DNA of 64,000 nucleotides, from positions 4,253,057 to 4,317,056 of the forward strand of contig NZ_KB913029.1 in the NCBI RefSeq assembly GCF_000384115.1, read 5' to 3'. The position numbers and the translations under genes are program-made. Of this stretch, positions 1-64,000 are shown one piece after another. The notes beneath the pieces are model-generated. The model was not told the DNA's origin. It searched no databases and was given only the letters and a program-made list of their open reading frames with translations. Every line of letters starts with the position of its first letter. Positions within the stretch are counted from its first letter, which is position 1. Source of the stretch: Sporichthya polymorpha DSM 43042. Its GTDB lineage: Bacteria; Actinomycetota; Actinomycetes; Sporichthyales; Sporichthyaceae.

Positions 1-2241
<2,241 letters not shown>

Positions 2242-2254
2242 GGGACGCACACGC

Positions 2255-3295
2255 ATGAAGCTCTACACCGCACTGACCCGCAAGGCCCTGTTCGCCTCCG
2301 GCGGCGGGGATCCGGAGGCGGCGCACCACCGGACGATCCGCCTGCTGGAGGAGGCGGGGAGCACACCGCGCCGACGGGCCGCCCTGGCCCGCCTGCCGCG
2401 GCCCACCGCGCCGACGACGGTGTTCGGCATCCGGTTCCCGAATCCGGTCGGCCTGGCGGCCGGGATGGACAAGGACGGGGTGGCGATCCCGGCCTGGGGC
2501 GCGCTCGGCTTCGGCTTCGCCGAGGTCGGCACGGTCACCTGGCACGCGCAGCCGGGCAACCCGCAGCCGCGGCTGTTCCGGGCGGTCTCCTCCGAGGCGA
2601 TCGTGAACCGGATGGGCTTCAACAACCGCGGCGCCGAGGCGATGGCCGCGCGCCTCGGTGCGCTCGGCCCGGCGCCGATCCCGATCGGCATCAGCCTCGG
2701 CAAGTCGAAGGTGACGCCGGTCGAGGACGCGACCGAGGACTACCTGAACTCCCTCAAGGTGCTCCTGCCGTACGCCGACTACGTCGCGGTCAACGTCTCC
2801 TCGCCGAACACGCCCGGCCTGCGCTCGCTGCAGGACAAGGGCGCGCTCGACGAGCTGCTCGCCGCGCTGCGCGGGTACACGGTGTCGACCGCCGGACCGG
2901 CCGGTCCGGTGCCGCTGCTGGTGAAGATCGCTCCCGACCTCACCGACTCCGCGATCGCCGAGGTGCTCGAGGTCTGCACCGCCCGCGGTGTCGCCGGGAT
3001 CATCGCGACGAACACGACGATCTCGCGGGACGGACTCGCTCCCGCGGACCGTTACCTGGCCGACGAGGCCGGCGGCCTGTCGGGCCGGCCGGTCCACGCG
3101 ATGTCCGTCCGGACCGTCGCGTTCGTCGTGAAGGAGGCCGGCGACTCGCTGCCGGTCATCGGCGTCGGCGGGATCCTCGACCCCGACGACGCGACCCGCA
3201 TGTTCGATGCCGGCGCTCAGCTGGTCCAGCTCTACACCGGCTTCGTCTACCGGGGTCCCGGCCTGGTCCGCGGCATCGTCAAGCGCGCTCGCTGA
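2255..3295 (+). CDS. pyrD: Dihydroorotate dehydrogenase (quinone), class 2
   Basis: The 346-residue protein oxidises dihydroorotate to orotate at the membrane, passing electrons to quinone (fourth step of pyrimidine synthesis). Class 2 is indicated by the length, the N-terminal helical extension ([20 protein letters not shown]) and the FMN-barrel motifs [36 protein letters not shown] and [11 protein letters not shown]. The ATG at 2255 lies 13 bases after carB and matches the usual family start. The 3' end overlaps the end of the convergent M16 peptidase gene by 17 bases, with no terminator between them. Confidence 0.96.
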
Positions 3296-5999
3296 CGAGC
3301 ACCCGCCCGTCCGCGTCCACCTCGACGAACTCGCCGAGCGCGAGTTCGCCGAGTTGCGGCGTGACCGTTCCGCGGTCGCCGACGACGACCAGGACCATCT
3401 CGTCCAGGTCGAGGAAGTCGGCCAGGAGCTGCCGCAGTGAGGCCGGCGTCAGGTCGGCGACCCGGCCGGGCAGGCCGTCGTAGAAGTCGGTCGGCAGACC
3501 GCACTGGAAGAGCCCCGCTGTCGTCCGCGCGGCGGCGGACGTGGTCGGGAACAGCTGCGCGATCGACGCCACCAGTGACTGCCGCGCCTTGGTCAGCTCC
3601 TCGTCGGTCACGGGCTCGCCGATGATCCGCTCGAGCTCGACGAAGATCTCGCGGATCGCCGGCCCGGTCTGGCGGGCGTCGACCGCGGTGTCGATGAGGA
3701 ACGGGGTCGGTCCGCGGCCGCCGGTGAAGAACGAGAACGCGCCGTAGGTGTAGCCCTTGTCCTCGCGGAGATTGCCGTTGAGCCGGCTCGTGAACAGGCC
3801 GCCGAGCACGAGGTTGCCGACGGCCAGCGGGTCGAACCGCGCGTCACCGCGGGGCCGACCCGGCAGGCCGAGCCGCAGCGCGGTCTGCGTCGCGCCCGGC
3901 ATGTCGACGAAGGCCAGCCGGGGGCCGGAGCGCCGGGCCGGACCCGGCGTCGGCGGCGTCTCGCCGGCGCCCTCCCACGACCCGAACGCGGACTGCGCGA
4001 GCTCGCGCGCCCGCGCCTCGTCGACGTCACCGGTGAGGATCAGCGCACACGTCGCCGGGGTGAAGGTCTTGCCGTGAAGCTCCGTCAGATCGTCGACGGT
4101 CACCCGGCCCACGCCGTCGGGATTGCCGACCGACCGGTGGTCGTAGGGGTGGGCCGGTCCGTAGATCAGCGGGAGGATCGCCGAGCGCGCCACCTCGCCG
4201 ACGTCGGCGCGGGCGCCGCGGATCTCGTCCTGCTGCTGCTTGCGCAGCCGGGCGACGTCCTCCTCGCGCAGGCCGGGGCGCTGGACGAGGTCGGCGAGCA
4301 GGTGGAGGCCGTCCGACGCCTTGTCGCTGAGCAGGTTGATGCTCAGCGTGAGGGCGTCCATCTCCGCCGTTGAGCGCAGACTCGCGCCGAGCGCGGACAC
4401 CTCGGCCGCGGTCCGGTCGGGGGTGCGGCCGGCGTCGCCCTCGCGAAGGACACGGCCGAGCAGCTCGGTCGCCCCGGCGCGGTCGTGCGGATCGGCGGCG
4501 CTGCCGCCGAGGGCGACGACCGAGGCCGTGACGAGCGGGAGGCGCCCCATCGGGACGGTGAAGACCCGCAGCCCGTTGGGCAGGGTGAAGCCGCCGATGC
4601 GGGGGAGTGTCGTGGGCACCTGCGGACCGGGGCCGGGGACGGCGTCGCGCCAGGATTCGGCCGAGACCACCGGCTCCGACTCCGCGGGCAGGACGGTCGG
4701 CTCCGGCGGGTCCGGCGGGAGGTGCCGCGGCCCGGGCTGGGTCTCGATCACCAGCCGACGGTCGGTCAGATAGCGGTTCGCGAACTCGCGCAGGCTCTGC
4801 GCGGTCACGGCCCGGTAGGCCGCGAGGTCCTGGGCCAGGTAGTCCGGCGTTCCCGTGTAGTGGTTGTAGAGGTTGAGCTTGTCGGCACGGTCGCCGAACC
4901 CGCCGATCGCCTCAACGGAACGGATCGTCGCGACGAGGGCGTTGGTCTTCGCCGCCTCCACGCGGTCGGCGTCGAGGTCGGCCGCGCGCACCTGCGCCAG
5001 GACGTCGTCGACCTCCCGCAGCAGCTCGGCGGTGGTGTGCCCGGACGCGGCGACGACCTCGATCTGGAAGGCCGAGCCCTGACCGTGCGAGTCCTGGTAG
5101 GCGTAGACCGACGTCGCCACCTTGAGCTCGCGGATCAGGCGCGTCCGCAGCAGGCTGTGCGCGTCGCCGGCGAGGACGTGGGCGAGCACGTCGGCGTCGG
5201 CGTCACCCTCCGCGAAGGCGAGCGCGGACGGCCAGGCGAGCGTCAGCTTCGGCAGCACGACGTCGTCGGTGAGGGTGAGCCGGCGCTCCTCGGTCAGGTC
5301 GGGGGCCCGGTGCACCTGCCGCGGGACGTCGGCACCGCGCGGGATCGTGCCGAAGTACTTCTCGACGAGCTCGCGGGCACGGGCCGGGTCGAAGTTCCCG
5401 GTGATGGCCAGCGTCGCGTTGTTCGGGACGTAGTAGGTCCGGAAGAAGTCGCGGACGTCGTCGAGCTGGGTCGACGCGATGTCGGTGTGCGAGCCGATGA
5501 TCGACGCGTGGTACGGGTGCGGCGCCGGGAACAGGATCTCGTTCACGGCCTGGTAGGTCAGCGCGTACGGGGCCTGCTCCCAGTTCTGCCGCCGCTCGTT
5601 ACGGACCACCGCGATCTGGTTCGCGAGGTTCCGGGCGTCCAGGCAGTCGAGCAGGTAGGCCATCCGGTCGCTCTCGATCCAGAGCGCCAGCTCGAGCTGC
5701 TCGGGCGGCAGGTTCGGGATGACGTAGTTCGTGTAGTCGTTGTGCGTCGAGGCGTTCGTGTACGCCCCGACCGACTCGGTGAGGATGTCGATCAGCTCGC
5801 CGGGGACGTGCCCGGAGCCCTCGAACATCATGTGCTCGAAGAGGTGGGCGAACCCCGTCGAACCGGGCCGCTCGTCGACCGCACCGACGTGGTACCAGAG
5901 GTTCGTCGCCACCGTGGCCGCCGCCGGCTCGGGGGAGAGGATCACCTCGAGTCCGTTGTCGAGGACGTACTTCTCGACCGGGATCGAGATCTCCACCAA
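3279..5999 (-). CDS. M16 family zinc metallopeptidase, single-chain two-module form
   Basis: About 906 residues. The N-terminal module carries the inverted zinc motif HLFEH (His52, Glu55, His56) and a downstream glutamate-rich helix (NERRQNWEQ) that should supply the third ligand. The second module, from about residue 470, has the same fold signature ([18 protein letters not shown]) but no HxxEH where it would be expected ([10 protein letters not shown]), so it is probably the inactive clamp half. Many bacteria encode these halves as two genes. TTG at 5999 or GTG at 5996 is preferred because a GGGGGG ribosome site sits just upstream; the frame is open further upstream to 6083. No signal peptide is seen, so it is probably cytoplasmic. 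Confidence 0.88.
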
Positions 6000-6065
6000 T
6001 ACCCCCCAGGACTTCGCACCGGCGCCTGCGTTCCACCCTAGGCGCGCGCCGGGGTCTGGACAGAA

Positions 6066-6095
6066 ACTCGTGTGAGATGACAATCTCTAGCGAGT
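6066..6095. promoter_or_regulatory. Two-armed palindrome, candidate operator of the sulfate uptake operon
   Basis: Outer arms ACTCG (6066-6070) and CGAGT (6091-6095) and inner arms GAGAT (6074-6078) and ATCTC (6083-6087) share one centre at 6080.5. The site covers the proposed -35 element of the sulfate operon and lies between it and the divergent peptidase gene. Binding by a sulfur-status regulator is inference; the motif is not one I can assign to a named family. Confidence 0.45.
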
Positions 6096-6106
6096 TGCTG
6101 GACAAT
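6077..6106 (+). promoter_or_regulatory. Candidate promoter of the sulfate transporter operon
   Basis: ATGACA (6077-6082) and GACAAT (6101-6106) are separated by 18 bases and resemble -35 and -10 elements. The ATG at 6105 falls inside the -10 box, which favours ATG 6135 as the translation start of the binding protein. Confidence 0.4.
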
Positions 6107-6134
6107 GAACTCCAGTAAGTCGATACTCCATGTC

Positions 6135-7205
6135 ATGTTTACCGCCCGCCCGCGTGGCTCCGTTCTGTCCCGCCGTCAGTTCACGGCCCTGTTCACCGGC
6201 ACCGCCGGAGCCGTCCTCCTCTCCGCGTGCGGGGGTGGCTCCGACGACACCGTCGGCAGCTCGTCCTCGACGGAGGGCTCCTCGGCGCCCCAGAGCGGCA
6301 AGGGCACTCTCGCCCTGGTCGCGTTCGCGGTGCCGAAGGTCGGCTTCGACAAGCTGATCCCCGCGTTCAACGCGACCGAGGCCGGGTCCGGCGTCTTCTT
6401 CTCGCAGTCCTACGGCGCCTCCGGCGACCAGTCCCGCAAGGTCGAGGCCGGCCTGCCGACCGACATCGTCCTGTTCTCCCTCGAGCCCGACATGACCCGC
6501 CTGGTCAAGGCCGGCCTCGTCGACGCGAACTGGAAGGACGGCGAGTTCCACGGCGTCCCGGCCAGCTCCGTCGTCACGCTCGTCGTCCGCAAGGGCAACC
6601 CGAAGAACATCAAGGACTGGGACGACCTGGTCCGCGACGACATCGAGATCGTCAGCCCGAACCCGCTCTCGTCCGGCTCCGCCAAGTGGAACCTGCTCGC
6701 GCCGTACCTCTGGAAGAGCAACGGCGGCGAGGACCAGCAGGCCGGTCTGGACCTGGTCAAGGGCATCGTCGACAACCTCAAGGGCCAGCCGAAGTCCGGC
6801 CGCGAGGCCTCCGAGCTGTTCACCGCCGGCACGGGCGACGTCCTGCTCAGCTACGAGAACGAGGCGATCCTCCTCGTGAACGACGGCGAGGACGTCGAGT
6901 ACGTCACCCCGCCGTCGACCCTGCTGATCGAGAACCCGTTCGCGATCGTCAACAAGACCAAGAGCCGCGAGGCCGCCGAGGCCTTCCGCGACTTCCTGTA
7001 CTCCGACGAGGGTCAGCGCCTGTGGGGCGAGGCCGGCTTCCGCCCGGTGAAGTCGAACATCTTCTCCGAGTTCTCGGACAAGTACCCGTCGCCCGAGAAG
7101 CTCTGGAAGATCGACGAGCTGGGTGGCTGGGACAAGATCAACGCCGAGCTCTTCGACGCCGACAACGGCCTGATCACGAAGATCTACACCGAGATCAACT
7201 CGTGA
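6135..7205 (+). CDS. sbp: Sulfate ABC transporter, substrate-binding lipoprotein
   Basis: An extracytoplasmic solute-binding lipoprotein of the sulfate/thiosulfate family. The N-terminus has a twin-arginine-like SRRQF stretch, a hydrophobic core and the lipobox LLSAC followed by a Gly/Ser linker. Family motifs include FSQSYGASGDQSRKVEAGL, NPLSSGSAKWN and FAIVNKTKSREAAEAFRDFL. It heads a four-gene operon with both permeases and the ATPase. ATG 6135 is chosen over ATG 6105 because the latter overlaps the likely -10 box; no clear ribosome site precedes either. Specificity among sulfate, thiosulfate and molybdate is inferred from family and operon structure. Confidence 0.9.
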   Translation: MFTARPRGSVLSRRQFTALFTGTAGAVLLSACGGGSDDTVGSSSSTEGSSAPQSGKGTLALVAFAVPKVGFDKLIPAFNATEAGSGVFFSQSYGASGDQSRKVEAGLPTDIVLFSLEPDMTRLVKAGLVDANWKDGEFHGVPASSVVTLVVRKGNPKNIKDWDDLVRDDIEIVSPNPLSSGSAKWNLLAPYLWKSNGGEDQQAGLDLVKGIVDNLKGQPKSGREASELFTAGTGDVLLSYENEAILLVNDGEDVEYVTPPSTLLIENPFAIVNKTKSREAAEAFRDFLYSDEGQRLWGEAGFRPVKSNIFSEFSDKYPSPEKLWKIDELGGWDKINAELFDADNGLITKIYTEINS

Positions 7206-8071
7206 GTCTGGCCCTCGACTCTCCGGGGACGCCGGCGGCCGCTCCGGCGCCGGCGCCCCGGCGTTCCCGGCGGCGGATGTTCGCGCCGCCGGTCGGCGGG
7301 ATCGGGCCGGTCGGCCTCGGGGTCGCCACGCTGTGGTTGTCGCTGATCGTGCTGCTGCCGCTCGCCGCGGTCGCGACGAAGTCCTTCGAGAAGGGCCCGG
7401 ACGGGTTCTGGGACGCGGTCACCGCGCCGTCGGCCAAAGCGGCGCTGACGTTCACGCTCGGCGTCTCGGTGCTCGTGGCGCTGATCAACGTGCTCGTCGG
7501 GACGCTGATCGCGTGGGTCCTCGTGCGCGACGAGTTCCCCGGCAAGGGCGTCGTCAACGCCCTGATCGACCTGCCGTTCGCCCTGCCGACGATCGTCGCG
7601 AGCATCGTGCTGCTCAGCCTGTACGGCCCGCGCAGCCCGATCGACGTCAACCTCGTCGCGACCAAGCCGGCCGTCGTGCTCGCGCTGCTGTTCGTGACGC
7701 TGCCGTTCGTCGTGCGCACGGTGCAACCGGTGCTGATGGAGCTCGACGCCGAGGCCGAGGAGGCCGCGGCGTCGCTCGGGGCGAGCAACGTCGTGATCTT
7801 CCGCCGGATCATCCTGCCGGCGCTCGCGCCCGCGCTGCTCTCCGGCGCGGGGCTCGCGTTCGCCCGGGCGATCGGCGAGTTCGGCTCGGTCGTGCTCATC
7901 GGTGGCGGCATCCCGCGCGACACCGAGGTCGCGTCGCAGTACATCGCCACGCAGATCGAGGTGGACCGTCCGGTGAACGCGGCCGCGGTGTCGGTCGCCC
8001 TGCTCGCGATCTCGTTCCTGGTCCTGCTGGTGCTGCGGGTCGTCGGCGCCCGCGCGGCGCGGAGGCACTGA
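7202..8071 (+). CDS. cysT: Sulfate ABC transporter permease CysT
   Basis: A 289-residue membrane permease (binding-protein-dependent transport inner-membrane component) with about six hydrophobic segments from residue 40 on. The cytoplasmic EAA loop is visible as EAAASLGASNVVIFRRIILP, which contacts the ATPase. GEFGSVVLIGG is typical of CysT/CysU. The GTG start overlaps the stop of the binding protein by 4 bases (GTGA), indicating translational coupling. A Pro/Ala/Arg-rich N-terminal tail precedes the first membrane segment. Confidence 0.93.
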   Translation: MSLALDSPGTPAAAPAPAPRRSRRRMFAPPVGGIGPVGLGVATLWLSLIVLLPLAAVATKSFEKGPDGFWDAVTAPSAKAALTFTLGVSVLVALINVLVGTLIAWVLVRDEFPGKGVVNALIDLPFALPTIVASIVLLSLYGPRSPIDVNLVATKPAVVLALLFVTLPFVVRTVQPVLMELDAEAEEAAASLGASNVVIFRRIILPALAPALLSGAGLAFARAIGEFGSVVLIGGGIPRDTEVASQYIATQIEVDRPVNAAAVSVALLAISFLVLLVLRVVGARAARRH

Positions 8072-8075
8072 CGCC

Positions 8076-8882
8076 GTGCAGACCAGGACCTCCACCAAAC
8101 TGACGCTGCGTCTGCTCGCGCTCGGGTACCTCGGGATCCTGCTCGCGGTGCCGCTGGGCATGATCTTCTGGCGCACGTTCGAGAACGGCTTCGGCCCGTT
8201 CTGGGACTCCGTCACGACGCCCGCGTGCCAGTCGGCGATCCAGCTCTCGCTGCTGATCGTGGCGATCGTCGTGCCGATCAACGTCGTGTTCGGCGTGATC
8301 ACCGCCCTGGCCCTGGCCCGCGGGAAGTTCCCGGGCCGCGGCATCGTCCAGGCGATCGTCGACCTGCCGTTCGCGGTCTCGCCGGTCGTCGTCGGTGTCT
8401 CGCTGATCCTGCTCTGGGGTGTCAACGGCTGGTTCGGCGCGCTCGCCGAGAACGGCTTCCGGATCATCTTCTCGCTGCCCGGCATGATCCTGGCGACGAT
8501 CTTCGTGACGCTGCCGTTCGTCGTGCGCGAGGTCGAGCCCGTGCTGCACGAGATCGGCGACGAGCAGGAACAGGCCGCCGCCACCCTCGGGGCCTCGCGC
8601 TGGCAGACGTTCTGGCGCATCACGCTGCCGGCCATCCGCTGGGGCCTGGTCTACGGCGTCGTGCTCACCGTCGCGCGTTCGCTGGGGGAGTTCGGTGCGC
8701 TGACGGTCGTCGCGGGCGGCGTCCCCGGGGAGTCGCAGACGCTGACGCTGCTCGTGCACGCCCGCTACACCGACGACCGCAACACGTTCGGGGCGTACTC
8801 GGCCGCGACCGTGCTGATGGGTCTGGCCCTGCTCACCCTGCTCCTGATGACCCTCGTCAACCGCCGGAGGACGAAGCAGTGA
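8076..8882 (+). CDS. cysW: Sulfate ABC transporter permease CysW
   Basis: A 268-residue permease and partner of CysT. Six membrane segments are apparent and the EAA-type loop reads [20 protein letters not shown]. The family motif [20 protein letters not shown] is near the C-terminus. The GTG start lies 4 bases after the CysT stop, with GGAGG 11 bases upstream as ribosome site. The product heterodimerises with CysT to form the membrane channel. Confidence 0.93.
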
Positions 8883-9862
8883 TCACCGTCTCCAACGTCA
8901 CCAAGTTCTACTCGGACTTCAAGGCCCTCGACGACGTCTCGCTCGTCGTCCCGGACGGGTCGCTGACCGCGCTGCTCGGGCCGTCGGGCTCGGGCAAGAC
9001 GTCGCTGCTGCGCGTCATCGCGGGGCTCGAGGAGCCCGACGCGGGTGCGGTCGTGATCTCGGGTCAGGACGTCACCCACGTCCGTCCGCAGGGCCGCAAC
9101 ATCGGCTTCGTGTTCCAGCACTACGCGGCGTTCAAGCACATGACGGTGCGGGACAACGTTGCCTTCGGTCTGACGATCCGAAAGAAGCCGAAGGCGCAGA
9201 TCGACGCCCGCGTCGACGAACTGCTCGGCATCGTCGGTCTCGCCGGGTATCACGACCGGTACCCGAACCAGCTCTCCGGCGGTCAGCGCCAACGCATGGC
9301 GCTCGCCCGGGCGCTCGCGGTGGACCCGAAGGTCCTCCTGCTCGACGAGCCGTTCGGCGCCCTGGACGCGAAGGTCCGTGAGGAGCTCCGCGCGTGGCTG
9401 CGCCGCCTCCACGACGAGGTGCACGTCACCACCGTCCTGGTCACGCACGACCAGGAGGAGGCGATGGACGTCGCCGGGCACATCGTGGTGATGAACGCCG
9501 GCCGCATCGAGCAGGTCGGCACGCCCCGCGAGGTCTACGAGAACCCGCAGACCGAGTTCGTCCTGCGGTTCCTGGGGCCGGTGGCGACCCTGCGCGGCCG
9601 CCTCGTCCGCCCCCACGACCTCGTTCTGTCGCGGCACGCGTCGGCGGGTTCGGTCGCGGGCAAGGTCAACCGCGTCACGCATCTGGGGTTCGAGGTGCGG
9701 GTCGAGGTGCGCACCCACGACGAGGAGATCGTCACCGCGCAGCTGACCCGCGGCGAGGCCTGGCACCTCGGGATCGAGGCGGGGGACGAGGTGCACATCA
9801 CCGCCGAGACGGCCCCGCGGCGCCCCGGCACGGGCGCGCACGACCCGATCGCGGTCGTCTGA
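8879..9862 (+). CDS. cysA: Sulfate ABC transporter ATP-binding protein
   Basis: A 327-residue ATPase with Walker [10 protein letters not shown]-loop [14 protein letters not shown], signature [15 protein letters not shown], Walker [13 protein letters not shown] and switch histidine [10 protein letters not shown]. The C-terminal 90 residues form the TOBE-like regulatory region, with the CysA-type sequence [19 protein letters not shown]. The GTG start overlaps the CysW stop by 4 bases. It is the last gene of the operon; pyrF follows 30 bases later from its own apparent promoter. Confidence 0.94.
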
Positions 9863-9879
9863 GAGTGCTCCGCGGGTCG

Positions 9880-9885
9880 TAGGGT
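9880..9885 (+). promoter_or_regulatory. -10 element of pyrF, probable leaderless start
   Basis: TAGGGT lies 7 bases before the pyrF ATG at 9893, so transcription would start at or next to the start codon. No ribosome site is present in the gap. The -35 region is not clear. Confidence 0.4.
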
Positions 9886-9892
9886 CGAGACC

Positions 9893-10723
9893 ATGACGGA
9901 ACCCTTCGGTCAGCGGCTCTGGAACGCGGTCGCCTCGCACGGCCCGCTGTGCGTCGGGATCGACCCCCACGCCTCGCTCCTGGCGGCCTGGGGGCTCCCG
10001 GACGACGCCGGCGGGGCGGAGCGGTTCGGCCGCACCGTGGTCGAGGCGCTGGCCGGGCGCGTAGCCGTCGTGAAGCCGCAGTCGGCGTTCTTCGAGCGGT
10101 TCGGCGCGGCCGGGGTGTCGGCGCTGGAGCGCACGGTCGCGGACGCGCGGGCGGCCGGTCTGCTGGTCCTGCTCGACGTCAAGCGCGGCGACATCGGGAC
10201 GACCGCCGCCGCCTACGCGCAGGCCTACCTGGACCCCGCCAGTCCGCTCTGCGCGGACGCCCTGACCGTCTCGCCCTACCTGGGCTTCGGCTCGCTGCAG
10301 CCCTTCCTCGACGCCGCGGCGGCCCACGGCGGCGGCGTCTTCGTGCTCGCCCTGACCTCCAACCCGGAGGGGCCGCAGGTGCAGCACGCGCGTACCGCCG
10401 AGGGACGCACCGTGGCGGGGAGCATGCTCTCCGCAGTCGCGGCCGCGAACGCGGGGCAGGCTCCGCAGGGTTCGATCGGCGTCGTCGTCGGCGCCACGAT
10501 CGGTGACACGGCAGAGGACCTGGCGATCAACGGTCCGCTCCTCGTGCCCGGCCTGGGTGCGCAGGGTGGCGGCGCGGACGACCTGCGCCGGCTCTTCGGT
10601 CCCGTCGCCCCGCACGTCCTGCCGAGCGTCTCCCGGGAGATCCTCGGGGCGGGCCCGGATCCGGCGGCGCTGGCGGATGCCGCCGCCCGGGCCGGTGACC
10701 TGTACGCAGCCGTTTTGCGGTAG
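9893..10723 (+). CDS. pyrF: Orotidine 5'-phosphate decarboxylase
   Basis: A 276-residue enzyme that decarboxylates OMP to UMP. It is the longer type 2 form common in actinobacteria. The catalytic lysine loop is LLDVKRGDIGTTAAAYAQAY, and substrate-phosphate residues lie around VPGLGAQGG and SVSREIL. ATG 9893 follows a TAGGGT box by 7 bases. It is separated from pyrD by 6.6 kb of transporter and peptidase genes, whereas these genes are often neighbours in actinobacteria. Confidence 0.96.
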   Translation: MTEPFGQRLWNAVASHGPLCVGIDPHASLLAAWGLPDDAGGAERFGRTVVEALAGRVAVVKPQSAFFERFGAAGVSALERTVADARAAGLLVLLDVKRGDIGTTAAAYAQAYLDPASPLCADALTVSPYLGFGSLQPFLDAAAAHGGGVFVLALTSNPEGPQVQHARTAEGRTVAGSMLSAVAAANAGQAPQGSIGVVVGATIGDTAEDLAINGPLLVPGLGAQGGGADDLRRLFGPVAPHVLPSVSREILGAGPDPAALADAAARAGDLYAAVLR

Positions 10724-10726
10724 CGT
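10721..10726 (+). promoter_or_regulatory. -10 element, candidate mihF promoter
   Basis: TAGCGT overlaps the pyrF stop codon and lies about 70 bases before the mihF GTG. It would give a short leader containing the mihF ribosome site GAGGTG. Weak evidence only. Confidence 0.25.
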
Positions 10727-10795
10727 CGCCGCTGGTGGCACGGCGGATGCCATCACGAAGTCGAGTCCGAACGAGTAAGTCGAGGTGACCCTGCC

Positions 10796-11113
10796 GTGGC
10801 CCTTCCCCCGCTGACTCCCGAGCAGCGTGCCGCAGCACTTGAGAAGGCCGCCATTGCCCGGCGGGAGCGCGCCGAGGTGAAGAACCGCCTCAAGCACTCC
10901 GGGGCCTCCCTCGCGCAGGTGATCAAGGAGGGGCAGGAGAACGAGATTATCGGCAAGATGAAGGTCTCGGCCCTGCTCGAATCCATGCCGGGTGTCGGCA
11001 AGGTGCGCGCGAAGCAGATCATGGAGCGCCTGGGCATCTCCGAGACGCGTCGCGTCCGCGGCCTCGGCACGAACCAGATCGCGGCGCTCGAGCGCGACTT
11101 CGGCTCGAGCTGA
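10796..11113 (+). CDS. mihF: Actinobacterial integration host factor
   Basis: A 105-residue nucleoid-associated, DNA-bending protein of the actinobacterial mIHF family, unrelated in sequence to enterobacterial IHF. Visible features are the basic N-terminal helix ([20 protein letters not shown]) and the helix-two-turn-helix segment [20 protein letters not shown] with [11 protein letters not shown]. The GTG start follows GAGGTG. The position directly before gmk is characteristic of actinobacteria and supports the name. Confidence 0.95.
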
Positions 11114-11115
11114 GC

Positions 11116-11712
11116 TTGTCCGCATCTGACGGGGCGTCGGTTCCGGCCCCCCGCCTGATCGTGCTCTCCGGGCCGTCAGGGGTGGGCAAGTCGACGCTCC
11201 TGGCGTACCTGCGCACGCACAACCCGGAGTGGTGGCTGTCGGTCTCCGCGACGACTCGCTTCCCGCGCCCGGGAGAGCGGCACGGTGTCGAGTACTACTT
11301 CGTCAGCCGGGCCGACTTCGAGGCGATGGCTGCCGCCGGCGACCTGCTGGAGTGGGCCGAGTTCGCGGGCAATCTCTACGGCACACCGCGGCTGCCGGTC
11401 GAGGACCGGCTGGCCTCCGGCCAGTCCGTCCTGCTGGAGCTGGAGCTGGAGGGTGCCCGGCAGGTCCGGCAGGCGATGCCGGAGGCGCTGCTGGTCTTCC
11501 TCAAGCCGCCGAGCTGGGACGAGCTGGTCCGCCGGCTCACCCACCGCGGCACCGAGCCGCAGGACGTCATCGACGCCCGCCTGGCCCGTGCGCGGGAGGA
11601 ACTCGCGGCCGAGTCCGAGTTCGACGTGTCGCTGGTCAACACGTCGGTCGAGGACGTGGCCGCCGAACTGGTAGCCTTGACCCGGGCGCCGAGTCCACGA
11701 CCCGCCCCCTGA
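11116..11712 (+). CDS. gmk: Guanylate kinase
   Basis: A 198-residue enzyme that phosphorylates GMP to GDP with ATP. The P-loop is [11 protein letters not shown], the GMP-binding segment includes [19 protein letters not shown], and the lid reads RRLTHRGTE. The TTG start is 2 bases after the mihF stop and gives the usual short N-terminus before the P-loop; no other start lies close enough. It is followed by rpoZ, as in many bacteria. Confidence 0.95.
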
Positions 11713-11765
11713 CCTGCACCGATGCGGGTCGCGAATCGCTCCAGACCCCTGCTGAAAGGCACCAC

Positions 11766-12041
11766 GTGTCCGCTTCCGCCACCGGCGAGGGCATCACCAA
11801 CCCGCCGATCGACGAGCTGCTCGAGGCCACCGACTCCAAATACAGCCTGGTGTCCTACGCCGCCAAGCGGGCCCGGCAGATCAACGCGTACTACTCGCAG
11901 CTCGGCGAGGGCCTGCTCGAGTACGTCGGGCCGCTGGTCGAGACCCACGTCCACGAGAAGCCGCTCTCGATCGCGATGCGCGAGATCAACGCCGGCCTGC
12001 TCACGTCCGAGCCGCTCGAGCCCGCCCCGACCGCGGTCTGA
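11766..12041 (+). CDS. rpoZ: DNA-directed RNA polymerase omega subunit
   Basis: A 91-residue subunit that helps assemble beta' into RNA polymerase. Omega motifs are [34 protein letters not shown] and the C-terminal [13 protein letters not shown]. The GTG start follows GAAAGG with six bases between. The same frame is open far upstream through gmk, but the family start is at this GTG. It lies between gmk and coaBC, the normal actinobacterial order. Confidence 0.95.
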
Positions 12042-12066
12042 CCGCGGTCGAACGTACCCGCCGGCC

Positions 12067-13305
12067 ATGCCCGACGCGCAGGGTCGTCCCCGGGTCGTCC
12101 TCGGGGTCACCGGCGGCATCGCCGCGTACAAGGCCTGCGAGCTGCTACGCCGCCTCACCGAGGGCGGCGCGTCGGTGCGCGTCGTGCCGACCGAGTCGGC
12201 CCTGAAGTTCGTCGGCGCCGCCACCTGGGCGGCCCTGTCCGGGCAGCCCGTCTCGACGTCGGTCTTCGACGACGTCCACGAGGTCCCGCACGTGCGCATC
12301 GGCCAGCAGGCCGACCTCGTCGTTGTCGCGCCGGCGACGGCGGACCTGCTCGCGAAGGCCGCCCACGGGCAGGCCGACGACCTGCTGACCGGGACGCTGC
12401 TCACCGCCCGGTGCCCGGTGCTGTACGCGCCGGCGATGCACACCGAGATGTGGGAGCACCCCGCCACGGTCGAGAACGTGGCGACGCTGCGCCGCCGCGG
12501 GGCGATCGTCCTCGACCCCGCCTCGGGCCGGCTCACCGGCGCCGACACCGGGCCCGGCCGGCTGCCCGAACCCGCCCAGATCTACGCCGCCGCGATCCGG
12601 CTGCTCGAGCGCGGTCCGGCCGTTCCCGACCTCGCCGGCCGCCGCGTCGTGATCTCCGCCGGCGGAACCCGTGAGCCGCTCGACCCCGTCCGGTTCCTCG
12701 GGAACCGCTCGACCGGTCTGCAGGGGTACGCGCTCGCCGAGACCGCCCTCGCGCGCGGCGCCGAGGTCGTGCTCGTGTCCGCGAACGTCGAACTACCCGA
12801 CCCGGCCGGGGCGAAGGTCGTCCGCGTCGGCACCGCCGAGGAGCTGCGGACCGCGGTGTTCGAGGCCGCGTCCGACGCCGCCGTCGTCGTCATGGCCGCC
12901 GCCGTCGCCGACTTCCGCCCGGCGCAGCGGGTCGACGCCAAGATCAAGAAGTCCGACGCCGATCCCGAACCCCTCGCGCTGGTCCGCAACCCCGACGTGC
13001 TCGCGGAGCTGTGCGCGGACCGCCCGCGCCCCGGGCAGATCATCGTCGGGTTCGCCGCCGAGACCGGCGACGCCGACGGGACGGTCCTCGACCACGGCCG
13101 GGCCAAGCTCGCCCGCAAGCGCTGCGACCTGCTGGTGGTCAACGACGTCGGGGCCGACGCGGACGGACGAAGCAAGGCATTCGGGTCACCGGACAACGCC
13201 GCCGTGATCCTCGGTGCCGACGGCAGCGAGACGCCCGTGGCGCGCGGCCCCAAGGCCGTCCTCTCCGACGCGATCTGGGACCTGGCGCTCGCGCGTCTGA
13301 CCTGA
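12067..13305 (+). CDS. coaBC: Bifunctional phosphopantothenoylcysteine decarboxylase / phosphopantothenate-cysteine ligase
   Basis: A 412-residue bifunctional enzyme of coenzyme A synthesis. The N-terminal flavoprotein (CoaC) half has VVLGVTGGIAAYKA, APATADLLAKAAHG and PAMHTEMWEHP (the PAMN-type substrate clamp, here with His). The C-terminal CoaB half shows ISAGGTREPLDPVRFLGNRS and the KIKK lysine site. ATG 12067 is chosen because it places the flavin-binding motif at the normal distance from the N-terminus; the frame is open upstream through rpoZ. Confidence 0.94.
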   Translation: MPDAQGRPRVVLGVTGGIAAYKACELLRRLTEGGASVRVVPTESALKFVGAATWAALSGQPVSTSVFDDVHEVPHVRIGQQADLVVVAPATADLLAKAAHGQADDLLTGTLLTARCPVLYAPAMHTEMWEHPATVENVATLRRRGAIVLDPASGRLTGADTGPGRLPEPAQIYAAAIRLLERGPAVPDLAGRRVVISAGGTREPLDPVRFLGNRSTGLQGYALAETALARGAEVVLVSANVELPDPAGAKVVRVGTAEELRTAVFEAASDAAVVVMAAAVADFRPAQRVDAKIKKSDADPEPLALVRNPDVLAELCADRPRPGQIIVGFAAETGDADGTVLDHGRAKLARKRCDLLVVNDVGADADGRSKAFGSPDNAAVILGADGSETPVARGPKAVLSDAIWDLALARLT

Positions 13306-13341
13306 CGCTCCCTCAGGAGAGCGCGCCGGCCGTTCGCCACG

Positions 13342-13347
13342 TACCGT
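13342..13347 (+). promoter_or_regulatory. -10 element before the RseB-like gene
   Basis: TACCGT ends 6 bases before the GTG at 13354, giving a probable leaderless transcript for the RseB-like/ABC operon. Confidence 0.35.
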
Positions 13348-13353
13348 GGCCCG

Positions 13354-14517
13354 GTGGGCGTCGCGGCGCGACAGACGCGTGGACGATGGGCGCTGGTCGC
13401 CGGCGGCCTCGCCGTGCTCGCCTCGCTGCCGGCGCTGATCGGGGCCTGGCCCGTCTCGGCCCCCGACGTGGAGCCGGCGGAGCTGCGCGAGCGGATCCTG
13501 GCATCGGCCGACGTGGCCTACGCCGGGTACGCCGAGAGTGACGGCTCCCTCGGGATGCCCGACCTGCCGGCGATCGACAACGTGGGGGCGCTGCTCGGCA
13601 GCGTCACGCGGCTGCGGGTGTGGGAGTCGCCGGACGGCTCGCGCGTCGACGTCCTGACGCCGACCGGGGAGCGCGGCCTGTACGAGGAGCCCGCCCGGCC
13701 GGGACGCCCGGTGGGGCCGTCGGGCTCCGGACCGGTCGGGACGGGCCTGTTCTCGTGGGACTTCGAGGAGAACACGACGACGGCGCTCTTCGGTGAGCCC
13801 GGCCTGCGGCTGCCCCGCGCCGCCGACCTGGCGCCGCCGCGGTTGGCCCGCCGCCTGCTCGGCGGACCGCGCGGCGCGGAGCGGTTGGAGGCGTTGCCGG
13901 ACCGGCGCGTGGCCGGGGTCGCGGCAGCCGGGGTGCGCCTGGTCGTCACGGACCCGGAGACGACCGTGGGCCACGTGGACGTGTGGGCGGATCCGCGGAC
14001 CGGACTGCCCCTCGAGGTCCGCGTCGTCGGTCGCGGTGGCGGCGCACCCGGGCTGCGCACGCGGTTCCTCGATCTGACGCAGGGTCCGGGCGCGGTCCCG
14101 ACCGACGTCCTCGAACCGCCGCACCCGGAGGGCGGCCGGCGGGCGGAGGCGTTGGTCAGCTCGATCGGTCGCATCGACCAGTTCGCACCCGACGTCCTGC
14201 CGGACCGGCTCGCGGGCCGGGCGAGCTCCCAGGTCGTCGACGCCGGGCGGTCGGTGCGCACCTACGGGCAGGGGTTCTCGACGTTCGGCGCGCTCGCGCT
14301 GCCGCCGGGGCTGGGGTTCCGCGTCTACGACACCGCCCGGTCCGCGGGCGGGGTGGCCGTGGAGCTCGAGGGCGGTGATGCCGTCCTGCTGACGACGCCG
14401 CTGCTGAACCTGCTCGTGGTCTCGGCGCACCGCGGCCCCGGCTTCGTCGTCGCGGGCCCGGTGGGGCGGGACCTGCTCGCGGAGGCGGCGCTCGACCTGC
14501 TGGCGGTCACGTCGTGA
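13354..14517 (+). CDS. Secreted or membrane-anchored RseB/LolA-like protein
   Basis: A 387-residue protein with an N-terminal basic stretch and hydrophobic segment (WALVAGGLAVLASLPALIGA) that should act as signal or anchor. The rest resembles the MucB/RseB-LolA beta-sheet fold: an early ELRERILASADVAYAGYAES segment, VTRLRVWESPDGSRVDVLTP, and a later DVWADPRTGLPLEVRVVG strand pair. It overlaps the ABC ATPase by 4 bases, so it is probably an accessory sensor or lipid-binding partner of that exporter. No sigma or anti-sigma gene is adjacent, so a sigma-E role is not supported here. The fold call is by pattern only. Confidence 0.65.
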   Translation: MGVAARQTRGRWALVAGGLAVLASLPALIGAWPVSAPDVEPAELRERILASADVAYAGYAESDGSLGMPDLPAIDNVGALLGSVTRLRVWESPDGSRVDVLTPTGERGLYEEPARPGRPVGPSGSGPVGTGLFSWDFEENTTTALFGEPGLRLPRAADLAPPRLARRLLGGPRGAERLEALPDRRVAGVAAAGVRLVVTDPETTVGHVDVWADPRTGLPLEVRVVGRGGGAPGLRTRFLDLTQGPGAVPTDVLEPPHPEGGRRAEALVSSIGRIDQFAPDVLPDRLAGRASSQVVDAGRSVRTYGQGFSTFGALALPPGLGFRVYDTARSAGGVAVELEGGDAVLLTTPLLNLLVVSAHRGPGFVVAGPVGRDLLAEAALDLLAVTS

Positions 14518-15431
14518 CGGCGTCCGTGATCCGCACCCGCGGGCTGACGAAGCGATTCGGCAGCTTTGCCGCCGTCGACGGGGTGGACCTCGACGTCCGT
14601 GAGGGCGACATCTACGGGTTCCTCGGCCCCAACGGGTCCGGCAAGACGACGGTCGTGCGGATGCTGCTCGGCCTCGTCCACGCGACCGCGGGGGAGATCG
14701 AGGTGCTGGGCGCTCCGGTGCCGGCCCGGGTGCGTGAGGTGCTGCCCGCCGTCGGGGCGCTCGTCGAGGGGCCGGCGGCCTACGGGCACCTGTCCGGGCG
14801 GCGGAACCTCGCGCTGCTGGACGCGGCGGGGCCGGGCAGCCGGCGCGCGTCGCGGGCGGGCCGGGTGGACGACGCACTGGCCCGCGTCGGGCTCGGCGGC
14901 ATCGACAACCGGCCCGTGCGGGCGTACTCGCTCGGTATGCGACAGCGGCTCGGCCTCGCGGCGGCGCTGCTGGTGCCGCGGCAACTGCTCGTCCTCGACG
15001 AGCCGACCAACGGCCTCGACCCGGGCGGCATCGGCGAGGTGCGCTCGCTGCTCGCGGAGCTGCACGCCGCCGGGACGACGGTGTTCATGTCCTCGCACCT
15101 GCTCGCGGAGATCGAGGCGACCTGCGACCGCGTCGGCGTCCTCGACCGCGGGCGGCTGCTCGTCGAGGACTCGCTGGCGGCGTTGCGGGCTCCGACGGGG
15201 CGCGTGATCGTCGAGACGCCGGACCCGGACGTGGCGGTCGCCGCCCTCGACGGCCGGGTCGAGGAGTGGATCGGCGACCGGCTCGCGGTCCGCGCCGACG
15301 ACCCGGCGGAACTGACGGCTCATCTGGTCGGGCGCGGGGTCCGGGTCATCGGCGTCGCGGTGGAGCGACGGACGCTCGAGGACGTCGTGCTCTCCATGGT
15401 CGGTGCCGGCAGCGATCGGGTCGACCGATGA
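14514..15431 (+). CDS. ABC-2 type exporter ATP-binding protein
   Basis: A 305-residue ATPase with Walker A GPNGSGKTT, a signature region with AYSLGMRQRLGLAAALL, Walker B LLVLDEPTNGLDPGG and switch SSHLLAEIE. The C-terminal 80 residues (from about 220) form the regulatory tail common in drug or lipid exporters. The GTG start overlaps the upstream gene stop by 4 bases and its own stop overlaps the permease ATG by 4 bases, so all three should be co-translated. The substrate is unknown. Confidence 0.9.
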   Translation: MTASVIRTRGLTKRFGSFAAVDGVDLDVREGDIYGFLGPNGSGKTTVVRMLLGLVHATAGEIEVLGAPVPARVREVLPAVGALVEGPAAYGHLSGRRNLALLDAAGPGSRRASRAGRVDDALARVGLGGIDNRPVRAYSLGMRQRLGLAAALLVPRQLLVLDEPTNGLDPGGIGEVRSLLAELHAAGTTVFMSSHLLAEIEATCDRVGVLDRGRLLVEDSLAALRAPTGRVIVETPDPDVAVAALDGRVEEWIGDRLAVRADDPAELTAHLVGRGVRVIGVAVERRTLEDVVLSMVGAGSDRVDR

Positions 15432-16237
15432 TCCGCGTCGAGCTGGTGAAGATGCTCCGCCGCCCGCGGACGTGGGTGAGCGTGTTTCTGCTCTGCCTGC
15501 TGCCGACGGTCGTCGCGATCTTCGTGTCGGTGCGTGACATCGGTCCGCGGCCGGGGGAGGGACCGGCGTTCCTGTCCGCGGTCCTGAACAACGGGGCGCT
15601 GTACCCGGCGGCGGCGCTGGCCATCGTGCTGCCGATCTTCCTGCCGGTGTCGGTCGCCCTCATGGCGGGCGAGGCCATCGCGGGCGAGGCGAACGCCGGC
15701 ACCCTGCGCTACCTGCTGATCCGGCCCGTCAGCCGGACCCGCCTGCTCGTCGCGAAGCTGATCGCGGTCGTGGTGTTCGTCCTCGGCGCGGTGGTGATCG
15801 TCGCGCTCGTCTCACTCGTCGTCGGTCTGACGTTGCTCGGCAACGAACGCGGCTCGGTGGTCTCGGTCTCCGGCGCGGAGCTGACGCCTACTCAGGTGGC
15901 GGGTCGCATGATCCTCGCCGTCGGGTTCATCGGGTTCTCGATGGTGGGCGTCGCCGCGGTCGCGCTCTTCCTGTCGACGGTGAGCGACTCACCCTCCGGC
16001 GCCGCCCTCGGCGCGCTGGCGGGGCTCGTCGGGAGCCAGGTGCTCGTCTCGCTCCAGGCGTCCTCCCCGGTCGCCCCATACCTCCCGACCCGCTACTGGC
16101 TCGCGTGGGTCGACCTGTTCCGCGACCCGATCCTCTGGCGCGAGATCGAACGCGGCGTCGGGATCCAGATCGTCTACGCCGCGGTCTTCCTCGCCCTCGC
16201 CTGGGCGAACCTCGCGTCGAAGGACATCACCGCGTAG
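15428..16237 (+). CDS. ABC-2 type exporter permease
   Basis: A 269-residue protein with about six hydrophobic segments (for example WVSVFLLCLLPTVVAIFV and LIAVVVFVLGAVVIVALV) and the ABC-2 family sequence EAIAGEANAGTLRYLLIRPV before the third segment. It starts at ATG 15428, which overlaps the ATPase stop. Its stop lies 5 bases from the stop of the convergent lipase gene. Confidence 0.88.
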   Translation: MIRVELVKMLRRPRTWVSVFLLCLLPTVVAIFVSVRDIGPRPGEGPAFLSAVLNNGALYPAAALAIVLPIFLPVSVALMAGEAIAGEANAGTLRYLLIRPVSRTRLLVAKLIAVVVFVLGAVVIVALVSLVVGLTLLGNERGSVVSVSGAELTPTQVAGRMILAVGFIGFSMVGVAAVALFLSTVSDSPSGAALGALAGLVGSQVLVSLQASSPVAPYLPTRYWLAWVDLFRDPILWREIERGVGIQIVYAAVFLALAWANLASKDITA

Positions 16238-16242
16238 ATCCG

Positions 16243-17070
16243 TCAGGAGCAGACCGCGGCGGTCGGGGCGGCGAGGGGGGCCGGGGCGAGGACGCGGTCG
16301 AGGATGCGGCGGACGACGGGGTCGGTGGGGAGCCCACCGTGGCCGACGGTGACGGCGGGGCACAGCTCCTGGAGGTCGATGTTCGTCGCGCCGGCGAGGC
16401 GGGACGAGGTCGGCGGGGTGACGGTGGTGTCGAAGCGGGTCCAGATCGAGATCCAGGCCGGGTGGTCGGTGGCGGCGACGCCGTCCGGGCCGAGGCTGCG
16501 GACGAGATCCGAGCCGGGGACGAGCTGCTGGCACGCCTCGGGGCAGAGGACGGGACCGAGCGCGGCGCCCGCGGCGGCGATCTGGGTGCCGGCGAACGGC
16601 GAGCCGAGGGTGACGATCCGGCGCGCGCGGGCGGCCCCGTCGTGCTCCTGGGCCCAGAGCAGCGCGACCACGCCGCCGGCGGAGTAGCCGACGAGATCGA
16701 CCGACGGCGCCCCGGCGCGCAGGGCGGCGGTCACGGCCGCCTCGACGGCGTCGACCTGTTTCCGGAGGTCCCCGGTGTTGAGCGCGGCGGCACCCGCGAC
16801 GACCGCGGCGTCCCGCCCGTCCGCCCGCAGCGCGGCCGCGAGGCGCTCCAGGTTGGCGCTGGGCGCGCCGTAGCCGGGGACGAGCACGACCGGGCCCGGG
16901 CGGTCCGGGGCCGCCACGGCGGTCGGCGCCGAGGTCGCGTCGTCGTCGCCGGACGTCAGGGCCGCGGACCCGGCCGCGAGCAGCGTCACGACGACGGCCG
17001 CGGTGACCACGCGCGCGACGCGGCGGCGGGGCGGGCTCAGGTTGCGGAACGGGGCGGGGAGGGCCGGCAC
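16243..17070 (-). CDS. Secreted lipase/esterase-like alpha/beta hydrolase
   Basis: About 275 residues. An N-terminal basic stretch and hydrophobic core ([18 protein letters not shown]) suggest export. The hydrolase fold is shown by [17 protein letters not shown] (oxyanion region), the nucleophile elbow GYSAGG, and a late VTVGHGGLP supplying the histidine. Three or four cysteines (LCPEAC, ELCPA, AVCS at the end) could form disulfides. GTG 17070 is preferred because it lies just 5 bases after the cupin stop; the frame is open to ATG 17133, which would overlap the cupin gene. The substrate is unknown; it resembles actinomycete class 2 lipases. Confidence 0.75.
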
Positions 17071-17074
17071 CGGG

Positions 17075-17530
17075 TCATCGTTGCTCGAGCGAGCCCACGA
17101 GGCGGAAGTCGGCGAAGTCGAAACCCGGGACAACCACGCACGAGACGAGGACCTCGGCGTCGCGGGCGGGCCGGGCGGACTGCCAGACGCCGGGCGGGAC
17201 GAGCAGCGAGGGGAGTTCGCCGGCCTCGACGTCCGCGCCGAGGAGGTGCTCGGCCGGGCCGGTGGGGGCGTCCTCGTCCCCGCCGAGGGTCAGAACGAGC
17301 GGGCCGCCCCGGTGCCAGAACCAGAGCTCGGCGGATCGGACCTGGTGCCAGACCGAGGACTCGCCGGGGCCGAGCAGGTAGTGGATCGCCGTGCCCGCGC
17401 TCCGCGGCCCGGAGTACCCCGGCAGCCCGGTCAGTTCCAGCGGCGACCGCCAGGTCTCCCGGTACCAGCCGCCCTCCGGGTGGGGTGCCAGGTCGAGCAG
17501 CTCGGCCAACGGTGGACGCAATCCGGTCAT
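17075..17530 (-). CDS. Cupin protein, DUF985 family
   Basis: About 151 residues with a single beta-barrel cupin of the DUF985 type. Diagnostic segments are [16 protein letters not shown] near the N-terminus, [18 protein letters not shown] (metal-site histidines), [12 protein letters not shown] and a late [13 protein letters not shown]. Start ATG 17530 matches the short family N-terminus; a GTG at 17572 in frame would add 14 residues. The enzymatic role of the family is not established; some relatives act on sugar nucleotides. It is followed closely by the lipase gene. Confidence 0.8.
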
Positions 17531-17631
17531 GTCGGGCAGCGTCGCAGATTCGGTGATCCAATTGACCACCACGGGGCGCGGGCGCGCGCCATGCTGTGAT
17601 GGGCGCCGAGGGGGCTGAGGGTGGACGCGGC

Positions 17632-18189
17632 ATGAACACGGATCTGTTGCTCGAGATCAACGGGTGGTCGGGCAACTCGGTCGTCGACGAGGTCATGAAG
17701 TTCGCCGCCGGGACGATGATCTACGGCGTCTTCGTCGTGCTCGCCGTGCTGTGCGTGCTCCAGCTGATGGCCCGTCGCCTGGACCGTCTGATCCTGATCG
17801 GGACCTCGCTGGTGCTGGCGCTCGCGCTCGGCCGCGGGGCCGCCGAGCTGTTCCCGAACGAGCGGCCCTTCACCGAGCACCCCGAGGTGAAGCAACTCGT
17901 CCACCACGAGCCGGGCCAGTCGTTCCCGAGCGACCACTCGCTGGCCGCGTTCGGCATTGCGTTCGCGGTCCTCGCCTTCCTGTCCGTGCGCTGGGGCGCC
18001 GCGCTCCTCGCCGTCGCGGCACTCGTCGGGTTCTCCCGCATCTACGTCGGCGTGCACTACCCGGCCGACATCGTCGGCGCCGCCGCCTTCGCCGGGATCG
18101 CGGTCGGTGCGGTGGCGCTGGCGGCCCGGTCCGGTCCCGTCGCGCGGCTGCTGGCGACCCGCTTCCCGGTCGACGCCCGGGCGGCGTAG
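17632..18189 (+). CDS. PAP2 family membrane phosphatase, undecaprenyl-diphosphatase (BcrC)-like
   Basis: A 185-residue integral membrane phosphatase with five or six hydrophobic segments. Acid-phosphatase motifs are NERPF (first), FPSDHSLAAF (second, with Asp where Gly is common) and SRIYVGVHYPADIV (third). The length and these motifs fit BcrC-type undecaprenyl pyrophosphate phosphatases that recycle the cell-wall lipid carrier; other lipid phosphate substrates are possible. ATG 17632 is chosen over in-frame starts at 17596 and 17599 because GAGGGTGG lies just upstream. Confidence 0.82.
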   Translation: MNTDLLLEINGWSGNSVVDEVMKFAAGTMIYGVFVVLAVLCVLQLMARRLDRLILIGTSLVLALALGRGAAELFPNERPFTEHPEVKQLVHHEPGQSFPSDHSLAAFGIAFAVLAFLSVRWGAALLAVAALVGFSRIYVGVHYPADIVGAAAFAGIAVGAVALAARSGPVARLLATRFPVDARAA

Positions 18190-18222
18190 GAGGACCCGAC
18201 CGGGTCCGGGATCATCGGCGGC

Positions 18223-19038
18223 GTGACCGCCCCCGAGCACTCCCCGCCGCCCATCGACCTGCCCACCGTGGCCGCGGCCGCCGACCGCGCACTGAACCGG
18301 GTCGCCGAGCTCGTCCGCGGCATCCCCGAGCAGAGTGATCAGGCGCTGCCGGAGTGGACGATCGCGCAGACCGCGGCCCACCTGACGGGCGTCGTCGGTG
18401 CGTACATCGACATCGCCGCCGGCCAGGGCTCGCCGTACACCGACATCCGCAACGTGGCGGCGACGAACACCGAGCTGCTCGCCCGCGTCACCGACCGGAC
18501 GCCGTTCCTGCTCGCGGAGCAGATCCAGGCGTTGCGGCCGGCGCTGGCCGCGGCGATCGGCGACGAGCCGGACGGCTACCGCCCCGGCCACGAGGGCGTC
18601 CCGCTGCTGCGGTCGACGGCGGTGGCGCGGATTCTCGGGGAGGCGGTGGTCCACGGCTGGGACATCGCGACGGCCGCGCAGCGCATGTGGTGGATCGAGC
18701 CGTCCGACGCGGCGCTGATCTTCCGCTCGTTCCTGCCGTTCCTGCCTCGGTTCGTCCACCCGGAGAACGCCCACGGGGTGAACGCGCGCTTCGACGTCCG
18801 CGTCCGGAAGTTCCCCGAGGCGCGAGCGGTGTTCGCGTTCCGGGACGGGCACCTGACCGTGGAGGCCGAGCCGCAGGGCCGGGTGGACTGCACGATCGTC
18901 GGTGCGCCCGCGTCGATGATCCTCGTGATCCACCGCCGGATCGGCCTGTGGAATCCGATCTCGCGGGGGCAGATGGTGGCCTGGGGGACCAAACCGTGGC
19001 TCGCGTTCCGCCTGGTGAGCCTGTTCGACCCACCCTGA
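18223..19038 (+). CDS. Mycothiol-dependent maleylpyruvate isomerase (MDMPI)-fold protein
   Basis: A 271-residue protein. The N-terminal four-helix region (LNRVAELVRGIPEQSD then LPEWTIAQTAAHLTGVVGAY) matches the MDMPI/DinB-like superfamily, and VVHGWDIATA carries the conserved histidine of the metal site. The C-terminal 100 residues resemble a sterol-carrier-like small domain (VFAFRDGHLTVEAEPQGRVD, then GAPASMILVIHRRI). The function is unknown; many actinobacterial members are proposed mycothiol-dependent enzymes. The GTG start at 18223 is the only close candidate. Confidence 0.72.
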   Translation: MTAPEHSPPPIDLPTVAAAADRALNRVAELVRGIPEQSDQALPEWTIAQTAAHLTGVVGAYIDIAAGQGSPYTDIRNVAATNTELLARVTDRTPFLLAEQIQALRPALAAAIGDEPDGYRPGHEGVPLLRSTAVARILGEAVVHGWDIATAAQRMWWIEPSDAALIFRSFLPFLPRFVHPENAHGVNARFDVRVRKFPEARAVFAFRDGHLTVEAEPQGRVDCTIVGAPASMILVIHRRIGLWNPISRGQMVAWGTKPWLAFRLVSLFDPP

Positions 19039-19042
19039 CCGA

Positions 19043-19048
19043 TAAGAT
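19043..19048 (+). promoter_or_regulatory. -10 element of metK
   Basis: TAAGAT lies 53 bases before the metK GTG, giving a leader of about 45 bases that contains GGAG before the start. The leader is too short to hold a SAM riboswitch. Confidence 0.35.
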
Positions 19049-19101
19049 CTCCGGGTTGTCGGCCCGCGGATCGGGCCAGCCCCGCCAGCCTGGAGTGTGC
19101 C

Positions 19102-20295
19102 GTGTCGCGTCGTCTGTTCACCTCGGAATCCGTCACCGAGGGCCACCCGGACAAGATCGCGGACCAGATCAGTGACTCCATCCTCGACGCCCTCCTCAAG
19201 GAGGACCCGCGCAGCCGGGTCGCCGTCGAGACCTTGATCACCACCGGCCAGGTCCACGTCGCGGGTGAGGTCACGACCCAGGGCTACGCCGACATCCCGA
19301 CGATCGTCCGCGACCGTGTCCTGGAGATCGGCTACGACTCGTCCAAGAAGGGCTTCGACGGCGCGTCCTGCGGCGTCTCGGTCTCGATCGGCTCGCAGTC
19401 GCCCGACATCGCGCAGGGCGTCGACGCGGCCTACGAGGCCCGTGAGGGCGAGGGCACCGACGAGCTCGACAAGCAGGGCGCCGGCGACCAGGGCCTGATG
19501 TTCGGTTACGCCTGCGACGACACCCCCGAGTTCATGCCGCTGCCGATCCAGCTCGCTCACCGGCTCTCGCAGCGCCTGACCGCCGTCCGCAAGTCGGGCA
19601 CGGTTCCCTACCTGCGTCCGGACGGCAAGACCCAGGTCACCATCGAGTACGACGGCGACCGTCCCGTCCGCCTCGACACCGTCGTCGTCTCCTCGCAGCA
19701 CGCCGACGACATCGACCTCAAGACCCTGCTCGCGCCGGACGTCGCCGACCACGTCGTCGCCCCCGAGCTCGCGAACATCGACATCGACACCGCCGGCTAC
19801 CGCCTGCTGGTCAACCCGACCGGCAAGTTCGTCGTCGGTGGTCCGATGGGTGACGCCGGTCTGACCGGCCGCAAGATCATCGTCGACACCTACGGCGGCA
19901 TGGCCCGGCACGGTGGTGGCGCGTTCTCCGGCAAGGACCCGTCCAAGGTCGACCGCTCCGCCGCCTACGCGATGCGCTGGGTCGCGAAGAACGTCGTCGC
20001 GGCCGGGCTCGCCCGCCGCTGCGAGGTCCAGGTCGCCTACGCCATCGGCAAGGCGCACCCGGTCGGTGTCTTCGTCGAGACCTTCGGCACCGAGAGCGTC
20101 GACCCGGCCAAGATCCAGTCGGCCGTCACGACCGTGTTCGACCTGCGTCCGGCCGCGATCATCCGCGACCTCGACCTGCTCCGCCCGATCTACACGCCGA
20201 CCGCGGCGTACGGGCACTTCGGCCGCGACCTCCCGGACTTCACCTGGGAGCGCACCGACCGCGTCGACGCCCTCCGCAGCGCCTGCGGCGTCTGA
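19102..20295 (+). CDS. metK: S-adenosylmethionine synthetase
   Basis: A 397-residue enzyme that makes SAM from methionine and ATP. Motifs are [20 protein letters not shown] at the N-terminus, [15 protein letters not shown] (methionine/ATP site), [20 protein letters not shown] and [19 protein letters not shown]. The GTG start follows GGAG. In many actinobacteria metK directly follows coaBC; here a 5.7 kb block intervenes. A strong palindromic terminator follows the stop. Confidence 0.97.
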
Positions 20296-20337
20296 CGCAA
20301 CTCCGGCGGCCGCGTCCCGCCTCGTGAAAACAGTGTG

Positions 20338-20387
20338 AAAAAAGGGTGACACCCCTTACTGCGCAGTAAGGGGTGTCACCCTTTTTT
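20338..20387. terminator. Perfect 50-bp palindrome, bidirectional terminator
   Basis: Two perfectly complementary 25-base arms meet with no spacer between 20362 and 20363. The left arm begins with A6 then GGGTGACACCCC and the right arm ends GGGGTGTCACCC then T6, so both strands read as a GC stem followed by a U-run. It sits between the convergent ends of metK and the hydrolase gene. Its core is shared with the shorter palindrome at 38901-38925. Confidence 0.85.
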
Positions 20388-20413
20388 GACGCCGGGTTCT
20401 GACGGCGGGCGCG

Positions 20414-21358
20414 TCAGGGCGCGAGGCCCTTCGCCTGCTGGTTCTGCCAGCGGGAGTTGCGGCGGAACTCGGTCTGCTTCGGATCGACGCCGAGGAACGC
20501 GGACGCGGCGTAGGCGTCGTCTAGCAGGTGCCAGCGCAGCCAGGCGGTGAGGTACCCGAGGTACCCGCTCCGGTTCCGCTGGATCGCGAGGTGGTCAGCG
20601 CCGCGCAGGACGCCGAGCGCGCCGTGCGGGACGCGTTGGTAGTAGCCGCGTAGGCCCCCCGGCGTGGAGATCAGGCCGTCGGTTCCGCCGCCGAGGAAGA
20701 ACGTCGGGGTCGTCAGGTCCGAGACGGAGAACCGGCCGCGGCGCTCGACGTAGCGGGCGTCCGGCAGGTTGATCGGGACGACGGTGTCGACGAGTCCGCC
20801 GGAGCCGTTGGCGGCGTTGATCGCGCCGCCGGCGCCCTGCGAGTGGCCCAGGGTCCCGACCCGCGTCGGGTCGAGGACGCCGAAGAACGGACTGGTCCCG
20901 TCGAGGTTCGCGCCCAGCAGGTGGCGCAGCGCCGCGAGCATCGTGCGGCCGTCGGCCTGCTGGGTGTCGGACGACCCGATGACGACGAAGCCCCACGACG
21001 CGAGGTGGCGGAACACCCCGCCGTACTGGTCGGGCGTCGCGTTGGTCCCGTTGCCCCAGACCAGGATCGGGTGCCGCGTCCCGTCGCGCCCGAGCGCGCG
21101 CGGGTGGGCGATGGAGAACGACAGCCCGTCGGGGATCGCGACCTCGCTGGTGGTGACCGCCCACGGTCCGGTGGCCCGGTACCGGTCCTCGACCGGAGAT
21201 CGCGGCTCGACCTCCACCGACGGGGGCGACGACGGCGACGACGAGGGCGCCGGAACGGCGACGCCCGTGGCGATGACCGGCCCGGCGACCGCCAGGGCCA
21301 ATCCGAACGTGAGCATCCGCGCAGCGCGCGGCAGAGACCGTTGCGGAGACAGCGGCAC
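20414..21358 (-). CDS. Secreted alpha/beta hydrolase, chlorophyllase/cutinase-like
   Basis: About 314 residues. An N-terminal signal peptide (RSLPRAARMLTFGLALAVAG) is followed by a Pro/Ser-rich linker. The fold is indicated by HPILVWGNGTNATPDQYGGV (oxyanion hole), VIGSSDTQ, the nucleophile elbow GHSQGAGG, DGLISTP and a histidine at GADHLAI. It resembles the polyesterase/chlorophyllase group. GTG 21358 is preferred because a GGGGGGG ribosome site lies 5 bases upstream; longer in-frame starts up to 21589 would run into the divergent priA. No enzyme activity can be assigned. Confidence 0.78.
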   Translation of the reverse strand: MPLSPQRSLPRAARMLTFGLALAVAGPVIATGVAVPAPSSSPSSPPSVEVEPRSPVEDRYRATGPWAVTTSEVAIPDGLSFSIAHPRALGRDGTRHPILVWGNGTNATPDQYGGVFRHLASWGFVVIGSSDTQQADGRTMLAALRHLLGANLDGTSPFFGVLDPTRVGTLGHSQGAGGAINAANGSGGLVDTVVPINLPDARYVERRGRFSVSDLTTPTFFLGGGTDGLISTPGGLRGYYQRVPHGALGVLRGADHLAIQRNRSGYLGYLTAWLRWHLLDDAYAASAFLGVDPKQTEFRRNSRWQNQQAKGLAP

Positions 21359-21512
21359 CTGATCCCCCCCGAGATCACCGACCGCCGCCGTTTCTAGCAG
21401 CGATCGCGGGTGCGCGGGCCGGATTCCGCCCGATCGGCGCTGACCGTTCGGGAAGGCCGACCTTTCCACAGGGCCCGCCGGGGAGGTGGGGGATCTCTGG
21501 TAGGACAGGCGG

Positions 21513-23567
21513 GTGAGCTCCGGAGGGGGACCGCCCGAGGCGGCGGTCGAGCAGCTGGAGCTCGTGCGCGAGACCGCGCGCCGCACCACGAAGTCGGTCC
21601 GGAAGAAAGAACGTGAGCCCGCCCCGGTCGCCGCGGACCGGCCGGTCGCGCGCGTCGCCGTCGACGTCCCGTTCCCGCACCTGGACCGGCCGTTCGACTA
21701 CCTCGTCCCCGCCGAGCTCGACGCGGACGCCGTGCCCGGGGCGCGCGTGCGTGTCCGGTTCGCCGGCCAGCTCGTCGACGGGTTCGTCCTCGCGCGGGAG
21801 GACCGCAGCGAGCACACCGGCTCGCTGGCCCGCCTGCCCAAGGTCGTGTCGCCGGAACCGGTGCTCGCCCCGGAGATCGCGGATCTCGCCCGGGCCGTGG
21901 CGAACCGCTACGCCGGCACGGTCGCGGACGTCCTGCGCCTCGCCGTCCCGCCCCGGCACGCCCGCGTCGAGGCCGAGCCGCCCCCGGAGCGAATCCGGCC
22001 CGCCGGCGGCCTCGACCCCGGGCCCTGGGAGGCCTATCCGGACGGGGAGACGTTCCTGGCCGCCCTGGCCGACGGCCGCCCCGCCCGCGCCGTCTGGGCC
22101 GCCCTGCCGGGTGCACCGTGGGCCCCGGCCGTCGCGGCGGCGGTCGCGGCCACCCTCGCGGGCGGGCGCGGGGCGCTGGTCGTCGTGCCGGACGCCCGCG
22201 ACCTGGCGCGCCTGGGCGCCGCTCTGGACGCCGCCCTCGGGCCCGGCGGCCACCTCGAGCTCACCGCGGACCTCGGGCCGGCCGAGCGGTACCGCCGCTG
22301 GCTCGCGGTCCGCCGCGGGGCCGCCCGTGCGGTGATCGGGACGCGCGCCGCGATGTTCGCCCCCGTCGCCGACCTGGGCCTCGTCGTCGTCTGGGACGAC
22401 GGGGACGACCTGCACGCCGAGCCCCGGGCCCCGTACCCGCACGTGCGGGAGGTGCTGTGCCTGCGGGCGCATCTCGCGGGCGCCGCGGCGCTGATCGGCG
22501 GGTACGCCGTGACGGCGGAGGGCGCCGCGCTGGTGGAGACCGGGTGGGCCCGGTCCCTGGCCGCGCCCCGGGAGATCGTGCGGGCCCGCGGCCCCCGCGT
22601 CGCGCCGGCCGGCACCGACACCGACCTGGAGCGCGACCCCGCCGCCCGGGCCGCCCGGCTGCCCAGCGTCGCCTGGCAGACCGCGCGCGCGGCCCTGGCC
22701 AACGGGCCCGTGCTGCTGCAGGTGCCCCGGCGCGGGTACCTGCCGATCCTCGCCTGCGTCCGCTGCCGGGAGGTCGCGCGCTGCCGGGCCTGCTCGGGGC
22801 CGCTGGGGCTGGCCGCGGGGGAGCGCAGCGCAACCTGCCGGCTGTGCGCCCAGCCGGCCGAGGAGTGGGCGTGCCCGGCCTGCGGGGCGACGGCCTTCCG
22901 CTCCGTCGTGGTCGGGGTCGCGCGGACGGCCGAGGAGATCGGTCGCGCGTTCCCCAACGTGCCCGTCCGGCACTCGAGCGCCGACGGCACCGTGTTGGCC
23001 GCCGTCGACGACACCCCGGCGCTGATCCTTGCGACGCCCGGCGCGGAGCCCGAGGCTGCGCACGGCTACGCCGCGGCCCTGCTGCTCGACGGCGATGCCC
23101 TGCTCGCCCGTGCCGACCTCCGTGCCGCGGAGGAGGCCGTGCGCCGGTGGGCCAACGCGGCCGCGCTGGTGCGCCCCGGCGGGCACGTCGTGCTGATGGC
23201 CGACCCCGCCGCCCCGGCCGTGCAGGCGTTGGTCCGTTGGGACCCGTTCGGCTTCGCCGAGCGGGAACTGACGGATCGTCAGGCACTGGGCTTCCCGCCC
23301 GCCGTCCGGCTCGCGGTCCTCACCGGTCCGGCGGCCGCGATCTCCGAGCTGCTCGAGGCGGCGCGGCTGCCCGCCGCGGCGTCCCAACTCGGCCCGGTCC
23401 CGACCGGCCGCGACGGGACCGACGACGCCGCCCGGGCCGTCGTGCGCGTCCCCCGGGCCTCGGGGAGTGAGCTCGCCGCCGCCCTGCGGGCCGGCGCCGG
23501 GGTCCGGAGTGCCCGCAAGGCCGCCGGGTCCGTGCGGATCCAGATCGACCCCGCCGCCCTCGGCTGA
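21513..23567 (+). CDS. priA: Primosomal protein N' (PriA), helicase-deficient actinobacterial form
   Basis: A 684-residue replication restart protein homologue. The N-terminal 3'-DNA-binding domain (VAVDVPFPHLDRPFDYLVP) and the eight-cysteine zinc region (CVRCREVARCRAC, CRLCAQPAEEWACPACG) are intact. The helicase core is degenerate: the Walker A position reads PGAPWAPAVA with no GxGKT, and the DEAH-box position reads VWDDGDD. Loss of helicase motifs is usual in actinobacterial PriA, so the protein probably serves as a structural loader. A TAGGAC box 6 bases before the GTG suggests a leaderless start. Confidence 0.9.
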   Translation: MSSGGGPPEAAVEQLELVRETARRTTKSVRKKEREPAPVAADRPVARVAVDVPFPHLDRPFDYLVPAELDADAVPGARVRVRFAGQLVDGFVLAREDRSEHTGSLARLPKVVSPEPVLAPEIADLARAVANRYAGTVADVLRLAVPPRHARVEAEPPPERIRPAGGLDPGPWEAYPDGETFLAALADGRPARAVWAALPGAPWAPAVAAAVAATLAGGRGALVVVPDARDLARLGAALDAALGPGGHLELTADLGPAERYRRWLAVRRGAARAVIGTRAAMFAPVADLGLVVVWDDGDDLHAEPRAPYPHVREVLCLRAHLAGAAALIGGYAVTAEGAALVETGWARSLAAPREIVRARGPRVAPAGTDTDLERDPAARAARLPSVAWQTARAALANGPVLLQVPRRGYLPILACVRCREVARCRACSGPLGLAAGERSATCRLCAQPAEEWACPACGATAFRSVVVGVARTAEEIGRAFPNVPVRHSSADGTVLAAVDDTPALILATPGAEPEAAHGYAAALLLDGDALLARADLRAAEEAVRRWANAAALVRPGGHVVLMADPAAPAVQALVRWDPFGFAERELTDRQALGFPPAVRLAVLTGPAAAISELLEAARLPAAASQLGPVPTGRDGTDDAARAVVRVPRASGSELAAALRAGAGVRSARKAAGSVRIQIDPAALG

Positions 23568-23584
23568 CCCCGTCGCGCGGCACC

Positions 23585-23590
23585 TAGACT
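23585..23590 (+). promoter_or_regulatory. -10 element of the def-fmt-rsmB operon
   Basis: TAGACT lies 42 bases before the def GTG. The short leader would carry GGGAG as ribosome site. The box lies in the priA-def gap. Confidence 0.4.
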
Positions 23591-23632
23591 GACGGCGGCC
23601 CTCCGCACCAACAGAATCGGGAGCTCCACCGC

Positions 23633-24178
23633 GTGGCGATCCAGCCCATCCGCCTGTTCGGCGACCCCGTCCTCCGCACCCCGGCGGCCCCGGTCACCGA
23701 GTTCGATCGCGAGCTCCGGCAGCTGGTCGCGGACCTGACCGACACCATGCAGGACGCCCCCGGCGTCGGCCTCGCCGCGCCCCAGATCGGCGTCGGCCTG
23801 CGCGTGTTCACGTACTGGGTGGACAACGAGCTCGGGCACCTGATCAACCCCGTCCTCGACCTCTCCGACGAGGAGCAGGACGGCGAGGAGGGCTGCCTCT
23901 CGATCCCCGGTCTGAGCTTCCCGACGACGCGGGCGCTGCGGGTCGTCGCGAAGGGGCAGAACATGTACGGGGAGCCGGTCGAGCTCGTCGGCTCCCATCT
24001 GCTGGCGCGGTGCGTCCAGCACGAGACCGACCACCTCGACGGCATCCTGTTCGTCGACCGCCTGGACGACGAGACCCGCCGCGCCGCGCTGCGGGCGATC
24101 CGGGAGTCCGCGTGGGCCGACGAGGCTCCGCCCCAGATCAGGATCTCGCCGCACGCCACCGCCGGCCGCGCGACCTGA
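23633..24178 (+). CDS. def: Peptide deformylase
   Basis: A 181-residue metalloenzyme that removes the formyl group from nascent proteins. All three family motifs are present: GVGLAAPQIGV, EEGCLSIPG (metal-ligand Cys) and QHETDHLDGILF (HExxH-type ligands). GTG 23633 follows GGGAG. It is followed after 9 bases by fmt, the enzyme that adds the formyl group to initiator tRNA. Confidence 0.96.
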   Translation: MAIQPIRLFGDPVLRTPAAPVTEFDRELRQLVADLTDTMQDAPGVGLAAPQIGVGLRVFTYWVDNELGHLINPVLDLSDEEQDGEEGCLSIPGLSFPTTRALRVVAKGQNMYGEPVELVGSHLLARCVQHETDHLDGILFVDRLDDETRRAALRAIRESAWADEAPPQIRISPHATAGRAT

Positions 24179-24187
24179 CGGCGCCTC

Positions 24188-25126
24188 ATGCGTCTGGTCT
24201 TCGCCGGCACCCCTGAGGTCGCGCTCCCCAGCCTGCGCGCGCTGCTCGACTCGAATCACGACGTCGTCGCCGTCGTGACCCGGCCCGACGCCCCGACCGG
24301 GCGCGGCCGCGCGTTGCGTCCCAGCCCGGTCGCGGAGCTCGCGGGCGAGGCGGGGCTGGAGATTCTGCGGCCGCCCTCGCCGAAGGATCCCGAGTTCCTC
24401 GCGCGGCTCGAGCAGATCGCGCCGGACTGCGCGCCGGTCGTCGCCTACGGCGGCCTGCTGCCCGACGACGCGCTCGCGATCCCGCCGCACGGTTGGGTCA
24501 ACCTGCACTTCTCCCTGCTGCCCGCGTGGCGCGGCGCCGCTCCGGTGCAGCGGGCCGTGCTCGCCGGCGACGAGATCACCGGCGCGACGACCTTCCGGAT
24601 CGTCCGTGAGCTCGACGCCGGGCCGGTCTTCGGCGTCCTCACCGAGACGATCCGGCCGACCGACACCAGCGGCGACCTGCTCGGCCGCCTCGCTGACGCC
24701 GGAGCCGGGCTGTTGCTCGCCACCCTCGACGGCATCGAGGCGGGGACGGTCGACGCCGTGCCCCAGCCGGCCGACGGCGTCTCCCTCGCGCCGAAGCTGA
24801 ACCCGGCCGACGCCGAGGTCGACTGGCGTGCGCCGGCGATGCACGTCGACCGGCTCATCCGCGCGTGCACCCCGGCCCCGGCGGCGTGGACGATCTTCCG
24901 CGGAGAGCGCCTGCGCCTCGGCCCCGTGACGCTCCGTCAGGACAGCCGCGGCCTCGCGCCGGGCGAGCTGCTCGTCGAGAAGAACGGGGTGCTCGTCGGT
25001 ACCGGGACCCACGGTGTCGCCCTCGGCGACGTGACCGCGCCGGGCAAGAAGCCGATGCGCGCCGCCGACTGGGCGCGCGGCGCCCGCCCGACCTCCGGGG
25101 AGCTGCTCGGCGGCGAGGCGTCGTGA
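24188..25126 (+). CDS. fmt: Methionyl-tRNA formyltransferase
   Basis: A 312-residue enzyme that formylates Met-tRNA(fMet) with 10-formyl-THF. Features are [20 protein letters not shown], the hydrolase-fold [19 protein letters not shown] segment with the catalytic region, and the C-terminal OB-like domain starting near [16 protein letters not shown]. The stop overlaps the rsmB GTG by 4 bases. Confidence 0.95.
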
Positions 25127-26586
25127 ACGACGACCCCCGCGGCCGATCACGGCGGGGCGGCCGACCGGCATCGCGCTCCGGCGACCGTCCGCGCTCGGCC
25201 CCACGCAGCCCGCGGAACGAGCCGGCCGACCCCGCTCGCCGGGCCGCGCTCGACCTCCTGCGCGCGGTCGCCGATCGCGACGCCTACGCCAACCTCGTCC
25301 TGCCCGGCCTGCTCCGCGAGCGCGGGCTGACCGGCCGCGACGCCGCGTTCGCGACCGAGCTCGGCTACGGCACGCTGCGCGCGCAGGGCACCTACGACGC
25401 GGTCCTCGCGGCCTGCGTCGACCGTCCGCTCGAGAAGCTCGACCCCGGCGTCGTCGAGGTCCTGCGACTCGGTGCGCACCAGCTGCTCGGCCTGCAGACG
25501 CCGCCGCACGCCGCGGTCTCGGCGACGGTGGCGTTGTGCCGCGCCGCCGTCGGGCCCGGTCCGGCCGGCCTCGTGAACGCGGTGCTGCGCAAGGTCTCCG
25601 CCCGCGACCTCGACGCCTGGGTCACCGAGCTCGGTCCGGCCCGTGACGCCGACCCGGCCGGCCACCTCGCCCTGCGGCACGCACACCCGCGCTGGGTGAT
25701 CTCCGCCGTCGCGGACGCGCTCGGTGCGGGGGGCCGGGCCGACTGGGACGAGGTCGAGGCCGCGCTCGCCGCGAACAACGCCCCGCCGCGGGTCACGTTG
25801 GTCGCGCGCCCCGGTCGGGCCACCGTCGACGACCTCGTCGCCACCGGAGCGCAAGCCGCCCCGTACTCGCGGGTCGGCGCGATCCTCCCCGGGGGCGACC
25901 CGGGCGGGCTCGCGCTCGTCCGCTCCGGGGCGGCCGGGGTCCAGGACGAGGGCAGCCAGCTCGTCACCCTCGCTCTCGCCGACGCGCCCCTCGACGGCCC
26001 CGACGCCCGCTGGCTGGACCTGTGCGCCGGCCCCGGCGGCAAGGCCGCGCTGCTGGCCGGGCTGGCCGGCGAACGCGGCGCCCGCCTCGTGGCCGCCGAG
26101 GTCGCCCCGCACCGCGCCCGCCTGGTCGCCGCCGCGCTCGGGAGCGAGCGCGCCGCGGCCCCCGTGGTCGCCGACGGCCGCGCCCCGGCCTGGCCCGCGG
26201 ACACCTTCGACCGCGTCCTCGTCGACGCCCCCTGCACCGGCCTGGGCGCCCTGCGCCGCCGCCCGGAGAGCCGGTGGCGCCGCGAGCCCGGCGACGTCGG
26301 CCGGCTGTTCGACCTCCAGCGCGAACTCCTGCTGTCGGCGATCGGCTCCGCCCGGCCCGGCGGGCTCATCGCCTACGTCACCTGCTCCCCGCACCCGGGG
26401 GAGACCCGCGGAGTCGTCGCCGCCGCCGTCGCCGACTCGGCGCGGGCGGGCCGCCCCGTCGAGCCCGTCGACGCCCGGCCGCTGCTGCCCGGCGTCCCCG
26501 ACCTCGCCGACGGCCCCCACGTCCAGCTCTGGCCCCACCGCCACGGCACCGACGCGATGTTCCTCGCCCTCCTCCGCCGCGTCTGA
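25123..26586 (+). CDS. rsmB: 16S rRNA (cytosine-967-C5)-methyltransferase
   Basis: A 487-residue protein. A basic, disordered 45-residue N-terminus precedes a NusB-like RNA-binding domain ([20 protein letters not shown] to about residue 170). The C-terminal SAM-dependent domain has [17 protein letters not shown], catalytic-cysteine motifs [15 protein letters not shown] and [12 protein letters not shown]. The GTG start overlaps the fmt stop, giving a translationally coupled def-fmt-rsmB set. rpe often follows rsmB in actinobacteria but here lies 7.7 kb away. Confidence 0.93.
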
Positions 26587-26763
26587 CCCCGCCCCGTCAT
26601 CCCGCAGGGCCCCCGTGTCGGCCCCCAGGAGGGGCGGGTACGCGGATCTGCGTAGCGGGGAGCCGATCCGGGGCGGACGCGGCAGAGCCGCGGGGGAGCG
26701 TGTCGGTGGTCAAGCCGTGGGGTCGCCTGCGCCGCAGCTGAGCGGTCGTGTTCCATTCTCCCC

Positions 26764-28731
26764 GTGAGTTTCGCCCGGGTCCCCAAGCGGATCCTGCTGG
26801 GGACCCCGATGCGCAGCGACAAGCTCGGGGACACCCTCCTGCGGAAGCGGGTCGGACTGGCGATCTTCGCCTCCGGCCCGCTCTCGTCGGTCGCCTACGC
26901 GCCGCAGGAGATCTTCCTCGTGCTCTCGGTCGCCGGAGCGGTGTACTTCCAGGAAGCGGTCTGGTTCGCGCTCGCGATCGGCGTCCTCATGGTCGTCGTC
27001 ATCTCCTCCTACCGGCAGAGCGTGCGCGAGTACCCCGGCGGCGGCGGTGACTACGACGTCGCGATGGACAACCTCGGCCGCACCGGAGGGCTCACGGTCG
27101 CGAGCGCGCTGATCGTCGACTACATCGTCACCGTCGCGGTCTCGGTCTCCGCGGGCGTGGACAACCTCGGGGCCGCCGTCCCCTTCGTGGCCGAGCACCG
27201 CGTGCAGACGGCGATCGCGGTCATCGCCGTCCTCATGCTGCTCAACCTGCGCGGGATGGCCGAGTCCGGGTTCTGGTTCGCGATCCCGGCCTACACGTTC
27301 GTGGTCGGGGTTCTGGCCCTGATCGGCATCGGGCTGTTCCGCATCCTCGTCCTCGACGACGACGTGAAGGCGCCCAGCGCCGACTACGAGGTGGTCGCGA
27401 GCTCCGGCGAGGTCACCGGCCTCGCGCTCGCGTTCCTGGTCGTGCGCGCGTTCTGCGCCGGCGGCGTCGCGCTCGCCGGCGTCGAGCAGTCCGCGAACGG
27501 TGTCCCGGCGTTCCGCGAGCCCAAGGGGCGCAACGCTGCAAGCGTCCTGCTGTTCATGGGCGGCATGGCCATCACCATGTTCGCCGGCCTGGTCACGCTG
27601 GCGGCCCTGACGGACTTCAAGGTCGCCGACGACCCGGCCACCGAGATCCTCATCGACGGGCAGCCGGCGGGGCCGGGCTACGAGCAGGACCCGATCATCG
27701 CCCAGATGGCCGAAGCGGTCTTCGGCGACGGATCGTGGCCGTTCGTGGCCCTCGCCGTCACCACGACGCTGATCCTGTTCTTCGCCGCGAACACCTCGTT
27801 CAACGGGTTCCCCCAACTCGGGTCGATCCTCGCGCGCGACCGTTGGCTGCCGGGGCAGCTGCGCCAGCGCGGCGACCGCCTCAGCTACAGCAACAGCATC
27901 GTCGCCCTCGCCATCTCCGCGGGCCTGCTCGTCTATGTCGTCGACGCGAACGTCTCGAGCCTTGTCGGCATGTACATCGTCGCGGTCTTCATCTCACTGA
28001 CGCTGGGTCAGGTCGGGCTCGCGAAGCATTGGACGACACTGCTGCGCGCCGGCACCGAAGCCGTGGCGCGCCGTCGGATGCAGCGTGACCGCGCCGTCAA
28101 CGTCGTGGGGGCAGTGTTCACGGGAGCAGTCCTCGCGGTGGTCCTCGTCAGTGACTTCCTCGACGGGGCCTGGGTCGTCGTCGCTGCGGTGCCGGTGTTC
28201 TTCGCGATGATGCACAAGATCGCGAAGCACTACGACCAGTTGAACTCCGAGCTCACCCCGACCGCGGGCGGCGTCACCCTGCCCAGCCGGATCCACGGGA
28301 TCGTGCTCGTCTCCAAGCTGCACACCCCGACCCTGCGCGCGCTCGCGTTCGCCCGCGCCACCCGGCCGGACACCCTCGTCGCGCTGACCGTGCAGACCTC
28401 GCCGGAGAGCACCGCCGACCTGTTGCGGGAGTGGGCCGCACACGACATCGAGGTGCCGCTCACGGTCCTCGACTCCCCGTACCGGGAGGTCACGCGCCCG
28501 GTGCTGGAGTACGTCCGCAACGTGCGCGTCGCGAGCCCGCGCGACGTCATCTGCGTCTTCGTGCCCGAGTACGTGGTCGGCAAGTGGTGGGAGCAACTGC
28601 TCCACAACCAGACCCCGCTGCGGCTCAAGGCCCGCCTGCTGTTCCAGCCGGGCGTGATGGTCACCAGCGTCCCCTGGCAGCTGGGCTCGGCCGAACAGCT
28701 CGAGGCCCGCCGGACCTACAAGCCGCGCTGA
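26764..28731 (+). CDS. KimA-like potassium/proton symporter, copy 1 (altered site)
   Basis: A 655-residue membrane protein with about twelve membrane segments and a C-terminal cytoplasmic domain from about residue 450. The start resembles B. subtilis KimA: PKRILLGTPMRSDKLG, then ASGPLSSVAYAPQEIF, SSYRQSVREYPGGGGDY and LIVDYIVTVAVSVSAGVDNL. In KimA the corresponding SSDALSSVAY contains a conserved Asp; here it is Gly38. The later ALTGVE motif reads ALAGVE (Ala238). The cytoplasmic domain has a nucleotide-binding-like layout (HGIVLVSKLHTPTLRALAFA). It is annotated broadly as APC-superfamily permease; KUP/KimA assignment is from motif comparison. GTG 26764 aligns with the start of copy 2. Confidence 0.82.
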   Translation: MSFARVPKRILLGTPMRSDKLGDTLLRKRVGLAIFASGPLSSVAYAPQEIFLVLSVAGAVYFQEAVWFALAIGVLMVVVISSYRQSVREYPGGGGDYDVAMDNLGRTGGLTVASALIVDYIVTVAVSVSAGVDNLGAAVPFVAEHRVQTAIAVIAVLMLLNLRGMAESGFWFAIPAYTFVVGVLALIGIGLFRILVLDDDVKAPSADYEVVASSGEVTGLALAFLVVRAFCAGGVALAGVEQSANGVPAFREPKGRNAASVLLFMGGMAITMFAGLVTLAALTDFKVADDPATEILIDGQPAGPGYEQDPIIAQMAEAVFGDGSWPFVALAVTTTLILFFAANTSFNGFPQLGSILARDRWLPGQLRQRGDRLSYSNSIVALAISAGLLVYVVDANVSSLVGMYIVAVFISLTLGQVGLAKHWTTLLRAGTEAVARRRMQRDRAVNVVGAVFTGAVLAVVLVSDFLDGAWVVVAAVPVFFAMMHKIAKHYDQLNSELTPTAGGVTLPSRIHGIVLVSKLHTPTLRALAFARATRPDTLVALTVQTSPESTADLLREWAAHDIEVPLTVLDSPYREVTRPVLEYVRNVRVASPRDVICVFVPEYVVGKWWEQLLHNQTPLRLKARLLFQPGVMVTSVPWQLGSAEQLEARRTYKPR

Positions 28732-28842
28732 TCCGGCCGGGCCCGCGCTGGGCGTTAAGAACCCGTCAGGATCCACCGCTCGCCCGCCAGGGAGCCGTCA
28801 AGGGCGGCCCGCGGGGTCGGCCCTGGGGTGTTGGTTGAGGAC

Positions 28843-30807
28843 GTGACGCTGCTCCAGTCCCCGAAACGGCTCCTGCTCGGTTCGCCCCTGCGTTCGGACC
28901 GCCTGGGGGAGACCCTGCTGCGCAAGCGGGTCGCGCTGCCGATCTTCGCCTCCGACCCGCTGTCCTCGGTCGCGTACGCCCCGCAGGAGATCTTCCTGGT
29001 GCTGTCGGTGGCGGGAGTCACCTACTACTCGTACAGCTTCTGGTTCGCCGTCGCGGTCGCGGTCCTGATGGCGACCGTCGTCGCGTCCTACCGGCAGAAC
29101 GTGCACGCCTACCCGGGCGGCGGGGGTGACTACGAGGTGGCGAGGCGCAACCTCGGGGAGGCCGGCGGTCTCACCGTCGCGAGTGCGCTGCTCGTCGACT
29201 ACGTCCTCACGGTCGCGGTGTCCGTCGCGGCCGGCGTCGACAACCTGGCCTCCGCGGTCGGGGCCGTGGGCGAGCACAAGGTCGCCGTGGCGCTCGGCGT
29301 GATCACGCTGCTGACGCTGGTGAATTTGCGCGGCGTGAAGGAGGCCGGTCTCGCGTTCGCGCTCCCGACCTACGCCTTCATCGCCGGGGTCCTGACGCTG
29401 ATCGCCGTCGGGCTGACGAAGGCCTTCGTCCTCGGCGGCGACCTGCGGGCGCCGACGGCCGGGTACGAGATCGTCGCCGAGCACAGCGAACTGACCGGCC
29501 TGGCGCTCGTGTTCCTCCTGATGCGCACCTTCGCCTCCGGTTGCGCGGCCCTGACCGGCGTGGAGGCGATCGCGAACGGCGTCCCCGCGTTCCGGGAGCC
29601 GAAGAGCCGCAACGCCGCGACCACGCTCCTGGTGATGGGTGCGCTCGCGGTCTCGATGTTCGCGGGCCTGATCCTGCTCGGGCAGCAGTCGGACCTGCGG
29701 GTCGCCGAGCACCCGGCGACGGAGATCCTCATCGACGGCGCGCCCGCGGGGCCGGACTACCACCAGGACCCGATCATCGCCCAGGTCGCGGCGGCGGTCT
29801 TCGGCGACGGGTCCTTCGCCTTCGTCTACCTCGCGGCCGTGACTGCGCTGATCCTGTTCTTCGCCGCGAACACCGCCTACAACGGCTTCCCGCTGCTCGC
29901 CTCGGTCCTGGCGCACGACCACTACCTGCCACGGCAGCTCCGCCAGCGCGGGGACCGCCTCGCGTACAGCAACGGCATCGTCCTGCTCGCGGTGGCGGCC
30001 GGCGCCCTGGTCTACGCCTTCGACGCCGACGTCACACGCCTGATCCAGCTGTACATCATCGGCGTCTTCGTCTCGTTCACCCTCGGCCAGACCGGGATGG
30101 TGCGGCACTGGACGCGGCTGCTCCGCACCGAGACGAAGCCCGCCCGCCGGTCGCGGATGGTCCGTGCGCGGGTGATCAACTCCGTCGGGCTGTTCTTCAC
30201 CGGAGCGGTGCTCGTCATCGTGCTCGTGACGAAGTTCACCCACGGTGCGTACCTGGTGCTGATCGCGATGCCGATCCTGTTCGCCGGCATGAAGGGCATC
30301 CGGCGCCACTACGACCAGCTCGTCGACGAGCTCACGCCCCCACCCGCCGGGGTGACGCTCCCCAGCCGGATCCACAGCATCGTCCTGATCTCGCGCCTCC
30401 ACACACCCGCGCTGCGAGCGCTCGCCTTCGCCCGCGCCACCCGGCCGGACACCCTGACGGCGCTGACCGTGCAGATCTCGCCCGCGGCCACGCGCGCGCT
30501 GCTCGAGGACTGGGCCCGCCGCGACATCCCGGTCCCGCTGACGGTGCTGGACTCGCCGTACCGCGACGTCATCGGCTCGATCGTCGAGTACGTCCGGGCG
30601 CAACGCCGCGAGAGCCCGCGTGACGTCGTCTGCGTGTTCATCCCCGAATACGTCGTCGGTCACTGGTGGGAGCAACTTCTCCACAACCAGACCGCGCTGC
30701 GACTCAAGGCTCGGCTGCTGTTCCAGCCGGGGGTGATGGTCACGAGCGTCCCGTGGCAACTCGGGTCGGCGGAGGGTCGCGAGGCGCGCCGTGCGCCGGT
30801 TGCCTGA
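28843..30807 (+). CDS. KimA-like potassium/proton symporter, copy 2 (conserved site)
   Basis: A 654-residue paralogue of the preceding gene. It keeps the KimA-type residues: FASDPLSSVAYAPQEIF (Asp38), LLVDYVLTVAVSVAAGVDNL and CAALTGVEAIANGVPAF (Thr238). The C-terminal domain includes SRIHSIVLISRLHTPALRAL. GTG 28843 is selected because it aligns residue for residue with the start of copy 1; an in-frame GTG at 28828 would add five residues. It is followed after 6 bases by a KdpD-like kinase, suggesting a potassium-response operon. Known KimA imports K+ with protons and is inhibited by c-di-AMP in Bacillus; control here is unknown. Confidence 0.84.
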   Translation: MTLLQSPKRLLLGSPLRSDRLGETLLRKRVALPIFASDPLSSVAYAPQEIFLVLSVAGVTYYSYSFWFAVAVAVLMATVVASYRQNVHAYPGGGGDYEVARRNLGEAGGLTVASALLVDYVLTVAVSVAAGVDNLASAVGAVGEHKVAVALGVITLLTLVNLRGVKEAGLAFALPTYAFIAGVLTLIAVGLTKAFVLGGDLRAPTAGYEIVAEHSELTGLALVFLLMRTFASGCAALTGVEAIANGVPAFREPKSRNAATTLLVMGALAVSMFAGLILLGQQSDLRVAEHPATEILIDGAPAGPDYHQDPIIAQVAAAVFGDGSFAFVYLAAVTALILFFAANTAYNGFPLLASVLAHDHYLPRQLRQRGDRLAYSNGIVLLAVAAGALVYAFDADVTRLIQLYIIGVFVSFTLGQTGMVRHWTRLLRTETKPARRSRMVRARVINSVGLFFTGAVLVIVLVTKFTHGAYLVLIAMPILFAGMKGIRRHYDQLVDELTPPPAGVTLPSRIHSIVLISRLHTPALRALAFARATRPDTLTALTVQISPAATRALLEDWARRDIPVPLTVLDSPYRDVIGSIVEYVRAQRRESPRDVVCVFIPEYVVGHWWEQLLHNQTALRLKARLLFQPGVMVTSVPWQLGSAEGREARRAPVA

Positions 30808-30813
30808 CGGGGT

Positions 30814-32268
30814 GTGAGACTGATTCCCGTGCCGGACGACGGACCCGCGAGCAGCGCGGGAGCGGGACTGCCCCGCACTCGGCGGTGGGCCGCCCTCGCC
30901 GCAGCGGCCGCGGTGCTGCCGGCGATGACGGCCGTCATGGTCCGGGTGCGCGAGAACCTGGACCTCGAGAGCGTCCTGCTGCTCTACGTCCTCGCGGTCG
31001 TGCTGACCTCGCTCCTCGGGGGCGTGCTGCCGGCCGTGCTCGCGGCGGGCGCCGCCCTGCTGCTCGCCACCCACTGGTTCACCGAGCCGTACGGGGACTG
31101 GGACGTCACACACCGCCTCGACGCCATCGCGCTCGTCACGTTCGCGCTCGTCGCCGTCGGAGTCAGCGTGACCGTCGAGCTCGCGGCCCGGGCGCGCGTC
31201 GCGGCGGTCCGCGAGCGCGTCGAGGCGGATCTGCTCTCGCGCGTGACCTCCGGCCCGGTCCGGGAGACCTCGCTGACGGATCTTCTCGCCCAGGTCCGCG
31301 ACACCTTCGGCATGACCTCGGTGGCACTGGTCGCCGGCGCCGGGACCGAGTCGGCCCGAACCGTCGGCCTGGTCGGCCCGGCGCTGACCGGACCACCGGT
31401 CATCGCGGCCGACGCCGGGGACGGGCTGCGGCTGGTCGCCGCCGGCCCGGAGCACCTCGCCGCCGACCGCCGCCTGTTCGGCCGCCTCGCCGGGGCGGCG
31501 GCGCGGGCCTGGGACGCCCAGCGGCTGGCGGAGGAGGCCGCCCAGGAGGCGGCCCGGGCGCGGGACCTCGCCGAGGTGGACCAGCTCCGCTCGGCACTGC
31601 TGGCCGCGGTGGGGCACGACCTGCGCACCCCGCTGGCCGGGATCAAGGCGGCGGTGTCCAGCCTCCGCGCGCCGGACGTCGCGTTCGACGAGGGCGACCG
31701 CGCGGAACTGCTCGCCTCGATCGAGGAATCCGCCGACCGCCTCGACGGGCTCGTTGCGAACCTGCTGGCGATGAGCCGGCTCCAGGCGGGCGTGCTGTCG
31801 GTGCAGCTGGCCCCCGTCGCCCTCGACGAGGTCGTCGCGCGGGTGCTCCTCGACGGACCGCGGACCGCACCGGTGGACGTCGACGTCCCCGACGACCTGC
31901 CCCACGCCTCCACGGACGCGGGGCTCCTCGAACGGGTGGTGGCGAACCTCGTCGACAACGCGTGCCGGTTCGCCTCGGCCGGTACCACGGTGCGCGTCGT
32001 CGGACGTGCCACGGCCGACCGCCGCGCGCTGCACCTGGCGGTGGCCGATCACGGGCCCGGCGTTCCGTCCGAGCGGTGGGAGGAGATGTTCACCCCGTTC
32101 CAGCGGCTCGACGACCGGCACGGTCCCGGCGTCGGCCTCGGGCTCGCCATCGCGCGCGGCTTCGCGGCGGCGGTCGGCGGCACCCTCGAACCGTCCGCGA
32201 CCGAGGGCGGCGGCCTCACGATGACACTGACGCTCCCGGCGACGCAGAACCGGGCGGAGCAGACGTGA
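30814..32268 (+). CDS. KdpD-like sensor histidine kinase, truncated form
   Basis: A 484-residue kinase. It starts with a DUF4118-type four-helix membrane domain (residues about 25-120: WAALAAAAAVLPAMTAVMV and later segments). HisKA has AAVGHDLRTPLAGIKAAVSS with the phospho-accepting His. HATPase motifs are NLVDNACRFA, DHGPGVPSE and GVGLGLAIARGFA. The long N-terminal KdpD and universal-stress-like sensor domains of full KdpD (about 900 residues) are absent. It overlaps the response regulator by 4 bases and follows the KimA pair closely. GTG 30814 is used; GTG 30829 is an alternative. Confidence 0.87.
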   Translation: MRLIPVPDDGPASSAGAGLPRTRRWAALAAAAAVLPAMTAVMVRVRENLDLESVLLLYVLAVVLTSLLGGVLPAVLAAGAALLLATHWFTEPYGDWDVTHRLDAIALVTFALVAVGVSVTVELAARARVAAVRERVEADLLSRVTSGPVRETSLTDLLAQVRDTFGMTSVALVAGAGTESARTVGLVGPALTGPPVIAADAGDGLRLVAAGPEHLAADRRLFGRLAGAAARAWDAQRLAEEAAQEAARARDLAEVDQLRSALLAAVGHDLRTPLAGIKAAVSSLRAPDVAFDEGDRAELLASIEESADRLDGLVANLLAMSRLQAGVLSVQLAPVALDEVVARVLLDGPRTAPVDVDVPDDLPHASTDAGLLERVVANLVDNACRFASAGTTVRVVGRATADRRALHLAVADHGPGVPSERWEEMFTPFQRLDDRHGPGVGLGLAIARGFAAAVGGTLEPSATEGGGLTMTLTLPATQNRAEQT

Positions 32269-32993
32269 CGCAGCGTCAGGAATCAGCGGGAACGGGTCGG
32301 GCCTGCGTGCTCGTGATCGACGATGACGCCACCCTGCGCCGGGCGCTGGGCATCAACCTGCGGGCCCGCGGCTACGAGATGCTCGACGCGGCCGACGGCA
32401 CAACCGCCCTCGCCGTCGCGGCTCGCCGGCCGCCCGACGTGGTGATTCTCGACCTCGGGCTGCCGGACCTCGACGGCGTGGAGGTCATCCACGGCCTGCG
32501 CGGCTGGTGCCACGCGCCGATCGTCGTGCTCTCGGCCCGGGAGGACCAGGCGCAGAAGGTCGCGGCGCTCGACGCCGGCGCGGACGACTACGTCACCAAG
32601 CCGTTCGGCATGGACGAGTTGCTCGCACGCATCCGGGTGGCCCTGCGCCGCCCCGCCGTCCCGGCGGACGAGAGCGCGCCGGTCGTCACCACCCCGGACT
32701 TCACCGTCGACCTCGCGGCCCGGCGGGTGACCACCGCGGGGGGCGAGGAGGTCCGCCTGACCCCGACCGAGTGGGCGCTGCTCGAGGTCCTGGTCCGGCA
32801 CCCCGGCCGCCACGTCCCGTCGCGCATGCTGCTGCAGGAGGTCTGGGGGCCGGCGTACGGCACCGAGACGAACTACCTGCGCGTGTACGTGGCGCAGTTG
32901 CGCCGCAAGCTCGAACCCGACCCGGCCCGTCCGCGGTACCTGATCACCGACCCGGGGATGGGATACCACTTCGCACCCGCCGACCCGCGCTGA
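32265..32993 (+). CDS. KdpE-like OmpR-family response regulator
   Basis: A 242-residue regulator. The receiver domain spans about residues 14-125, with the phospho-acceptor in VVILDLGLPDLDG, acidic pocket VIDDDAT and Lys in YVTKPFGMDELLARI. The C-terminal winged helix (about 140-236) has LTPTEWALLEVLVRHPGRHV and LRVYVAQLRRKLEPDP, both typical of KdpE. The GTG start overlaps the kinase stop. The 3' end overlaps the convergent glycine-rich gene by 50 bases. The likely targets are the two KimA-like genes, as no kdpFABC is present in the window. Confidence 0.9.
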   Translation: MTQRQESAGTGRACVLVIDDDATLRRALGINLRARGYEMLDAADGTTALAVAARRPPDVVILDLGLPDLDGVEVIHGLRGWCHAPIVVLSAREDQAQKVAALDAGADDYVTKPFGMDELLARIRVALRRPAVPADESAPVVTTPDFTVDLAARRVTTAGGEEVRLTPTEWALLEVLVRHPGRHVPSRMLLQEVWGPAYGTETNYLRVYVAQLRRKLEPDPARPRYLITDPGMGYHFAPADPR

Positions 32994-34110
32994 TCCGGGC
33001 CGCCCGCTTCGTCGCGGCCCCGCCCGTCGTCGCGGAGTCGCGGTTCTTGGCGCCCGGGAGGGTGAACGAGATCGCGATCTCGCCCGGACCGGAGACCGAG
33101 CCCGGCCCGATCTCGGCCTTGCTCAGCCGGACCCCGGGTCCGGCGCTGGCGACGAAGCCGCTGCCGCCGCCCCCGCCGCCGCTGACCATCTGCAGGTCGG
33201 CCGGCGAGATCGCATCGGTGGGGACGCTCGTCCCGCCGCCGCCCCCGCCGAAGAAGCCGCCACCGCCACCGCCCCCGCCACCGGGGGCGGACAGCGACGC
33301 GGCGCCGAGACCGCCGACCCCCTGCTCACCGTCCCGCCCGCCGGGGCCGCCGGCGCCGCCGCCCGAGGTCAGCCCGCCCTGGCCCCGGTTGGGTCCGCCG
33401 TTGCCGGGGTCGCCCTCAGGACCGCCACCGCCGCCACCGGCGCCGCCCGGCGTCCCGCTGTAGGTGCCCCCGCCCCCGCCGCCGCCACCGGCCGCGAGCA
33501 GCGGCACCGCGACCTGCGGGAGCGTGGTGTGGGCCATCACGAACGACCCGCCTCCGCCGCCGCCCCCGCCGCCGCCGAACTGGTTGAACGGGTCGCAGAC
33601 ATCGGTGCTCGGGTCGAGCTGCACGGTGCCGCCGGGCGCCCCGCCGTTCACCCCACCGGCTCCACCGGTGATGCCGTTCGCGGACGAGCCGATTCCGCCG
33701 ACGTAGAGGTCGAGCACCTGCCCGGGTTCGACGTTGAGGACCGCTCGAGCGGTACCGCCGAGGCCGCCCGGCGCGCCGGTCACGGTCCGGGCACGGGGGA
33801 GCGAGAGCGTGCCCTCGGTGCAGTCGCTCTGCTGGTCCGCATCGCCCGGTCCGCCGGAACCACCGCGGGCCCCGACGACGAGGTTGACCACGCCGGCGGG
33901 GACGGTGAAGACCGTCGCGATCGCCGAGGGTTCGGTGAACAGGCACTGGACGGCCCGCCCGCTCGCGGTGCACTCGGCGGGCAGCGGCGCGCGGGGTGCG
34001 GCGCCGGCCGGGGGAGCGGTCGTGGCCACGAGGAGCGGTACCAGCAGCGGACCGAGAATCCACGGCCGGGACGACCCACCGACCCTGCCCCGCATCACCC
34101 GCTGTGCCAT
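32944..34110 (-). CDS. Secreted glycine-rich protein
   Basis: A 388-residue protein. The N-terminal signal peptide (PWILGPLLVPLLVATTAPPAGA) is followed by a short domain with two Cys (AECTASGRAVQCLF) and IATVFTVPAGVVNLVVGARG, a pattern seen at the start of bacterial Gly-rich repeat domains. From about residue 120 to 330 the chain is dominated by Gly runs (up to eleven in a row) with Ser, Ala and Pro. The C-terminal 30 residues are basic. A cell-surface or matrix role is plausible but unproven. Its 3' end is antisense to the last 50 bases of the response regulator. Confidence 0.75.
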   Translation of the reverse strand: MAQRVMRGRVGGSSRPWILGPLLVPLLVATTAPPAGAAPRAPLPAECTASGRAVQCLFTEPSAIATVFTVPAGVVNLVVGARGGSGGPGDADQQSDCTEGTLSLPRARTVTGAPGGLGGTARAVLNVEPGQVLDLYVGGIGSSANGITGGAGGVNGGAPGGTVQLDPSTDVCDPFNQFGGGGGGGGGGSFVMAHTTLPQVAVPLLAAGGGGGGGGTYSGTPGGAGGGGGGPEGDPGNGGPNRGQGGLTSGGGAGGPGGRDGEQGVGGLGAASLSAPGGGGGGGGGFFGGGGGGTSVPTDAISPADLQMVSGGGGGGSGFVASAGPGVRLSKAEIGPGSVSGPGEIAISFTLPGAKNRDSATTGGAATKRAARISAGRRVRSGIPSPGR

Positions 34111-34284
34111 GGCGATCCTCCCCGGTGGCGCTCAAGCTAGTCGAGACGTGCCCGTGTCATCAGGGTCCACACGAGCGATTCGCCACCAGGTAAGGGCATT
34201 TCCGGTCAAGAAGTCCGCACGGTGATCCGGCGGCGCGGTGAGATCCGGCTGTGGTCGCGGCCTCGCCCGCGACCGGTCTGCCGA

Positions 34285-34290
34285 TACGCT
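34285..34290 (+). promoter_or_regulatory. -10 element of rpe
   Basis: TACGCT lies 9 bases before the rpe ATG at 34300, indicating a very short or absent leader. Confidence 0.35.
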
Positions 34291-34299
34291 CCCGGTCCC

Positions 34300-35007
34300 A
34301 TGGGTGTGCAGATCTCGCCGAGCATCCTCTCGGCCGACTTCTCCCGGCTGGCCGAGGAGTGCGACCGCGTCGCCGGGGCGGCGGACTGGCTCCACGTCGA
34401 CGTCATGGACAACCACTTCGTGCCGAACCTGACGCTGGGCCTGCCGATCGTCGAGTCGCTCCTCAAGCGCGTCAGCACGCCGGTCGACTGCCACCTGATG
34501 ATCGCCGACCCGGACCGCTGGGCCCCCGGGTACGCCGAGGCCGGCGCCGGCTCGGTGACGTTCCACGTCGAGGCCGCCCACGCCCCGATCCGGTTGGCCC
34601 GCGCGATCCGCGCCGCCGGCGCCCGGGCCGGGATGGCGCTCAAGCCCGCCACCGACGTCGAGGGCTACGCCGACCTGCTGCCCGAGCTCGACATGGTGCT
34701 GATCATGACCGTCGAACCCGGTTTCGGCGGCCAGGCGTTCCTCGACGTCGTCCTGCCGAAGATTCGCCGAGCCCGCGAGCTCATCGCCGGCCGCGACCTC
34801 GACCTGTGGCTGCAGGTCGACGGCGGGGTCTCCGCGAGCACGATCGAGCGGTGCGCCGAGGCCGGGGCCGACGTGTTCGTCGCCGGGTCCGCGGTCTACG
34901 GCGCGGACGACCCGGCCGAGGCCGTGCGCCGGCTCCGCGCGCAGGCCGAGACCGCCACCGCGGCGGCGCCCTGGGCGAAGTCCGCCGAGTCCGCGGGTCC
35001 GGAGTAG
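34300..35007 (+). CDS. rpe: Ribulose-phosphate 3-epimerase
   Basis: A 235-residue TIM-barrel enzyme that interconverts ribulose 5-phosphate and xylulose 5-phosphate. Motifs are [34 protein letters not shown] (metal-ligand His and Asp), DCHLMI and [15 protein letters not shown] 34300 gives the normal N-terminus; an in-frame GTG at 34222 would add 26 residues. It supplies pentose phosphate for the riboflavin and histidine genes downstream. Confidence 0.96.
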
Positions 35008-35012
35008 GACCG

Positions 35013-36155
35013 ATGGCGTCACCGGCCGAGTACGCGGCGATGCGCCGTGCCCTGGCGCTGGCCGGGCGCGGGCTCGGGACGACCAGCCCGAACCCGGTCG
35101 TCGGCGCCGTGGTGCTCGACATCGTCGGCACCGTGGTCGGCGAGGGCTTCCACGTGAAGGCCGGGAGCCCGCACGCCGAGGTCCTCGCGCTGGCCGCCGC
35201 CGGCTCGCGGGCGCAGAACGGCACCTGCGTCGTCACGCTCGAACCCTGCAACCACACCGGCCGGACGCCGCCGTGCGTCCAGGCCCTGCTGGACGCCGGC
35301 ATCGCGCGCGTCGTCATCGCGGTCCGCGACCCGTTCGCGCCGGCGGCCGGGGGCGTCGAGGCCCTGCGCGCGGCCGGGCTCGAGGTCGAGGTCGGCGTCC
35401 TGGCGGCCGAGGCCGAGCGGGTCAACGAGGCCTGGCTGACCTCGGTCCGCGCCGGCCGGCCCTTCGTCACCTGGAAGTACGCCGCGAGCCTCGACGGTCG
35501 CTCCGCCGCCGCCGACGGCACCAGTCAATGGATCACCGGCCCCGCGGCCCGCGCCGACGTGCACCGGCTCCGCGCCGAGTGCGACGCGGTGCTCGTCGGC
35601 TCCGGCACCGTGCTCGCCGACGACCCGGCCCTGACCGTCCGCGACGCCCCGGTCCGCCACGGCCAGCCGCTGCGGGTCGTCCTCGACTCGGCCCTGCGCA
35701 CGCCGCCGACCGCGCAGGTCCTCGACGACACGGCGCCGACGCTGATCTTCAAGGCCCCGGGTGCGGTGGACGGCGACCCGCGCCTGTACGAGGGCGCCAA
35801 GATCGTGACGGTCCCTCAGGCGCCCGATGGCACCGGCGTCGACCTGCACGCGGTCCTGGCCGAACTGCACTCCCGCCAGGTCGTCTCGGTCCTCCTCGAG
35901 GGCGGCCCGCGGCTCGCCGGGTCGTTCCTGGCGGCCGGTCTGGTCGACCGCGTCGTCGGCTACGTCGCCCCGGTCCTGATCGGCGGCGACGGTCTACCGG
36001 CCCTGGCCGGCCCCGGCGCCCCGACGATCGAGGCCGCCCGCCGTTTCCGGCTCGACGAGATCACCCCCGTGGGCCCGGACGTCCGCCTCGTGGCCCGGCC
36101 GGTGGTCCCGAGCCCGCCCCGCGAACCGGCCGTCGAGAATTCAGTGGAGAATTGA
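35013..36155 (+). CDS. ribD: Bifunctional riboflavin deaminase/reductase
   Basis: A 380-residue bifunctional enzyme. The N-terminal cytidine-deaminase-like domain has the zinc site HAEVLAL and PCNHTGRTPPC. The C-terminal reductase domain begins near FVTWKYAASLDGRSAAADGT and has the SVLLEGGPRLAGSFL segment. It catalyses the second and third steps of riboflavin synthesis from GTP. ATG 35013 follows GGAGTAGG; the frame is open far upstream through rpe but the family start is here. The ribE ATG follows after 3 bases. Confidence 0.95.
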   Translation: MASPAEYAAMRRALALAGRGLGTTSPNPVVGAVVLDIVGTVVGEGFHVKAGSPHAEVLALAAAGSRAQNGTCVVTLEPCNHTGRTPPCVQALLDAGIARVVIAVRDPFAPAAGGVEALRAAGLEVEVGVLAAEAERVNEAWLTSVRAGRPFVTWKYAASLDGRSAAADGTSQWITGPAARADVHRLRAECDAVLVGSGTVLADDPALTVRDAPVRHGQPLRVVLDSALRTPPTAQVLDDTAPTLIFKAPGAVDGDPRLYEGAKIVTVPQAPDGTGVDLHAVLAELHSRQVVSVLLEGGPRLAGSFLAAGLVDRVVGYVAPVLIGGDGLPALAGPGAPTIEAARRFRLDEITPVGPDVRLVARPVVPSPPREPAVENSVEN

Positions 36156-36158
36156 GCG

Positions 36159-36818
36159 ATGTTCACGGGCATCGTCGAGGAACTCGGTGAGGTTCTCGGC
36201 CTCGAAAACCTGAGCGAGGACGCCGCGCGGCTGACGTTGCGCGGCCCGCTGGTCTGCGGCGACGCCCGGCACGGGGACTCCATCGCCGTCAACGGCGTCT
36301 GCCTGACGGTCGTCGACGTCGTCGACGGCGCGTTCACCGCCGACGTCATGAAGGAGACGCTCGACCGGTCCGCGCTCGGCGCCCTGGGCTCGGGCTCGCC
36401 GGTGAACCTGGAGCGGGCGGTGACGATGGCGACCCGCCTCGGCGGCCACCTCGTCCAGGGTCACGTGGACGGCGTGGGGGAGGTCCTCTCGCGGCGCCCG
36501 GCCGAGCACTGGGAGCTGGTCGAGATCAGCCTCCCGGCGTCCCTGGAGCGCTACGTCGTCGAGAAGGGCTCGATCGCCGTCGACGGGGTCTCGCTGACCG
36601 TCGCCGCCCTCGGTCCGGGCTCGTTCACCGTCAGCCTGATCCCCACCACCCTGGCGGCGACTACGCTGGGCCGACGAGCGCCCGGCGACCAGGTCAATCT
36701 CGAGGTCGACGTGCTCGCCAAGCACGTCGAGCGGCTGCTCCACCTCGACCAGCCGGTCGAGGGCAGCACCGAGGACCGGGTCGACGGCACGGTTTCTGGA
36801 CGCGGAGGTGACCGATGA
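36159..36818 (+). CDS. ribE: Riboflavin synthase alpha chain
   Basis: A 219-residue trimeric enzyme that dismutates two lumazines to riboflavin. Two lumazine-binding repeats are clear: [12 protein letters not shown] with [14 protein letters not shown], and [18 protein letters not shown] with [14 protein letters not shown]. Its stop overlaps the ribBA ATG by 4 bases. No FMN riboswitch is seen upstream of the rib genes in this window. Confidence 0.95.
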
Positions 36819-38122
36819 CGGCCGAACAGGCCGGGGCACCCCCCGCCGACCCCGGATTCACGTTCGACTCGATCGAGCGCGCCGTCGCCGACCTGCGGGC
36901 CGGCAAGGCGATCGTGGTGGTCGACGACGAGGACCGCGAGAACGAGGGCGACCTGATCTTCGCGGCGTCCAAGGCGACCCCGGAGCTCGTGGCCTTCATG
37001 GTCCGGTACACCTCCGGTGTCATCTGCGTCGCGATGCCCGGCCCCGAGCTCGACCGGCTCGGCCTGCCCCCGATGACGATGGTCAACGAGGACCGCAAGC
37101 AGACGGCCTACGCGGTCTCCGTCGACGCCCGGGACGGCATCTCCACCGGCATCTCGGCCAAGGACCGCGCGCGGACCATCAAGGTGCTCTGCGACTCGGC
37201 CACCGAGCCCTGGGAGCTGACCCGGCCGGGCCACGTCTTCCCGCTCCGCGCCGTCGAGGGCGGCGTGCTGCGCCGTCCGGGCCACACCGAGGCCTCGGTC
37301 GACCTCGCCCGCATGGCCGGGCTGACCGCGGCGGGCGTGATCTGCGAGATCGTCAACGAGGACGGGTCGATGGCCCGCCTGCCCGAGCTCGCGAAGTTCG
37401 CCACCGAGCACGACCTCGCGTTGATCTCCATCGCGGACCTGGTCAACTACCGCCGTCGCGTCGAGTCGCAGGTGAGCCGCCTGGCCAAGACCCGTCTGCC
37501 CACGGTGCTGGGGGAGTTCCAGGCCTTCGCGTACGCCGATTCCGGCGCCGCCCACACCGAGGACGAGCACGTCGCCCTCGTGCGCGGTGACATCGCGGGC
37601 GGCGAGGGCGTGCTGGTCCGCGTGCACTCCGAGTGCCTCACCGGTGACGCGTTCGGCTCGCTGCGCTGCGACTGTGGCCCCCAGCTGCGCTCCGCGCTCG
37701 CGCGGATCAACAAGGAGGGCCGCGGCGTCGTGGTCTACCTGCGCGGACAGGAGGGCCGCGGCATCGGCCTGGCCCACAAGCTGCGGGCGTACGAGCTGCA
37801 GGACGCCGGCCGCGACACCGTCGACGCCAACCTCGACCTCGGCCTGCCGGTCGACGCCCGCGACTACGGCGTCGGCGCGCAGATCCTGCTCGACCTCGGG
37901 GTCCGCTCGGTGCGCCTGATCACGAACAACCCCGCGAAGTGCCGCGGTCTGGAGTACTACGGCGTGCCGGTGCTCTCCCGTGTCCCCTCGATCATCGAAC
38001 CGACCCCCGAGAACGTGCACTACCTGCGGACGAAGCGGGAGCGCATGGGCCACGACATCCCGGAGGCCGACATCTGCGGCGAGCACGACGACAGCGCCGG
38101 ACCCTGGACGCCGTTCACGTGA
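36815..38122 (+). CDS. ribBA: DHBP synthase / GTP cyclohydrolase II fusion
   Basis: A 435-residue fusion. The N-terminal RibB part has [18 protein letters not shown] and [24 protein letters not shown]. The C-terminal RibA part has [21 protein letters not shown] (zinc cysteines) and GQEGRGIGL. It makes the two riboflavin precursors, 3,4-dihydroxybutanone phosphate and the pyrimidine from GTP. It is coupled to ribE by a 4-base overlap. Confidence 0.96.
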
Positions 38123-38132
38123 GCGGGTCGGC

Positions 38133-38618
38133 ATGAGCGGAGCAGGAGCACCCAAGCTCGACCCGACCGAGCTCGGCGACGTCGCCGGCCTGCGGGTCGC
38201 CATCGTCGCCGCGCAGTGGCACGCCGAGGTGATCGACGGCCTCCTCGACGGCACGCACCGCGCCCTCAAGGAAGCCGGCCTGGAGGCGACCACGCTGCTG
38301 CGCGTCCCCGGCGCGTTCGAGCTGCCCGTGGCGGCCCGCCGCCTGGCGGCGTCGCACGACGCCGTCGTGGCGCTGGGTGTCGTGGTCCGCGGTGGCACCC
38401 CGCACTTCGAGTACGTCTGCCAGGCGGCGACGCTCGGCCTGACGCAGGTGGCGGTCGAGACCGGCGTGCCGGTCGGTTTCGGGCTCCTGACCACGGACAA
38501 CGACGAGCAGGCCTTCGCCCGCAGCGGCCTCCCGGGTTCGTCCGAGGACAAGGGGTACGAGGCCGCGCAGGCGGCCGTGCAGACCGCGGCGGCGCTGCGC
38601 GCGCACCCGCTCACGTAG
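38133..38618 (+). CDS. ribH: 6,7-dimethyl-8-ribityllumazine synthase
   Basis: A 161-residue icosahedral-capsid-forming enzyme that condenses the two RibBA/RibD products. Motifs are [50 protein letters not shown] (catalytic His) and [22 protein letters not shown] 38133 lies 10 bases after the ribBA stop. The TAG stop forms part of a -10-like box for hisE. Confidence 0.95.
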
Positions 38619-38621
38619 CCT
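38616..38621 (+). promoter_or_regulatory. -10 element of hisE, probable leaderless start
   Basis: TAGCCT, which includes the ribH stop codon, ends 8 bases before the hisE GTG at 38630. A C-run fills the gap and no ribosome site is present. Confidence 0.35.
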
Positions 38622-38629
38622 GTCCCCCC

Positions 38630-38893
38630 GTGAAGACGTTCGACGGGCTGTTCGCGGAGCTCACGGCGAAGGCGGCCCAGGGTGACCCCGCGTCAGGGAC
38701 GGTGCAGGCCCTGGAGCGGGGCGTGCACTTCATCGGCAAGAAGGTCGTCGAGGAGGCCGCCGAGTCCTGGATGGCCGCCGAGCACGAGGGTGCCGACCGC
38801 GCCGCCGAGGAGATCTCGCAGCTGCTGTACCACGTCCAGGTCCTGATGCTGGCCACGGGCCTGACGCTGGACGACGTATACGCTCATCTGTGA
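38630..38893 (+). CDS. hisE: Phosphoribosyl-ATP pyrophosphatase
   Basis: An 87-residue all-alpha NTP pyrophosphohydrolase that converts PR-ATP to PR-AMP in histidine synthesis. The acidic metal-binding motif [14 protein letters not shown] and the second [13 protein letters not shown] segment are diagnostic. GTG 38630 gives the standard compact N-terminus [11 protein letters not shown]. It is paired with hisG, which makes its substrate; a palindrome separates them. Confidence 0.93.
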
Positions 38894-38900
38894 CCGCGGT

Positions 38901-38925
38901 ACGAAAAGGGTGTCACCCTTTTCGT
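38901..38925. repeat. 25-base palindrome between hisE and hisG
   Basis: Twelve-base arms ACGAAAAGGGTG and CACCCTTTTCGT flank a single T. Short A and T runs on the two sides make it terminator-like in both directions. The central GGGTGTCACCCTTTT is also in the 50-bp palindrome at 20338-20387. It could attenuate transcription into hisG or form a regulator site. Confidence 0.7.
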
Positions 38926-38968
38926 GCATCGCCCCCGTCGCTCGATCCCCGGAAAGGGGCCGTTTCCC

Positions 38969-39817
38969 ATGCTCCGCGTCGCCGTGCCGAACAAGGGCTC
39001 GCTGTCCGAGCCCGCGGCCGCCATGCTGCGCGAGGCCGGCTACCGGCAGCGCGGCGACGGTCGTGAGCTGGTCCTCCAGGACCCGGACAACGGTGTCGAG
39101 TTCTTCTTCCTCCGCCCGCGGGACATCGCGGTCTACGTCGGCTCCGGCCGGCTGGACGTCGGCATCACCGGCCGCGACCTGCTGCTCGATTCCGGCGCAC
39201 CGGCCGAGGAGGTCCTCGAGCTCGGCTTCGGCGGCTCGACCTTCCGCTTCGCGGCCCTGCCCGGCACCGCCGACGCGGGCGTCAGTGCCCTCGGCGGCCT
39301 GCGCGTGGCGACCTCGTTCCCCGGCCTGGTGGCCAAGCACCTGGCCGAGGCCGGCGTCAGCGCCGAGGTGATCCGGCTCGACGGCGCCGTCGAGACCTCG
39401 ATCCAGCTCGGGGTGGCGGACGTCATCGCCGACGTCGTCGAGACCGGCACCACCCTGCGCCAGGCCGGCCTGGTCGTGATCGGCGACCCGATCCTGCACT
39501 CCGAGGCGGTCCTGGTCCGCCGCATCGGCGCCGGTGCCGCGACCGGGTACGACCAGCTCGTGCGCCGGCTGCAGGGCGTGCTCGTCGCCCGCCGCTACGT
39601 GCTCATGGACTACGACTGCCCGGTGGAGGCGGTCGAGGCGGCGGTGGCGATCACCCCCGGCTTCGAGTCGCCCACCGTCTCGCCGCTGCGCGACAAGAAC
39701 TGGGTCGCGGTCCGGGCGATGGTCCCCAAGCGGGACGCGCAGCGCCTGATGGACGACCTCTGGGAGGTCGGCGCCCGCGCGATCCTCGTGACCGACATCC
39801 ACGCCTGCCGGCTCTGA
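38969..39817 (+). CDS. hisG: ATP phosphoribosyltransferase, long form
   Basis: A 282-residue enzyme for the first step of histidine synthesis (ATP plus PRPP). It is the long, histidine-inhibited form with a C-terminal ACT-like regulatory domain ([20 protein letters not shown]). The catalytic part has [25 protein letters not shown] and the PRPP loop [21 protein letters not shown] 38969 is preferred because GGAAAGGGG lies 9 bases upstream; an in-frame GTG at 38924 falls inside the palindrome. The stop lies in a CTGACGC-T-GCGTCAG palindrome. Confidence 0.95.
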
Positions 39818-39828
39818 CGCTGCGTCAG
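39814..39828. repeat. 15-base palindrome containing the hisG stop codon
   Basis: CTGACGC, T, GCGTCAG. The TGA stop is within the left arm. A nearly identical palindrome spans the kinase stop at 32266-32278, and another lies at 60858-60870. Confidence 0.6.
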
Positions 39829-39864
39829 GTCCAGTCAGGTCGAGGTTGAGGTCGGGCCGAGTCG

Positions 39865-40311
39865 ATGAGCACATCCCTGCCGCACACCTGGCGGCCCCGA
39901 AAGGCACGCATCTGGTGCTACGCGATCGCGACGTTCATGCTCGTCGTCCTCGGCATCGTCGCGGTGATCCTGCCCGACGACGGGGCGCGCGCCTGGAACC
40001 TGCCGTCGCGCATCGGGGTTTTCGCCGTCGGCGTCGGGCTGGCCGCGTTCCTGCACCGGCACGCGAACGTCCGCGTTCTGGCCACCGACGCGGGGCTTGA
40101 GGTCGTCAACCTGTTCCGTCGCCACCAGCTCGCCTGGGGGGAGGTGCTCAGCGTCCGCCTGCGCCGCGGCGACCCCTGGGTCTACCTCGACCTCTCCAAC
40201 GGCGAGACGATCGCGGCGATGGGCATCCAGAACTCCGACGGGGCCGCCGCCCCCGCCGCCGCGCGCGCCCTCGCGGAGCTGGTCCACGAACGCTCCCGAG
40301 ACGGGCTCTGA
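39865..40311 (+). CDS. PH domain-containing membrane protein
   Basis: A 148-residue protein with two hydrophobic segments (WCYAIATFMLVVLGIVAVIL and IGVFAVGVGLAAFLH) followed by a bacterial PH-like domain: VLATDAGLEVVNLFRRHQLAWGEV, then VYLDLSNGETIAAMGIQ. A protein of this kind follows hisE-hisG in many actinobacteria. Its function is not known. Confidence 0.8.
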   Translation: MSTSLPHTWRPRKARIWCYAIATFMLVVLGIVAVILPDDGARAWNLPSRIGVFAVGVGLAAFLHRHANVRVLATDAGLEVVNLFRRHQLAWGEVLSVRLRRGDPWVYLDLSNGETIAAMGIQNSDGAAAPAAARALAELVHERSRDGL

Positions 40312-40337
40312 GACAGCGAAAGCCTTCGCGTCCGCGC

Positions 40338-40343
40338 TAATCT
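40338..40343 (+). promoter_or_regulatory. -10 element of the SseB-like gene, probable leaderless start
   Basis: TAATCT ends 6 bases before GTG 40350. There is no ribosome site in the gap. Confidence 0.4.
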
Positions 40344-40349
40344 CGCGCG

Positions 40350-41063
40350 GTGCAGCGCTCCATCCCCGACCCCGGATTCTTCGGCGACGACGGCTCCGCC
40401 GACCCGACCCTCGCCGCGGCGCTCGCCGCCTGGGCGGCCGGGGGACCGCCCGGCCCCGTCCACGCGGCGCTGGTCGGCGGCCGCGTGCTGGTTCCGGTCG
40501 TCGCCCGCGCGGTGAACGTCGACGTCATCACCGGGGCGGACAAGGAGACCGACATGATGCTGGTCACCATTCAGGGGGAGGACGGCCGCACCGCGCTCCC
40601 GGCCTTCACCAGCCTCGCTGCGCTCGTCGACTGGAACCCCGAGGCGCGTCCCGTCCCGGTCGCCGCCACCACCGCCTGCCTGTCGACCGTCGCCGAGCAG
40701 GGGGATCTGCTCGTCCTCGACCCCGGGGGGCCGGTGACGTTCCCGGTCGAGGGCCCGGCGCTGCGCGCGCTGGCGCAGGGCCGCGTGCCCCTCCCGCCGC
40801 TGGAGGACCCGGAGGTCACGGCCGCCGTCGAGGTCGTCGTCGCGGCCGAGCCCGCGGTGACCCGGTTCCGCCTCGCCCCGTCGCCGAGCGCCGACGCCGT
40901 GCTGGTGTTCGCGGTGACCGCCGGCTCCGACCCGGTCACCGTGGCCCAGGGTCTGGCCGGTGCGCTCGCCGAGCACCCGATCCTGCGCGAACGACTCGAC
41001 CTCGGCCTGGAACTCGCCCTGGCGGCGCCCGAATCGCACAGTGACCGCACAGTGATACGCTGA
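40350..41063 (+). CDS. SseB family protein
   Basis: A 237-residue protein matching the SseB N-terminal domain: [49 protein letters not shown] and [18 protein letters not shown]. The C-terminal 90 residues form a second alpha/beta region found in actinobacterial members. Proteins of this family lie next to infC in many actinobacteria; the role is unknown. The last codons overlap the likely infC promoter. Confidence 0.82.
41056..41061 (+). promoter_or_regulatory. Extended -10 element of the infC-rpmI-rplT operon
   Basis: TACGCT, preceded by TG one base upstream (41053-41054), is an extended -10 box inside the 3' end of the SseB-like gene. It would start a leader of about 230 bases before infC. 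The -35 region is weak. Confidence 0.4.
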
Positions 41064-41160
41064 CGGCGACCCACTCGGTCCTGTTTCGGCAGGTCCGGAG
41101 CACAAGTGGAGCCCGACTCCCACCCGCATCGACCGCGTCAGGTCGTCGGGTCCCGGTCAG

Positions 41161-41253
41161 AACAGCCCCTCGGGGTTGTTTGCGCACGATCCCGCTCCGG
41201 TGGGGACGTGTGCCGGGTCGTCGGCTTCCGCGAGTGCGCGGAAGCTTTTTTTG
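41161..41253 (+). promoter_or_regulatory. infC leader with tandem hairpins and intrinsic terminator (attenuator)
   Basis: Three stems follow one another. Stem 1 pairs AACAGCCCC (41161-41169) with GGGGTTGTT (41172-41180). Stem 2 pairs GCGCACG (41182-41188) with CGTGTGC (41207-41213), with an inner CCC/GGG pair. Stem 3 is a classic intrinsic terminator: GCTTCCGCG (41224-41232), AGTG loop, CGCGGAAGC (41237-41245) and eight T. Because infC starts 49 bases later, this looks like transcription attenuation of the infC operon, perhaps by a ribosomal protein such as L20; the effector is inference. Confidence 0.75.
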
Positions 41254-41301
41254 TGCCTTTCGCCCCGGGTCGCAGACGAGAAGTTTTTCCGAGGAGGCAC
41301 T

Positions 41302-41928
41302 ATCAGCGCAGAGCCGCGCATCAACGACCGGATCCGCGTGCCGGAGGTCCGGCTGGTCGGCCCCAACGGCGAGCAGGTCGGCATCGTGCCGATCCAGAAG
41401 GCCATGGAGCTGGCCCGCGAGGCCGATCTCGACCTGGTCGAGGTCGCCCCGATGGCCCGACCGCCCGTCGCCAAGCTCATGGACTACGGCAAGTTCAAGT
41501 ACGAGTCGGCCATGAAGGCGCGCGAGGCCCGGCGCAACCAGGCGCAGACGATCGTCAAAGAGATGAAGCTGCGCCCGAAGATCGACCCCCACGACTACGA
41601 GACCAAGAAGGGCCATGTCGTCCGGTTCCTCAAGGCCGGCGACAAGGTCAAGATCACGATCATGTTCCGTGGACGCGAGCAGTCGCGGCCGGAGCTCGGT
41701 TACCGCCTCCTGCAGCGGCTGGCGGAGGACGTGACGGAGCTCGGCTTCGTCGAGTTCGCGCCCCGGCAGGACGGCCGCAACATGATCATGGTGCTGGCCC
41801 CGACGAAGAAGAAGTCCGAGGCGATGGCCGAGGCTCGCGCCGAGCGCGCGGCGCGGAAGGACCGCGACGGCGAGTCCGACGCGCCGGAGGCGGCCGAGAC
41901 CGAGGTGGACACCGCTCCGGCGGAGTGA
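41302..41928 (+). CDS. infC: Translation initiation factor IF-3, ATC start
   Basis: A 208-residue factor. The N-domain starts [20 protein letters not shown] and the C-domain follows the basic linker ([53 protein letters not shown]). An acidic tail of about 25 residues is extra. The start codon is ATC at 41302, four bases after GAGGAGG. No ATG, GTG or TTG is suitably placed; the in-frame GTG at 41176 would add 42 residues encoded by the attenuator. A rare start (AUU) autoregulates E. coli infC, so the same logic probably applies. Confidence 0.93.
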
Positions 41929-41943
41929 GACGCCACCGGCACG

Positions 41944-42009
41944 CGCGGGTCGGACCCGTTCCGACCCGCGTCCTGCACGACCCGCCCGGCCGGGCATCCT
42001 GCCTGGCCG
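41944..42009 (+). other. Two stem-loops between infC and rpmI
   Basis: Stem A pairs CGCGGGTCGGA (41944-41954) with TCCGACCCGCG (41960-41970) over a five-base loop. Stem B pairs CGGCCGGGCA (41987-41996) with TGCCTGGCCG (42000-42009) over TCC, with one G-T pair. Neither is followed by a T-run, so they are more likely ribosomal-protein binding or RNA processing sites than terminators. The function is inferred. Confidence 0.5.
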
Positions 42010-42040
42010 AGTACGGCTGAGATCGAGGAGAGACGGCACC

Positions 42041-42235
42041 ATGCCGAAGGTCAAGACGCACAGCGGCGCGAGCAAGCGCTTCAAGATCACCGGGACCGGC
42101 AAGGTCATGCGCGAGCGTGCGAACCGCCGTCACCTGTTCGAGTACAAGTCCTCGCGGCGCACCCGTCGCCTCGCCATGGAGGCCGAGATGGTCCCCGGCG
42201 ACGCGAAGCGCATCAAGAAGATGCTCAAGAAGTAG
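42041..42235 (+). CDS. rpmI: 50S ribosomal protein L35
   Basis: A 64-residue basic protein: [20 protein letters not shown] at the N-terminus and [20 protein letters not shown] later are standard L35 motifs. ATG 42041 follows GAGGAGA by about nine bases. It is in the infC-rpmI-rplT order universal in bacteria. Confidence 0.97.
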
Positions 42236-42294
42236 CGCCTCGCGCACTTCGGCATCCCCGCGAGACGTACTCGCACCCTCGACCCCACCGGACC

Positions 42295-42319
42295 GGGACT
42301 GCGCCCCGCAGGCAGTCCC
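42295..42319 (+). other. Stem-loop before rplT
   Basis: GGGACTGC (42295-42302) pairs with GCAGTCCC (42312-42319) across a nine-base loop. It lies just before the rplT ribosome site GAGGAG. It may modulate rplT translation; no evidence beyond position. Confidence 0.4.
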
Positions 42320-42340
42320 TCGCATGAGGAGTAATTCGAC

Positions 42341-42721
42341 GTGGCACGCGTGAAGCGGGCGGTCAACGCCCAGAAGAAGCGTCGCGAGGTTCTCGAGCAG
42401 GCCAGCGGTTACCGCGGCCAGCGTTCGCGTCTGTACCGCAAGGCCAAGGAGCAGGTCACCCACTCGCTCGTCTACGCCTACCGGGACCGCAAGAAGCGCA
42501 AGGGCGACTTCCGCCAGCTCTGGATCCAGCGGATCAACGCGGCCTCCCGCGCCAACGGCCTGACCTACAACCGCCTCATCCAAGGCCTGAAGCTCGCCGG
42601 CGTCGAGGTCGACCGCCGCATGCTCGCCGAGCTCGCCGTCAACGACCCGCCCGCGTTCGCGGCGCTCGTCGAGGTGGCGAAGAACGCCCTGCCCGAGGAC
42701 CGGAACGCCCCGGCCGCCTGA
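42341..42721 (+). CDS. rplT: 50S ribosomal protein L20
   Basis: A 126-residue protein: [60 protein letters not shown] and [20 protein letters not shown] all fit L20. GTG 42341 follows GAGGAG. L20 autoregulates this operon in Bacillus and E. coli by binding leader RNA, which is relevant to the hairpins upstream. Confidence 0.97.
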
Positions 42722-42738
42722 CCGGACGGCCGATCCCG

Positions 42739-43551
42739 CTGTCCGAGATCACGAACGTCCGTGCGGCGCCCGTCAATGCCGCGCGCCGGCTGGCCAAGCG
42801 CAGCTTCCGGAACTCCGACCGACGGTTCCTCGCCGAGGGGCCGCAGGCCGTCCGGGAGGCGCTCGGCCGGCCGGGCAGCGTCGTCGAGCTGTTCGCCACC
42901 GCCGAGGCGGGGGAGCGGCATCCCGAGCTGCTGAAGGGCGCCGCCGCGGCCGACCTTCCCATCCACCGGGTCTCCGGCTCGGTGATGGCGTCGATCGCGC
43001 AGACCGTCACCCCGCAGGGTCTGGTGGCGGTGTGCCGGTTCCTCGACGTCCCGCTCGCCCTCGACCCGGCGCCCCGGCTCGTGGCCCTGCTGGCCGAGGT
43101 CCGCGACCCCGGTAATGCCGGCACCGTGATCCGCGTCGCCGACGCCGCCGGAGCCGACGCCGTCGTCCTGACGCGCAGTTCGGTCGACGTCTACAACCCC
43201 AAGTGCGCCCGTGCGTCGGCCGGCAGCGTGTTCCACCTGCCGGTGACGGTCGAGGCGGACCTGCCGGCGACCGTCGAGGCCCTCCGCGCCGCCGGGGTGC
43301 AGATCCTCGCCGCCGACGGGGCCGGTCCGGACGACCTCGACACCCTCGACGACGCCGGCGACCTCACCGCCCCGACCGCCTGGCTGTTCGGCAACGAGGC
43401 CTGGGGCCTCCCCGCCGAGCTCCGCGCCCTCGCCGACCGCGTCGTCCGCGTCCCGATCCACGGCCGGGCCGAGAGCCTCAACCTCGCCACCGCCGCCGCG
43501 GTCTGCCTCTACGCCTCCGCCCGCGCCCACCGTCGCCCCGCCCGCCCCTGA
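42739..43551 (+). CDS. TrmH/SpoU-family RNA methyltransferase with non-canonical (CTG) start
   Basis: About 270 residues. The C-terminal SPOUT knot domain has ALLAEVRDPGNAGTVIRVAD, LTRSSVDVYNPKCARASAG, WLFGNEAWGLPAELRALAD and RVPIHGRAESLNLATAAAV. The first conventional start (GTG 42982) would delete the substrate-binding domain, which is clearly encoded upstream: NAARRLAKRSFRNSDRRF, LAEGPQAVREALG. No ATG, GTG or TTG exists in that stretch. CTG 42739 (giving LSEITNVRAAPV) has GGACGG nine bases upstream; CTG 42718, overlapping the rplT stop, is the alternative. It probably methylates rRNA. Confidence 0.85.
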   Translation: MSEITNVRAAPVNAARRLAKRSFRNSDRRFLAEGPQAVREALGRPGSVVELFATAEAGERHPELLKGAAAADLPIHRVSGSVMASIAQTVTPQGLVAVCRFLDVPLALDPAPRLVALLAEVRDPGNAGTVIRVADAAGADAVVLTRSSVDVYNPKCARASAGSVFHLPVTVEADLPATVEALRAAGVQILAADGAGPDDLDTLDDAGDLTAPTAWLFGNEAWGLPAELRALADRVVRVPIHGRAESLNLATAAAVCLYASARAHRRPARP

Positions 43552-43585
43552 CCCGGCACGGTCTCCGCCGCGAGCCCCGCACCAG

Positions 43586-43705
43586 CTTCACCAGTTCCCC
43601 CGCGCACTTCACCGGCCGAGCCCTCCTTCACCGGCCCTGCCGGGCTGGTGAAGGAGGGGCCCAGCTGGTGAAGCCATCCGCGGCCTCTCCGCTCGGCCGG
43701 TGAAG
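43586..43705. repeat. Cluster of inverted CTTCACC repeats downstream of trmH
   Basis: Three CTTCACC-containing units are followed by three GGTGAAG complements. CTTCACCAG (43586-43594) matches CTGGTGAAG (43665-43673). CTTCACCGGCCGAG (43607-43620) matches CTCGGCCGGTGAAG (43692-43705) perfectly over 14 bases. The central pair 43621-43637 and 43642-43658 forms a 17-bp hairpin with a TGCC loop and one G-T pair. The units nest only partly, so alternative folds are possible. It may terminate trmH transcription; no U-run follows. Confidence 0.7.
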
Positions 43706-46278
<2,573 letters not shown>

Positions 46279-46279
<1 letters not shown>

Positions 46280-48792
46280 TGCGCGCACCCCTGTCCTGGA
46301 TCCGCGAGTTCGTCCCCGGCCTGCCCGCTGACGTGACGGGTCGTCAGGTCGCGGAGCGGATCATCGCGGCCGGCCTCGAGGTCGAGACCGTCGACGCCCC
46401 CGGCGAGGCCGTCACCGGCCCGTTGGTGGTCGGCCGTGTCCTCTCGATCGTCGAGCTCCAGGAGAAGCTGAAGCTCAAGAAGCCGATCCGGTACTGCCGG
46501 GTCGACGTCGGGCCGGAGCACAACGAGACCGAGGGGGACGGCGCGGGTTCGCGCGGCATCGTCTGCGGTGCGCGGAACTTCGCCGAGGGCGACGTGGTCG
46601 TCGTCGCACTGCCCGGCGCCGTCCTGCCCGGAGGCTTCTCCATCGCGGCGCGCAAGACCTACGTGCACATCTCCGACGGGATGATCTGCTCCGAGGCCGA
46701 GCTCGGCATCGCCGGCGACGCGAGCGGAATCATCGTGCTGCCCGCGAGCACGCCGATCGGCGCGGACGCCAAGGGCGTCCTCGGTCTCGACGACGAGGTG
46801 CTCGACATCGCCGTCACCCCGGACCGCGGGTACGCGCTCTCGATCCGCGGCGTCGCCCGCGAGGTTGCGACCGCCTACGACGTCGAGTTCGTCGACCCCG
46901 CGGGGCGCGGCGCGATGACGGCCGGCGACGGCTACGAGATCCGCCTCGGGGACCCGGCCTGCGACCGGTTCGCCGCGCTCGCGATCACCGGCGTCGACCC
47001 CGAGGCGCCGTCACCGGACTGGCTGCGGCAGCGGTTGCAGCAGTGCGGGATGCGACCGATCTCGCTCGCCGTCGACATCTCGAACTACGTGATGCTCGAG
47101 CTCGGGCAGCCCACGCACGCCTACGACCTCGCGAAGCTGCGCGGCCCGATCGTGGTCCGCCGCGCCCGCGCGGGGGAGAAGCTCGAGACCCTCGACGGCG
47201 CCACCCGGGACCTCGATCCCGAGGACCTGCTCATCACCGACGACTCCGGCCCGATCGGTCTCGCCGGAGTCATGGGCGGCGCCTCGACGGAGATCTCCGG
47301 CACGACCACCGACGTCCTGCTCGAGGCGGCGCACTTCGACCCGGTTGCGATCGCCCGCGCGGCCCGTCGGCACAAGCTGCCGTCGGAGGCCTCCCGGCGC
47401 TTCGAGCGCGGGGTCGACCCGGCCCTCGGCCCGGTGGCGGCGCTGCGGTTCGCGCAGCTGCTCGCCGAGCTCGGTGGCGGCACCGCGGCGGCCACCGGCA
47501 CGGACGCCGGCGGCCTGCCCGCTCCCACGACCATCACCCTTGCGGTCGACCACCCGACCCGCGTCGCCGGCCGGGAGCTCGACCAGGCCACCGTGCTGCG
47601 GCGCCTGGCCCAGGTCGGCGCCGAGACGTCCGTCGACGGCACCACGCTCACGGTGACCGCCCCGACCTGGCGGCCGGACCTCACCGACCCGGCCGACGTG
47701 GCCGAGGAGGTCCTCCGCCTCGAGGGCTACGACTCGATCCCCGCGGCGCTGCCCGCCGCCCCGGCCGGCCGTGGTCTGACGGTGGCTCAGCAGCAGCGGC
47801 GCCGCGTCGGTCGTGCGCTCGCGGGCGCGGGCCTGGTCGAGGTGCTCTGCTACCCGTTCGTCGCGCCCGGGGTGTGGGACCAGCTGGGGCTGGAGGCCGA
47901 CGACCCGCGCCGCGTAGCGGTGCGTCTCGCGAACCCGCTCTCCGACGCCGAGCCGGACATGCGCACCTCGCTGTTGCCGGGCCTGTTCTCCGCCACCCGG
48001 CGCAACCTGGGCCGCGGTTCGGTCGACCTCGCCCTGTACGAGATCGGCCGTGTCTACCTGCCCACCCGCGGCGCACCGCCGGCGCCGCGGCCGCCGGTCA
48101 CCCGCCGGGCGACGCCGGACGAGCTCGCCGCCATCGAGGCGGCCCTGCCGGCGCAACCGCGGCACCTTGCGGCCGTGCTCACCGGCCTGCGCGAGCCGGC
48201 CGGCTGGTGGGGCCCGGGTCGCACCGCCGGCTGGGAGGACGCGATCGAGACCGCGCGCATCGCCGCCGCGGCCGCCGGTGCGGAACTGATCGTTCGGTCG
48301 GGCGCGTCGGCGCCGTGGCACCCCGGCCGCTGCGCCGCCCTGGCCGTGCGGACCCCGGGCGGGGAGCACCTCGTGGGCCACGCCGGGGAACTGCACCCGC
48401 GCGTCATCGGGGCGCTGGAACTCCCGGCACGCACCGTCGCGATGGAGCTCGACCTCGACGCGCTGCTGGCCGCCGGCGGCGGGGTCGTCGAGGCCCCGGC
48501 GATCTCCTCCTTCCCGCTCGCGAGCCAGGACGTCGCGCTCGTCGTCGACGCGGCCGTGCCGGCCGCCGAGGTGGAGGCCGCGCTGCGTTCCGGCGCCGGG
48601 GGGCTGTTGGAGTCGATCCGGCTCTTCGACGTCTACACCGGCGAGCGGATCGGCGAGGGCCGCAAGTCGCTCGCGTTCGCCCTGCGCTTCCGGGCCCCGG
48701 ACCGAACACTCACCGTGGAGGAGGCGACCGCAGCGCGTGACGCCGCCGTCGCCGCGGCGGCGGCGGCGACCGGAGCCGTGCTGCGCGGCTGA
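46279..48792 (+). CDS. pheT: Phenylalanyl-tRNA synthetase beta subunit
   Basis: An 837-residue subunit. Domains in order: N-terminal region [20 protein letters not shown], tRNA-binding OB domain (about 40-155), B3/B4 editing region, B5 DNA-binding-like domain ([20 protein letters not shown]), the catalytic-like core and a C-terminal anticodon-binding FDX-ACB domain ([20 protein letters not shown]). The stop of pheS and the start of pheT share bases in TGATG, so the subunits are coupled. Confidence 0.96.
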
Positions 48793-48937
48793 GCCGGCCG
48801 ACCCGCCCAGGACCGCGGAACACGCGCCCGCCGGCTTGCCCGATTCGCGGAAAAGGCCGTCAGGACCCGGTCAAGTGTGAGTCTCGTCGCACGGATCCTG
48901 CGCACCTTTCCAAGATTCGCAACGGAACCTGGACGGG

Positions 48938-49816
48938 ATGGACGGACGCCCACCCACCAGGCACGCCGCCCCCCGCCGACGCCGGTTCGGCGCGCGGGCC
49001 GGCCGGTTCCTGCTGACCGGGGGAGCGGCGATCGTGTGCGCGCTGGGGGTCACCGGGGCGCTGGACCCGTCCACGCACGTCTCCGAGGCCACCGCGATCA
49101 CCCCGACGACGTTCGGCGTCCAGCCGGGCCCGCTGAAGGCCGCTGTGGCCAAGGGCGCCCGGGACGCCGCGGCCGCGACCCCGGCCTGGGCGCAGGGCCT
49201 CCCGCAGGACACCACGCAGGTCCTGCGGACCGTCCGGACCGACCGCTGGTGCAAGCAGATCTGGTGCGCCCGGACCGAGGCCTGGGAGCGGGTCGACGGC
49301 GTCTGGCGCATCGCGACCCGTGGCAGCGGGGAGAACGCGCGCCCGATGGTCGTGCGCTCCCAGATCGGTCAGAACGGTTTCGCCTCGCCCGGCGTGCGGC
49401 GCCAGGGCGACATGCGCACGCCCAGCGGCGTCTACGGGGTCGTCACGACGTTCTCCACCACCAAGCACAGCCCGACGGCGATGCCGTGGCGCCGGCGGCT
49501 GCCAACGTCGGTGGTCAGCGACGCCCGCGGCAGGACGTACAACACGTGGATCGAGGTCAAGGGCGCTCGCGGCGGTGACCGGCGAATGATGAGCTGGGGC
49601 CTCTGGATGGACTGGAACAACCCGCGGCTGGCGGTCGGACAGGGGCTGGCCCCGGTGCCCGGGCGCGGGAGCGGCATCTTCATGCACACCTCGAACGCCG
49701 GCGCCCCCTGGGTCCCGACCGCCGGGTGCGTCCAGCTCGGCAACCCCGCGGACATGGAATGGGTCGTCCGCTGGCTCCGGCCCGAGGCGAATCCGCGAAT
49801 CGTCAACAATCGCTAG
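48938..49816 (+). CDS. L,D-transpeptidase (YkuD-type) family protein
   Basis: A 292-residue protein. A basic N-terminus and hydrophobic segment (FLLTGGAAIVCALGVTGAL) indicate membrane anchoring or export. The catalytic region has GIFMHTSNAGAPWVPTAGCV, containing the conserved His and the nucleophile Cys of the YkuD fold, though the usual SHGC reads TAGC. RQGDMRTPSGVYGV is the typical preceding strand. It probably forms 3-3 peptidoglycan cross-links or attaches proteins. WCKQIWC could be a disulfide pair. Confidence 0.8.
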   Translation: MDGRPPTRHAAPRRRRFGARAGRFLLTGGAAIVCALGVTGALDPSTHVSEATAITPTTFGVQPGPLKAAVAKGARDAAAATPAWAQGLPQDTTQVLRTVRTDRWCKQIWCARTEAWERVDGVWRIATRGSGENARPMVVRSQIGQNGFASPGVRRQGDMRTPSGVYGVVTTFSTTKHSPTAMPWRRRLPTSVVSDARGRTYNTWIEVKGARGGDRRMMSWGLWMDWNNPRLAVGQGLAPVPGRGSGIFMHTSNAGAPWVPTAGCVQLGNPADMEWVVRWLRPEANPRIVNNR

Positions 49817-49848
49817 GCCCGACGCCACCGAGGTGGCACGCTGCCCTC

Positions 49849-50217
49849 ATGGCGTCGCTGCCCCTCTTCTCGATCACCGAGGCACGTGAGGTCCTCCTCG
49901 AGCTCCATCCGACGCTGCAGCGCTTCATCGAGCTCCGCGCCGACGCCGCCGAGCTGGGCGCGTCGATCCGCGGGCACTCGATCGGCGGTGCGATGGAGCT
50001 GCGTGATCTGAACGCGCAACTCGAAGGCCTCATGCGCACGGTGCAGGAGACCGGCGTGCAGGTGAAGGGCTGGGCTCCGTTGCTGATGGACTTCCCGGCG
50101 GACCTCGACGGCGAGCACGTCCTGCTCTGCTGGTTGGAGGGCGACCTCGGGCTCGCCTGGTACCACCGCCCCGACGCCGGGTTCGCCGGGCGCCGGCCAC
50201 TGCGCTTCGACGCCTGA
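49849..50217 (+). CDS. DUF2203 family protein
   Basis: A 122-residue mainly helical protein. The N-terminal FSITEAREVLLELHPTLQRF and late GWAPLLMDFPADLDGEHVLL, CWLEGDLGLAWYHRPDAGFA match the DUF2203 family. The function is unknown. ATG 49849 is the first start after the L,D-transpeptidase stop in this frame. Confidence 0.85.
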   Translation: MASLPLFSITEAREVLLELHPTLQRFIELRADAAELGASIRGHSIGGAMELRDLNAQLEGLMRTVQETGVQVKGWAPLLMDFPADLDGEHVLLCWLEGDLGLAWYHRPDAGFAGRRPLRFDA

Positions 50218-50224
50218 GCCCCCC

Positions 50225-50247
50225 TTGTTGCGACCCCTTCGCAACAA
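50225..50247. promoter_or_regulatory. Palindromic operator before the metal ABC importer
   Basis: TTGTTGCGA (50225-50233) and TCGCAACAA (50239-50247) are perfect nine-base inverted arms with a five-base spacer. The right arm covers the expected -35 position for the -10 box at 50263, so a repressor bound here would block the promoter. A metal-sensing regulator (Zur, MntR or DtxR type) is likely from gene context, but the motif is not a consensus I can assign. Confidence 0.65.
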
Positions 50248-50262
50248 CGAGATCCTGGGGAT

Positions 50263-50268
50263 TAAGGT
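50263..50268 (+). promoter_or_regulatory. -10 element of the metal ABC importer operon
   Basis: TAAGGT ends 6 bases before ATG 50275, suggesting a leaderless mRNA. The upstream palindrome overlaps the -35 position. Confidence 0.45.
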
Positions 50269-50274
50269 GGCGTC

Positions 50275-51294
50275 ATGCGCCGCCTCCCCGCCCTGCTCGT
50301 GTTCACCCTGCTCGTCCTGCCGCTCGCCGCGTGCGGGGACGACGACGCCGACGCCGCCGCTCCGGCCGGGACCGCCGCCGCCGAGCCCGCCCTGCGGATC
50401 GTGACCACGGTCGCGCCCATCACCTCGATCGTCGCGGCCGTCGCGGGGGACCGGGCCCGGATCGACGGCCTGGTGCCCGAGGGCACCAACTCGCACACGT
50501 TCGAGCCCCCGCCGAGCGCCGCGAGAGTTCTGTCCGAGGCCGACGTCGTCTTCATCAACGGCCTCAAGCTTGAGGAGCCGACCAAGAAGCTGGCCGAGCG
50601 GAACCTGGCCGACGACGCCCGGCTGGTCGAGCTCGGCGACGAGGTCCTGCCGGAGTCGGACTGGATCTACGACTTCTCCTTCCCGGAGAAGGAGGGCAAG
50701 CCGAACCCGCACCTGTGGACCGACCCCACGTACGCGATCTCCTACGCCGAGGTCGTCCGCGACACCCTCGTCGACGCCGACGCCGAGGGGCGCTCGGTGT
50801 ACGAGGCGAACTACGCCTCGTTCGAGAAGCAGGCGACGGCCCTGTCCGACGCCCTGAAGGAGGATCAGAAGAGCCTGGACGCGGACGAGCGCGAGCTGCT
50901 GACCTACCACGACGCGTACGCCTACTTCGCGAAGACGTACGGCTGGAAGGTCGTCGGCGCGATCCAGCCGAGCGACTTCGCCGACCCGACGCCGAAGGAC
51001 ATCGCCCGCCTCATCGACCAGATTCGCGCCGAGAACGTCAAGGCGATCTTCGGCTCGGAGGTGTTCCCCTCCGACGCGCTCGCCGAGATCGGCAAGGCGA
51101 CCGGCGTGCACTGGGAGGACACCCTCCGCGACGACGACCTGCCCGGGGCGCCCGGCGAGCCGGAGCACTCCTGGCTCGGTCTGATGCGCAGCAACTACGT
51201 CACGATCCTGACTCGGCTCGGCGGCACGGCCGACGCACTTGAGGCGCTCGACACGACGCCGGCAGTGCCCGACACGGCGCACTATCCCCAGTGA
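50275..51294 (+). CDS. Zinc/manganese ABC transporter, substrate-binding lipoprotein
   Basis: A 339-residue cluster A-I metal-binding lipoprotein. The signal peptide ends in LPLAAC. Metal ligands are visible in NSHTFEPPPS, NPHLWTDPT and YHDAYAYFAKTYGW. A third His rather than Glu favours zinc (ZnuA-like) over manganese. There is no His-rich loop, and an acidic Asp/Ala linker (DDDADAAA) follows the lipid-modified Cys. It starts the operon behind a palindrome. Specificity is inferred. Confidence 0.88.
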   Translation: MRRLPALLVFTLLVLPLAACGDDDADAAAPAGTAAAEPALRIVTTVAPITSIVAAVAGDRARIDGLVPEGTNSHTFEPPPSAARVLSEADVVFINGLKLEEPTKKLAERNLADDARLVELGDEVLPESDWIYDFSFPEKEGKPNPHLWTDPTYAISYAEVVRDTLVDADAEGRSVYEANYASFEKQATALSDALKEDQKSLDADERELLTYHDAYAYFAKTYGWKVVGAIQPSDFADPTPKDIARLIDQIRAENVKAIFGSEVFPSDALAEIGKATGVHWEDTLRDDDLPGAPGEPEHSWLGLMRSNYVTILTRLGGTADALEALDTTPAVPDTAHYPQ

Positions 51295-52061
51295 GCGCCC
51301 TGCTCCGGCTCTCCGACGTCGTCCACTCCTACGGCGACGACCACGTCCTGTGGGGCGTGGACCTGACGGTGGGTCGGGGCGACTTCGTCGGCGTCGTCGG
51401 GCCGTCCGGCTCCGGGAAGACGACGTTGCTGAAGATCCTGCTCGGGACGATCCGGCCGCTCGGCGGGGTGGTCGACCGGGCGCCCGACGTGCGGATCGGG
51501 TACGTCCCGCAGCTTGAGACCGTCGACTGGAACTTCCCGGTGACGGTGGCGGAGTGCGTGCTCATGGCCCGCCCCGGGCGGGGTCTGCCGTGGCCGACCC
51601 GGGCCGAGCGCCGCGACGTGGCGCGGGTCCTCGACCGGCTGGGCATCGGCCATCTGGCGCACCGTCACATCCGGGCTCTCTCGGGGGGCCAGCAGCAGCG
51701 GATGTTCCTCGCCCGCGCGCTGCTGCGGGAGCCGGACCTGCTGCTCATGGACGAACCCACCACCGGCGTCGACTTCACGAGCCGCCACGAGGTGCTTCAC
51801 CTGCTCGGCGACCTCAACGCCGAGGGCACGACGATCCTGCTCACCACGCACGACCTCAACGGCGTGGCCGCGCACCTGCCGTCGCTGGTCGCCCTCAACG
51901 GCACGGTGATCGCGGCGGGCTCGCCGGTCGAGGTGATCTCGGGGCCGGTGCTGGAGCGGACGTTCGGTGCTCCGATGGAGGTGCTCCAGCACCTCGGTCT
52001 GCCCGTCGTGCTCGACCCGGGGCCGCACCTGGCCGTCGCGCGCGGGCACCGCGCGGGCTGA
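51291..52061 (+). CDS. Zinc/manganese ABC transporter ATP-binding protein
   Basis: A 256-residue ATPase: Walker [11 protein letters not shown]-loop YVPQLETVDWNFPVTV (the WNFP sequence is typical of metal importers), signature LSGGQQQRMFLARAL, Walker B LLMDEPTTGVD and switch TTHDLNGV. The GTG start overlaps the binding-protein stop by 4 bases. Confidence 0.92.
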   Translation: MSALLRLSDVVHSYGDDHVLWGVDLTVGRGDFVGVVGPSGSGKTTLLKILLGTIRPLGGVVDRAPDVRIGYVPQLETVDWNFPVTVAECVLMARPGRGLPWPTRAERRDVARVLDRLGIGHLAHRHIRALSGGQQQRMFLARALLREPDLLLMDEPTTGVDFTSRHEVLHLLGDLNAEGTTILLTTHDLNGVAAHLPSLVALNGTVIAAGSPVEVISGPVLERTFGAPMEVLQHLGLPVVLDPGPHLAVARGHRAG

Positions 52062-52073
52062 CGGAGGCGCGCG

Positions 52074-52949
52074 GTGTGGGACCTGTTGGACCCGTACTCC
52101 TACGAGTTCTTCGTCAAGGGAGTCGTGGCCGCGACGCTCGCCGGGGCGCTGTGCGGGCTGGTCGGGGTCTTCATCGTTCTGCGGGGGATGAGCTACATCG
52201 GCCACGGCCTCTCGCACGCGATCTTCGGCGGCTTCGCGGCGTGCTCGGTGGTCGGGGCGAACTACTACCTCGGCGCCGGGGCGTGGGGTCTCGGGTCGGC
52301 GCTCGCGATCAACGCGATCTCCCGGAGCCGGCGGATCGGAGCCGACGCCGCGATCGGTGTCGTCACGACCGCCTCGTTCGCGCTCGGGGTGGCGATGATC
52401 TCGATCTGGGGGTCACGGGGCGCGAGCTTCGACGCGGCGCTGTTCGGCAGCATCCTCGGCATCTCGCGGACCGACCTGTGGGTGCTGACTGGCGTCACCG
52501 TCCTCACCGTCGCGGTGGTCGTGCTGCGCTACCGCGCTCTGCTGTTCACCACCTTCGACCCCGAGGTCGCGGACGCCAGCGGCGTGAAGGTCGCGCGGAC
52601 CGACGCCCTGCTGATGCTGGTGCTGTCGCTGTCGATCCTCACGACGCTGAACGTCATCGGCGTGACGCTGGTGGCTGCGACGCTCGTGATCCCCGCCGTC
52701 GTGGCACGGATGCTCACGAACTCCTTCACGCACATGCTCGTGCTCTCGACGGTGGTCGGGGCCCTGTGCGGGTTCGTCGGGATGAACCTGAGTTACCACC
52801 TCGACGTCCCGTCCGGTACGACGATCGTCCTGACCGGAGCGGCCTTGTTCCTCCTCGTGCTCGCGGCCACCGGTGGCCGCCGGCTCTCCCGGACCGCCCG
52901 CAGCGCGCCGGCGCCGGTCCGGCCGGAGGAGACCGTCAGCCTGCCGTGA
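52074..52949 (+). CDS. Zinc/manganese ABC transporter permease (ABC-3 family)
   Basis: A 291-residue permease with about eight hydrophobic segments. ABC-3 motifs are FFVKGVVAATLAGALCGLVG, GMSYIGHGLSHAIFGG and the mid-protein segment FDPEVADASGVKV. GTG 52074 follows GGAGG. The last 14 bases overlap the end of the convergent DUF1697 gene. Confidence 0.92.
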   Translation: MWDLLDPYSYEFFVKGVVAATLAGALCGLVGVFIVLRGMSYIGHGLSHAIFGGFAACSVVGANYYLGAGAWGLGSALAINAISRSRRIGADAAIGVVTTASFALGVAMISIWGSRGASFDAALFGSILGISRTDLWVLTGVTVLTVAVVVLRYRALLFTTFDPEVADASGVKVARTDALLMLVLSLSILTTLNVIGVTLVAATLVIPAVVARMLTNSFTHMLVLSTVVGALCGFVGMNLSYHLDVPSGTTIVLTGAALFLLVLAATGGRRLSRTARSAPAPVRPEETVSLP

Positions 52950-53484
52950 GCTCGGCGAGCGCGACGACCGTGTTCCAGTTCCGGACCGTCACGACGGCGT
53001 CCGGGTCCGACCGGAAGGCCTCGCGGCACACCACCTCGGCGAGCCGGCTGCGGCCGGGCGAACTCGCCACGTAGTGCAGGTAGACGCACCGCTCGCCGAA
53101 CATCCACTCGTCCGGCGCCCACGTCGCCGGGTCGAGGGCGGCCTTCGGGTCCGGCGCGGCGGAGGCATAGGCCACGTTCAGCAACTTCGGCTCCGCGACC
53201 GCCTCGGGCCAGGGGTTGCCCGCGACCACCGCCGCGAGCTCCTTTCCGCTGCGCACGAGGAACTCCGGCGTCCAGGGCAGGTGCGCGGCGATGGCCTCCC
53301 GGGCCCGCTCGGCGACCTTGACGGCCGTGGTCCGGCCCGCCGCGGACACGACCGCGTTCCCGCTCTGCAGGTAGGTCGAGACGTCGGAGAACCCCGCGCC
53401 CTCGAGCGCGGCGCGCAGGTCGGACATCGGGAAGCGGGTCCGGCCACCGACGTTCACGCCACGGAACAACAGCGCGTACCTCAC
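52936..53484 (-). CDS. DUF1697 family protein
   Basis: A 182-residue protein. RYALLFRGVNVGGRTRFPMS, LRAALEGAGFSDVSTYLQSGN and AERAREAIAAHLPWTPEFLV are typical of DUF1697; the family function is unknown. The GTG start overlaps the stop of the upstream dehydrogenase by 4 bases, so it is the last gene of a four-gene coupled operon. The frame is open further upstream but the family start is here. Confidence 0.87.
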   Translation of the reverse strand: MRYALLFRGVNVGGRTRFPMSDLRAALEGAGFSDVSTYLQSGNAVVSAAGRTTAVKVAERAREAIAAHLPWTPEFLVRSGKELAAVVAGNPWPEAVAEPKLLNVAYASAAPDPKAALDPATWAPDEWMFGERCVYLHYVASSPGRSRLAEVVCREAFRSDPDAVVTVRNWNTVVALAELTAG

Positions 53485-54479
53485 CGGCGGCGCCGGATTC
53501 GCGGGTCCAGGCCGTTGACGACGTCGAGCACCGGTTCGCCGGCGAGGACGCGGCGCAGGTTCGCGACGGACTTCTCGACGATCCGCCCGACGGACTGCCG
53601 CGTCGCGCCCGCCGCGTGCGGGGAGAGCAGGATCCGGTCGTGGTGCCGCAGCGGGTCGTCCGCCGGAAGGGGTTCGACGGGGAAGACGTCGAGGGCCGCG
53701 CCGCCGAGGTGGCCGGAGTCGAGCGCAGCGATCAGCGCGGCGCTGTCGAGCAGGTTCCCGCGGCCGACGTTGATGACGTACGCGCGGGCGGGCAGCGCGG
53801 CGAGCAGGTCGGCGGACATCAGGTGGTGGGTGTCCGGCGTCAGCGGAAGGGCGAGCACGAGGATGTCGCTGCGCGCGCACAGCGGCGCCGGCTCCAGCCA
53901 GGTGTACGGGACGTCGCGCGGCGTCCGCGACCAGTAGGCGACCTCGCAGCCGAACGCGGCGAACAGGTCCGCGGCGACCGCGCCGACCGGGCCGAAGCCG
54001 AGGATCCCGACGCGCAGGCCGCCGATCTCGCCGTGCCCGCGGCGGACGACGTCCATCTGCGGCCAGCCGCCCGCGCGCACGCCGGCGTCGGCGAACGGAA
54101 TCGAGCGCGACAGCGCCAGCGCAGCCGCCACCGCCCACTCCGCGACCCCGCGTGCGTTCGCGCCGGCCGCGTTGGCGACCGGTACCCCACGGGCCGTCAG
54201 ACCGGGCACGTCGAGCACGTCGACCCCGGCGCTCGGCTGCTGCACGAACACGAGGTCGGGGCCCGTGGCCGCGACCGCCGCGCTGTCGAAGTGATGCGCC
54301 CCGGCGCTCTGCCACGCGCCGAGCACGATCTCCGCGTCGGCGAGAGCGGCGTGCAGGTCCGCGACCGAGGACGCCGGGAGCAGCGTCAGCTTCGTGCGCT
54401 CCGCGAGATCACCGAGCGCGGCGAGGGTTGCGTCGTCCGGCAACGGCAGGAGCGAGAGCAACCGCCAGGGTTCGGTCAC
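53481..54479 (-). CDS. D-isomer-specific 2-hydroxyacid dehydrogenase
   Basis: A 332-residue NAD(P)-dependent dehydrogenase. The Rossmann motif is LRVGILGFGPVGAVAADLFA. Catalytic residues are in INVGRGNLLD (Arg), the Glu in VFPVEPLPADDPLRHHD and the His of LSPHAAGA. The N-terminal substrate lid carries QQPSAGVDVLDVPGL. The substrate is unknown. The gene is coupled by 4-base overlaps to both neighbours. Confidence 0.9.
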   Translation of the reverse strand: MTEPWRLLSLLPLPDDATLAALGDLAERTKLTLLPASSVADLHAALADAEIVLGAWQSAGAHHFDSAAVAATGPDLVFVQQPSAGVDVLDVPGLTARGVPVANAAGANARGVAEWAVAAALALSRSIPFADAGVRAGGWPQMDVVRRGHGEIGGLRVGILGFGPVGAVAADLFAAFGCEVAYWSRTPRDVPYTWLEPAPLCARSDILVLALPLTPDTHHLMSADLLAALPARAYVINVGRGNLLDSAALIAALDSGHLGGAALDVFPVEPLPADDPLRHHDRILLSPHAAGATRQSVGRIVEKSVANLRRVLAGEPVLDVVNGLDPRIRRRR

Positions 54480-56104
54480 ACGGATCCTCCGTCACCTCTT
54501 GCATCGCCCGCCTGAAGCACCGTCACCGTGCCCGCGGATCCGTCCACCTCGATGAGGTCGCCGTCGGCAATCCGCACCGTGCCGTCACGGGTGCCGATGA
54601 CGCACGGGATGCCGAGCTCGCGGGCGACGATGGCGCCGTGGCTGATCGGGCCGCCGATGTCGATGACCAGCGCAGCCGAGACGATCAGCACCGCCGCCCA
54701 GCTCGGGTCGGTCGTGCGGCAGACCAGGATCTCGCCAGGGGCAGGGCCCTCGTCGACCTCCGGGTCGCGCACGACCCGGGCCACTCCGGCCGCGACGCCG
54801 GGCGTGACCGGGATGCCGGTGACGACCACCGGACCTTCCGCCGCGGCCGGCGGCGCGGTCACGGGCTCGGGGGAGCCGAGCCAGAACTCCGGGAGCTCGA
54901 TCGCCCGGTAGCGCTCGTGCAGCTCCCGGCGGGCGGTGACGAGGTCGGTGACCCCGGCCGGCAGCTGCGGCGCCGCCAGCTCCTCGACGGTCAGGTGGAA
55001 GACGTCCTCGGGCGCGGACAGGACGCCCGCCTCGGTGTGCAGCTCACCCAACCGCAGGGCGGCGGCGCGGGCGGCGTCGACGCACTGCAGGAACGCGCCC
55101 TTCCCGACGCCGCGCAGCGGGAAGAAGCGCCGCGCGACCTTGAGCACGATGCCCGCCGGGGTGCGGGCCCCCCGCGGGGACGCGGCGAGCAGCTCCCGCT
55201 CGGCGGCCTCCCGCTCCGCGGCGCGGGTCGTCTCCAGCGCCCGCGGGCCGGCACTCTCGGCCATGCCCGCGTAGTGTCCGAGCAGCTTCTCCAACGGCGT
55301 GGGGTCCAGCCGCCAGACCCGCGCGGCGAGCTCACCCTCGTTGGGGCCGTGGTACCCGTGCCGGGCGAGGAACTCGGACAGCTCGATACGCCCACGCGAC
55401 ACGTCCCAGAGGTCCCCGACGAACGCGGTCTCGGCCATCTCGCCGTACCCGGTGAGGACGGCGATCTCCAGCCCGGGCCGGTCCGCACGCTCGGCCGCGG
55501 CTCGCACCTGTTCGTAGACGCCCTGACACAACATCGCGGCCACGATGTGGGGCCGCATGACGCCGGCGAACTTGCGCATCGCGGCGTCCAGGGAGCGCCG
55601 GGCCTGATCGGCCGTCATCTCCGGCGCGGCCACGATCGTGTTCCGCCACCAGGGGGCGATGTGCTCGGCGGCCCGCTCCAGTCGTCCGGCGACGCCCCAC
55701 ATCGCCATCGGTGCCTTGGCGGCCACGACGGGATAGCGCTGGTACCGGGGCCGGCTGGAGACCCCGGGGCGCACGGTACCGAACAGCTGAGACTCCATCG
55801 CGTCGCCGCTGGTCCCCGGCATGCGGTCGGCAAGGGAGCGGAACGTCTCCAGGTTCGCGGCGGCGCGGCCGTGGAAAATGTCCCAGACGCGGTCGTCGGG
55901 GTGCGCCGGGCGCGCGACCTGACTCTCCGTCAGGACACCGAGGTCGGCGAACGCGCCCCGCAGGCCGCGCTCGGTCCGCTCGCCGAACACGCTCCACGTC
56001 AGGGTCGTCACGACACCGGGGATCGCCTCGCCGGCGTTGATCGTCGACCAGGCGACGGTGGGCGAGGACCCACCGCAGTGCAGGACGTTCGCCGGCTCGC
56101 TCAC
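54476..56104 (-). CDS. PEP-utilising swivel-domain protein without ATP-grasp domain
   Basis: A 542-residue protein. The C-terminal 80 residues form a phosphohistidine swivel domain with GGPISHGAIVARELGIPCVI (catalytic His). The preceding 450 residues resemble the middle/C-terminal part of PEP-synthase/rifampicin phosphotransferase-like proteins (RHGYHGPNEGELAARVWRLD). The ATP-grasp nucleotide-binding domain that normally precedes them is missing, so it cannot phosphorylate its own His from ATP; a partner in trans or loss of function is implied. The GTG start overlaps the upstream gene stop by 4 bases. Confidence 0.82.
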   Translation of the reverse strand: MSEPANVLHCGGSSPTVAWSTINAGEAIPGVVTTLTWSVFGERTERGLRGAFADLGVLTESQVARPAHPDDRVWDIFHGRAAANLETFRSLADRMPGTSGDAMESQLFGTVRPGVSSRPRYQRYPVVAAKAPMAMWGVAGRLERAAEHIAPWWRNTIVAAPEMTADQARRSLDAAMRKFAGVMRPHIVAAMLCQGVYEQVRAAAERADRPGLEIAVLTGYGEMAETAFVGDLWDVSRGRIELSEFLARHGYHGPNEGELAARVWRLDPTPLEKLLGHYAGMAESAGPRALETTRAAEREAAERELLAASPRGARTPAGIVLKVARRFFPLRGVGKGAFLQCVDAARAAALRLGELHTEAGVLSAPEDVFHLTVEELAAPQLPAGVTDLVTARRELHERYRAIELPEFWLGSPEPVTAPPAAAEGPVVVTGIPVTPGVAAGVARVVRDPEVDEGPAPGEILVCRTTDPSWAAVLIVSAALVIDIGGPISHGAIVARELGIPCVIGTRDGTVRIADGDLIEVDGSAGTVTVLQAGDARGDGGSV

Positions 56105-56712
56105 TCCGTCTCGCCCGCGAGCGCACCGGGTTCGGGACCGGTGTCCTCAACCTCGCCGTTCTTGCGCTGAAACATCTTGCGGACCTTCTGGCCGTTGACG
56201 ACGGCCTTCTCCGGGTCGACGAGGTAGGTGACGTCCTCGACCAGACGGGCGAGGGAGTCCGAGATCCGCTTCTGGTCGATCCGGCTGCCGGCGACCTCGA
56301 CCGCGGCGGTGACGCCCTCGGCGATCCGGCCGACGGTCTCGGTGACGACCTCGTCGAACGACTTCTCGTGCTCCGGGCACGGGGGCAGCGTCGACGGGGT
56401 CGGCCGCACGAGCTTGTGGCGGGTCTTCCACCGCGGGTCGTGCAGGTACGGCCGGCCCGCGACCTCGTAGCGGCAGACCAGTCCGGCTTCGTCCAGCGCC
56501 GCCAGGTCGCGCTCCATCGCCGCCGTCGGGTGCGCGTCCGCGCGCAACGGCCAGAGGAACCCGTTGAGCACGGCGGGGGCGTCCTTCGCCCGTCCCTCGT
56601 CGTCCAGCACCGTCGGGAGGTACGCGTAGGTGAACGCCGTCTCCAGGTCGAGCGCCGCGAGTCGCTCGTCCTGCGCGTCGTCCGGGTGGATGCTGCGGGG
56701 CTTTTGCGGCAT
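56101..56712 (-). CDS. Winged-helix-like protein, first gene of the swivel-protein operon
   Basis: A 203-residue protein I cannot name. The N-terminal 100 residues (LETAFTYAYLPTVLDDEGRA, FLWPLRADAHPTAAMERDLA, LDEAGLVCRYEVAGRPYLHD) resemble the winged-helix domain of phage replisome-organiser type proteins. The second half (EVVTETVGRIAEGVTAAVEV) is helical and ends in an acidic tail. ATG 56712 lies 6 bases after the -10-like GATACT, suggesting a leaderless start. The promoter and first codons are duplicated at 57928-57967. Confidence 0.75.
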   Translation of the reverse strand: MPQKPRSIHPDDAQDERLAALDLETAFTYAYLPTVLDDEGRAKDAPAVLNGFLWPLRADAHPTAAMERDLAALDEAGLVCRYEVAGRPYLHDPRWKTRHKLVRPTPSTLPPCPEHEKSFDEVVTETVGRIAEGVTAAVEVAGSRIDQKRISDSLARLVEDVTYLVDPEKAVVNGQKVRKMFQRKNGEVEDTGPEPGALAGETE

Positions 56713-56726
56713 GACGGCAGTATCCC
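56687..56726. repeat. 40-bp direct repeat, copy 1
   Basis: It covers the first codons of the winged-helix-like gene, its start and its -10-like GATACT (56719-56724, minus strand). It matches 57928-57967 with two mismatches (TTTT against CTCT in the middle). It marks the left border of a lower-GC segment. Confidence 0.85.
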
Positions 56727-56839
56727 CGACGGGGCCACGTGCCGGCCTGCACCGAGTGCGCAGTTCGGCACTGGTCGACCCCGCGTTCGTGGTGCCGATC
56801 TGCGCACTGGGCGCACGTCGGCCCCCGCAGCCGCTCCGA

Positions 56840-56980
56840 TCAGCGGAATCTGTCGTCCCTGCAGCTGGCAAGGATCCGCTTGCCGTTGTGCAGCTTGAAG
56901 GTCACGCCGACGCCCATGCCTGGGCCCAAATTCGGCATGTCGAACGAGTGCCGGTCGTTGACGACAACGTTGGTCCGCAC
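56840..56980 (-). pseudogene. Fragment of a small secreted-type protein
   Basis: A minus-strand reading frame gives VVVNDRHSFDMPNLGPGMG followed by VGVTFKLHNGKRILASC and stops at 56840. The FKLHNGKRILASC end resembles YTLWNGKAIVLDC in the neighbouring secreted protein (57126-57587). No signal peptide or ribosome site precedes it, so it looks like a 3' remnant; GTG 56980 is the only plausible start. The segment from 56727 to 57125 otherwise holds no gene I can support. Confidence 0.35.
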
Positions 56981-57125
56981 CCTCTCCGAGCCGCGGGCGG
57001 TAGGGATACACCCGAACCGACCTGACCCCAGTCGGCCCGCGTGGAACGAACGGGCATGGCCGATCGCGCGGACGGCGGACGCACCGTCATGCGCGCCGTG
57101 GAACGGTGCCGCGCCCGCGGTGGCT

Positions 57126-57587
57126 CTAGCGACGTGGCCTGGTGATGATGATCCCGCCTGCGACCTCGCAGTCGTCGCACGGCGGGTACTTGCCGAGTGT
57201 GCAATCCAGAACGATCGCCTTCCCGTTCCAAAGGGTGTACCTCGCGCCGAACTCCACGATGTCCCGGCTCTTGGCGTAAAAGGTCGGCGGCAGGTCGCGC
57301 CACTTGGTGAAGATGATCTTCTCGGAGTGATGGTTCACGGAGTAAGTCGAGCCCTGGACGCGCCTGATTCGGTTGTTGTCGAAGTTGCCTGACCCGCTCG
57401 GGTGCGTGATCCGAATGCGGACCCGCTTGCCGTTGTCATCCATGAGGGCGCGCAGCTTCACGCCGTGGCGCTCGGTCAGGCACGTCTTCAGTCGCTCGGA
57501 ATGGTCCCGGGCATCGACGGGGGAGGCGAGGACGGCGGTCGGCAGCAGCAGTGCGGCGCTGGCAGCAAGAGCAACGTTTCGGCGCAT
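57126..57587 (-). CDS. Small secreted protein of unknown function
   Basis: A 153-residue protein not recognised. It has a textbook signal peptide (MRRNVALAASAALLLPTAVL then ASPVDA) and a mature part of about 127 residues with four Cys: one early (KTCLTERHG) and three near the end (VLDC, PPCDDC). Its base composition is visibly lower in GC than neighbours, with uncommon codons such as ATA-free but A/T-ending choices (AAA, GTA). ATG 57587 follows a perfect GGAGGTG. It lies inside the segment bracketed by the 40-bp direct repeats, pointing to transfer. Confidence 0.72.
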   Translation of the reverse strand: MRRNVALAASAALLLPTAVLASPVDARDHSERLKTCLTERHGVKLRALMDDNGKRVRIRITHPSGSGNFDNNRIRRVQGSTYSVNHHSEKIIFTKWRDLPPTFYAKSRDIVEFGARYTLWNGKAIVLDCTLGKYPPCDDCEVAGGIIITRPRR

Positions 57588-57920
57588 GGTGGGCACCTCC
57601 TGAGCGCACTGTGCGCTGCTGAGTGAGGCTTCTAAACCTTCATCTGGCAAAGGCACTCAGACCCCGAACAGGACCGGCACGCCACGTACTGCGCGAACCT
57701 CCTGGCGAACATCTCGGACTCGTCGAGCGCGTACTCGGCCCATTCTTCGCCGTGGAGCGAGTCGGAGATCAGCTGACGGACGGTCGGCGTCCGGCGCAGC
57801 ACCTCTACTGCGGGGGCGGCGTCCAGGCCACCAACATCGTCCAGGACGGGGCCGAGCTCGTGGAGTGCTGTCCGGGAAGCGCGAGCGTCGACGCCATCTC
57901 GATCGCCCGAGCGTTTTACG

Positions 57921-57953
57921 TCATTGATGGATGCTGCGGGGCCTCTGCGGCAT
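57921..57953 (-). pseudogene. Truncated duplicate of the winged-helix-like gene start
   Basis: Reading from 57953 on the minus strand gives MPQRPRSIHQ and a stop, matching the first nine residues (MPQKPRSIH) of the gene starting at 56712. Its promoter-like GATACT (57960-57965) is also duplicated. It is a ten-codon stub left by the event that created the direct repeat. Confidence 0.7.
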
Positions 57954-57967
57954 GACGGCAGTATCCC
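57928..57967. repeat. 40-bp direct repeat, copy 2
   Basis: The second copy of the repeat at 56687-56726, in the same orientation, 38 of 40 bases identical. It is located directly upstream of the SRAP gene and forms the right border of the lower-GC segment. Confidence 0.85.
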
Positions 57968-57988
57968 GCGTCCGTCGGTGGGGCCGAC

Positions 57989-57994
57989 TACCGT
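57989..57994 (+). promoter_or_regulatory. -10 element of the SRAP gene, probable leaderless start
   Basis: TACCGT ends 7 bases before GTG 58002. It is divergent from the duplicated winged-helix promoter. Confidence 0.4.
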
Positions 57995-58001
57995 GGCGGG
58001 T

Positions 58002-58760
58002 GTGTGTGGGAGGTACGGAGCGAGCTGGGGGGTGGACGACCTCGTCGCCGAGTTCGATCTGGACTCGGTCGACGTGCCGGTCTCCGAGCGCCTCGAGGCT
58101 GACTACAACGTCGCGCCGACGAAGCCGGTGTACGCGGTCGTGACGCGGCGGGGCCGGGACGAACCGGCCGAGGCCGAGGCCACGCGCCGCCTGGCGACGC
58201 TGCGGTGGGGCCTCGTGCCGTTCTGGGCCAAGGACCCGAAGATCGGCGCCCGCATGATCAATGCGCGGATCGAGACCGCGGCCGAGAAACCGGCGTTCCG
58301 GGAGGCGTTCGCGAAGCGGCGCTGCCTGCTCCCCGCCGACGGCTACTACGAGTGGTACACCCCGACCGACGGGGCGGCGAAGAAGCAGCCGTTCTTCATC
58401 CGTCGCCGTGGCGGCGGGGTGCTCGCGATGGCCGGCCTCTACGAGTTCTGGCGCGACCCCACCAAGGACCGCGACGACCCCGACGCGTGGTGGCGGACCT
58501 GCACCGTCATCACGACGACGGCCAGCGATGCGATCGGCGAGATCCACGACCGCCAGCCGATGTTCGTCGAGCCCGGGGCGTGGGCCGATTGGCTGAGTCC
58601 CGAGCAGTCGGACCCGGACGCCCTCCGCGGGCTGCTCGTCCCCAGCCCGGGCGACGGGCTCGAGGCCTACCCCGTCTCGACCGCGGTCAACAACCACCGC
58701 AACAACGGCCCGGAGCTCGTCGTGCCCCTCGAGCACGCCGAGCCGCAGACACTCTTCTGA
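58002..58760 (+). CDS. SOS response-associated peptidase (SRAP) family protein, YedK/HMCES-type
   Basis: A 252-residue protein of the family that cross-links to abasic sites in single-stranded DNA. The essential Cys2 follows the start (MCGRYGASW), which fixes the start at GTG 58002. Other site residues are in ARMINARIETAAEKPAFREA (Asn and Glu region), LLPADGYYEWYTP (Glu) and GEIHDRQPMFVEP (His). The family protects stalled replication forks. It stands alone, with its own promoter. Confidence 0.92.
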   Translation: MCGRYGASWGVDDLVAEFDLDSVDVPVSERLEADYNVAPTKPVYAVVTRRGRDEPAEAEATRRLATLRWGLVPFWAKDPKIGARMINARIETAAEKPAFREAFAKRRCLLPADGYYEWYTPTDGAAKKQPFFIRRRGGGVLAMAGLYEFWRDPTKDRDDPDAWWRTCTVITTTASDAIGEIHDRQPMFVEPGAWADWLSPEQSDPDALRGLLVPSPGDGLEAYPVSTAVNNHRNNGPELVVPLEHAEPQTLF

Positions 58761-58802
58761 CGGCATCCGGTGTTCTGACCAGCGGTGCGCGACCATGGGT
58801 CG

Positions 58803-59825
58803 GTGCGACCGATCGTCCCCGCCCTCGCCCTGCTTCTCGGTGCGCTGCTGCCGGCCGCCTGCGCCGACGACGCCGACCGCGCCGCTCCGACCCCGGCCGG
58901 CTCGACGACCGCGACCGCCGTGCCGACGGCGAGCGCGGGCCCGACCGCGGACCCCGCCCGCCTCGCCGCCCTCGGGGTCAACGAGCTCGGCGCGATCCCG
59001 GTCTTCATGTACCACCAGTTCGTCGAGAAGCCCCGGCGCATCTACGACATGAGCCCGGACGCGTTCCGGGAGCAGCTGCAGACCCTGTACGACGCGGGGT
59101 ACCGCCCGATCACCGCGGCCGCGCTCGCGGCCGGGGAGATCGACCTCCCGGCCGGCCGCCATCCGGTGGTGCTCACCTTCGACGACTCCACCTGGGACCA
59201 GGCCAGGCTCCGGCCCGACGGCACCATCGACCCGAAGTCCGCCGCCGGCATCCTCGAGGAGTTCGAGCGGGAGCACCCGGACTTTCCCGCCGTCGCCACG
59301 TTCTTCGTCAACTCCACGCCCGAGCCGTTCACCGACCGGCGGGTGCTGACCTGGCTCGCCGAGAACGGTCATGAGATCGCCGCCCACACCTGGTCGCACG
59401 CGGACCTCGGCAGGCTGGACGACGCCGGCGTGCAGGCCGAGATCGGGCAGGACATCGCGTGGCTGGAGGAGGCCGTGCCCGGCCTGACGGTCCGGACGCT
59501 CGCGGTGCCGTTCGGTGTGCACCCCCGCAACCGGGAGCTGCTCCGGGCGGGGAGCCACGACGGCGTGCCCTATCGGTTGGAGGCAGTGTTCGGGGTGTCG
59601 GAGATCGCGTCCCCGTCGCCGTTCTCGCTCCGCTTCGACCTCTTCGACATCCCCCGGCTCGACACCGGTCTCGGCGTGCGCGACGCGCAGGACGCGCTCG
59701 AGCGGCTGGCCGCGGACCCGACCCTGCGCTACACCTCCGACGGGGACCCGGACCGGATCACCTTCCCCGCCGACCGCGCCGACCGGCTGAACCCCGACCT
59801 CGCCGACCGCGCCCACGCCTACTGA
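58803..59825 (+). CDS. Polysaccharide deacetylase (NodB-like) lipoprotein
   Basis: A 340-residue protein. The signal peptide ends in the lipobox LPAAC, followed by a Thr/Ala/Pro linker. The NodB domain has VVLTFDDSTWDQARL (catalytic/metal Asp pair), ATFFVNSTPEP, HEIAAHTWSHADL (the HxxxxH metal motif) and VRTLAVPFGVHPRNRELL. GTG 58803 gives a standard lipoprotein signal; GTG 58785 would add six residues. The probable substrate is peptidoglycan or an exopolysaccharide. Confidence 0.87.
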   Translation: MRPIVPALALLLGALLPAACADDADRAAPTPAGSTTATAVPTASAGPTADPARLAALGVNELGAIPVFMYHQFVEKPRRIYDMSPDAFREQLQTLYDAGYRPITAAALAAGEIDLPAGRHPVVLTFDDSTWDQARLRPDGTIDPKSAAGILEEFEREHPDFPAVATFFVNSTPEPFTDRRVLTWLAENGHEIAAHTWSHADLGRLDDAGVQAEIGQDIAWLEEAVPGLTVRTLAVPFGVHPRNRELLRAGSHDGVPYRLEAVFGVSEIASPSPFSLRFDLFDIPRLDTGLGVRDAQDALERLAADPTLRYTSDGDPDRITFPADRADRLNPDLADRAHAY

Positions 59826-59862
59826 CCGCCGTAACCCCCTCGGGATTCCCAGCTTCGTGATC

Positions 59863-59868
59863 TAGGTT
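59863..59868 (+). promoter_or_regulatory. -10 element of the dienelactone-hydrolase gene, probable leaderless start
   Basis: TAGGTT ends 7 bases before ATG 59876. There is no ribosome site between them. Confidence 0.4.
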
Positions 59869-59875
59869 GCGCGCC

Positions 59876-60799
59876 ATGGCGATGCGCGAGTACCTGGTGG
59901 GCGAGGTTGCCGAGGAGTACGCGGAAGGGCTGCTCAGCCGCCGGGAAGCGGTGCGCCGGCTCGGTCTGCTCGGCGTCGCGTTGCCCGGCGCGACGGCCCT
60001 GCTGGCGGCCTGCGGCGGGGACGACGACGATGCCGAGGCCGAGGGGCCGCAGGCGACGCCCGCCGGCCCGGTCACCCCGGCGGCGACGCCACCGCCCGGC
60101 AAGGACGTCGGCAAGCTGATCACCTACACCGCGGACGGCCAGCGGTTCCGCGCGGCGTACAAGGCCGCGGCGAAGCCGAAGGGCGCGGTGCTCGTCATCC
60201 ACGAGAACAAGGGCCTGACGACCCACTTCTTCGAGCTCGTCGGACGGATGGCGGCCAACGGGTACAGCGCGCTGTGCGTCGACCTGCTCTCGCGCGAGGG
60301 CAAGGACGGGCTGGCGGGCTTCGACGACCAGGCGGCCGCCACGGCGGCGCTGTCCGCGATGCCGGCCGAGCAACTGCTGGGTGACCTCAGGTCGGCGGCG
60401 GACGAACTGCTCGAGCGCGCCGGGGACGACCTGAAGCTCGGCGCCATGGGGTTCTGCTTCGGCGGTGGGATGACGTGGAACCTGCTGCAGAAGGGGCCCG
60501 GGCAGGAGCGGCGGCTGCGCGCCGCGATCCCGTTCTACGGACCGGCCCCGGCCGAGCCCGACTTCACCGGGTCCAGGGCAGCCGTCCTGGGTATGTTCGC
60601 CGGGGACGACGAGCGCGTGAACGGCACGATGGCCGCGGCCGAGGAAGCGCTCCAGACCGCGAAGCTGACCTACGAGATCAAGGTCTGGGACGGTGCCCAG
60701 CACGCGTTCTTCAACGACACGGGGGAGCGGTACGACGAGACTGCCACCACCGCCGCGCAGAAGCAGCTGCTCGCCTGGTTCGACAAGCACCTGGCCTGA
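59876..60799 (+). CDS. Dienelactone hydrolase family lipoprotein
   Basis: A 307-residue protein. A twin-arginine-type stretch (LSRREAVRRLGLLG) and lipobox LLAAC place it outside the membrane, probably by Tat. The hydrolase domain has VLVIHENKGLTTHFFELVGR, nucleophile elbow GFCFGGG (Cys), AGDDERV (Asp) and AQHAFFNDTGERYDE (His). This Cys-Asp-His triad is that of dienelactone hydrolase. The substrate is unknown. ATG 59876 fits the -10 box; a TTG at 59867 is in frame. Confidence 0.87.
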   Translation: MAMREYLVGEVAEEYAEGLLSRREAVRRLGLLGVALPGATALLAACGGDDDDAEAEGPQATPAGPVTPAATPPPGKDVGKLITYTADGQRFRAAYKAAAKPKGAVLVIHENKGLTTHFFELVGRMAANGYSALCVDLLSREGKDGLAGFDDQAAATAALSAMPAEQLLGDLRSAADELLERAGDDLKLGAMGFCFGGGMTWNLLQKGPGQERRLRAAIPFYGPAPAEPDFTGSRAAVLGMFAGDDERVNGTMAAAEEALQTAKLTYEIKVWDGAQHAFFNDTGERYDETATTAAQKQLLAWFDKHLA

Positions 60800-60801
60800 A
60801 G

Positions 60802-60815
60802 CAGCGTCAGCGCTG
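60802..60815. terminator. Short hairpin between convergent genes
   Basis: CAGCG (60802-60806) and CGCTG (60811-60815) flank TCAG, three bases after the hydrolase stop and just before the stop of the convergent gene. The stem is short with no T-run, so termination is uncertain. Confidence 0.3.
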
Positions 60816-60817
60816 GA

Positions 60818-61780
60818 TCAGGAACCCCGGACCACGTCCACGTGGATGTGGTCGAGATGACGCAGCGTCACATTCGTGACGTTGCCGGACGGGTGGACGT
60901 AGGGGCGCCACCCGAGCGGTGAGTTGACGTTCGACCAGAGCATGTCGTCGAAGATGAGGGTGGCGATCTGGTAGTAGTCGGCGTGCGCGACCAACCAGTG
61001 CGCCAGCAGCCAGCCCCGGGCCTTGTTGTCGGCGTCGTCGAGGCTGAAGAAGATGTCGACCGCCCGGCCGTCGTAGTGCGCCGAGTTCTCGATGTGGCCG
61101 CCGGTGACACCGCCCGGCGCGAACCCGCCGATCGGCCGGCCGCCGTAGGCCTCGGCCCACCCGCGGATCAGCGCGAGCGACCGCATCGTCAGACCGGTCG
61201 TCGTCATCGGCTGGGCCGGCATGGAGCGCTGGGGGGTCACGCAGGTGAGGGCGTGCGGGCGGAACAAGGCGTAGACGGCGTCAAGAGAGGTCGTGCGCGG
61301 CGACGGGTCCTTGCGCTTGCGCTTGATCTCCTCGACGGACTGGTCGGGCCGCAGCGGGACCCGGCCCTCCTTCTGCAGGGACCGGTCGAAGGCCCGCGCG
61401 GCCCGGACGTAGTTCCGGCCGTCGCGGTAGGCCACCGCGGTCAGCATCGTGAGCGTCCGCGCCGCCGTCATGTCGATCTCCCAGACCCCGTAGCCGAGGT
61501 CGAGGCGGCACTCCGCGTTCTTCGTGGTCGGGGCGGGCACGACTCGCGGGCCCTTCGTCCGCACCGCGGAGCGCGTGGCGATCGGGCGGTCGCGGCCGGA
61601 CATGTCGAGCAGGCTGCTCGACCCGGCGGGCGCCTCGGGCGCCGCCGGCGTGGCGGACCCGTCACTGCGCGTGGCCTGCACGGTGACGGCGCCGGCCGCC
61701 AGCAGGATCGCGGCGAGGCCGACGCCGAGGAACCGATTGACGGCCTGGCTGGGCGGGCGGTGCTTGCTCATCCCCACCAT
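60818..61780 (-). CDS. Secreted protein with M15-type peptidase signature
   Basis: A 320-residue protein with an N-terminal membrane/signal segment (FLGVGLAAILLAAGAVTVQA). The C-terminal domain has SAHYDGRAVDIFFSLDD and LDHIHVDVV, which match the SxHxxGxAxD and HIH zinc-site pattern of VanY/D-Ala-D-Ala carboxypeptidase-type M15 enzymes. Between them is RGWLLAHWLVAHADYYQIAT, FDDMLW and GWRPYVHP, shared with the next gene. The N-terminal 190 residues are unfamiliar. Start ATG 61780 or 61771. A TGACGCAGCGTCA palindrome lies near the 3' end. Confidence 0.75.
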   Translation of the reverse strand: MVGMSKHRPPSQAVNRFLGVGLAAILLAAGAVTVQATRSDGSATPAAPEAPAGSSSLLDMSGRDRPIATRSAVRTKGPRVVPAPTTKNAECRLDLGYGVWEIDMTAARTLTMLTAVAYRDGRNYVRAARAFDRSLQKEGRVPLRPDQSVEEIKRKRKDPSPRTTSLDAVYALFRPHALTCVTPQRSMPAQPMTTTGLTMRSLALIRGWAEAYGGRPIGGFAPGGVTGGHIENSAHYDGRAVDIFFSLDDADNKARGWLLAHWLVAHADYYQIATLIFDDMLWSNVNSPLGWRPYVHPSGNVTNVTLRHLDHIHVDVVRGS

Positions 61781-61852
61781 TCTCTCAGATTTCCCGGGAA
61801 GTGTCGGGGGACGCGGGGCCCACGCCGCCCTCCGGGAGGACCTGACGGGCGG

Positions 61853-62821
61853 TCAGGACTTCTTGCTCTTGCTCGACTTCTTGGCCGAACCGGACTTCTT
61901 GGTGTCCTTCGCGGACGAACCGGCCGCCACCGAGACGAACAGGCGGCCCGGCCGCGCCGGCGAGGAGGTCGTGGCGGGGTCCGGGGACCGCCAGCCGACG
62001 GTCGGCGCCCAGATCAGGTCGCCGTAGGCGATGGTGTCGAGCTTGTAGTCGGCGCCGCGGGCGGTCAGCCAGTGCGCCACGACCCAGCCGGCGTTCGCCT
62101 CGGGCGTCGCCACCGGCGACGAGGCGGGGGAGGCGACCGGGGAGATCGTGTCGGGCACCGTGACGCTGAGTGCGCGCCCGGCCGCGCCGGCGGGGTTGTC
62201 CTTGGCCTTGGGTCCGAAGGTGCTCATCGCCAGCTTGCCGAACGCGTCGACGATCCCCTGCCGCATGACGTCGGCCCGCGGGGTGAGACCCGACTTGCCG
62301 CGGCTCTCCGCGGCCGCCACGGGCGCGGCGAACGCGCAGGTGAGCCCGCCCGGCTCGGTCAGGGCCCGCAGCTTGGCGACCGACGCTGCGGTGGGCACCG
62401 CCGAGTCCTCGCGGGTGAACAGGTCGAGCGCCTCGGTAACCGACGGGGACTTGCCCGGCTTGCCGGCCGCGACGTCGAGGACGCGCGCGACCATCTCCTC
62501 GGGTGCCTTGACCTGCCAGCCGACGGCGGCGATCTGGGTCAGCGTCCGGGCGTCCGCGAGCGAGGTCGCCAACGGCTTGCCGGCGACGCGGAGGAAGCAG
62601 GTGTTGACGGCCGGGGCGGAGATCGGGTCGGCGGCCGACATGGCCTGCACGACGCCCTTGTCCGGGCTGCCGTCGGTGGTGGAGGAGGAGTTCCCGCCCC
62701 CGAGGGTCACCGCGGCGGTCAGGGCCGCCACACCGACGCAGACGCCGACCAGGGGCACGACCGGCCCGCCGCGCAGCGACAGGCCTGAGCCTGCCCGTGG
62801 GCTCCGCGCTCGTGCCGCCAT
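61853..62821 (-). CDS. Secreted protein related to the M15-like neighbour, without zinc ligands
   Basis: A 322-residue protein. The signal or anchor segment is VVPLVGVCVGVAALTAAVTL. The C-terminal half has AGWVVAHWLTARGADYKLDT, AYGDLIWAPTVGW and RSPDP, which parallel the neighbour's AHWL, ADYYQ, DDMLW and GWRPYVHP. The His/Asp zinc-site motifs are absent. It ends in a Lys/Ser tail (SGSAKKSSKSKKS). ATG 62821 follows GAGGAGA. It may be a non-catalytic partner of the neighbour; this is inference. Its stop lies in a CCTGAC-GGGCG-GTCAGG hairpin (61841-61857). Confidence 0.72.
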   Translation of the reverse strand: MAARARSPRAGSGLSLRGGPVVPLVGVCVGVAALTAAVTLGGGNSSSTTDGSPDKGVVQAMSAADPISAPAVNTCFLRVAGKPLATSLADARTLTQIAAVGWQVKAPEEMVARVLDVAAGKPGKSPSVTEALDLFTREDSAVPTAASVAKLRALTEPGGLTCAFAAPVAAAESRGKSGLTPRADVMRQGIVDAFGKLAMSTFGPKAKDNPAGAAGRALSVTVPDTISPVASPASSPVATPEANAGWVVAHWLTARGADYKLDTIAYGDLIWAPTVGWRSPDPATTSSPARPGRLFVSVAAGSSAKDTKKSGSAKKSSKSKKS

Positions 62822-63131
62822 CGCGTTCTCCTCGACGTACTGCGCCAGGTTCGGCGCACTGACAGGTACAGAGTGCGGCTTAACCGGTCGCCGTGTCCGC
62901 ACGCTGAGAAATCGTTGGTCCGATCAGGCGACGAGAAACCGTACAAAACCGGACGAGGTGGCCCACGCCACCTCGGCGCCCCCGAACACACCGGTTTGAA
63001 ACTGGCCGCGGCGGGGAATCCCCACCGGCTGCGCTCGTGCCCGCCCTGCTCCGTTCTTCCGTTCCCACCCCGGGGCCGACCCGACGACGTCGTGGAGTCG
63101 GCCGACCGCTCACGGCGCCGTCACGTCGTCG
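62822..63131. other. 310-base intergenic region with a compound inverted repeat
   Basis: No gene is visible. AAACCGG (62946-62952) pairs with CCGGTTT (62991-62997), enclosing GAGGTGGC (62955-62962) paired with GCCACCTC (62967-62974). This could end transcription of the ABC ATPase gene upstream or be part of the leader of the 61853-62821 gene. A c-di-AMP riboswitch was looked for on the minus strand and not found. Confidence 0.4.
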
Positions 63132-64000
63132 TCACGACGCCGCGGCAGCCTCCGCTCCAAGGTACGTGGCGATGACCGTCGGGTCGGACAGCACCTCGTC
63201 CGGCGGACCCTGCGCGACCACCCGGCCGGACTCCAGGGCGATGATGCGGTCGCAGGTGCGCCGCAGCAGCCCGACGTCGTGCTCGACGATGACCAGCGCC
63301 CCGCCGGTGGCCTCCCGGATGCGCTTCATCAGCGGCCCCATCAGCTCCGCCTCCGCGCGGGCCAGGCCGGCCGCGGGCTCGTCGAGCAGGAGCACGTCGG
63401 GTTCCTGGGCGAGCAGGCACCCGAACTCCACGAGGCGGCGGGAGCCGGTCGAGAGCTCGCTGGCGAACCGGTCCTGGAAGACCCCGAGCCCGAGCAGCGT
63501 GATGATGCGGTCGACCCGCTCGGCGACGTCGATCTCCGAGAGCAGGGACGCCGGCAGCCGCAGGGCGGCCGCCAGGGGCTCCCGGGAGGTCACCCAGCGT
63601 TCGCAGGACACCGCGATGGTCTCGGTGACCGTGAGGCCGGGGAAGAGCTTCGCGTCCTGGAACGAGCGGCCCAGGCCGAGGTGTGCGCGCGCCTGCGGCG
63701 TCAGGTCGGTGACGTCGGTGCCCTTGAAGTACACCCGGCCCGTGTCGGGGACCAGGAATCCCGACATCGCGTCGAGGATCGTGGTCTTGCCGGCGCCGTT
63801 CGGGCCCATCAGGCCGACGATCTCGCCCGCGGAGATGTCGATGTCCACCCCGGCGATCGCCGCGACACCGCCGAACGTCTTCCGCAGGTTCCGGGTCGCG
63901 ATCGCGACCTTGGGCGTCGGCGCCGCGTCCGCGGCCGCGTCGAGCGCCTCCGCGATGTCGGCGAAATCCTCGTCCTCGTCGTCGGACCCGGCCGCGCGCT
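63132..64000 (-). CDS. Branched-chain amino acid-type ABC transporter ATP-binding domain, cut by the window edge
   Basis: The reading frame is open to base 64000, so the N-terminus is missing. The visible 288 residues begin with an acidic linker (GSDDEDEDFADIAEALDAAA), then TRNLRKTFGGVAAIAGVDID and an LivG-type ATPase: Walker A GPNGAGKTT, GLGRSFQDAKLFPGLTV, Walker B VLLLDEPAAGL and EHDVGLLRRTCDRIIAL. The signature reads LSTGSRRLVEFGC rather than LSGGQ. The acidic linker before the domain suggests a permease-ATPase fusion. The ligand is unknown. Confidence 0.88.
   Translation of the reverse strand, partial: RAAGSDDEDEDFADIAEALDAAADAAPTPKVAIATRNLRKTFGGVAAIAGVDIDISAGEIVGLMGPNGAGKTTILDAMSGFLVPDTGRVYFKGTDVTDLTPQARAHLGLGRSFQDAKLFPGLTVTETIAVSCERWVTSREPLAAALRLPASLLSEIDVAERVDRIITLLGLGVFQDRFASELSTGSRRLVEFGCLLAQEPDVLLLDEPAAGLARAEAELMGPLMKRIREATGGALVIVEHDVGLLRRTCDRIIALESGRVVAQGPPDEVLSDPTVIATYLGAEAAAAS

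Follow-up and report, generated by a model that had tools for sequence, protein, structure and literature searches.

A selected Sporichthya paralogue of the potassium transporter KimA lacks the conserved TM1 aspartate and may have taken on another function

We describe a KimA paralogue in Sporichthya polymorpha DSM 43042 that has lost the TM1 aspartate of the KimA potassium site. This paralogue (copy 1) lies beside a second KimA gene (copy 2) in the window, the whole stretch of 64,000 nucleotides analysed, and the two proteins are 66% identical. Four things are observed directly: the substitutions, the presence of the same residues in three genomes, faster change in the membrane domain alone, and purifying selection today. 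Our best explanation, to which we give somewhat less than an even chance on the evidence of sequence, is that copy 1 is a neofunctionalised paralogue whose pocket is unsuited to K+ as KimA takes K+, and that it probably carries another substrate. The genes and site codons are as follows.

26764..28731, + strand: KimA paralogue copy 1, 655 aa, altered ion site (ORF; phmmer to KimA 6s3k, E 2.5e-94)
26875..26877, + strand: Gly38 codon GGC of copy 1, equivalent to KimA Asp36 in TM1 (alignment)
27475..27477, + strand: Ala238 codon GCC of copy 1, equivalent to KimA Thr230 in TM6 (alignment)
27484..27486, + strand: Glu241 codon GAG of copy 1, equivalent to KimA Glu233 (proton coupling), retained (alignment)
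28828..30807, + strand: KimA copy 2, 659 aa, canonical ion site, listed start GTG (phmmer to 6s3k, E 1e-108)
28954..28956, + strand: Asp43 codon of copy 2, equivalent to KimA Asp36 (position from ORF start 28828; alignment)
29554..29556, + strand: Thr243 codon of copy 2, equivalent to KimA Thr230 (position from ORF start 28828; alignment)
30814..32268, + strand: sensor kinase DUF4118/HisKA/HATPase, resembling the C-terminal part of KdpD (Pfam)
32265..32993, + strand: OmpR/KdpE-type response regulator, its start overlapping the kinase stop (Pfam Response_reg, Trans_reg_C)

No riboswitch was matched in the whole window at Rfam gathering scores.

Copy 1 aligns to Bacillus subtilis KimA (PDB 6s3k) over residues 8-639, with Gly38 on D36 and Ala238 on T230, and copy 2, likewise a full-length homologue, retains Asp and Thr at these positions. 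The earlier note had reported this Gly/Ala versus Asp/Thr difference correctly; its numbering of copy 2 (Asp38/Thr238) assumed a start at 28843, and from the GTG at 28828 the residues are D43 and T243. Both positions do belong to the published K+ site of KimA, and of the two copies it is copy 1 that lacks the usual residues there. The AlphaFold models of the two copies match in secondary structure at an offset of 5 residues, and residues 32-641 of the copy 1 model can be superposed on KimA, which puts the register beyond doubt. At the TM1 position, all three genomes have Gly in copy 1 and Asp in copy 2; the Gly/Ala pair is fixed in copy 1 across the genus as sampled (3/3 genomes).

The two losses are real, though unequal in weight. 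KimA with D36A or D36N takes up no K+, and D36A also stops K+/Rb+ exchange; the T230A mutant matches wild type in growth (KS 0.07 versus 0.09 mM) (PMC6994465). Asp36 is therefore the loss that matters. By analogy with these mutants, copy 1 has presumably lost K+ transport.

The change is not limited to two residues and is stronger than first noticed. Copy 1 also differs at S224, at A234 (Gln in copy 1) and at another 11 near-invariant positions, all of them unaltered in every copy 2 protein. Overall, the three copy 1 proteins all depart from the family at 15 of 155 near-invariant positions, and copy 2 at 0 of 155. Ten of the 15 fall in TM1, TM6 or TM10, compared with 30 of the 140 unchanged positions (Fisher p 5e-4, with the helices chosen post hoc), giving the picture of a remodelled core. 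Proximity to site residues along the sequence is not significant within 4 residues (p 0.11), and reaches p 0.03, 0.004 and 0.01 within 6, 8 and 10 residues. Since the 4-residue test is not significant, the clustering claim rests mainly on the post hoc helices 1, 6 and 10.

The copy 1 model (pLDDT 84.8) has a LeuT-fold membrane domain and a PPAT-like cytosolic domain, with KimA 8b71 as its best fold match (Z 53.2, rmsd 3.2, 549 residues aligned, model 32..641), and in the copy 2 model the elements follow one another in the same order. Copy 1 retains the KimA positions Y43, D117, Y118, T121, S125, E233, N237 and Y377; the glutamate (E233), which has a role in proton coupling in KimA (PMC6994465), and the gate tyrosines (Y43, Y377) are intact in copy 1 and copy 2 alike, in each of the three genomes. 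Such retention says little for a working carrier, because copy 1 has changed only ~10% of near-invariant positions and chance retention of seven or eight would be common. Among residues related to c-di-AMP (P479 left out), H579, N580 and Q581 are retained and R337 is lost in two of three copy 1 proteins; R337 is described as not essential for c-di-AMP inhibition of KimA (PMC10284832).

Loss of D36 is rare in the KimA family. Among 242 distinct KimA-family ORFs, left from 273 once duplicates and fragments were removed, the position is Asp in 238, Gly in three and Ser in one; the survey covers the retrieved part of the matching loci. The three Gly-bearing ORFs are copy 1 genes, one from each Sporichthya-type genome. 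In the aligned rows (ORF set 171/174 full length, 163 distinct), D36 is retained in 156 of 157 others. Exceptions among the KimA-like symporters of other Actinomycetota are Ser at D36 in one locus (L093) and Ser at T230 in two (L246, L248), with one row gapped (L054). Plasmid-borne homologues (six aligned, taken from 25 listed among 107 matching plasmid records) retain D36 in all five that reach the TM1 site. Loss of D36 as a common feature of duplicated KimA genes is ruled out: the D, T and E are intact in 16/16 ORFs at eight other two-KimA loci.

A degenerate TM1 pattern (second base of the D36 codon set to C or G) had five matches in 393 genomes: the three Sporichthya-type genomes and two others (G110, G163) in regions without KimA similarity. 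Of 165 known non-copy-1 ORFs, the Asp version of this pattern recovers no more than 112 (112 of 171 if every tested ORF is counted), so rarer D36-less cases could escape. The TM6 pattern ALAGVEQ occurs in 11 of 282 loci, every one a Sporichthya-type copy 1 stretch. Titles and opening lines of abstracts in the open-licence literature yielded no description of a D36-less KimA or of Sporichthya potassium transport.

Copy 1 and copy 2 are duplicates that arose within the Sporichthya lineage. The duplication is placed inside the genus, with a stem of 0.41 for copy 1 against 0.07 for copy 2. Unique changes number 93 versus 28 in the membrane domain and 14 versus 10 in the cytosolic domain (copy 1 versus copy 2). 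Relative-rate tests agree: in the membrane domain, 87-93 changes are unique to copy 1 and 23-33 to copy 2 (6/6 comparisons, p < 1e-6), and the cytosolic domain shows no difference between the copies. The acceleration of copy 1 is thus confined to the membrane domain, and it is not continuing now. Between copies, the cytosolic domains are more alike (0.75-0.77) than the membrane domains (0.62-0.63). There is no sign of gene conversion holding the cytosolic domains alike, as their nucleotide identities within and between genomes are similar (0.74-0.77). The burst of replacement also fits lost transport together with a gained regulatory role, which counts against a new substrate.

The long stem and the raised dN/dS of copy 1 against copy 2 (0.41-0.44) could be read as the drift of a redundant duplicate under relaxed constraint. 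We regard this as highly improbable. Copy 1 is intact, without stops, in all three genomes, and its dN/dS (0.10-0.18) is not above that of copy 2 (0.08-0.20); given this purifying selection, it is not decaying. The three genomes share the same altered pocket residues, and the fast change of copy 1 was membrane-only and has ended. Pseudogene formation and drift were rejected on the purifying selection and the fixed residues, and sequencing error on the recurrence of the same residues in three genomes that are 84-95% identical in copy 1. A copy that persists under selection without Asp36 suggests refitting for another job.

For the favoured reading, a carrier of another substrate, we propose the following course. 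After duplication in the Sporichthya lineage, copy 2 would have stayed an ordinary KimA-type K+/H+ symporter. The pocket of copy 1 would have been rebuilt by replacement of the TM1 carboxylate (D36), the TM6 hydroxyls (T230 and S224) and flanking residues of TM6, TM8 and TM10, leaving the transport frame (Y43, T121, S125, E233, N237, Y377) and the dimerising cytosolic domain unchanged. Copy 1, probably with carrier activity retained, would then most likely still be a proton-coupled carrier with a pocket unsuited to bare K+. Its substrate would be something other than K+, possibly uncharged, larger or zwitterionic.

Alternatively, copy 1 might still move K+ or another monovalent cation through backbone carbonyls and Tyr45, Thr123 and Tyr404; its affinity might be low, its selectivity changed, or an anion might travel with the cation. 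We hold this to be quite unlikely. Cation-chloride cotransporters, whose K+ sites are poor in carboxylates, come next after KimA among the Foldseek matches of copy 1, in keeping with such a site. However, these K+ sites use a TM6 threonine, and both TM6 hydroxyls of copy 1 are gone, with Ala238 in all three proteins at the corresponding place (the equivalence of the sites is inferred from the shared fold). In the structural aligner, moreover, amino-acid carriers score above NKCC1. Part of the K+ coordination in KimA does come from the D36 and T230 backbone carbonyls and from Tyr43/Tyr377 (PMC10284832), but the D36A and D36N proteins show no uptake, and D36A shows no exchange (PMC6994465).

The gene order is rsmB-copy 1-copy 2-kinase-regulator in two genomes (G000 and G002). 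In the third (G001), a draft, copy 1 adjoins the two-component genes and copy 2 is on another contig, which weakens the earlier suggestion that copy 1 needs copy 2, at least as a neighbour. In each of the three, copy 1 thus lies by the two-component pair, a linkage of paralogue and kinase as in UhpC. This arrangement favours the main rival, that copy 1 does not transport but serves as a sensor or regulatory subunit, either forming mixed dimers with copy 2 by way of the conserved cytosolic domain or signalling to the DUF4118 kinase as UhpC does to UhpB. UhpC, a transporter homologue that reports to UhpB, is a precedent (PMC5703999). The ordinary rate and between-copy likeness of the cytosolic domain also fit, as does the kinase: Pfam found no N-terminal KdpD/Usp domains in it, its best NCBIfam match is to KdpD residues 643-884, under the cut-off, and no KdpA is present in G000 on which a KdpDE could act. 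Against this, DUF4118 kinase and regulator pairs also stand beside KimA at part of the other loci, often with a normal site, so the linkage is not special to copy 1; the G001 arrangement comes from one draft genome, and mixed dimers are hypothetical. We consider this rival possible, at well below an even chance. In an unlikely variant, copy 1 would no longer import K+ and would instead feed signalling, as a receptor derived from a carrier, whose pocket takes a new ligand and whose KimA-type cytosolic domain couples it to copy 2 and the KdpDE-like kinase; if so, the KUP family would have in copy 1 its equivalent of UhpC. The KdpDE-like linkage points to K+ and not to another solute, and so counts against the new-substrate reading.

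K+ binding by KUP transporters is ascribed to the TM1 aspartate. A natural, selected D36-less paralogue beside an intact copy thus offers a ready test of whether the KUP scaffold can turn to another substrate or to sensing, and of which residues make the switch. Homology-based annotation would label copy 1 a potassium importer despite the missing key residue.

Among known systems, copy 1 is closest in sequence and in membrane and cytosolic fold to B. subtilis KimA, a K+/H+ symporter of the KUP family. It differs in lacking D36, T230 and S224, in having Gln for A234, in its 15 changed near-invariant positions and, in two of three proteins, in Gly for the c-di-AMP contact R337. Copy 2 and other Actinomycetota KimA-like symporters, unlike copy 1, retain D36 and T230 with few exceptions. 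The cation-chloride cotransporter NKCC1 and the APC amino-acid carriers ApcT and AdiC, whose pockets have no TM1 carboxylate, share the core fold with copy 1, but these matches are at ~9-16% identity, and there is no sequence sign that copy 1 belongs among them. UhpC of Escherichia coli, the sensor for UhpB, resembles copy 1 as a carrier paralogue next to a sensor kinase and response regulator. UhpC belongs to a fold family unrelated to that of KimA, and the kinase at the copy 1 locus is of a different type.

Copy 1 and copy 2 are KimA-like genes in tandem, followed by a kinase and a response regulator, in a window covering positions 4,253,057-4,317,056 of a single-contig genome of 5.5 Mb:

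26764-28731, KimA-like copy 1, in tandem with copy 2
28828-30807, KimA-like copy 2, in tandem with copy 1 and followed by the kinase
30814-32268, DUF4118/HisKA/HATPase kinase, 3' of copy 2
32265-32993, response regulator, after the kinase

These two are the only KimA genes in the whole genome, which also encodes one TrkH-type protein, with an adjoining TrkA-type protein, and one diadenylate cyclase domain. The kinase is KdpD-like without the KdpD/Usp N-terminal domains, and a genome search found no KdpA; its probable target is therefore either the KimA operon or some other gene. Directly past the regulator gene lies a minus-strand ORF (32944-34110) encoding a glycine-rich protein of 388 aa that looks secreted.

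Alignment to Bacillus subtilis KimA spans almost the full length of both copies. It places Gly in copy 1 and Asp in copy 2 at the D36 position, and Ala and Thr, respectively, at T230, confirming an earlier note that two potassium-pathway residues are lost from the first copy and kept in the second. The numbering of that note is correct for copy 1 (38 and 238); in copy 2, the residues are 43 and 243 counted from the listed start. Both positions do belong to the ion site: in a later structure (PMC10284832), K+ is held by Y43, the D36 carbonyl and carboxyl, the T230 hydroxyl and carbonyl, and Y377. In KimA mutants (PMC6994465), K+ uptake is lost with either D36A or D36N and K+/Rb+ exchange with D36A, T230A behaves as wild type, and E233 is the proton-coupling residue. 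Thus, D36 is the loss that matters in copy 1, which, judging from these mutants, should lack KimA-like K+ uptake. Copy 1 retains Y43, D117, Y118, T121, S125, E233, N237, and Y377 in each of the three genomes of the genus (G000, G001, and G002), here called Sporichthya-type after a near relative, 83% identical in copy 1, that is labelled Sporichthya sp. MGR_bin378 (L032). We regard residual K+ handling by copy 1 via carbonyls and tyrosines as rather improbable. Retention of E233, Y43, and Y377 is compatible with a putative working carrier, although this support is weak given that just ~10% of near-invariant positions changed overall.

KimA relatives were gathered from genomes at the genus, family, class, and phylum levels. 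Excluding Sporichthya-type copies, D36 is present in 156 of 157 rows of a first set, the other having Ser. Among 242 distinct ORFs of a wider set, 238 have Asp, 1 has Ser, and 3 have Gly, these three being the copy 1 proteins of the Sporichthya-type genomes. Ala at T230 is likewise restricted to copy 1 in the wider alignment (Ser in L246 and L248, a gap in L054), so the Gly/Ala pair is shared by copy 1 of the three genomes and absent from all other rows. All 244 rows (the 242 ORFs plus both proteins of the window) have Y43; E233 is present in 243, with a gap in the remaining row. Of six aligned plasmid homologues (from Priestia, Alicyclobacillus, Rhizobium, Rhodococcus, and Streptomyces), all five that reach the site have D36. 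Where two KimA genes lie close together elsewhere (eight loci), all 16 ORFs keep D, T, and E; duplication alone therefore does not bring loss of D36.

The single Ser belongs to Arthrobacter sp. B6 (L093:3962-5950; codon TCC), whose site is otherwise canonical and whose close relatives have Asp; it represents either another, independent instance or a change at strain level. In two other relatives (G057:C6:91323-93353 and G072:C1:392134-394152), the KimA match is split in two within a single open frame (712 and 738 aa), which suggests a lineage-specific insert of ~35 residues near query residue 433.

In a quick tree (77 rows, SH-aLRT support only, D36 and TM6 columns removed), the six Sporichthya-type sequences form a single clade (100) with copy 1 (100) and copy 2 (91) subclades, adjoining one KimA gene each from G003 and G004, the other two genomes of the family. 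Stem lengths, in changes per column, are 0.41 for copy 1 and 0.07 for copy 2, and subsequent branches are similar. With the G003 and G004 genes as outgroups, relative-rate tests give 87-93 changes for copy 1 versus 23-33 for copy 2 in the membrane domain (six of six comparisons, P < 1e-6), and no copy 1 excess in the cytosolic domain (12-15 versus 8-15; P = 0.29-1). Between species, dN/dS is 0.10-0.18 for copy 1 and 0.08-0.20 for copy 2, and between the copies 0.41-0.44; these ratios are rough, given a simple counting method and third positions of 88-98% GC. No gene conversion between the copies was seen. The history of copy 1 is one of a replacement burst in the membrane core after duplication, with ordinary constraint thereafter. 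Drift is very unlikely. Because copy 1 is under selection and its rapid change is restricted to the membrane domain, we tentatively favor a changed substrate.

Across 155 near-invariant columns (≥97% conserved in the 157 rows), 15 are altered in all three copy 1 proteins (31, 33, 38, 232, 238, 242, 261, 345, 378, 403, 407, 412, 419, 464, and 618, copy 1 numbering) and none in the three copy 2 proteins. On the helices of the copy 1 model, four of the 15 fall in TM10, three each in TM1 and TM6, and a single one in each of TM7, TM8, TM9, and TM12; the last lies in the cytosolic domain. TM1, TM6, and TM10 hold 10/15 altered versus 30/140 unaltered conserved positions (Fisher P = 5e-4, helices chosen post hoc). 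Altered positions were also tested for nearness in sequence (P = 0.11, 0.03, 0.004, and 0.01 at 4, 6, 8, and 10 residues).

The gene order in G000 and G002 is rsmB, copy 1, copy 2, kinase, regulator. A 5-kb G001 contig carries rsmB, copy 1, kinase, and regulator. G003 and G004 have one KimA near or adjoining rsmB, and the matching kinase pair is absent there. A role for copy 1 as a sensor or regulatory partner might be read from its neighbors, yet KimA-type genes of the wider set commonly adjoin a comparable kinase and regulator; this link fits KimA genes generally and alone does not single out copy 1. We consider such a role possible but less probable than a changed substrate.

Copy 2 of G001 (L113/L273:1481-3517) lies on a separate contig, away from the rsmB locus and beside an aquaporin-family gene; its residue at KimA Q581, in the c-di-AMP pocket, is His, and its cytosolic domain is changing faster than that of copy 1. 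Another G000 locus (L274:1907-4616) has two TrkA-type genes beside a TRAM-domain methyltransferase, with no KimA in between. Mycobacteria carry a KimA homologue at such loci, an arrangement that would suggest relocation of KimA to rsmB within this family.

Among the titles and abstract openings listed by searches of open-licence literature, none describes a selected paralogue that has naturally lost the K+-binding aspartate. The fold and family of copy 1 are already known. An AlphaFold model built for copy 1 from a 40-row alignment (mean pLDDT 84.8) has KimA 8b71 as its top structural match (Z = 53.2, 549 residues, 34% identity); in the copy 2 model, the structural elements are the same and in register, with TM6 likewise broken at the T230 site. 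ApcT and other amino-acid carriers come next (Z ~30-33), then NKCC1 membrane domains (~28); in Foldseek, NKCC/NCC/KCC proteins rank directly below KimA. These model comparisons show that a fold is shared, not a function.

Follow-up and report, generated by a model that had tools for sequence, protein, structure and literature searches.

Insertions bordered by direct repeats are described for several systems. IS1549 and IS1634 were reported with direct repeats of 8-514 bp (PMC2266710), and homology-facilitated illegitimate recombination has been described for incoming linear DNA (PMC3240628). Integrative elements bordered by attL and attR, and the capture of DNA by Ku/LigD end joining, are further systems against which the locus presented here can be set. 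The locus lies in a window of 64,000 nucleotides from the soil actinobacterium Sporichthya polymorpha DSM 43042 (G000), a single-contig genome of 5.5 Mb. Positions refer to this window unless they carry a genome label: G001 and G002 are other Sporichthya, and G003 belongs to another genus of the Sporichthyaceae.

Comparison of these sequences indicates that a 1.2-kb insertion with a 40-bp target duplication between two neighbouring genes is real and polarised. What is unusual about it is mainly how long the duplication is. It is not a new kind of system but a clear, fairly ordinary scar of gene gain.

The repeat pair and the empty site

Two 40-bp direct repeats, identical at 38/40 positions and spaced 1,241 bases apart, enclose the segment. 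The left copy (56687-56726) holds codons 1-8, the start and a -10-like element (GATACT, minus strand) upstream of the gene that begins at 56712. The right copy (57928-57967) carries a remnant of the duplication, a ten-codon stub that reads MPQRPRSIHQ-stop on the minus strand from 57953 down to 57921 and differs from the intact gene by K4R. Both the recurrence of this gene start with its promoter 1,241 bases away and the stub had been noticed in a first-pass annotation of the window, and both are confirmed here. The match is not due to chance, since BLAST of the insert region against the window returns the repeat with an E-value of about 3e-12. Nor is the repeat dispersed: a pattern search allowing up to 3 mismatches found exactly two copies on the whole chromosome.

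The left flanking gene (56101-56712, minus strand) encodes 203 amino acids. The N-terminal half of the product is similar to replication-initiation proteins of phages (PHROG 2149, E 1.4e-16), a likeness that would fit the winged-helix assignment in the first-pass annotation. To the right lies a gene of the SRAP (SOS response associated peptidase) family (57999-58760, plus strand; PF02586, E 5.5e-71). GC3 is 94% in both. The flanks look vertically inherited because their identity to G002, measured in 300-bp steps, stays at 86-94% on both sides without a jump. Among the loci checked, the left gene adjoins SRAP in G000-G003 only.

In the congener G002 (approximately 90% nucleotide identity), the two genes diverge around a single copy of the repeat and there is no insert. 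On its contig C26, the left gene matches positions 113467-114106 and the SRAP side matches 114056-114900; the two alignments share about 51 bp, where the single copy lies. The same two genes are directly adjacent and divergent in G003, again with no insert. The G001 spacer has a single repeat copy and a different sequence of approximately 0.4 kb, apparently one complete small gene. This small-gene insertion, at about 2670-3090 of L030 (G001 C65), occupies the same divergent spacer and is independent of that in G000, so the spacer accepted DNA twice in the genus. The G000 segment is present in none of the relatives examined. Most simply, the ancestral state would be a divergent pair with one repeat copy, and the segment would have been gained on the G000 branch. 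The first-pass annotation had read the locus as an insertion that separated two originally divergent genes, and had predicted an empty site in relatives with both genes divergent around one repeat copy. The prediction holds in G002, the divergent pair without insert is seen in both G002 and G003, and the insertion reading, supported also by the single repeat copy of G001, is essentially right.

The two repeat copies differ at two positions, and at each of these G002 and G001 share the same base, while the derived base occurs in one G000 copy only. The intact-gene copy has a private silent CAG-to-CAA change and the stub copy a private Lys-to-Arg change. One private change per copy argues for exact duplication followed by divergence, since a divergent donor copy would likely bring extra differences. 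The copies probably began identical, as expected of a target duplication; the pattern is suggestive, with only two informative sites. Of the two routes left open by the earlier annotation, a duplicated target or a copy brought in with the insert, the substitutions thus favour the duplicated target. Beyond the left copy, approximately 10 bp may still match the G002 spacer, though less well, and the spacer on the right is shorter by 12 bp than its G002 counterpart; the initial duplication may therefore have spanned about 51 bp.

Contents of the inserted segment

The inserted segment (56727-57927; 1,201 bp) is absent from G001, G002 and G003. As the first-pass annotation had remarked, GC content falls between the repeat copies: the insert has 66.4% GC against 73.1% for the window, which places it among the lowest 0.5% of windows of its size, and GC3 is 85% in its intact gene against 94% in both flanking genes. 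Paralogues of this secreted-protein gene elsewhere in the genome also have 66-70% GC. Low GC is thus partly a trait of the gene family, and alone is no proof of foreign origin.

The insert is a mosaic of a REP-like palindrome, an intact secreted-protein gene and a truncated metallopeptidase-like gene. The palindrome (56735-56838, with arms at 56741-56771 and 56792-56822) belongs to a family dispersed in G000, where approximately 20 or more places carry units such as GGTGCTGATCTGCGCACTCGGCGCAGGTCGGCCC; the family also occurs in G002. A RAYT-type transposase (PF01797) was considered as the agent behind these palindromes and rejected, as none is found in the three Sporichthya genomes.

The intact gene (57126-57587, minus strand) encodes a small secreted protein of 153 amino acids with a signal-peptide-like start, and is preceded by an AGGAGGT ribosome-binding site. 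A search of 60 relatives and the genome itself recovered genes related to it (about 27-42% identity) from the three Sporichthya genomes alone. Collections of viral contigs, plasmids and phages gave no matches, and a phage or plasmid origin of the gene was rejected on this ground. The structure model of the protein, with a mean pLDDT of 37.8, is too poor to use.

The metallopeptidase-like remnant (57671-57889, minus strand) derives from a secreted protein and is cut at both ends, with its HEIGH motif degraded to HELGP. Over 73 residues it is 59% identical in amino acid sequence to an intact G000 gene at G000:2,654.7-2,655.6 kb, which is conserved in G002. A short open reading frame at 56840-56980 (minus strand) resembles by eye the C-terminus of another secreted-protein copy (VTFKLHNGKRILASC / ARYTLWNGKAIVLDC), and tblastn gave no confirmation of this. 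The first-pass annotation had placed a secreted-protein gene and remnants between the repeats. The gene is as described; as for the remnants, the metallopeptidase-like fragment can be added, and the short frame is a likeness by eye that tblastn does not support.

Six-frame open reading frames, their translations and Pfam searches revealed no transposase or integrase in the insert, either intact or as a remnant. Terminal inverted repeats are absent, the best end-to-end inverted match being a trivial 13-column alignment, and the genome has no related copies of the whole insert. Two Rfam matches fall below E 1, both far under the gathering scores.

Long-repeat insertions elsewhere in the genome

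Alignment of six G002 contigs with the corresponding G000 sequence covered 718 kb. Of the 22 G000-only segments of at least 300 bp that face a near-empty G002 site, 4, the focal one included, have junction direct repeats of at least 40 bp that do not look like paralogous coding sequence. A further G000 case, at 1,958.9 kb, was left out because its repeat probably reflects related coding sequence. One of the 12 G002-only segments (5,378.7 kb) shows a partial match of 75 bp, which falls within repetitive coding sequence and was left uncounted.

Beside a tRNA-Val gene, a G000-only segment of approximately 1.1 kb (G000:4193700-4194782; window -59356 to -58274) carries a Fic-like gene together with a short HTH-like remnant. 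Its direct repeats of approximately 56 bp, about 80% alike, consist of the tRNA 3' end and a terminator hairpin, of which G002 has one copy. At G000:4341523-4343229, a 1.7-kb segment with a DUF222-HNH gene lies between 48-bp direct repeats (42/48 identical) that form a strong terminator-like hairpin, also present once in G002. The fourth case (G000:3743389-3744474), of approximately 1.1 kb, holds an MNT-HEPN-like toxin-antitoxin pair beside tRNA-like sequence, between diverged terminator-region repeats of approximately 86 bp. The Fic and MNT-HEPN assignments and that of the tRNA at 3,743.4 kb come from reading the sequence, not from a family search.

The four junction repeats are mutually unrelated. 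Two of the three that were folded form significant hairpins, and the focal 40-mer does not. A common hairpin target was rejected: the z-score is -0.19 for the focal repeat, against values below -6.6 at two other long-repeat sites. What was duplicated at the focal locus is a shared divergent start region; at the Fic and HNH loci it is a terminator-like hairpin. We infer, as one reading of this, that survivorship may be at work, the insertions that are tolerated being those that duplicate a shared control element.

DUF222 proteins (13E12-type, HNH) have 31 matches in G000 compared to 10-16 in the two other Sporichthya, and about ten copies score almost alike; in G000 they are an expanded, dispersed family. 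The DUF222-HNH gene as a mobile agent was rejected, because only one of the copies examined, among these 31, is flanked by long repeats.

Long-repeat insertion is therefore a recurrent minority pattern, and the numbers are too small to establish a common mechanism. Four cases with unrelated cargo and unrelated repeats in 718 kb give grounds for a broader reading, in which Sporichthya would gain small cassettes without a transposase and regularly duplicate 40-90 bp of a promoter or terminator that the neighbouring genes share, so that both keep their control element. We regard this as improbable.

Origin of the insertion

The reading we tentatively prefer, short of calling it probable, is that Sporichthya chromosomal DNA was captured, without a transposon, where a staggered break was being filled in. 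On the G000 branch, a double-strand break with ends staggered by about 40 bases would have run across the start and shared promoter region of the divergent genes. A Sporichthya-type chromosomal fragment of approximately 1.2 kb, carrying the palindrome, the secreted-protein gene and the truncated metallopeptidase gene, would then have been joined into the gap by end joining. Filling in of the single-stranded overhangs would have duplicated the 40 bp, perhaps about 51 bp originally. Each flanking gene would keep its start and promoter core, with both promoters presumably still working, and the insertion would be tolerated. This capture is favoured because the target duplication is exact, one gene is truncated, element signals are lacking and the genome contains two Ku genes. 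A chromosomal source is favoured because the palindrome, the secreted-protein family and the metallopeptidase recur in Sporichthya genomes, and the virus, plasmid and phage collections have no match; a donor locus of high identity was not found. Against capture, a stagger of 40 nucleotides is long for a spontaneous break, and our search of the literature on bacterial fill-in end joining returned no direct precedent for a 40-bp duplication. Also against it, 18 of the 22 G000-only segments have no long junction repeat, and the remaining three insertions with long repeats lie at terminators or beside tRNAs, positions that could also suit site-specific integration.

If the focal locus arose by site-specific integration, the 40-bp copies would be attL and attR of an integrative element from which internal deletion later removed the integrase and most of the remaining sequence. 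The Fic-like gene at tRNA-Val and the MNT-HEPN-like pair at the tRNA-like sequence, lying between repeats of 50-90 bp and facing an empty or nearly empty G002 site, do look like integration scars. The focal insert has no integrase remnant, however, and it went into the 5' end of a protein-coding gene rather than into a tRNA or a gene 3' end. The 40 bp have no further copy in the genome and no match in viral contigs, the copies were probably identical at the start, and the cargo is chromosomal in kind. Such a scar is thus rather unlikely. In homology-facilitated illegitimate recombination, transferred donor DNA would have undergone homologous recombination within the left gene, and an illegitimate joint falling 40 bp short of the end of homology would have duplicated the gene start. 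The mechanism is described for incoming linear DNA (PMC3240628), and the Sporichthya-like content makes a congeneric donor plausible. Yet the left gene has no divergence step against G002, and the donor would already have to carry the segment beside the left gene, an arrangement that was not seen; we consider this route unlikely.

A further candidate is a transposon of the IS1549/IS1634 type, or a non-autonomous relative. Direct repeats of 8-514 bp are reported for these elements (PMC2266710), and the focal duplication behaves as a target duplication. With no transposase, no terminal inverted repeats and no relative of the complete insert elsewhere in the genome, it is very doubtful. It is also conceivable that the ancestor already had the segment with both repeats and that G002 lost the segment by recombination between them, as deletion between direct repeats also yields a perfect single copy. 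The genes are adjacent in G003 too, however, and G001 combines an unrelated insert with a single repeat copy, which makes ancestral presence extremely unlikely.

The locus offers a cleanly polarised gene gain in a little-studied genus, with the empty site, the duplication and a fossil gene stub preserved together. It suggests how a compact divergent promoter may take up DNA with neither gene being silenced, the duplication leaving each gene its start and promoter core. Should the recurrence of long-repeat insertions in G000 hold, it would suggest that genes can be gained without a transposase, by a mechanism open to testing.

Like IS1549 and IS1634, the focal insert lies between long, target-derived direct repeats of tens of base pairs; those elements have a transposase and terminal inverted repeats, and the insert has neither. 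With attL/attR remnants it shares direct-repeat borders and a single-copy empty site in a relative, but here there is no integrase, no tRNA or gene 3' end, and no mobile copy with the repeat was found. Compared to Ku/LigD end-joining capture, the 40-bp fill-in duplication would be unusually long, and the capture proposed here is one that we infer; the likeness lies in the joining of unrelated, truncated DNA free of element signals, in a genome with Ku genes.
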